Below the pieces are notes generated by a model, which ran no database searches, was not told the origin of the DNA, and saw only the letters and a list, made by a program, of their open reading frames with translations. From positions 1 to 25,494 of the IMG/VR virus record IMGVR_UViG_3300043775_000054: DNA of 25,494 nucleotides; one strand, 5' to 3'. Each line of letters begins with the position of its first letter. Position 1 is the stretch's first letter. The position numbers and the translations under genes were made by a program. The DNA comes from a virus. Below, piece by piece: positions 1 through 25,494 of the stretch.

Positions 1-2459
1 ACTGTTAAATTATCTGATGTAATCTGATTGATATTGTATTTGTTCGCCAGATCAGCAGTTGTTTGTTTTGCCGCTTCTAAAGATTTAGCTAAATCTTCAG
101 CTTGTTGTTTAGCAAGTGCTTCAGCTTCTTTTTTAGCTTTAGCCTCTGCATCAGCTTTAATTTTTGCATCTGCTACTGCTTTATCCGCTGCCGCTTTTTC
201 CTCAGCTTTAGCTTTTGCGTCAGCGTCAGCTTTAGCTTTAGCTGCATCTTTTGCGGCTTGTGCTTCTGCCGCTTTAGTATCTGCAATTGCTTTTGCTTCA
301 GCCGCTTTAGCATCAGCCGCTGCTTTCGCATCAGCTTTTACCTTTGCTTTCTCTGCCGCTTTTGCATCTGCCATTGCTTTGTCAGCAGCTAATTTCGCGT
401 CAGCCGCTGATTTATCTGCCGTAGCTTTAGCATCCGCTGCTTCTTTTGCGGCTTGTGCTTTAGCGGCTTTATCTGCGGTAGCCTTTGCTTTGGCTTCGGC
501 ATTTGCTTGTGCTTTAGCATCAGCCGCTGCTTTTATTTCAGCGGCTTTTTGTGCTGCCGCTGTTGCCGCTGCATCTTTAGCGGCTTGAATTGCTGCCGTC
601 TTAGCATCTGCTGCCGCTTTAGCCGTTGCTGCTTTAGCATCTGCTGCTGCCTTAGCGTCTGCAACCGCTTTTTCATGTGCGGCTGTTTTAGCATCAGAAT
701 CAGCTTTTAATTTAGCCTGTGCTTCAGCTTGTGCTTTTGCTATCGCATCAGATTGAGCTTTAGCTTGTGCATCAGTTTTAGCCTGTGCGTCTGCTTTTGC
801 CTGTGCATCAGCCTGTGCTTTAGCATCAATAACTTTCTGTTGCTCTGGTGTGTAAGGACCCATTTGTACGCTATTAGATGGATTAATATTGTACACAGAT
901 GCTAAATTATCTAATGTTACCGTTTGCGGTGCTTGATTAGGATTATTACTGACAGGCCCTACATTATATTTACTAGCTAAATCAGTAGTTGTTTGATTTT
1001 TTGATTCGGCATCAGCGTTTGCTTTAGCCTCTGCATCAGCTTTAGCCGCTTCTGCTTCTGCATTTGCTTTAGCGTTTGCCTCAGCTTGTGCTTTTGCAAT
1101 AGCTTCTGCATTTGCCTTTGCATTTGCCTCAGCTTGAGCGTTGGCAATAGCTTCTGCGTTAGCTTTTGCCTGTGCTTCTTCTGCGGCTTTAGCAACAGCC
1201 TCAGCATTGGCTTTTTCTTGTGCGGCTTTTGCATCAGCGACATCTTGAGCTTCTTTAGCAGCTTTTGCGGCTGCTTCGGCTGCTGGATCCACCCCACTAA
1301 TTGGTGTTGTTTCACCGTTTGTACTATTAGTTCCGAGCGTACTTTCGGTTGAGCCATCTACATTAGTTAATGTAACTTCATTGTTAACTGTACCAGTGCT
1401 ACCGCTAATTGGTGTTGTAGTACCACCTGTATCAACAGTTGTGCTTGGCGTGCCATTATCTACTGTTGTTAATGTAACTTCATTTCCTGTTGTGCCAGGT
1501 GTTCCTGTTACTGGTGTTGTTTCACCGTTTGTACCATTAGTCGTACCGGTTAATCCATTTGGATTTACATTACTATCGACTACAGTTAAGTTTACACCTC
1601 CAGTCGGTGTACCTGTTGGTGTTACATCATTAGGCACTACAGGTACTTTAGGTACAACTGTATCATTACCATTTGCGCCAGTTATCGTTGAAATAACATT
1701 TGTTACCGTAGCACCAGGATCAAGCGTTGGTTTACCTGTATTATCCACCGTTGTTAGTGTAATTCCAGATTCATCAATTGGTGTTTTAGGTACAACAGGA
1801 GTACCTGTTATAGTGTCTACAGGTGTTACACCAGTTATAGTGTCGTTACCAGTTGCACCTGTTATAGTGTCTACAGGTGTTACAGGTGGTACAACAGGTT
1901 TGTCAATTGGTGGTATTACAATCGGAGGAATGACTGTTGTATCAGAAATTGCACCGCCCGTTACGGTATCTTTAACAACAGGTTTTGTTTCTGGTGCTTT
2001 ATAATTCTGATAATTAGGATTACCTAAAACATCACCCCACCACGAACCAGTTGCATTAACTAAGTCATAACGATTCTGACCATACTTATCCATCAACGAT
2101 ACTAATTCTGGTTGCGTTGTTGTTGGATTATTTTTTAATGTTTCATTTATATTTTTAACATAATTCTCATAAGTTGGTGTGCCAACCTGTGGCACAACTC
2201 CACCACCCACTTGTGTGTTAAATGTATCGGAACGAGTAGATGGTGATTGAAACTGTGGCGCAGAATACATGTTTGTATTTTGTAAACGATTTGTGTATTC
2301 CTTTAAGTATTCTTGATACTTGGTTTGATCCGCGTCATACGCATCTTGTTGCAATGGATCAATCGTTTTTCCAGTTGGCATAGGCGTGCCGCCATATGTA
2401 TTGGTCGGATTGCTTAAACCATATTGTTTCAATAACTCATCTAATTCATAACCGTACAT
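1..2459 (-). CDS. Giant low-complexity virion protein, TolA-like Ala/Lys coil (3' end outside window)
   Basis: Starts at ATG 2459-2457, nine bases after the previous stop, with AGGGA upstream. I read the frame codon by codon to base 3 and found no stop, so at least 819 residues are present and the C-terminus is missing. Residues 1-390 are rich in Thr, Gly, Val and Pro and hold imperfect repeats of about 34-38 residues built on xLTxVD and GETTPxxG. Residues about 392-486 and 546-800 are almost pure Ala/Lys/Glu/Asp/Gln, a TolA-like helical rod. Between and after the rods sit copies of a DLAxKYN(V/I) motif (residues about 493, 517 and 803). It follows two other low-complexity proteins after the tail-hub gene, where podophages usually encode ejection proteins, so an internal or tail-associated role is inferred. 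I recognise no enzymatic domain. Confidence 0.85.
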   Translation of the reverse strand, partial: MYGYELDELLKQYGLSNPTNTYGGTPMPTGKTIDPLQQDAYDADQTKYQEYLKEYTNRLQNTNMYSAPQFQSPSTRSDTFNTQVGGGVVPQVGTPTYENYVKNINETLKNNPTTTQPELVSLMDKYGQNRYDLVNATGSWWGDVLGNPNYQNYKAPETKPVVKDTVTGGAISDTTVIPPIVIPPIDKPVVPPVTPVDTITGATGNDTITGVTPVDTITGTPVVPKTPIDESGITLTTVDNTGKPTLDPGATVTNVISTITGANGNDTVVPKVPVVPNDVTPTGTPTGGVNLTVVDSNVNPNGLTGTTNGTNGETTPVTGTPGTTGNEVTLTTVDNGTPSTTVDTGGTTTPISGSTGTVNNEVTLTNVDGSTESTLGTNSTNGETTPISGVDPAAEAAAKAAKEAQDVADAKAAQEKANAEAVAKAAEEAQAKANAEAIANAQAEANAKANAEAIAKAQAEANAKANAEAEAAKADAEAKANADAESKNQTTTDLASKYNVGPVSNNPNQAPQTVTLDNLASVYNINPSNSVQMGPYTPEQQKVIDAKAQADAQAKADAQAKTDAQAKAQSDAIAKAQAEAQAKLKADSDAKTAAHEKAVADAKAAADAKAATAKAAADAKTAAIQAAKDAAATAAAQKAAEIKAAADAKAQANAEAKAKATADKAAKAQAAKEAADAKATADKSAADAKLAADKAMADAKAAEKAKVKADAKAAADAKAAEAKAIADTKAAEAQAAKDAAKAKADADAKAKAEEKAAADKAVADAKIKADAEAKAKKEAEALAKQQAEDLAKSLEAAKQTTADLANKYNINQITSDNLT
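1285..1770 (-). repeat. Tandem ~34-38-aa coding repeats (LTxVD...GETTPxxG)
   Basis: Three to four degenerate copies follow one another inside the N-terminal half of the giant protein. The DNA is also conserved: 1301-1331 and 1511-1541 match at 29 of 31 bases, and a 17-base stretch is identical at 1366-1382 and 1468-1484 (102 bases, 34 codons apart). Each copy begins with a TLTTVD-type strand and ends with GETTP(I/V)(S/T)G. Near-identity of DNA suggests recent duplication or recombination. Confidence 0.75.
1803..1884 (-). repeat. 28-bp perfect direct repeat, 54-bp period
   Basis: Bases 1803-1830 and 1857-1884 are identical over 28 positions. The spacing is 54 bases (18 codons), so the reading frame is kept. 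The repeat encodes a VTPVDTITG-type segment of the giant protein, and a third partial VDTITG-like echo (NDTITG) lies between the two copies. Confidence 0.9.
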
Positions 2460-2468
2460 GCTATTTCC

Positions 2469-3794
2469 CTATGGTGAAGTTAAGCCTTTGACAAGTGCGG
2501 CACCACTTGCTAGTTGTTGCAATACTGATGGTGCGTAAGTTCCACCAACTGTTGTATTCTGCGTTGTAGTAGTAGTTGGAATGGTGTTAGCAGGAAGACC
2601 ACGAATTTGCGAATTCATCCAATCCAATTGATTTTTAGTGTAGTCTTGTCCTTGTTGCCATTGTTGTTGCGCTGCGGTCAGTTCAGCTTGTTTTTGTGCT
2701 TGCTGTGCTTGACCAGCCGCTTCAAGCGATGCTGCGTCAACATTTTGCATTTTTTGTTGATTACCAAGTATTGTAGTGTAATCATTTAATGCACCCATCT
2801 GACGGGTTGCATCTTGAGCTTGTGCGCCTTGAACATCTTTAGCGGCTGTCAATCCAAGTTGTTGTTGCTGGCCTGCTTGTTGCGCTTGTTGATTTGCAAT
2901 CGTAGCTAAGTTTTGTTGTTGTTGCGCTGTCAATTGACCTTGCGTCTGGCCAACATTTTGATACGCTTGTGCTTGTTGCGATGCTAACTGTCCAGCAGTT
3001 TGACCCAGTGTTGCTTGTCGCGCCAAGTCTGTTTGAGCATTTGCCATCGCTTGACTATAACCTTGGTTTGCAAGCTCAGATTGTTTTGCCAAAATAGATT
3101 CTTGTGTATCACGAAGCGCACGACTACCAAATTCACCCATGCGATTACTACCAAACTGACCGGCTTTAATAAACGAGTCAGAAACTTGCGGCAATAAATT
3201 TTCGCTTAAATTACGCGCACCTTGTTTTGCCATGACATCCATAACATTTTGCTGGTATGGATTCATGTAATTGCTTATGCCTGTATAGGCTTGCTTACCA
3301 GCAGCCGTTAAATAAGGATCTGCATTAGTTGTGATATTTCCCGCACTGGTAGCAGAACTGGTTAAATTTCCAGTACCAGCCGTTGCAGGATTAGCACCCA
3401 CAGCCGATGTCCAATTAGTATCGGCATTTTTTAATAATGATGTAGGCGTATTAGGTGATAAATAATTAGTTTGACCTGTGCTAAGACCTGTTGCAGTATT
3501 AGAATTTTGATATGCCTTCATTGCTGTAGCAGCATTCGTCAAGCCAGCATTCATTCCTGTTGGCGCATTAAAATTGGTAGAATTCTGCTGAATTTGCGAA
3601 TAGGCTTGCGTCTGATTAGGATTTAATGCCGCAATCGTTGGTAATTTATACGGCTCATAATTAACCGATGCCGCATTTCGTGCGTTTGCTATTTGATCAT
3701 AAATTGCTTGTTGCATCCATGCAGGTGTATCCGTTTTTGTGAAATCAACCGATGTTTTAGATTGCGCTGCTTGGTCTGTTAAATAAGATCCCAT
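2469..3794 (-). CDS. Gln/Ala-rich internal virion (ejection-like) protein
   Basis: 441 residues. Starts at an ATG that overlaps the previous stop (TAATG), with AGAGGAG about eight bases upstream inside the last codons of the preceding gene. The N-terminal half is Asn/Thr/Ala-rich. A central block around residues 175-255 (NPYQQNVMD, GARNLSENLLPQVSD, AGQFGSNRMGEFG, RALRDTQESIL) looks like the conserved core. Residues about 255-390 are Gln/Ala-rich and predicted helical; the tail is Thr-rich. No catalytic motif or clear TM segment is visible. Position after the tail hub and glutamine-rich helical composition suggest an internal or DNA-ejection protein analogous to P22 gp7/gp20/gp16 or T7 gp14-16. 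This is inference, not a demonstrated homology. Confidence 0.8.
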   Translation of the reverse strand: MGSYLTDQAAQSKTSVDFTKTDTPAWMQQAIYDQIANARNAASVNYEPYKLPTIAALNPNQTQAYSQIQQNSTNFNAPTGMNAGLTNAATAMKAYQNSNTATGLSTGQTNYLSPNTPTSLLKNADTNWTSAVGANPATAGTGNLTSSATSAGNITTNADPYLTAAGKQAYTGISNYMNPYQQNVMDVMAKQGARNLSENLLPQVSDSFIKAGQFGSNRMGEFGSRALRDTQESILAKQSELANQGYSQAMANAQTDLARQATLGQTAGQLASQQAQAYQNVGQTQGQLTAQQQQNLATIANQQAQQAGQQQQLGLTAAKDVQGAQAQDATRQMGALNDYTTILGNQQKMQNVDAASLEAAGQAQQAQKQAELTAAQQQWQQGQDYTKNQLDWMNSQIRGLPANTIPTTTTTQNTTVGGTYAPSVLQQLASGAALVKGLTSP

Positions 3795-5569
3795 TATCTT
3801 GCTCCTCTCATATAATCTAATGGCGATTTAGCGGCTGTACTAAATTGACCTTTTGCTAATTTTCTGCCTTTCTGTTTGCGAAGCTCGGAACGCATTTTAT
3901 CAAGTTTTGCCGCACCCGCTTTAGTTGATCCATCGCCAAGCAACGCAACTGTTTCTGCGTCAATAACGTATTCGCCATCAGAAAGTCGTGCATCTATTGT
4001 ATCATCTCTGCCAGATCCTGACCCTTGTGCTAAGTAAGCGATTTTAGATAACCCGCCTTGTGCTTTTAATACTGGCTCAGGTTGAGCAACATTGTATTTT
4101 CCACTTGATACGTCATTCCAGTTCATTGCAGTCCATGTTGCAACGTCTACGCCTTCTTTTGCGGCTTCAACTGCCATTTTATCCCAATCCCATGTGGATA
4201 ATGGCTTGCTCATGTAAATCTGTTGTTCAGTTGTTAATTTAGGCGATGTTGCAACGGCTTGTTGTATTTTATCAGATCCACCCAGCATAGACGCAGCCGC
4301 TACGCCTCCAAGTCCAAGCAACCCAATTGTTCCCCAATCCATTGACTTATCACTAGCAGGTGGTACTGAGCCAGTTGTAGGTGGTTGACCTAGTGTGTCT
4401 TTTGCTAATTGACCACCATTTTCATCAGCCGTTTTTTGTACTGCTTGATCAGATGGTGATTGATTTTTATCATAAAGACCTTTTGCAAGACCTGCCAACG
4501 CACCTGACGTAACGGCTTGTCCTGGCTCATAACCTGCGGTCAGCATGTTACCGCCAACTCGTGCGGCTGTACTTATGCCACTACCTAAGTTTGGACTGCC
4601 TTGTGCAAATTTGTTCGCTAACTGTGGACCGGCACCAGAAAGCGCACCACCAATACCACCTTGCAACGCACCCTTCATAATGTCGTCATGAGTTAATGCG
4701 CTCATACCACCGCCAATTAATGCGCCACCCGCAGCAGATGCAGCAATTGGATTTTTGATACCTATAGCACCACCAATTTCAGATCCTAACCCAGCGTTTA
4801 ATCCACCGAGAACGCCAGATTGCAATCCACCTTTTAATACATTTCCACCTGTTAACGCTGACGCGCCAGCACCTAATGCGCCAGCCGCTAATGCTGTGCC
4901 TGCAATCTGGCCTGCTTTTCCTAATCCAAAACCAGCCGCACTACCTAAATAATTACCAACTGCTGGCGCAAACACACCAATTGCCGCAGGAAGAACTGTC
5001 GAAACAATACTTTTCCAATTCCACCCAAACTCACGAAGACCTGTGCGTGGATTGATAGAACCTGATGCACCCATGTTTTTAAGCATAGCCGCTTCGCGTG
5101 GGTTGATATGCGCAAGCATCGTATCCCCACCACGACCAGCGGCTTGGATATGTTGCGCTGCACTTGCAAGACCACCTTGTGCCATTGCTTGTGGTGGTTG
5201 CATCATTGGTGGTTGTTGCATCATTCCTTGTTGCATTGGTGGTGGAGGCGACATGCCTTGATTTGGTTGTTGCTCTTTACCAGCGATACGATCTCGCAAT
5301 CCATATAATGCAATCAACAATGAAATAATAATTTGCGGATTAAATTCTGGTGGAAGCGTATCTTGATCTAACTTTCCATCCATGATCGCAGCGGCTCTGA
5401 GCTTATCGTAATGCTCTGGATGATCCACTGCGGCTTCTAAGAATTTAATCAAGCTATCAATGTCGCCAGATGAAATAGGCTGATCTGCAAACTTTTGCTC
5501 CATCTGCGTAATCGCTTGCTGATAAGCTGGGTTTCCGCGAACTAATTCTACTAATATTTGTTTATCCAT
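3794..5569 (-). CDS. Gly/Ala-rich virion protein with membrane-active-looking core
   Basis: 591 residues; the ATG overlaps the upstream stop by eight bases and has GAGGT just upstream. Residues 1-95 are helical and charged, followed by a Pro/Met/Gln-rich linker (about 100-130) and a GGLASAAQHIQAAGRGGD / HINPREAAML segment (about 132-162). Residues about 185-360 are a long Gly/Ala-rich hydrophobic stretch with small-residue packing like glycine-zipper membrane proteins. The C-terminus carries DDTIDARLSDGEYVIDAETV (about 525-545) and a basic tail. The DARLSDGE segment is one I associate with podophage tail or internal proteins. The glycine-zipper core makes a membrane-penetrating ejection protein plausible. 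Exact function unknown. Confidence 0.8.
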   Translation of the reverse strand: MDKQILVELVRGNPAYQQAITQMEQKFADQPISSGDIDSLIKFLEAAVDHPEHYDKLRAAAIMDGKLDQDTLPPEFNPQIIISLLIALYGLRDRIAGKEQQPNQGMSPPPPMQQGMMQQPPMMQPPQAMAQGGLASAAQHIQAAGRGGDTMLAHINPREAAMLKNMGASGSINPRTGLREFGWNWKSIVSTVLPAAIGVFAPAVGNYLGSAAGFGLGKAGQIAGTALAAGALGAGASALTGGNVLKGGLQSGVLGGLNAGLGSEIGGAIGIKNPIAASAAGGALIGGGMSALTHDDIMKGALQGGIGGALSGAGPQLANKFAQGSPNLGSGISTAARVGGNMLTAGYEPGQAVTSGALAGLAKGLYDKNQSPSDQAVQKTADENGGQLAKDTLGQPPTTGSVPPASDKSMDWGTIGLLGLGGVAAASMLGGSDKIQQAVATSPKLTTEQQIYMSKPLSTWDWDKMAVEAAKEGVDVATWTAMNWNDVSSGKYNVAQPEPVLKAQGGLSKIAYLAQGSGSGRDDTIDARLSDGEYVIDAETVALLGDGSTKAGAAKLDKMRSELRKQKGRKLAKGQFSTAAKSPLDYMRGAR

Positions 5570-5795
5570 TTGTTACCTCGCAGAAACGCTCTGCCCAATC
5601 TTGCCAATCATCAAAGTTATACGGATTTGGTGCATTTTGTGGCAATGATGTACTGCTCACAAATTGTACTGCCCAATCCTGCCATTTTTGTATGTCATTT
5701 AATCGTCTAATTGCACCATAAGGATCCAAATCAAGTGACAGTTGATCTGCCCAGTCTTGAAGTTGTAATCCAGTTGGTAATGTAATTCTAATCAT
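5562..5795 (-). CDS. 77-aa protein with three QDWA repeats
   Basis: The ATG overlaps the previous stop as ATGA and no strong ribosome site is visible, so translational coupling is likely. It overlaps the next gene by eight bases. The sequence contains QDWADQL (residue 13), QDWAVQF (residue 39) and QDWAERF (residue 65): three copies exactly 26 residues apart, with Trp at 15, 41 and 67. No signal peptide, TM segment or enzyme motif is present. Placement directly behind the tail-hub gene suggests a small tail component or chaperone. I do not recognise a named family. Confidence 0.75.
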   Translation of the reverse strand: MIRITLPTGLQLQDWADQLSLDLDPYGAIRRLNDIQKWQDWAVQFVSSTSLPQNAPNPYNFDDWQDWAERFCEVTNG

Positions 5796-7621
5796 CCTGT
5801 CACCGTACCGTCGCCAACGTCAATATGCGCAATAATCTGCCCCATTTGATAATCACCATCAATTGCATTGGACTCAAATCGAAGTCGCAACTCTCTGCGT
5901 TGTTCTTTTAATGTGACGATTTGTTGATAAGTTGCCTCAGCAGTATCTGGAAATGCATAAATAGTTCCGTAAACTTCTGGTGCGCGAGCGTTAGAACGAC
6001 CAATGACTTGTACCGTCATGTCAGAGCTTTGCACAAAGTCTGGCTCGATGATAGAGATCTCATGCCAATTTGAATTTCCTTGTGCTGGCGACGATAAGTC
6101 AGCCGTTTCAAAGAAACTGTAGATTGGTTGTATATTATTTTCATAAATCTGATTAACACCTTTTTCGTGGATCCAGACATGATAATCATTGTTGACCGCA
6201 TCAAGTCCGGCTGAGATAGGTGCTACAAAAAGATTGCTGTATGTTGCCGATGTTCTTCCTGCGTTGGGAAGCTCCGTGTCATACCATGTGGTTTCACGCA
6301 CATTGTAAATAACAGCGTGCGTACATTCGGTTGCATCACCACGAGGATAACACCACCAGATCTCACCAAATCTTGGCACTTTAAAACCAAACACTTTTTG
6401 GCGTTGATCTTGATTAATGCCTTCAAAGAAATAATTGAGGTTCATGACGTTTGGCACTTCACGCACAACACCGTTGAACATCATAAAACGATCAACACCA
6501 ACCCAAAAGTAAATGCCGTCATAGTCCACTACAGAATCGGGTGAAATAATCGACGTGCCAGTGGCGATAACGTCAAACTGAAATACCGTTGCGCCACCAG
6601 TAAAGGTTGCACGAATAACAGCGTCATACGCCCAAAACAAGCCAGCAGGCGCATTTCCACTACCAGCACGCAGTGGCACACCTTTAATTATCTTTGTCCC
6701 CCAAGGACGCGCAATACCAGAGCCAGAGCCGGACATATCTGTGAAGTCACCAGCAACGCTCCAGCCAACAATACCATCACCACCATAATAAAACAGGTAT
6801 GGATGAAGTGATACAATGCCACCAGCCACATTAGCACCTGATGGAAGTCGAATGTCTTTAAGTGGTGCTGTGTCAAATGCATCGCCATAAAATATTTGTC
6901 CTACGGTATCATTTGTTGCATAAGAATTATTTGGTGCGCAATGCGCCAAGATTGAATTGGCAGTTGTTGATGAGTCGTACTGATAATCAAACATCCACTT
7001 GTTATCCGAATCCTCAATCAATGCCTCGGATCCACCAGACATATCCACTGTAGTTTTCGTGATTGTTGTGGTGGTTGCAACGACGCCATAACCGTTATAA
7101 ATAGATCCAGTGTTAGTAGATGTAATCGTAATGGTTGTGCCAATTGCTGTAGCTTCGTAATTTGGAAATGAGGAATAAGCCGTAATGTTTGCCGCAACAG
7201 CCGTTGCAGTAGCAGATAAGCTCGTCACATATAAAACAGGCGCAGACATAACATCTATGCCATTTATGGTAATCATATTGACAGCACCGGCAGCACCACC
7301 AGTCAATGTTACGCTTCCAGTTGCTACGGTGGCTACTGGTGTTCTGCTAGTAATAATTGAGCTGTTATAGCTTGAATCAATCGTAAATTGATTTAATTCT
7401 GTCGCTGATCCAGAGTGCATGTAAACAAAGTCGCCTTTGTTGATATTGGTCAAACCGGTGCTTTTTTCTGGTAAATATTTGGTTGTTGATCTAAAGCCAC
7501 CAATTTTGCGCGGAAGTCCACGTTGCCAGCGAACCCATTGACCATCAACGTAAGCGTTGCCTTCAAACTTAGTGCCGTCACGTTTAATGCCAGGATCTGA
7601 CTTTAAGACGATGGTACCCAT
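5792..7621 (-). CDS. P22 gp10-like DNA stabilisation / tail hub protein
   Basis: 609 residues, starting at a TAATG junction. The opening (LKSDPGIKRDGTKFEGNAYVDGQWVRWQRGLPRKIGGF as a pattern) resembles podophage packaged-DNA stabilisation proteins of the P22 gp10 type, which close the head and form the hub for the tail needle. Repeated aromatic beta-rich blocks follow (IYFWVGVDRFMMFNG, EIWWCYP, YNVRETTWYDTELP), consistent with a propeller-like hub. Residues about 92-190 form a Thr/Val/Ala-rich segment (MITINGIDV, ITITSTNTGS) that looks like an inserted beta domain and makes the protein longer than P22 gp10 (about 470 aa). Neighbours (adaptor upstream, possible ejection proteins downstream) agree. 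An alternative label is T7 gp12-like tail tubular protein B. Confidence 0.75.
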   Translation of the reverse strand: MGTIVLKSDPGIKRDGTKFEGNAYVDGQWVRWQRGLPRKIGGFRSTTKYLPEKSTGLTNINKGDFVYMHSGSATELNQFTIDSSYNSSIITSRTPVATVATGSVTLTGGAAGAVNMITINGIDVMSAPVLYVTSLSATATAVAANITAYSSFPNYEATAIGTTITITSTNTGSIYNGYGVVATTTTITKTTVDMSGGSEALIEDSDNKWMFDYQYDSSTTANSILAHCAPNNSYATNDTVGQIFYGDAFDTAPLKDIRLPSGANVAGGIVSLHPYLFYYGGDGIVGWSVAGDFTDMSGSGSGIARPWGTKIIKGVPLRAGSGNAPAGLFWAYDAVIRATFTGGATVFQFDVIATGTSIISPDSVVDYDGIYFWVGVDRFMMFNGVVREVPNVMNLNYFFEGINQDQRQKVFGFKVPRFGEIWWCYPRGDATECTHAVIYNVRETTWYDTELPNAGRTSATYSNLFVAPISAGLDAVNNDYHVWIHEKGVNQIYENNIQPIYSFFETADLSSPAQGNSNWHEISIIEPDFVQSSDMTVQVIGRSNARAPEVYGTIYAFPDTAEATYQQIVTLKEQRRELRLRFESNAIDGDYQMGQIIAHIDVGDGTVTG

Positions 7622-8823
7622 TAGAACGTACCGCCATTAATGTTACCAGACTGAGCAATGCCTAATGCCGTCCACGCATTAGTCTGTGTAACAGCAGAAA
7701 AAATGCTAATGCCAGTAGATCCACCGCCTAAATTAATTAGTGCGCCACCGGCTGTTGATGCACCTGTGCCACCTTGACCAATATCAATGGGAAGTGCAAT
7801 AGATGCAGTATCGGCAATAAGAAAATCTGTGCCGTTACAGTAGTAAATACCACGTTGACCTTGTGTAATCGTAACGCCAGCACCAGCCGCTGTTTTGACT
7901 GTAAACGTATAGGCACCTGTCGTGCTATTAGTTATCCAATATTGTTGTACTGTAGTTGGAACAATAATGGTGCGATTGCCGGTTAATAAGCCGGTAAAAT
8001 TGTAAGCAACTCGGTTTAATTCTGAGCCTGTTAATGTTTTGGTACCAGATCCTGCCACCGCAATAGATGTGTAATCAAATGCAAATGTTGCAGACTGACC
8101 AAATCCTATGGTGTAAAAGTTACTGCCATCCGATGCAATAATAGCTGATTCACCGGGTTGAAAACTTAACGTTGCTAACCCATCAATTGTGTTTGTTCCT
8201 GATGGTGTTGCAACAATCGCACCTGTGCCAGAATTGCGTAAATAAATAAACCAATTATCAACCGTTGCAGCCGATGGAAATGTGACGATACCACCCGCAC
8301 CCGTCCAGTTATACATCTTAGCGCGATCTGTTGTGCCTAATGTAAATCCTGTTGTACTAAATGTGGTCACTGGCACCGACTGTGATAATACAGTGCCTAC
8401 TGCAACAATACCTGTTCCAGCTAATGAGGACGCATTAGTTTGTGAAGTAGCTGCGCCATATTGCAATGACCGCCATGATCCAGCGGATGTTGAATTATTT
8501 GTTAAATAAACCTGCCAAAGCGTACCCGTAGCAATCGACACCACTTGCGTTCCATCAAAATTAGCAATGATGATGGTTTGTGTGCCAATATTATTAAATA
8601 AGATTGTTTGTCCCGTCCCTGCTTTTTGTGCATCGGGAAGCCGAATCTTTAAACCAGCAGTCGTGGTTTGAATATCAATAATCTTAGCGGCAAGATTGCT
8701 TGACGCAGAAGTTTCTTCCGGCCAGCTTAATTGCACATCTACTGTCAGCGTTAATGATTCGTAGCTAACTTCAGATGGATAAACGGTAGCACCGCCAAAA
8801 ACGTAATTGTATGATGTTGTCAT
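7621..8823 (-). CDS. Fibre-like virion protein ending in GNINGGTF
   Basis: 400 residues at a TAATG junction with AGGA about nine bases upstream. The first 60 residues (YNYVFGGATVYPSEVSYESL, then VDVQLSWPEE) look like a structured head or attachment domain. The remainder is repetitive, Thr/Ser/Gly/Val-rich beta structure with motifs such as LRNSGTGAIV, IDGLATLSFQPGESA and SNFYTIGFGQS, typical of phage fibre or decoration proteins. The C-terminal part contains the fibre-type GQGGTGASTAGGA motif and ends GNINGGTF, almost the same ending as the 687-aa fibre at 13526-15589. Sitting between the adaptor and hub genes, it is probably a tail-associated fibre or appendage. Receptor unknown. Confidence 0.75.
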   Translation of the reverse strand: MTTSYNYVFGGATVYPSEVSYESLTLTVDVQLSWPEETSASSNLAAKIIDIQTTTAGLKIRLPDAQKAGTGQTILFNNIGTQTIIIANFDGTQVVSIATGTLWQVYLTNNSTSAGSWRSLQYGAATSQTNASSLAGTGIVAVGTVLSQSVPVTTFSTTGFTLGTTDRAKMYNWTGAGGIVTFPSAATVDNWFIYLRNSGTGAIVATPSGTNTIDGLATLSFQPGESAIIASDGSNFYTIGFGQSATFAFDYTSIAVAGSGTKTLTGSELNRVAYNFTGLLTGNRTIIVPTTVQQYWITNSTTGAYTFTVKTAAGAGVTITQGQRGIYYCNGTDFLIADTASIALPIDIGQGGTGASTAGGALINLGGGSTGISIFSAVTQTNAWTALGIAQSGNINGGTF

Positions 8824-9461
8824 TATGCTTTATTCCTAATTGCAGTTCGGTCAAGAATGCGTTGCAGATCTTCGCCATTAAGTGATTGCGCTGCACGATC
8901 ATAAAGCGTTTGCCAAGTTTGCAAGCGTGCATCATTTTTAAGATAAGGTGCTGCTTCAAGTAACGTACCGTACAGCAATAAATCTGGCGCAAAGTCAGTA
9001 ATGAAGTTTGTTTGAGTTTCTTCACCGAGAAATCGTGGTTGCTCGTAATAAAGGATCTCTATGGTGGTGTCAGTAGCAGGTGTTGGCGCAATTAACCAAT
9101 GAAAATAATCATAATCAGCATAATACTCTGGTGTGCCAGTTTCTTCACTGTCAGGCCAATAATTGCGAATATACTCATAGGATCTGCCGTGAATTGCATT
9201 AGTACCAATATGCATTGATACGGTTTCACGCCATCTATCAGGTTTTGGATAAACTGAAACGCCAGCAGGCAATGTTGTGGTGACTGGCACAATAAATCCT
9301 GTGACTTTAAGTTCACGGGAAATTCTGCGTTCAGCAAGCGTTATAAGCCGAGGAAGTTGCTCATAAACGTATGGATCAGACTCTTGCGTGAAACCACGCT
9401 CTAGGTACCGTCGAAGGTCTGTAAGTAGTGTTGTGTATGTTACGCTGCTATTGTTGCTCAT
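8823..9461 (-). CDS. Phage head-tail adaptor/neck protein
   Basis: 212 residues; ATG preceded by GGAG at about seven bases and by a candidate promoter. The pattern LPRLITLAERRISRELK near residue 36, then a beta section with TGTPEYYADYD, WLIAPTPATDTTIEILYYEQP, and a helical end with APDLLLYGTLLEAAPYLKND, matches a well-populated family of phage adaptor or tail-completion proteins as I recall it. Such proteins join the portal ring to the tail. The hub gene two positions downstream agrees. First gene after the lysis region, so it probably heads its own transcript. Confidence 0.75.
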   Translation of the reverse strand: MSNNSSVTYTTLLTDLRRYLERGFTQESDPYVYEQLPRLITLAERRISRELKVTGFIVPVTTTLPAGVSVYPKPDRWRETVSMHIGTNAIHGRSYEYIRNYWPDSEETGTPEYYADYDYFHWLIAPTPATDTTIEILYYEQPRFLGEETQTNFITDFAPDLLLYGTLLEAAPYLKNDARLQTWQTLYDRAAQSLNGEDLQRILDRTAIRNKA

Positions 9462-9514
9462 AATGACTCCAAGTTATCACAAGCGAGCTGTTGCAGCAGG
9501 CACATTTTTATTAA

Positions 9515-9543
9515 ATTATAGTATTTGTACCGCGTGTAGTCTA
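9515..9543 (-). promoter_or_regulatory. Candidate sigma70 promoter for adaptor/tail operon
   Basis: On the minus strand TAGACT (9543-9538) and a perfect TATAAT (9520-9515) are separated by 17 bases; the -35 matches consensus at four of six. It lies in the 86-base gap between the one-TM gene and the adaptor gene, one of the few real intergenic gaps in the window, about 54 bases before the adaptor ATG. Confidence 0.5.
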
Positions 9544-9547
9544 TCTT

Positions 9548-9781
9548 TTATGGCTTAAAATGCGCTTGCATCCAATAAGCCGCTGCTCCTAAAAGACCAG
9601 CAACTGACCATTGGATTGCGGCTTCTGTTACTTTTTTAAGCATCTCTTTCTTTAACTTTTCTGCTTCTATTCTTTCTTGTATCCATTCGTGATGTGATGC
9701 ATGAGAGTCAATTACTTCTTCATGATGCTCTTGCAGAGCTTCTAAAAAAAGTGCCTTTAAACTATCGCGATTAAGGTCCAT
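9548..9781 (-). CDS. One-TM lysis-region protein (holin/spanin-like candidate)
   Basis: 77 residues. N-terminal two thirds are highly charged and predicted coiled coil (EHHEEVIDSHASHHEW, EAEKLKKEMLKKV), followed by one hydrophobic segment (residues about 54-72, AAIQWSVAGLLGAAAYWMQA). Ribosome signals AGAAGG and AAAGGA precede the ATG. It directly follows the M15 peptidase gene. A single C-terminal TM helix with a charged domain fits a tail-anchored membrane protein: a holin, a spanin-like component or a pinholin are possible. The family is not recognised. Confidence 0.7.
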   Translation of the reverse strand: MDLNRDSLKALFLEALQEHHEEVIDSHASHHEWIQERIEAEKLKKEMLKKVTEAAIQWSVAGLLGAAAYWMQAHFKP

Positions 9782-9810
9782 GTCCTTTGCCTTCTATTTA
9801 AGTTAAAAAA

Positions 9811-10164
9811 TTAACCATTCCAGCGAGCAATCTTACCATCACGAACATCAATATGGGTAAAAGAATTGTAGCGTCCAAGACCTTTGCATTCGTCATCAAA
9901 ATGTTTCATGAGATATTCTTGCACTTCTTTTGGCGGTACGTCTTTTACTTTAATGTCGGCTGCGTTGCCAAGAACGTGTTGACTATGCTTTGCACCACCC
10001 ACTTTTGTGTTGTGCGCTTCACATCTTCTACCGCTCATAATGGTAATCGGTTTACCAAACGACTCACGGATGCGGTTAAGTAGCTCTACGAGCTTAGGGT
10101 TAACGTCTTTTTCACCACACCCGCAGTGACACTCAAATTCTTCTGGCTTAAAATATTTGCTCAT
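9811..10164 (-). CDS. Endolysin: M15A-family zinc D-Ala-D-Ala-type peptidase
   Basis: 117 residues from the ATG at 10164, chosen over an upstream start at 10194 because AGAAGG lies at a good distance and homologues begin with a KYFxxxEF.C.CGCG pattern, seen here as FKPEEFECHCGCG. The peptidase motif SQHVLGNAAD gives zinc ligands H63 and D70 (H-x6-D), and H104 in FTHIDVR is the third; D106 is nearby. SGRRCEAHN precedes the motif as in M15A enzymes. The enzyme would cut peptide cross-links or stem peptides of peptidoglycan. There is no signal peptide, so release through a holin is expected; candidate holin genes lie on both sides. Confidence 0.9.
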   Translation of the reverse strand: MSKYFKPEEFECHCGCGEKDVNPKLVELLNRIRESFGKPITIMSGRRCEAHNTKVGGAKHSQHVLGNAADIKVKDVPPKEVQEYLMKHFDDECKGLGRYNSFTHIDVRDGKIARWNG

Positions 10165-10165
10165 A

Positions 10166-10354
10166 TTATTTACCTTCTGATGCAAACAACCCAATCATAC
10201 CAAACACGACACTAGCGGCAGTTAAGCTGTCATGGATAGGACCTGCATCAATATTCATACCAGCCATTGTAGCTAAAGCCGCCACACTCGCGTGAGTTGA
10301 AGGTTCTTTTAGTCGAGCCGTTAAATAGTTCCACGCTTTAAGTAATTTGTTCAT
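10166..10354 (-). CDS. Small holin-like membrane protein
   Basis: 62 residues from the ATG at 10354; this start has a perfect GGAGGT seven bases upstream, better than the possible start at 10366. It overlaps the previous gene by 17 bases and ends one base before the chosen peptidase start. The N-terminus is basic (NKLLKAWNYLTARLK), followed by two weakly hydrophobic stretches (SVAALATMAGMNI and SLTAASVVFGMIGLFA) separated by a short polar turn. Position directly upstream of the endolysin makes a holin role likely. A different small phage protein remains possible because the hydrophobicity is modest. Confidence 0.65.
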   Translation of the reverse strand: MNKLLKAWNYLTARLKEPSTHASVAALATMAGMNIDAGPIHDSLTAASVVFGMIGLFASEGK

Positions 10355-10580
10355 TGCTACCTCCAATAATTGCAGTTGAAGTATCTCTATCTATTTTCAT
10401 AAAGCCGTTGCAAGCAATATTCCAATCGTCGCCGTCAGTTTCGTCCCAAATAGGCACACTAATATTTAAATGTTTAAATAGAAATTCTTTGTCGTTTTCA
10501 AACACGCGCCAAACATGATCTAAGCTGCCTCGTCCTTCTTGCCCACGACTTTTGTTAAATCGTATTAAATACTTGTTCAT
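10338..10580 (-). CDS. Conserved-looking 80-aa phage protein of unknown function
   Basis: The ATG overlaps the oxygenase stop as ATGA, with no strong ribosome site, suggesting coupled translation. The sequence starts MNKYLIRFNKSRGQEGRGS, continues with HVWRVFENDKEFLFKHLNI and contains an acidic WDETDGDDWNIACNG loop. It is soluble-looking, with no TM segment. The compact, aromatic-rich sequence looks like a real folded protein. I cannot assign a function; adjacency to the oxygenase and lysis genes is the only clue. Confidence 0.75.
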   Translation of the reverse strand: MNKYLIRFNKSRGQEGRGSLDHVWRVFENDKEFLFKHLNISVPIWDETDGDDWNIACNGFMKIDRDTSTAIIGGSNEQIT

Positions 10581-11242
10581 ATAATTTCAGCCGCTGGCAT
10601 AGTGCAAGTAGCTTGTTCTGCTTGTTGTACTGTCAAATTAAAATGCACAAACTTAATAGGGTTGTCAGATGCATGGCGTGTAAAAGAATGTGGCATCCAC
10701 GCATTAGAAAAAATCATAAGTCCAGGTTTAGCTTCAAAGTTAATCATTTTACTAGCCGGTGTCGCTATATTCATATCTTGTTCTGGTAAATCTAATTGAA
10801 CTTTACCTGCTCGTGGATCATGAAATACTACCCGTGAACTATTCTCTGGAACTTCTAAAAAATAAAACCCTACTATTTGTGAACCAAAGCCATGAATGTG
10901 TTGTTCCATTGAAGAATGTTTATGGTGTTCTTGTGTCCACATTTCAGCAAACGATACAACTTTACCATCCATTGCATAGCCTTGCTCTTTCAATATGTTC
11001 CATGCAGTTTCGCCAACAAAACTCGCAAAGTTTTCCATGCGTAAGTCAGCATAATAATTGCCACTCATTACAACAGGATAAATCTCATTTAAACTTTGCT
11101 CTTTTCGTGCCGACTCCAAATATTCTTCAGAAACTTCTTTGACAGCTTCTAGGAAATCTGGACGCTCAATTAAATACATTGAGCATGGGAAGTGGTAAGC
11201 CACTTCCAGTTGCGTGTTTAACTTCGTGGCGTTTGTAGCCAT
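10577..11242 (-). CDS. 2OG-Fe(II) oxygenase-like protein
   Basis: 221 residues, ATG preceded by GGAGAAGG. The core (residues about 105-205) has the jelly-roll order of phage 2-oxoglutarate/Fe(II) dioxygenases: HIHGFGSQIVGFYFLEVP (H115, H117), VVFHDPRAG (D142), KPGLMIFSNAWMPHSF (H185) and a final IKFVHFNLTV strand. H115/H117, D142 and H185 are candidate iron ligands; the 2-oxoglutarate-binding basic residue is not certain. Such enzymes are common in aquatic tailed phages, often near tail genes, and usually lack a known substrate; hydroxylation of a virion or host protein is a guess. The family call is fairly secure, the substrate unknown. Confidence 0.8.
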   Translation of the reverse strand: MATNATKLNTQLEVAYHFPCSMYLIERPDFLEAVKEVSEEYLESARKEQSLNEIYPVVMSGNYYADLRMENFASFVGETAWNILKEQGYAMDGKVVSFAEMWTQEHHKHSSMEQHIHGFGSQIVGFYFLEVPENSSRVVFHDPRAGKVQLDLPEQDMNIATPASKMINFEAKPGLMIFSNAWMPHSFTRHASDNPIKFVHFNLTVQQAEQATCTMPAAEII

Positions 11243-11262
11243 GAACCTTCTCCAATAGTGAG

Positions 11263-11688
11263 TTATATTTCAGTAGGAGCCGGAACCTCAATCCAATCGT
11301 TTAATGCACCGTCCCACTGATATAGTTTACCATCATTTGGTCTGGGGAACGGTGGAATGTATGAACATGATGTGTCGTCAAACGCCCATGCAGTAAAGTT
11401 TTCACGGTTTGGCAGCGATGCCCATACATCTTTTATCGCTTGTTGTTTGGCAGTTTTTTCCGCATCATCCATAGGACGCACCATCCAAACATCTTTGTAA
11501 ATACCGTCAACTAATTGGCACTCTGGATAGGCTTGGTCAAGAACGTCATATACACCTAATTGCGGCATTTCAATGCGTTCAAATGGTACCCAATGTTCTG
11601 GTATAGCACCAAATGCTTGAAGTAAATTTTCTTCTAAAGCTGGATGGTTTTTCGGTAAGTTGTTTTCTGTTTCTATGTAAAGTTTCAT
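11263..11688 (-). CDS. Tail fibre assembly-like protein
   Basis: 141 residues at a TAATG junction with AGGAG eight bases upstream. The N-terminal half (KLYIETENNLPKNHPALEENL, then FGAIPEHWVPFERIEMP) and the C-terminal KLYQWDGALNDWIEVP segment resemble small proteins encoded directly behind phage adhesins and annotated as fibre assembly or chaperone proteins. A helical stretch with MDDAEKTAKQQAIKDVW lies at residues about 73-89. It follows the polyglycine adhesin gene and closes the fibre cassette, which supports a role in folding or attaching that adhesin. Confidence 0.65.
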   Translation of the reverse strand: MKLYIETENNLPKNHPALEENLLQAFGAIPEHWVPFERIEMPQLGVYDVLDQAYPECQLVDGIYKDVWMVRPMDDAEKTAKQQAIKDVWASLPNRENFTAWAFDDTSCSYIPPFPRPNDGKLYQWDGALNDWIEVPAPTEI

Positions 11689-12491
11689 TATAAATCTCCT
11701 GTATTAGTAGATGGGAATGACCGAGTAGTACCTGGCCAGATAATACGAACTGCGCCCGCTGCCCCAAAATTTCCGCCACAACTGCCACCACCGCCACCAC
11801 CACCGTAACGTAATCCAAGATTATTTCCAGATGCCAAACTCGAACCATTATCTCCACCGCTACCACCACCCCCACCCCCACCACTGATATATGTACCAGC
11901 AACTCCGTTAGCACCTTGACCTAGTATTCCAACATTACCTCCACCTGCTCCACGTCCGCCAGCAGGATTACCTGCACCGCCACCGCCACCACCACCAGAT
12001 CCTGCTCCTGCTGCTCCACTATTAACCCCACCTACACCACCATTACCCGTATATCCTGCTGCGCCACCACCGCCCTGAGCTGTTCCTCCGCCACCGCCAT
12101 TACCTCCGCTACCGCCACCAGTGTATGTCCCAGAAGGAGAACCCCCTAAACCGGAACCTGTAGGTGTCCCGTAACCTCCACCTCCAGCTATTGTGATATT
12201 GATTCCATCGTTAAATGAGCTAGGATTTGATGTTGGTGCAGCATATCCACCTACTATTACGGTATATGAATTACCTGCAACTACCGATATATTATTTCTG
12301 TATGCTAATCCACCACCACCGCCTGCGCTAGTAAAACCCCCATAACCACCACCACCTACCGCAACAACAGAAACCGAAGTAACACCAACAGGAGCAACCC
12401 ATGTATAAGTCCCAACGCCTGTATAGGCTTGTTGACCTGGAGGAGGTCCGAAAGAACGACCATATGCAAAATTTTGTTGAATTCCACTCAT
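11688..12491 (-). CDS. Polyglycine-rich tail adhesin
   Basis: 267 residues from the ATG at 12491, chosen because it forms a TAATG junction; an in-frame start at 12521 would add ten residues and overlap more. The segment TGVGTYTWVAPVGVTSVSVV (about residues 24-43) followed by VGGGGYGG marks a glycine-rich domain common in phage and bacterial surface proteins. Runs of four to eight glycines recur through to residue about 250, separated by short Ser/Ala/Thr/Asn loops, ending with a beta cap AAGAVRIIWPG. The pattern recalls the polyglycine-II sandwich of T-even gp38-type adhesins, where hypervariable loops between glycine helices bind the receptor. Position at the end of the fibre cassette fits a receptor-binding tip. 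Confidence 0.8.
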   Translation of the reverse strand: MSGIQQNFAYGRSFGPPPGQQAYTGVGTYTWVAPVGVTSVSVVAVGGGGYGGFTSAGGGGGLAYRNNISVVAGNSYTVIVGGYAAPTSNPSSFNDGINITIAGGGGYGTPTGSGLGGSPSGTYTGGGSGGNGGGGGTAQGGGGAAGYTGNGGVGGVNSGAAGAGSGGGGGGGAGNPAGGRGAGGGNVGILGQGANGVAGTYISGGGGGGGSGGDNGSSLASGNNLGLRYGGGGGGGSCGGNFGAAGAVRIIWPGTTRSFPSTNTGDL

Positions 12492-13177
12492 TAGGTCAAC
12501 CCCGCACCAGAAATAATCCAAGTTGTAGAATCTATTTTTAACGCTGTCGCTGTGCCGTACTGTGCAAGTAAGCGTGGGACTGTCGTGCTGCCTGTGCCTG
12601 CTAAATACATCGTGTCTGTTGTGATTGCAATACTGACTACTTGAGATGTCATATTAATAAATGAAATAGCTGTGCCAATTGGATACGCTACTGAACCATT
12701 TGCAGGGATAGTAAACGTCCGAGCATTAGCGTCAGTTGAAGGGTGGAAGATATGTTTTCCTGCATCCGCAGCAACAAGTGTATAAGCCGCTGATTGGCTG
12801 TTTTGAGGGATATTGATATAACCTATTCCGTTCGTTCCATCAACAGTTTGCCCAGCCGCAAACGTAATTGCACCCGTCATCGTACCGCCAGCTAATGGTA
12901 AATAAGTACCAGAAGGACCAGCCGCCCACGATAAAACACCAGATCCGTTAGTAACCATAACTTGGTTAGCAGTGCCGTCTGTTGTTGGATATTTTAAACC
13001 AGCAGGATTGTTCATCAATCTTATTACAGATCCACCGGTGTTTAATGCCCAAACCGACATATCAGCGGTGTTGTAATTGATTGCAAGCTCACCAGCAGTT
13101 AAATTTCCAGACGTTGGTGCTGTACCAGACGTTGATGTGCGATAAAGCTGTATTGGTGTATAACCAGAAGCTGCCAT
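12491..13177 (-). CDS. Tail fibre protein
   Basis: 228 residues; the ribosome site GAGGTAA is supplied by the end of the preceding gene, eight bases before ATG. Contains the fibre signature APTSGNLTAGELAIN near residue 20 and LPLAGGTMTGAITFAAGQTV near residue 92, both common in phage tail fibre and collar proteins. The C-terminal half (YTLVAADAGKHIFHPS through LKIDSTTWIISG) is a beta-rich decoration-type domain. Located between the Dps-like gene and the polyglycine adhesin, it is probably a shaft section that carries the adhesin. Confidence 0.8.
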   Translation of the reverse strand: MAASGYTPIQLYRTSTSGTAPTSGNLTAGELAINYNTADMSVWALNTGGSVIRLMNNPAGLKYPTTDGTANQVMVTNGSGVLSWAAGPSGTYLPLAGGTMTGAITFAAGQTVDGTNGIGYINIPQNSQSAAYTLVAADAGKHIFHPSTDANARTFTIPANGSVAYPIGTAISFINMTSQVVSIAITTDTMYLAGTGSTTVPRLLAQYGTATALKIDSTTWIISGAGLT

Positions 13178-13181
13178 GTTA

Positions 13182-13526
13182 TTACCTCAAATTTTCAAGT
13201 TTAAATAGGGTTGACATGTGCAAACCCGCTAGTTCGTCTAATATATTTTCAAGTGCTGGCACATTGTTTGATAATTCACTGCGATTGTCATTTATCCAAG
13301 ATAAATTGTCACGAATGAGCTTTTCAATATGCGGATCATCATTTGGAATTTCTTCAATTTTACCAAAAGTTCCTATTTGTGCTTCAACAAATTTATCAAT
13401 TAGTGTTATCAATTCATCATAAAATTTGCCCAATGCCTGATGCTGTGCATAAGAATCAGTTGTCCAATGCCTTGCATGACTTGCATTGCGCTCATCAAAT
13501 ACTTTAGTAATTAGCTCGCCAATCAT
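13182..13526 (-). CDS. DUF5856-like, Dps/ferritin-like helical protein
   Basis: 114 residues at a TAATG junction; the Shine-Dalgarno GGAGG lies in the last codons of the fibre gene. Motif ASHARHWTTDSYAQHQALGK (residues 15-34) then FYDELITLIDKFVEAQIG (35-52) matches the pattern HxxHWxTxSYAxHxALGxFYD of the phage DUF5856 group, which resembles Dps/ferritin-like four-helix proteins. Candidate metal or fold residues are H17, H20, H29, D37 and E48. Only about 110 residues are present, shorter than true Dps, and a second helical half (residues 65-112) follows. Function in phages is unknown; a DNA-binding or protective role is suggested only by fold similarity. Confidence 0.75.
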   Translation of the reverse strand: MIGELITKVFDERNASHARHWTTDSYAQHQALGKFYDELITLIDKFVEAQIGTFGKIEEIPNDDPHIEKLIRDNLSWINDNRSELSNNVPALENILDELAGLHMSTLFKLENLR

Positions 13527-15589
13527 TAGAATGTGCCTCCGTTAATACCATTAGCGTTGCCCGTTCCACCGTTAGCCACTGCAACAATTCCTGTTACATT
13601 TGCCGCTATGCCTGTTGTGTTTTGATTCCATGTAGGAACTGTACCACTCAGATTTGCATAAGTATAACCTGTACAATTTGTAAGAGTTCCACTCGCAGGC
13701 GTTCCTAATATGGGTGCGACTAAAGTCATACCGCTTGGCAATGTGGTTGCCGAAGTTAAATTAGCTGCTGTACCTGTGGTATTTTGATTAAGCGTTGGAA
13801 AGTCTGCGGCAACAGCAATAGTTAATGCACCAGTTGTTGTAGTGCTTTTTAAAATACCTGTTGCTAGTGCTGACGTACCTGCGCTGTAATCAGTTCCAGC
13901 AGTAGCAGCAACTAATGCACTGGCACTTCCTTTTAACATTCCAGAAATACTTGTTGTAAGTGTTATAGCTGGTGTTGATGATGGATTAGCTACTGTTCCT
14001 GCAAAACCGTTTGCGCTAGTGACAGATACAGATGTGACTGTTCCTGTTCCAGATCCAGCACCAATAGCTGTTCTAAAATCAGCGGCATCTAAAGCACTGA
14101 CCGTGTTATCTGCGTTAAATCTTGGAAACGTGATTGCACTTGGATTGGTAAGCGTAAACATACTTTGACCAACAGTCGTACCACCCAGCGATGTTCTGCC
14201 TGTAGCGGAAACTAAGTTTGTACTACCGCCATTCCATTGCTGTGTTTGTGTGTAAGCTGTTGTCCAATTTGTTTGATTAGCGTTCGTTGGAATTGAATAA
14301 CCGGCAGAGAGCGTTAGTGCTAATGTTCCAGACGTTGTGATTGGTGTGCCGCTAATTGATAACCCAGTTGGAACTGTCATTGCAACAGAAGTCACCGTGC
14401 CAACGCTAACTGCACCAGTTTGACCGTTTACTGAAGTAACTGTGTTTGTTTGATCAATTTTTTGCCATGTTGAGCCATTAAATATTGCCCAATCACCTAT
14501 TGCCCAATCAGTAATACCATTTAAGTTTGTGGATCCCGCAGTCGTAACAACGTAATAATAACCGCTAGTACCAACGCTGGATGTCAACGCAGGTACGTTT
14601 GTTGATGCGTTCCAACCACCTTGATATGACAACGTGCCAATTATAGATGAAGTCGTAACACTAGTAACAATACCTTTAGAATTGACGGTGATGACTGGAA
14701 CTGTGGTTGAAGAACCATAAGTATTAGCAGTAACACTAGAAGCAGGTAAATCATCGTTAACTAATGCACGAAACGCTGTCGGAGCCGCAGCACCACTTGC
14801 AGGACCGGCATAAACCACGTTAGCAGGTTGGTCAGAAAGAATAATAGCTGAACCCCATGTTGGCGCAGAAGATCCGCCAGAAACTAATACTTGCCCAGCA
14901 GAACCAGGAGGGCCAACATAAAGACCATCAGCACCAGACCAAATTATTGCGCCAGCGTTAGGCGTAAGACTGCGTGCAGTACCGCCATGACTTAAGCCAA
15001 GAATATTTTCAACTTCATTCGCACTCGATAAATCAACCTGTGGATGCTTGTGATCTGATCGTGACATAGATGTGGCAACACCAGCGGATCCTGTTGTTAA
15101 TCCCGCTAAAGGTAAACTATCAGATAAATCAGCGGCAAGCGTTACATTGGAGTTTAACGCACCACCACCCGTTAAACCAGTGCCAGCAATCACTTGACGT
15201 GTGGTAGGAACGTAGCCAGAAATGGTTGCGGCAATCGTTGATGCGGCTGTTACCCGTCCAGTTGAATCAATAGTAAAAACAGGAATATTTGTGGCATCAC
15301 CGTAAGATCCAGCAGTAACGCCTGTGGCACTTAGCTGTGTGCTAGTGATACCACCATTTGCTACACTAAGCGTTACATTGCTAGAAAGTTGACCACCACC
15401 CGTTAAACTGGTGCCAGCGATAACTTGCCGTGTTGTAGGAACACCAGCAACACTCAAAAGATCTCCAACTCTGATTTGATAATTATTGCCGTTGTAAACA
15501 ATCATCATCAAACTGTCTTCTGATGCAACAGGTGCTAGTGGTAGCTGTGTTATCCGCGTTGGGATTAAATTACTTGGTACGTCAGACAT
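13526..15589 (-). CDS. Long repetitive tail fibre protein
   Basis: 687 residues, ATG with GGAGAT about nine bases upstream. The N-terminus (TRITQLPLAPVASEDSLMMI, then YQIRVGDLL) is the usual virion-attachment region of such fibres. The body is Thr/Ser/Gly/Val-rich beta repeats. Residues 51-75 and 128-152 are near copies (PTTRQVIAGT.LTGGG), and a second unit (YG.AT.IPVFTID.TGRVT) recurs near residues 95 and 290. RSDHKHPQVD holds an HxH motif as in many fibres. NQNTTG.AAN repeats precede the end VANGGTGNANGINGGTF. Probably the main fibre shaft, with the following fibre genes completing the tip. Receptor not predictable. Confidence 0.85.
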   Translation of the reverse strand: MSDVPSNLIPTRITQLPLAPVASEDSLMMIVYNGNNYQIRVGDLLSVAGVPTTRQVIAGTSLTGGGQLSSNVTLSVANGGITSTQLSATGVTAGSYGDATNIPVFTIDSTGRVTAASTIAATISGYVPTTRQVIAGTGLTGGGALNSNVTLAADLSDSLPLAGLTTGSAGVATSMSRSDHKHPQVDLSSANEVENILGLSHGGTARSLTPNAGAIIWSGADGLYVGPPGSAGQVLVSGGSSAPTWGSAIILSDQPANVVYAGPASGAAAPTAFRALVNDDLPASSVTANTYGSSTTVPVITVNSKGIVTSVTTSSIIGTLSYQGGWNASTNVPALTSSVGTSGYYYVVTTAGSTNLNGITDWAIGDWAIFNGSTWQKIDQTNTVTSVNGQTGAVSVGTVTSVAMTVPTGLSISGTPITTSGTLALTLSAGYSIPTNANQTNWTTAYTQTQQWNGGSTNLVSATGRTSLGGTTVGQSMFTLTNPSAITFPRFNADNTVSALDAADFRTAIGAGSGTGTVTSVSVTSANGFAGTVANPSSTPAITLTTSISGMLKGSASALVAATAGTDYSAGTSALATGILKSTTTTGALTIAVAADFPTLNQNTTGTAANLTSATTLPSGMTLVAPILGTPASGTLTNCTGYTYANLSGTVPTWNQNTTGIAANVTGIVAVANGGTGNANGINGGTF
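15134..15439 (-). repeat. Duplicated PTTRQVIAGTxLTGGG module in the fibre gene
   Basis: DNA at 15365-15439 and 15134-15208 encodes two near-identical 25-residue modules at 231-base (77-codon) spacing. Both read PTTRQVIAGT, then LTGGG and a SNVTL strand. The following segments differ, as expected for modular fibres that grow by duplication. Confidence 0.8.
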
Positions 15590-15592
15590 TCT

Positions 15593-15895
15593 TTACATCT
15601 CCAGATAAGAATTACCGTCTTCGGTAATGAAAAATTCATCGCCAGCTTCTTGAATAACGCCAGCAGGATGTGTGTTAATTGGTGTGTCTGGTCGATTAAA
15701 TGGCAACACAATTTGATCTGGCGGTCTTGGTGCAAGACGATAAGGATCGTATTCGTCGGTATCTTCTTTGCACACCATTAAGTTTGGGTAATTAGGATCA
15801 GGATGCAATTCAGCTAATTTGAATTTACGCGAACATCTGGCACATATTCCAATGCCAAGTGTAGGTTCTCCTGTTGTGTCTAAATAAATGCTCAT
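15593..15895 (-). CDS. Small zinc-ribbon-like protein
   Basis: 100 residues; ATG overlaps the upstream stop as ATGA, with no clear ribosome site, so probably coupled to the neck gene. A CARC knuckle (C18, C21) is followed by VCKED (C42); the fourth ligand would have to be H31, E44 or D45, so the ribbon is incomplete or uses a non-Cys ligand. A Pro-rich middle (YRLAPRPPDQIVLPFNRPDTP) and an acidic end (QEAGDEFFITEDGNSYLEM) complete it. Conserved placement between neck and fibre genes suggests a structural or assembly factor. No named family recognised. Confidence 0.7.
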   Translation of the reverse strand: MSIYLDTTGEPTLGIGICARCSRKFKLAELHPDPNYPNLMVCKEDTDEYDPYRLAPRPPDQIVLPFNRPDTPINTHPAGVIQEAGDEFFITEDGNSYLEM

Positions 15896-16872
15896 TTTGT
15901 GTAACAGCCAATGCCAGGATTAATTTTTGTTGGACTACCATCATTGTCACCATCCCATGCACGTTGCATTGACATAGCCGCCTTTTGATCAAGCACTGGA
16001 ATTAAATTAGCATCAACTGCGGGTGTTTCTGCCGCCATTCTCGCAGCAAGACCATTTACGATAGCTTCAAGCCAACGCTGAGGAACTTCTACGTCTTGTT
16101 GAAGGTTTGTGGTGTCCATAATCTGTCTTTGCCGCCAAAGGATCAACTGCGCTTGCTCTGCCGCAAGAAATGGTGCAGGCCAGATATTGACCACTGGACT
16201 TGGCAAGTCACGTTGAAACCAATAAGAGTTTGGGCGAGATGGGAAAACTTTGTTGCTTTGATTGACGTAATCGTCGCGGTTAAGTAAACCAAGTGGAATT
16301 TCTTGTGGCATATTGCCAAGCGTAATAGCGTAATAGCTCATCGGACTCGTTGACGTTATTCTAAAATAACTATACGCCTTAGCCGCAGAAATATCAGTCC
16401 AAACAATATCACCAGCAACAGCCGTGACATTAGATGATCCAACGGTTATCCATGTTGATCCGTTATCACTGACTTGAAACGTAACCGCAACTGAGTTTGC
16501 TGACCAGTTGATACCCACAGTCGTGACGACAGTCTGTGATGTAAAATCAACTTTATAGCTGGTGGATGTTGTGGTTTCTGCGCCAGAAAGTAACTGCAAG
16601 ACACGATAATTTAAATTTAGTACATCAACGGTGCCAATTGGAAGTGTCACAATTGGCTGATTTTCGTACATTGGAAGGATGACCTTCTCAATGCACCAGC
16701 TCGGTGGTTTGATGTTTGCTAGTTCAGACAAGAAAAGATACAGCGAATCCAAAGCATAATCCTGCATCTCAGCAGTAATCGCCTGCGCTGTTAATCGGCA
16801 ACGTCTAAAGGCGTGATCCACTACCTTCAGAGCGTTAAATGTTGTATTAGAAATGCTGTCAGAATATGCCAT
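15892..16872 (-). CDS. P22 gp4-like neck/tail-accessory protein with inserted beta domain
   Basis: 326 residues, ATG preceded by GAGG. Residues 1-97 (helical ALKVVDHAFRRCRL, LDSLYLFLSELAN, then the strand YENQPIVTLPIGTVDVLNLNY) and 190-326 (LNRDDYVNQSNKVFPSRPNS, VVNIWPAP, WLEAIVNGLAARMA) read as the two parts of a P22 gp4-type protein, which binds below the portal and starts the tail. Between them residues about 98-188 look like a separate beta sandwich with discoidin-like features (VAVTFQVSDNGSTWITVGSS, AKAYSYFRITSTSPMSYYAI). In phage gp4 enzymes a muramidase activity is reported; I cannot see its catalytic site here. Confidence 0.75.
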   Translation of the reverse strand: MAYSDSISNTTFNALKVVDHAFRRCRLTAQAITAEMQDYALDSLYLFLSELANIKPPSWCIEKVILPMYENQPIVTLPIGTVDVLNLNYRVLQLLSGAETTTSTSYKVDFTSQTVVTTVGINWSANSVAVTFQVSDNGSTWITVGSSNVTAVAGDIVWTDISAAKAYSYFRITSTSPMSYYAITLGNMPQEIPLGLLNRDDYVNQSNKVFPSRPNSYWFQRDLPSPVVNIWPAPFLAAEQAQLILWRQRQIMDTTNLQQDVEVPQRWLEAIVNGLAARMAAETPAVDANLIPVLDQKAAMSMQRAWDGDNDGSPTKINPGIGCYTK

Positions 16873-16929
16873 CGTAACCTCAGTTTAAAAGTCTTGACGG
16901 CATACTGATACAGTTGCCCGTGTTATCCA

Positions 16930-16959
16930 ATTATAATTGAATAGTCGGTGTAAAATCTA
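16930..16959 (-). promoter_or_regulatory. Weak candidate promoter before the neck gene
   Basis: A perfect TATAAT (16935-16930) with TAGATT (16959-16954) 18 bases upstream, and an A/T run further up. The -35 matches only three of six and overlaps the stop codon of the preceding gene. It lies in an 84-base gap, one of few in the operon. Confidence 0.35.
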
Positions 16960-17511
16960 TTTTTTCTTCATTGCTCTGCGACCTTCAGACAATGCAATCG
17001 CTAACGCTTGCTTTGAATTAGTCACGTCCGGTCCTTTTTTACTTCCAGAATGCAAATCGCCATCTTTAAACTCGTTCATCACTTTGCCAACTTTAGCTTC
17101 TGAAATTTTACCGCCATTTTTCATGGCAATTAAAGGCGACTTCGATGCCACAGGAACTGACTTGCGAACAGGAATTTTTCCTTTCATCATTTCCTTGCGT
17201 TGCTCGCGTGGTGATTCACGTTTCTCATGTTGCATCATTGCTTTTTTGCTGGCGTACTTTTCACCAGTAGCTTTTTCAACTACCTTTCCGCCTTCTGCTT
17301 TGCACATTTTAGGAGCTACTTTGCCACCTTTTGCTTTGCACATAGTAGATGATGATGCTTTCTTAGCGGTGCCACCTTCTTTGTAGCCACCACATGATCC
17401 ACCCATTGCTTTTTTAACTGTGCCGCCTTCTTTATATCCACACGCACCGCCTTTGCTGTAATGCATTTGCGGTCCAAACTCAAACTCACCGTATTTTAAT
17501 GTTGCGCCCAT
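16957..17511 (-). CDS. Lys/Gly/Cys-rich basic protein with DUF6496-like C-terminus
   Basis: 184 residues, AGAGGA upstream of ATG. Strongly basic. The first 80 residues hold paired repeats: YKEGGT (26-31 and 43-48) and MCKAxGGKV (57-65 and 69-77), with cysteines at 24, 40, 58 and 70. The C-terminus (residues about 140-180: GKVMNEFKDGDLHSGSKKG, then VTNSKQALAIALSEGRRA) matches the DUF6496 pattern in which a Lys-rich stretch leads into SKQAxAIALSEGR. Positive charge suggests binding DNA or acidic virion proteins inside the capsid, but no function is established. Four Cys in a GG/K context may bind metal. Confidence 0.75.
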   Translation of the reverse strand: MGATLKYGEFEFGPQMHYSKGGACGYKEGGTVKKAMGGSCGGYKEGGTAKKASSSTMCKAKGGKVAPKMCKAEGGKVVEKATGEKYASKKAMMQHEKRESPREQRKEMMKGKIPVRKSVPVASKSPLIAMKNGGKISEAKVGKVMNEFKDGDLHSGSKKGPDVTNSKQALAIALSEGRRAMKKK

Positions 17512-17525
17512 GATCGTATCCTCTG

Positions 17526-17936
17526 TTATGCGTTTGCATAAGTTTTAATGCACTCAATGACAATTGTGTACATATCACCGGCAGACATATCTGCTGTTGT
17601 GAATAACACGTTACCGTTAACACCTGTTCCACCATTGTTTTGCAAACCACCAAAACTAGAAAAATCCATAAAATAATTGTTATTTTGCGGAATCATCCAT
17701 GCAAACACATCCGTGGTTGCGTCCCATAAAATACGGACTTCCATGCCATGTGTGGTTGACCAAATTTTATTAATCTTAACACCATTACATGCGCGACCAT
17801 AAGCGTTCACGCTAAGTGTTGATGGATTAATTTTGACAACAGCAGTTTCACCTGTGCCGTCAGAGATATTTGTAAACTTGCCAATAAACAATCGTTCACC
17901 GTCAAGCAATGTTTGTGATGCTACTACGTCAGCCAT
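17526..17936 (-). CDS. Small virion structural protein (unknown family)
   Basis: 136 residues, ATG with GGGGAG six bases upstream. Beta-rich sequence: LLDGERLFIGKFTNISDGTG, TAVVKINPSTLSVN, KINKIWSTTHGMEVRILWDA, MYTIVIECIKTYANA. No signal, TM segment or enzyme motif. The pattern of a compact beta protein in a head-to-neck gene block suggests a head decoration or stopper protein. Not assigned to a named family. Confidence 0.75.
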   Translation of the reverse strand: MADVVASQTLLDGERLFIGKFTNISDGTGETAVVKINPSTLSVNAYGRACNGVKINKIWSTTHGMEVRILWDATTDVFAWMIPQNNNYFMDFSSFGGLQNNGGTGVNGNVLFTTADMSAGDMYTIVIECIKTYANA

Positions 17937-17956
17937 GATGCTCCCCTGTTGATTGA

Positions 17957-17980
17957 AATGAGGCGAATTAACGCCTCATC
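17957..17980 (-). terminator. Intergenic hairpin (weak terminator or processing site)
   Basis: Perfect 8-bp stem ATGAGGCG / CGCCTCAT with a six-base loop, plus a possible closing G-U pair, in the 47-base gap between two small virion genes. On the minus strand it is followed only by TTTC, so termination would be partial at best; a stabilising 3' end or RNA-processing site is equally possible. Confidence 0.5.
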
Positions 17981-17983
17981 AAA

Positions 17984-18436
17984 TTAGCTTGCTTGTGTAA
18001 ATGTCACACCAGCCGCAACCGCGCAAAACGCTTTTGCAAACCACGATGTACCATCACTGATCACAGTAACTTGATCGCCAGCAACAGCTTGTGCATCAAC
18101 AAAAGAAATGGTGTCATCAGCAGTACCGGTATCACCGGCTGCACCAGAAGCAGGATACGCTTGACCTTTGATAATGTTAGCACTTGATGTAGTAACGATG
18201 GTATAGCTTGCGCCAGAAGGAGCTGCGCCTACGATGAATGTGTACATCAAACCAGCCGCAGGTGCAGGAAGTGTTGTCACAAATTCAGTTGCAGAACTTA
18301 AAAAGAAAATTGTATTACTTTGTGCAGTAGTCAATGTTGATGCTGCTGTTAATGTTGTAACTGTTTCTAAGCCAGTAATTGCACCAATAAATCCGTTAGT
18401 GGACGTCACTGGTCCAGAGAATGTGGTTGAAGCCAT
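17984..18436 (-). CDS. Small virion protein, Ala/Thr/Ser-rich beta structure
   Basis: 150 residues, GAGG ahead of ATG. Starts ASTTFSGPVTSTNGFIGAI, followed by Thr/Ala-rich strands (TTLTAASTLTTAQSNTIFFL, FVTTLPAPAAGLMYTFIVGA, ISDGTSWFAKAFCA). This resembles small decoration-type virion proteins repeatedly found next to phage capsid genes. First gene after the homing endonuclease, with no terminator between. Function is inferred from composition and position. Confidence 0.75.
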   Translation of the reverse strand: MASTTFSGPVTSTNGFIGAITGLETVTTLTAASTLTTAQSNTIFFLSSATEFVTTLPAPAAGLMYTFIVGAAPSGASYTIVTTSSANIIKGQAYPASGAAGDTGTADDTISFVDAQAVAGDQVTVISDGTSWFAKAFCAVAAGVTFTQAS

Positions 18437-18539
18437 TTTGATTCCTCACATGAAAGGTTTTACTATGCAGTCTTCATGTCGTCTGTCTGGTCAGTCGTGC
18501 ATAGCGTTAAAGGTTTCCAGATGATATTAGTCTATCATA

Positions 18540-19346
18540 TCATTCATAATACTTAAAAATATATCCAGCTAAACGTCCACGTTGTATTGGCTTTTCAGAT
18601 AATAATGCGCGTCGCAATGTTGGCATTTGTATTTGATAATGTTCAAGCGTTTTTGTAAGACTAGAAAAAATAATATTGTCGTTTACGCAAATTACTTTTT
18701 TTGACATTTTTTCTTTGCTTTCTTGTGTGTGTGTTTTCCCTTGCCAATGACTGTAGTGGCCAGCCTTCGATGCTGCTCTTATTTTAGCCATGCCTTCTGG
18801 TGATACTTTTCTTCCTTTGCCTTTTGGCTTTCCACGTTGCGTGTCACCTATTTTTTTGCGCGTTTCCTCTGATACTGCTTTACCGTAGCGATAGTGTTTT
18901 TCACCAGCGCATACGCCTTTGTGATATTCGGAGCTTCGTTGTATTTCTTCTTTTGTAAACTTGTATCCTTTTCTTGGATGATTGTTATTCTTAAACCATG
19001 CTTTAGATTTTTCAGATAAATGCGCACGCATTTCTGGTGTGGCATTTCGCATAGGGGAGTCTGCATTAGGCGACACATTATAAAAATAACTTTGTTTAAA
19101 ATGGTTATCTAACCATTTTTGTTCTGCTGGATATAATTCACTGCGATCATTTAATTGCTCGACTATTTCAAACTTAAAACAATCTTCGCCATACTTGTTC
19201 CACGCACGTTGCAAATGAATACAGTCATGAGTTCCATTTCTTAAATGCTTTCTATGCTCCCAAAACCGTTTTCTTGAATCAACCGTGCTACCAATATAAT
19301 AATGATTGTTTAAAATATTTCTAATTTTGTAAATTACGTTTTTCAT
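18540..19346 (-). CDS. GIY-YIG homing endonuclease (free-standing)
   Basis: 268 residues from the ATG at 19346, chosen over 19400 because a perfect AGGAGG sits five bases upstream and the GIY-YIG domain begins at residue 4 (VIYKI, then YYIGST at 16-21). Catalytic candidates are R25/R27 and E75 (PAEQKWLD), with N90. Residues about 105-215 carry NUMOD3-like basic repeats (EETRKKIGDTQRGKPKGK, TQESKEKMSKK). The C-terminus (SLTKTLEHYQIQMPTLRRAL, 229-248) resembles the NUMOD1/HTH-type DNA-binding end of such enzymes. It cuts DNA to spread its own gene. The upstream capsid gene is intact, so this is probably a free-standing element, not an intron gene. Confidence 0.9.
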   Translation of the reverse strand: MKNVIYKIRNILNNHYYIGSTVDSRKRFWEHRKHLRNGTHDCIHLQRAWNKYGEDCFKFEIVEQLNDRSELYPAEQKWLDNHFKQSYFYNVSPNADSPMRNATPEMRAHLSEKSKAWFKNNNHPRKGYKFTKEEIQRSSEYHKGVCAGEKHYRYGKAVSEETRKKIGDTQRGKPKGKGRKVSPEGMAKIRAASKAGHYSHWQGKTHTQESKEKMSKKVICVNDNIIFSSLTKTLEHYQIQMPTLRRALLSEKPIQRGRLAGYIFKYYE

Positions 19347-19371
19347 AATGCCTCCTGTTAAATGTATTGTT

Positions 19372-19400
19372 ATAATACTACAGAAGGAACACTGTATCAA
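19372..19400 (-). promoter_or_regulatory. Strong candidate sigma70 promoter before the endonuclease
   Basis: TTGATA (19400-19395) and TATTAT (19377-19372) with an ideal 17-base spacer; each hexamer matches consensus at five of six. It lies just after the capsid terminator and 25 bases before the endonuclease ATG. With no terminator seen behind the endonuclease, it may also feed the virion genes from 18436 on. Confidence 0.65.
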
Positions 19401-19430
19401 TAAGCAAAAGAAAACCCGCTTTTGCGGGTT
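19401..19430 (-). terminator. Rho-independent terminator after the major capsid gene
   Basis: Seven-bp GC-rich stem AACCCGC / GCGGGTT around an AAAA loop (19430-19413), followed on the minus strand by TTCTTTTGCTT. It begins about 35 bases after the capsid stop. A terminator here would let capsid transcripts end on their own, separating them from the following block. Confidence 0.8.
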
Positions 19431-19465
19431 CTCATTTTTAACTTAAGTGTTTGATTTATAAGGGA

Positions 19466-20380
19466 TCAAACGCCAGACGTCCCAAAAATTCCTCTTGGAT
19501 CAGTCCATCCGAGCGTGTATCTCTCTGTCGCTTTGTAGCGCATTGAGTCTGTTTCAAAGTCACCTTCCATAGATTTCTCTAATGGGCGACGCATTAACAG
19601 TTTCAAACCTTCAGGTGCATCAGTTTGAATCCACCATGCAGTGGTCGAAGTGATACGAGATAAGTTAGCTTGACCGTCACCTAGTAAACCTAAAGATTTA
19701 ACAGGGTTGATGTCGTTGTCAGCAGTACCAGCACGCAAAACTGATTTCAATAACACTTCAGCTTGGAATACGTTGCTTGGACCGGTAACGATTTGTTTTG
19801 GTGTTAAGCGAATACGTTTGCCGTTGTTGTCAACAGCGTTGCGGATTTGAATTAACAACTGTTCTAATGATGTTTGTGATAATGCAGCGGCAGTAGTTAA
19901 CTGATTGCTGAATGTACCAGAAACAATTGGATGGTTTGTTGCAATCAAAGATACGCCATCACCACCAGTATATGAGCCGTTGAAAGCACGGTTCAAAATG
20001 TTAGCCGCTAATGTTTCTTTTGTTTCAACCAAAGATTGCGCCAAGTGTTTAGCGTATGTTTGACCAATACGGATATGATCACCGTCTTCAACCAATACTT
20101 TGGTTAATGCAAACGCAAGACCGTAAACTTTGTACAAGTAACGTTGTAAGAACAACACACCACCTGATTGATAAGTAACAGCCATACCATCAGGTAATTC
20201 AGGTGCTGCGCCAAATCCATAAAGAACTGGTTCTTCGTGATAGTTACGCGCAATACCTTTTTGCTCGGTGAAAACCTGTTTCCATTCATCAGCACGTTGA
20301 TCGTAAACACCATCAAATACTTCATTTAGGATTGGTTCTACTACGGATCTAAAGTCCGTACTTCTCATAGGAGTAGCCAT
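19466..20380 (-). CDS. Major capsid protein (HK97-type fold, inferred)
   Basis: 304 residues, AAAGGAG upstream of ATG. Sequence blocks STDFRSVVEPILNEVFDGVY, YQRADEWKQVFTEQ-type helix, YQSGGVLFLQRYLYKVYGLAFALTK, SLVETKETLAANILNRAF and SLIATNHP, followed by NGKRIRLTPKQIVTGPSN and a C-terminal DFETDSMRYKATERYTLGWTDPRGIFG, are typical of a phage major head protein. Position after scaffold and head protein genes, strong ribosome site and dedicated terminator all fit a highly expressed coat protein. The HK97 fold is inferred from family habit, not seen directly. It contains no obvious protease-processed delta domain. Confidence 0.85.
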   Translation of the reverse strand: MATPMRSTDFRSVVEPILNEVFDGVYDQRADEWKQVFTEQKGIARNYHEEPVLYGFGAAPELPDGMAVTYQSGGVLFLQRYLYKVYGLAFALTKVLVEDGDHIRIGQTYAKHLAQSLVETKETLAANILNRAFNGSYTGGDGVSLIATNHPIVSGTFSNQLTTAAALSQTSLEQLLIQIRNAVDNNGKRIRLTPKQIVTGPSNVFQAEVLLKSVLRAGTADNDINPVKSLGLLGDGQANLSRITSTTAWWIQTDAPEGLKLLMRRPLEKSMEGDFETDSMRYKATERYTLGWTDPRGIFGTSGV

Positions 20381-20392
20381 TTATAATCTCCT

Positions 20393-20992
20393 TTAGCTTA
20401 CTGTGTTAACAGGTGCTTTGTATTGTGATTCGTTCAAGCGAACGCTCATGTTTACAAATGCATCAGTTGGTGAATCGGTAACAAGATAAGCATAACCGGT
20501 GATTTGGAATTGGCCGGATGTAGCTGACTCTGCCGCTAAATAAGTTGCGCTGATACCTGTTGCAGTTGAACCACCTGCTGTTGGTCGCCAGTCGCATTCT
20601 GCACCCACAGCAGTTTGTACTGAATCAGTACCTGCTGTTCCTGGGTTTGCAAATTGAACATCATAAATGGTTTCTGGATCATCATAAACCCAAGCAACAA
20701 TTTGTGTGCCAGTAGTACCACCAGTCCAAAATGGAGCAATGGTTGGTTTACCAGTTGAATCATAATATTCAACACCAGCAAAAATACCAAGTAATGAAAT
20801 GCCGTCAGTAGTTCCTGTGCGTGTGCCGTCAGAAGTACCAAGTTGAATTGTACCAGCGGTGACTAATTTAACTGGATCACCAGAGTAAATAGACGCAGCG
20901 TAAGTGCTTGCGATTGTATAGGCTTTTGGACGCATCTGACCACTGTTGTGGAAAGCAGGTCTAAAGCCATAAGGTGCGCTTGTTGTAGACAT
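20393..20992 (-). CDS. Head protein (decoration-like), beta-rich
   Basis: 199 residues, AGGAG upstream of ATG. The start (APYGFRPAFHNSGQMRPKAY) leads into strands such as SIYSGDPVKLVTAGTIQL, DGISLLGIFAGVEYYDST and TTGTQIVAWVYDDPETIYDV. The GxRPxxxxxG and SGDPV patterns are common in small head-associated proteins encoded beside the capsid gene in podophages. Twelve bases separate it from the capsid gene, suggesting co-expression. Probably a capsid decoration or head-vertex protein; the call rests on position and composition. Confidence 0.75.
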   Translation of the reverse strand: MSTTSAPYGFRPAFHNSGQMRPKAYTIASTYAASIYSGDPVKLVTAGTIQLGTSDGTRTGTTDGISLLGIFAGVEYYDSTGKPTIAPFWTGGTTGTQIVAWVYDDPETIYDVQFANPGTAGTDSVQTAVGAECDWRPTAGGSTATGISATYLAAESATSGQFQITGYAYLVTDSPTDAFVNMSVRLNESQYKAPVNTVS

Positions 20993-21016
20993 AATAGCTC
21001 CTAGAAATTAGATTGG

Positions 21017-21559
21017 TTAGAGGTCAAAAAGAGCCTCTCTATCATCGCCTAACTCCAAATTACCTTCACCAATAGACAAACGTGATTTTGATGCTTTTGC
21101 GGTTTGCTCTAAAAACTCTGCGGTGTCCGTAAGTTTTTCTTCTTCGCGGAGTGGCGCATCGTGATGAGCTTCTTTCATATACTTAAAGTACAATGAGTTT
21201 GGCAATTTGAATGCAAGCATCTCATTCACACCAATAAATCCTGTCCAGTCGCCTGTTTTAAGTGTGGCATATTCCCAGCCAGGAATATCTTCTGGCTTAA
21301 TTGCTTCATAACCTAAACGCATGCGCGTGTGGATTGAATCTCTTGGATTCGTCGTTGTTAGCCAGCAAGTGTGCCAGCCATCGATACTGGGTAAATCCGG
21401 TAAAGACGAATTAAAAAATTGTTGACGGAACATTTCTACTCGCTCATCGTCTGTGACTTCTCGATTTTCTTCTATGGCTCGATCTTTCATCGTGCGACTT
21501 GTCCGAATATCGTTTCCAGCGGGTTTGTTTGATCTAATGCGTTCGTCTGTTGTTGTCAT
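21017..21559 (-). CDS. Conserved-looking 180-aa head-module protein
   Basis: ATG with a strong AAAGGAG, downstream of a candidate promoter. The first 45 residues are charged and Arg-rich (IRTSRTMKDRAIEENREVTD). A folded core follows: DGWHTCWLTTTNPRDSIHTR, EAIKPEDIPGWEYATLKTGD, FIGVNEMLAFKLPNSLYFKY. The end is acidic (EGNLELGDDREALFDL). No enzyme motif or TM segment. Its place between scaffold and head protein genes suggests a role in head assembly, such as a minor head protein. I do not recognise a named family. Confidence 0.75.
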   Translation of the reverse strand: MTTTDERIRSNKPAGNDIRTSRTMKDRAIEENREVTDDERVEMFRQQFFNSSLPDLPSIDGWHTCWLTTTNPRDSIHTRMRLGYEAIKPEDIPGWEYATLKTGDWTGFIGVNEMLAFKLPNSLYFKYMKEAHHDAPLREEEKLTDTAEFLEQTAKASKSRLSIGEGNLELGDDREALFDL

Positions 21560-21588
21560 ATGACTCGCTCCTTTCAGCGGTTGTGTAA

Positions 21589-21618
21589 ATTATATAGTAA
21601 AAAATTTTTAAAAATCAA
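21589..21618 (-). promoter_or_regulatory. Candidate sigma70 promoter upstream of the 180-aa/capsid genes
   Basis: TTGATT (21618-21613) and a perfect TATAAT (21594-21589) are 18 bases apart, inside an A/T-rich tract. The -35 matches four of six and overlaps the scaffold stop codon. It is the only 50-base gap between portal and capsid, 30 bases before the next ATG, and would boost head protein, capsid and 180-aa protein expression above that of portal and scaffold. Confidence 0.55.
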
Positions 21619-22523
21619 TTTTTATTCTTTCTATCGTACTCAGCGTAACGCTTGACATATTTATTTCTTAATGTCGCATCGTCCCAAACTCCAGCTTCCA
21701 TTAACGCCTGCTTTCTTTCTGGACTGATGTAAATCTCTTTGCGCGTTGATGTTGGTGCATGCTCACGACCAGATCCAACGCTAGGACCGCCACGCGGTGT
21801 GCGTCCTGCTTGTCTGCCAAATTTATGTGGTAATCTTTTTTCAATCCGAGTGCGCAATTCGTCCCAGTATTCTTCAGTGCGCGAATCAAGACCTTCTTTT
21901 GCCAATCGTTTATCAATAGCTAAAACTACCGCAGAATCTTCGTCATCACCTGATGCATCGTACCATTTATGATCTTCCATAAACTCACGCGCATGGAACA
22001 TAGTAAGCTCATCAATCGATGGTTGTTGCGGTGCATTTTGACGCTCTGCGTGTTGCTTAATCTCATGAATCTCTTTTGCACGCGCAATAGCTTGGTCACG
22101 CAGTCGAATAGCTTGTGCAACATCTGCTCCATTGCCAGCATCAACTGCTTTCTCAATTACACGCTCTGCCATGTGAACTTCGTTCACGGCTTGTTGCAAA
22201 TGCGAGTCAATGTTGTTGATGTCAGATTTTTGTGCGCGAGTTTCTTGTGCGGTTAATCTGCGTTCTAAATCATCATTACGCTTACGAAGAAAATCAAGCT
22301 CCATCTTGTCGCGTTTGATTGCTGTGTCTTTTCTGTCTTTGCGTTCTAGCTTTTCTTTTCTGCGACGTTCGCGAATTGCTTCACGCTCGTTATCATTTGA
22401 ATCATTGCCAAGGATTCGCTCGTCTTGATCCTCATCATCTGAATCATCAGTAACAATAACAATATCGCTGTCATTGTCTTCGTTATCAAATTCGTCATCT
22501 TCATTTAATATATCGTTTGCCAT
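21615..22523 (-). CDS. Scaffold-like head assembly protein
   Basis: 302 residues, GGAG nine bases before ATG. Very acidic N-terminus (residues 1-45, almost only D, E, N and S), a highly charged helical or coiled-coil section (about 47-155: EREAIRERRRKEKLERKDRK, DFLRKRNDDLERRL, AVNEVHMAERVIEKAVDAG) and a basic C-terminus (KEIYISPERKQALMEAGVWD, NKYVKRYAEYDRKNKN). An acidic head, central coil and C-terminal basic helix are typical of phage scaffolding proteins, which bind the coat protein with the basic end. Location between portal and capsid genes agrees. No protease motif is present. Confidence 0.75.
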   Translation of the reverse strand: MANDILNEDDEFDNEDNDSDIVIVTDDSDDEDQDERILGNDSNDNEREAIRERRRKEKLERKDRKDTAIKRDKMELDFLRKRNDDLERRLTAQETRAQKSDINNIDSHLQQAVNEVHMAERVIEKAVDAGNGADVAQAIRLRDQAIARAKEIHEIKQHAERQNAPQQPSIDELTMFHAREFMEDHKWYDASGDDEDSAVVLAIDKRLAKEGLDSRTEEYWDELRTRIEKRLPHKFGRQAGRTPRGGPSVGSGREHAPTSTRKEIYISPERKQALMEAGVWDDATLRNKYVKRYAEYDRKNKN

Positions 22524-22537
22524 CGTCCCATCTCCTA

Positions 22538-22945
22538 TCAGATGAATGCTTTAATTTTTAAAGGATCAGTTAACACTTTGCCAATAATATCCAAGTCGTT
22601 GAATATTACAAACATTGCGGATTCGTTATTATTTACCGGCACTTCGTATCGATCACCACCATACTTAGCTACACGCACAAAATCACCTACCTGACACCAA
22701 TCGCCTTCAGGCCATGACTCTAATGTGGTTCGGTTCTTAAAAGCCACCGGACCTATCGACACAACTCTTGCCACCTGTGTGTTCCACTTCTCAGTATCTT
22801 TTGTGTCGGTACTTAAAATAATGCCGCCAGCCGATGTACTTTTTGGAGTACGAATCTGAACCAGAACGCGGCTCCCAAAAGGCTGGATGCCTGCTTCTAC
22901 AGCAGGGAAAGCCTCAGCTAAAGCATTCTCATAAATCGTTGTCAC
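22538..22945 (-). CDS. Phage GroES-like co-chaperonin (Cpn10)
   Basis: 135 residues from a GTG at 22945 with GAGGA about eight bases upstream; a TTG at 22963 is the only longer start and lacks a ribosome site. The domain begins near residue 19: IQPFGSRVLVQIRTPKS, then the mobile loop TSAGGIIL, as in GroES (SAGGIVL), then VARVVSIGP, EGDWCQVGDFVRVAKYGGD and an end MFVIFNDLDIIGKV. Such proteins cap host GroEL and, in T4 gp31 or RB49 CocO, help fold the coat protein. It overlaps the preceding gene by 17 bases. Compared with bacterial GroES (about 97 aa) it has an N-terminal extension of 18 residues and a longer roof loop. Confidence 0.9.
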   Translation of the reverse strand: MTTIYENALAEAFPAVEAGIQPFGSRVLVQIRTPKSTSAGGIILSTDTKDTEKWNTQVARVVSIGPVAFKNRTTLESWPEGDWCQVGDFVRVAKYGGDRYEVPVNNNESAMFVIFNDLDIIGKVLTDPLKIKAFI

Positions 22946-23126
22946 GATATTTTTCCTCGTCAATTAAAGTTAAGAGTACGTTGATGGCAGCTTCATAACC
23001 TGCTACCACACCAGTGCGATGCCCATACTCAAAAGCATCGCGCTGTACTGGTTGCTTTAAAGAGTCAACGCTGTATCTAAGCTGTGACTCTTTAAGGCGA
23101 TTGAGTAATTTTGACTCAATGTTCAT
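22929..23126 (-). CDS. 65-aa unknown protein
   Basis: ATG overlaps the stop of the 44-aa gene (ATGA). Sequence is mostly helical and charged: ESKLLNRLKESQLRYSVDSL, then FEYGHRTGVVAGYEAAINVL and an acidic end. The YGHRTGxxAGYExAI segment looks like a conserved turn-helix. Overlaps the GroES-like gene. No named family recognised; a small phage assembly factor is possible. Confidence 0.7.
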   Translation of the reverse strand: MNIESKLLNRLKESQLRYSVDSLKQPVQRDAFEYGHRTGVVAGYEAAINVLLTLIDEEKYRDNDL

Positions 23127-23257
23127 GCAGGAGTCTTAGACTCTTTTGGCGCACTTGGCATTTTTTGTCCGTCTAACTTTTCACCGGCTGCCATGCGTTT
23201 GTGTTGTTTAACACATGCGCCAGTCATGGGTACTTCTTTGCCTTTTGTATCACTCAT
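23123..23257 (-). CDS. 44-aa unknown protein
   Basis: Between portal and the 65-aa gene. ATG at 23257 with GGAG seven bases upstream; the stop overlaps the next start (ATGA). It reads MSDTKGKEVPMTGACVKQHK followed by a basic, Pro/Lys-rich tail ending KESKTPA. One cysteine, no TM segment. Tight fit into the operon with a good ribosome site argues it is real. Function unknown; possibly a portal- or scaffold-linked factor. Confidence 0.7.
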   Translation of the reverse strand: MSDTKGKEVPMTGACVKQHKRMAAGEKLDGQKMPSAPKESKTPA

Positions 23258-23269
23258 GTCATATCTCCA

Positions 23270-25494
23270 TTAAGGATTAGGATTGATTCCAGTGCCAGTG
23301 CTGACACCAAACTTTTCACCGCTTATGATCTCAGCTTGCGCAAGTCGCATCGCTGTTTCGTTGTCAGCAGCGTTCATACGCTCTCTTGCCTGCATTTCAG
23401 CAGCAGAGCGTTGATTTTCTACCTGCGCTTTAAATGCAACTTGCTTCGCATCTGCCATCTCACGTTGTGCATCACGTTGCATCTCCATCATGTTTTCTTG
23501 AGCAGCTAATTGAAGTTTTGCTTTTTCAAGTTCTTGTGATTGTTGCATTCTGGCTTGATCAGTTTGTTGTGACTGTTGCAATTTAGCTTGTTCAATTTGC
23601 AATTTAGCCTGATCAGATTGCGCACGTTGTTGCATCGCAGCTTGTTGTGTTTGCGCGTTGAGCTGTGCAACTTGCATGGTGTTATCGGGTGGCAATTGTG
23701 GTTGTGGTTTGTACTGCTGTGCTTCTTGCGTAATCGTTGCAAGCTCTTGACCAAACCCATCTAATTGTTGCTCGATAAATTGTTGCACTTTCATCATCAA
23801 GCTAACTTGCTCAGATACATCATTGCCAATCACATCATCTTTTTCTGCCTTAGATGCTGCTTTGTGTGATTCGGTTAAGTAATAGTTCAATAGATGATCA
23901 CGCAAGTGAAGTGAAATAGGATAAAGATAGTTCGTAATGATAGCAGGATTTTTGCCAAACAACGGTGATTGCAAAAATGCCATGTGCGTCATCAAGTGAC
24001 CTAGATGATCTTGTTTGGGTAGCACATAGATTGGTCTTCCCATTGACGCTGCAACATTTTCGGAAATAGGATCCATATCCTCTTTTCCGGGTTCGGGTTG
24101 CAAGTAATCATCAGCCGATAACTTCATGACCGTTAAGAACGCTTCCTCAACTTTGCGTTGATTGTACATCTGCGGGAACAATTGCGAGCGTTGCAGAATG
24201 GCTTGGTTTTGTGCAAAGCGTTGCGTTTCACTAAAGATGGCAGGATCACTAACTGGGATAATGTCCATCGGACCATCAAAGTCTGACGGATCAATTTCAA
24301 GTCCAGCCTCGTATGCTTTCAAGTCTTCAACTGTTAAGTACGCAGAGTTGATGCGATGCAATACCTTTAGCACGCGATCCATTGAGTTATGCAAACGCGC
24401 ATGAATCGAACTGAATACCACCATACCTTGTTCAATCAACGCCATTGTTGTACCAACTGGCTGATTAGGATTCTGATCCGATAGCTTCTCAAACGATGTT
24501 TGAATCACACCTTTGCCAGCCTCCACTAGGAATCCAAGCAATTGAAACAGTACAGGTGATGGACCGTTAAATGGCAGTGGCATAGCAATCTTGCGCACGT
24601 CATCAACCATTGCGCCACCATCAAGCTCAACAACTTCTGTTGGTTGCACGTTGATAGTCTGACCGTTAGGACCGCCTTTGAGCTTTAGTAGCGTTGGCAC
24701 GTTTTGAATGTGCGCTGAATCAAGCAATGCACGAAGCGCACCAGTAGCCGCACCTGACAAACCACCAATCATTTGTGTCAAACTGATTGGATACGCCCCA
24801 CGCCAAGGAACAAAAGGAAACTCAATGATCCAGTCTAGCTCTTTTCTGTTTTCATCGTCCGGCTCCCAGTTTCTGTAGAGTGCAACGCCTTCGCTGGTTG
24901 TTTTGTCGATGCTTAAGATATATGGCTCCATGCCATCGCCAAAGTCTAAATATGTGTAGACTTCAAAAATGGTGCGAAGTCCATCCTCGTTGTAGCTGCT
25001 TTCCTTTCTGCCTTCAATCTTGTCGTTGGCTTGTGATGATTTGCTATACTCAGGATCACTTGCGTAACCTAAGTCAACGTCGATGTACATGCCAGCTTTA
25101 ACGCGACGCGCATATTCCATCTTGGTGATGTATTGCACATGTGTCTTACGCTCTGCCGTATAAAAGTTGGTTGCAGCGAACGGCAGGTAAACGTCTTCAA
25201 TAGCGATAAACTCCGCTTGTGGTCGCTTGTACTGGTTGTTCCACATTAACTTGAGATATTGACCACCACCCAGTGGCAATTGCGTACTAAGCTGCTCTAG
25301 CTCACCTCTGAACTCTGGCATCTGCTCAGTTAGCTGCCAATTCATAAAGTCTGCTTTGCGTTGCGCTTTTGCAAGTTTTTCTTTTTCCTGCTCGCCTAGT
25401 ATCTTTGTTTTGACAGGACCGTTAGCTGGGAAGATCTCTTTCATCACACGCGCAGAAAAATCCACGCATGCTTCAACCAGCATTGGATGTACTA
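23270..25494 (-). CDS. Portal protein (5' end outside window)
   Basis: The frame stays open through the right edge, so the start is missing; the first in-window ATG (25483) is internal. At least 740 residues. HPMLVEACVDFSARVMKEIF near the visible start, YLKLMWNNQYKRPQAEFIAI, VYLPFAATNFYTAERKTHVQ and a wing/stem region (GMVVFSSIHARLHNSMDRVL, GTTMALIEQG) look like the body of a podophage portal, the twelvefold ring through which DNA enters and leaves. The last 170 residues (about 570-737) are Gln/Ala-rich coiled coil (QQAAMQQRAQSDQAKLQIEQ), a barrel-like extension seen in many podophage portals. Genes for scaffold and capsid follow. Confidence 0.85.
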   Translation of the reverse strand, partial: VHPMLVEACVDFSARVMKEIFPANGPVKTKILGEQEKEKLAKAQRKADFMNWQLTEQMPEFRGELEQLSTQLPLGGGQYLKLMWNNQYKRPQAEFIAIEDVYLPFAATNFYTAERKTHVQYITKMEYARRVKAGMYIDVDLGYASDPEYSKSSQANDKIEGRKESSYNEDGLRTIFEVYTYLDFGDGMEPYILSIDKTTSEGVALYRNWEPDDENRKELDWIIEFPFVPWRGAYPISLTQMIGGLSGAATGALRALLDSAHIQNVPTLLKLKGGPNGQTINVQPTEVVELDGGAMVDDVRKIAMPLPFNGPSPVLFQLLGFLVEAGKGVIQTSFEKLSDQNPNQPVGTTMALIEQGMVVFSSIHARLHNSMDRVLKVLHRINSAYLTVEDLKAYEAGLEIDPSDFDGPMDIIPVSDPAIFSETQRFAQNQAILQRSQLFPQMYNQRKVEEAFLTVMKLSADDYLQPEPGKEDMDPISENVAASMGRPIYVLPKQDHLGHLMTHMAFLQSPLFGKNPAIITNYLYPISLHLRDHLLNYYLTESHKAASKAEKDDVIGNDVSEQVSLMMKVQQFIEQQLDGFGQELATITQEAQQYKPQPQLPPDNTMQVAQLNAQTQQAAMQQRAQSDQAKLQIEQAKLQQSQQTDQARMQQSQELEKAKLQLAAQENMMEMQRDAQREMADAKQVAFKAQVENQRSAAEMQARERMNAADNETAMRLAQAEIISGEKFGVSTGTGINPNP

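Follow-up and report, generated by a model that had tools for sequence, protein, structure and literature searches.

The window analysed here is a linear stretch of 25,494 bp that makes up the entire IMG/VR record IMGVR_UViG_3300043775_000054. At its left edge, a minus-strand frame opens with an ATG at position 2459 and runs through 819 codons to the window edge with zero stops (ORF 2459 to 3), as noted in the first-pass annotation; the plus-strand shadow ORFs opposite this giant gene are up to 207 aa in length (28..588 and 1381..2004). Edge ORFs of this type would be reported by gene callers that accept partial genes at contig ends. As the window is the whole record, truncation of the gene is due to the end of the contig. 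The missing half of the gene was found on IMGVR_UViG_3300043775_000956 (28,455 bp), a contig that surfaced in a search for relatives of the C-terminal region of the giant. The first 127 bases of the window (1..127) are identical, on the reverse strand, to the start of this record and the last 127 bases (25368..25494) are identical, also on the reverse strand, to its other end. Each overlap measures exactly 127 bp rather than 128, as expected of an assembly k-mer junction. The usual largest k-mer of metaSPAdes is 127, and these exact overlaps make the two records look adjacent in the assembly graph. Joining them produces a 53,695-bp circle, near in size to the relative that bears locus L003 (53,253 bp). 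A frameshift or stop just beyond base 1 had been envisaged as grounds for dismissing the gene; neither is present and the joined ORF is open for 5,625 nt up to one terminal stop, specifying 1,874 aa (194 kDa). The window (3..2459, minus strand) encodes the first 819 residues, or front 44%, of this protein while the gene continues on bases 128-3293 of IMGVR_UViG_3300043775_000956 (read as L029/L034). A strain chimera at the contig join is conceivable, but complete, uninterrupted single-ORF orthologues occur in L002 (1,981 aa), L003 (2,059 aa), L004 (1,842 aa) and L119 (1,818 aa from its ATG). The giant is a real protein of 1,874 residues.

A modular make-up, of Thr/Gly repeats and then long Ala/Lys rods interrupted by an LAxxYN segment, had been described from the window and was borne out by composition. 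All modules lie on the minus strand. The N-terminal domain (residues 1-155; 1995..2459) opens with the signature GYELxxLxxQYGhxxP and is homologous to the N-termini of a family of proteins described below. This is followed by a low-complexity Pro/Val/Thr/Gly stretch (residues 156-392; 1284..1994), Ala/Lys rod 1 (residues 393-488, 49% Ala; 996..1283), a linker with two LAxxYN motifs (residues 493 and 518) and the sequence GPYTPEQQ (837..995), Ala/Lys rod 2 (residues 542-799, with 257 residues between linkers as in L002; 63..836) and the start of a second linker with a further LAxxYN motif at residue 803 (3..62). The remainder of the second linker, rod 3 (residues 842-1066) and the C-terminal region are located on the partner contig. 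The equivalent of the stretch at residues 156-392 has an RTX-repeat match in L002 (44 bits) and collagen-like Gly-Ser-Thr repeats in L003 (41 bits), both of which pass the Pfam cut-off, whereas neither RTX nonapeptides nor GXY repeats above this cut-off were found in the giant of the window, suggesting that these matches are allele-specific and possibly compositional. Pfam and PHROGs searches of the giant gave no usable family, with no ejection family among the matches; Pfam detected no enzymatic domain, and no receptor-binding or trimerisation domain was found. HTH-like and Sel_put Pfam matches fell below the cut-off and were rejected. Searches of 50,697 phage records by tblastn with the N-domain and the C-terminal region returned zero matches. 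Relatives of the C-terminal region were found inside the clade only, and its AlphaFold model, with a pLDDT of 37, was set aside.

The genes of the circle are ordered as terminase small and large subunits, a 1,749-aa polyvalent protein, portal, head genes, tail and structural genes, a 591-aa Gly-rich protein, E1, the giant, B and C; beyond C, genes are mostly on the opposite strand. E1 (441 aa; 2469..3794, minus strand) lies directly upstream of the giant and is a DNA ejection protein homologue (phrog_4287, E 5.8e-10). The Gly-rich protein lies upstream of E1 (3794..5569, minus strand), an order conserved in relatives. In most other relatives E1 is 291-584 aa in length as compared to an expanded 1,153 aa in L014 (L014:6510-9971). 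Downstream of the giant are B (410 aa) and then C (556 aa). The L002 copy of C is 32% identical over 488 aa to gp063c of Caulobacter phage RLK (E 1.6e-70), and the L003 and L004 copies, which resemble C of the window lineage, match the same protein with E 6e-41 and 2e-44. A transglycosylase SLT domain is borne by RLK gp063c (E 2e-17) but is absent from C of the window lineage. Position in the cassette was judged from the family label of E1 and the transglycosylase-bearing homologue of C; on these grounds the giant sits within a single cassette between a gp14-like and a gp16-like gene. In relatives, the giant gene is co-directional with the ejection-cassette genes and tightly packed among them. 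Judged by homology and gene order, E1-giant-B-C is a podovirus-type ejection cassette. The L002 copy of B weakly matches phrog_2534, annotated as 'released from the phage upon host infection' (E 2.7e-4), a family matched by only 1 of 44 members of the slot-2 group (i.e. proteins encoded by the second gene of this cassette); B of the window matches only PHROGs of unknown function.

An uncultured-phage slot-2 'X' family was defined in this analysis from relatives of the window. At least 177 E1 relatives are present in IMG/VR, and slot 2 was surveyed in the best 80 of these plus earlier loci. In more than 50 relatives outside the clade of the giant, slot 2 is usually occupied by one protein of 430-1,348 aa, which usually begins with MG[YF]EL[ND]xLMxQYGVxTP. 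An alignment of 44 slot-2 proteins exhibited the N-terminal consensus, a variable middle, the element AxGGxVKxxYxxGG and a conserved helical C-domain. The giant carries both N-terminal features of the family (i.e. GYELxxLMxQYGVxTP and DQxxYxxYxxxYxxRLxxxPMY), and a profile comparison of its N-domain with the slot-2 N-termini of L011 and L014 gave an hhalign probability of 96% (E 1.5e-9) as compared to ≤2% for 30 column-shuffled controls. Profile searching for homologues, proposed in the first-pass annotation, thus linked the N-domain to the slot-2 proteins of many relatives. The AxGGxV...GG element was found in the giant at residues 1854-1872; this pattern is present in 19 of 57 relatives and is absent from the end of the L003 orthologue. 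The helical C-domain is not in the giant polypeptide and resides in the separate ORF B, making the giant one half of a split slot-2 'X' member.

Several observations locate this split. Matches to B were found in the C-terminal part of over 40 slot-2 proteins. The giant ends with AKGGAVSKEIDRLYKKYGGAV and a stop, encompassing the GG element; B begins with MANIEDLAENYGV, containing an LAENYGV motif; and the stop of the giant and the start of B overlap as TAATG. In L071 and L113, the sequence AKGG[AS]VKTHFQTGGANQxxDIDQMAENYGV, which spans the end of the giant and the start of B, lies within a single ORF. As B matches the slot-2 C-domain and the junction is carried in one ORF by L071 and L113, the homologies indicate that the slot-2 gene is split at the GG element in this clade into giant and B. 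A second split was observed in L093, with products of 455 and 517 aa that both have the N-terminal motif. Among approximately 60 non-redundant slot-2 proteins, only those of the clade of the giant exceed 1,348 aa and only these contain Ala/Lys rods or a long Ser-X rod, whilst Gly/Thr-rich stretches are present in other slot-2 members too. One slot-2 protein (L075:10197-14240) has a 100-residue stretch that is 94% Thr/Gly at residue ~175, approximately where the low-complexity insert of the giant begins. An AlphaFold model of a slot-2 protein was good only for the C-domain, which was predicted to be all-helical with pLDDT mostly of 75-94. A Foldseek search with this model reached no better than E 0.32 in the PDB, short of the E 0.001 threshold, and its BFVD matches were mostly to phage proteins that are uncharacterised. 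The slot-2 profile had no credible PDB profile match, and tblastn of a compact member against 50,697 phage records returned zero matches.

The rods of the clade differ in chemistry. Ala/Lys rods occur in the window and L002, and a Ser-X rod is found in L003, L004 and L119, with its start in L006. The A+K content of the rods reaches 77% per 100 residues as compared to ≤40% in other slot-2 proteins. Rod 2 has 257 residues and rod 3 has 225 in both the window and L002, but this match is weak evidence of constraint because rod 2 of the two is ~95% identical in DNA. The Ser-X rod is exactly 559 residues in L003, L004 and L119, a length kept across ~87% protein identity. The Gly/Ser/Thr region just before the rod is highly variable in length. 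In the L003 rod, 167 of 177 serines are on one parity and both serine codon families are used (112 TCN and 65 AGY), a pattern indicative of protein-level selection and not of slippage in the DNA. The Ala/Lys rods had been described as a TolA-like coil. No significant 3.5-3.7-residue (heptad/hendecad) periodicity was detected in rods 2 and 3: Ala exhibited a clear and significant 2-residue period in rod 2 and no peak above the shuffle threshold in rod 3. A canonical coiled coil is unsupported and this reading was rejected on periodicity, although the rods may be helical. A literature search on Ser-X repeats in phage virions gave nothing relevant.

Long rods rich in Ala, Lys, Asp and Glu form domain II of TolA and resemble the rods of the giant, but this likeness is in composition only, as there was no match in sequence searches and the giant lies in a phage ejection cassette. 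Similarly, the (Ser-X)n rod of the sister phages resembles serine-rich repeat (SRR) bacterial adhesins in repeat pattern only and no membership is claimed. Families of gp15-like ejection proteins diverge beyond detection. No sequence or fold match of the slot-2 family to T7 gp15, P22 gp20 or N4 gp52 was obtained with PDB profiles or by Foldseek at E < 0.001, such that homology to these proteins is positional only. In podoviruses the ejection genes form a cluster of three, of which the second evolves rapidly and is recognised from its size and synteny (PMC8954989). The giant is comparable to T7 gp15, P22/CUS-3 gp20, Sf6 gp12 and epsilon15 gp12 as the second gene of a three-gene ejection cassette, and the slot-2 family shares with podovirus slot-2 ejection proteins a helical character, fast evolution and large variation in size. 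Differences are the split into two genes, the low-complexity rods and a length of 1,818-2,059 aa in the clade of the giant versus 431-982 aa (PMC8954989). The 62-kb Caulobacter phages RLK, RW, GB2A and KcrB have the same E1-X-C order in their cassette (gp065c-gp064c-gp063c) as the window, with 43% identity over 149 aa for E1 and a homologous C. Their slot 2 is, however, a single 435-aa protein without rods and their C has the SLT transglycosylase, unlike that of the window lineage. The slot-2 profile failed to recover RLK gp064c, which gave only one blastp match, to the L014 slot-2 protein (E 3e-4). N4 (Schitoviridae) sets a precedent, in that it ejects a giant beads-on-a-string vRNAP, gp50, alongside the ejection proteins gp51 and gp52 (PMC12633501); the giant of the window differs from gp50 in having no RNA polymerase domain and no detected homology.

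The 'folded-looking LAxxYN segment' noted within the rods consists in fact of repeated short motifs that resemble the slot-2 N-terminal signature, most of which are then followed by a GPYTPEQQK linker. The pattern [DE][LIM][AL]xx[YN][NGSDH][VIL] was found eight times in the 17,576-residue proteome (four in the giant, two in B, one at the start of the polyvalent protein and one elsewhere) as compared to 0.24 expected in shuffles (maximum 3), a count that is descriptive and not an unbiased test, as the giant, B and the opening of the polyvalent protein had been viewed before the pattern was written. Two observations played no part in writing the pattern: the family-wide slot-2 N-terminal signature resembles the motif, and the polyvalent proteins of two further clade phages keep MADLKDLAEQYGV with divergent sequence after it. 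The protein at the polyvalent position in L014 is without the motif. The polyvalent protein itself (1,749 aa; IMGVR_UViG_3300043775_000956 22735-27984, L035:9736-14985) is encoded between terminase and portal; its match to ADP-ribosyltransferase is weak, and it contains five copies of the repeat [YW]AxGGxV. For polyvalent proteins as a class, packaging and injection have been predicted (PMC5512222). It is possible, albeit doubtful at present, that LAxxYG/N acts as a virion-loading tag at the start of slot-2 proteins, B and the polyvalent protein, with the repeats docking the rod of the giant at several capsid points; if so, the motif would be a transferable signal by which phage proteins are packaged for injection. 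A literature search for a known protein-loading motif gave nothing relevant. A 184-aa Lys/Gly-rich protein of the window (16957-17511) has a repeated AxGGxV like that of the polyvalent and slot-2 proteins.

The giant is probably the front half of a DNA-ejection protein that occupies slot 2 (i.e. the position of T7 gp15 and P22 gp20) in a podovirus-like, uncultured phage of ~53.7 kb, with a split at the GG element and a middle expanded into rods. Full length, family membership, synteny, the split and conservation of rod lengths were determined by computation; from the synteny and homology we infer a virion location with storage in the head, ejection as an extended chain and a role, shared with B and C, in a channel through the envelope. 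The split leaves the N-domain, the middle and a C-terminal region that is specific to the clade and closes with the GG element in the giant, and the helical C-domain in B; the middle is expanded into Ala/Lys rods or, in sister phages, into the fixed-length Ser-X rod. The giant may be stored in the capsid, held by docking of the repeated LAxxYN motifs, and exit via the portal as a stretched-out chain of rods and motifs that precedes or accompanies the DNA. In concert with B and C, it could help to build or line a passage across the periplasm; the periplasm-spanning role suggested in the first-pass annotation is plausible in the light of analogous T7 gp15 and N4 gp52. That annotation had also offered an internal or a tail-needle-like component. 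The location of the gene in the ejection cassette and the homology of the N-domain to slot-2 proteins argue for the former while the tail needle is unsupported. Its view that the make-up is unusual for an ejection protein holds for the rods only, as the protein belongs to a family that occupies slot 2.

An unlikely alternative has the giant as packaged cargo or an effector, co-ejected with the DNA but outside the channel, leaving B with the structural role of slot 2. B alone carries the helical C-domain conserved across slot-2 proteins, some relatives manage with a slot-2 protein of ~430 aa, and the motif at the start of the giant also opens the polyvalent protein with its weak ADP-ribosyltransferase match, a member of a class for which packaging and injection are predicted (PMC5512222). 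The lack of a detected enzymatic domain in the giant argues against cargo, as do its N-domain, which is the conserved slot-2 N-domain, and the conservation of rod lengths, which a structural component would be expected to show. Collagen-like and RTX-like repeats in orthologues, Ser-X repeats reminiscent of surface stalks and a modular exchange between strains that resembles adhesion proteins could denote a tail needle, fibre or other external virion rod, but a gene positioned between E1 and B/C, an N-domain and GG element belonging to the slot-2 family and the failure to find receptor-binding or trimerisation domains make this reading distinctly improbable. There is very little likelihood that the giant is a non-virion protein, such as a regulatory or scaffold-like late protein: its virion location is inferred and an Ala/Lys/Glu-rich helical character occurs in scaffolds, but in relatives the gene is co-directional with, and tightly packed between, ejection-cassette genes and a motif is common to the giant and the putatively packaged polyvalent protein. 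Location in the cassette and kinship with slot-2 proteins indicate that the giant is most likely carried within the particle of a freshwater short-tailed phage and delivered into the host along with the DNA. What is new is the form of an otherwise ordinary, known kind of phage ejection protein: it is unusually large, filled with rods and split in two. Of the components of short-tailed phages, the ejection proteins count among the most poorly understood. Natural slot-2 diversity runs from a lone protein of 430 aa to a two-gene arrangement that includes a rod protein of 1,874 aa, in two rod chemistries, and offers a means of probing what the middle region contributes through its length and chemistry. 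Sharing of the short motif suggests a simple and testable tag for the loading of proteins into phage heads.

Among bacterial bins, the nearest match (E1 88% identical) is L119, a phage contig of 54.6 kb assigned to a Methylomonas MAG. This is a possible hint at the host, although the contig may be a mis-binned phage. Elsewhere in the window are genes for a probable endolysin (Peptidase M15; 9811-10194), a 2OG-Fe(II) oxygenase family protein (10577-11242) and a GroES-like co-chaperonin (Cpn10, E 2e-9; 22538-22963). Just downstream of the major head protein gene, a ~1-kb stretch (18484-19465) contains a GIY-YIG/NUMOD3 homing endonuclease (18540-19400); two relatives with 93-97% identity to both flanks lack this stretch.
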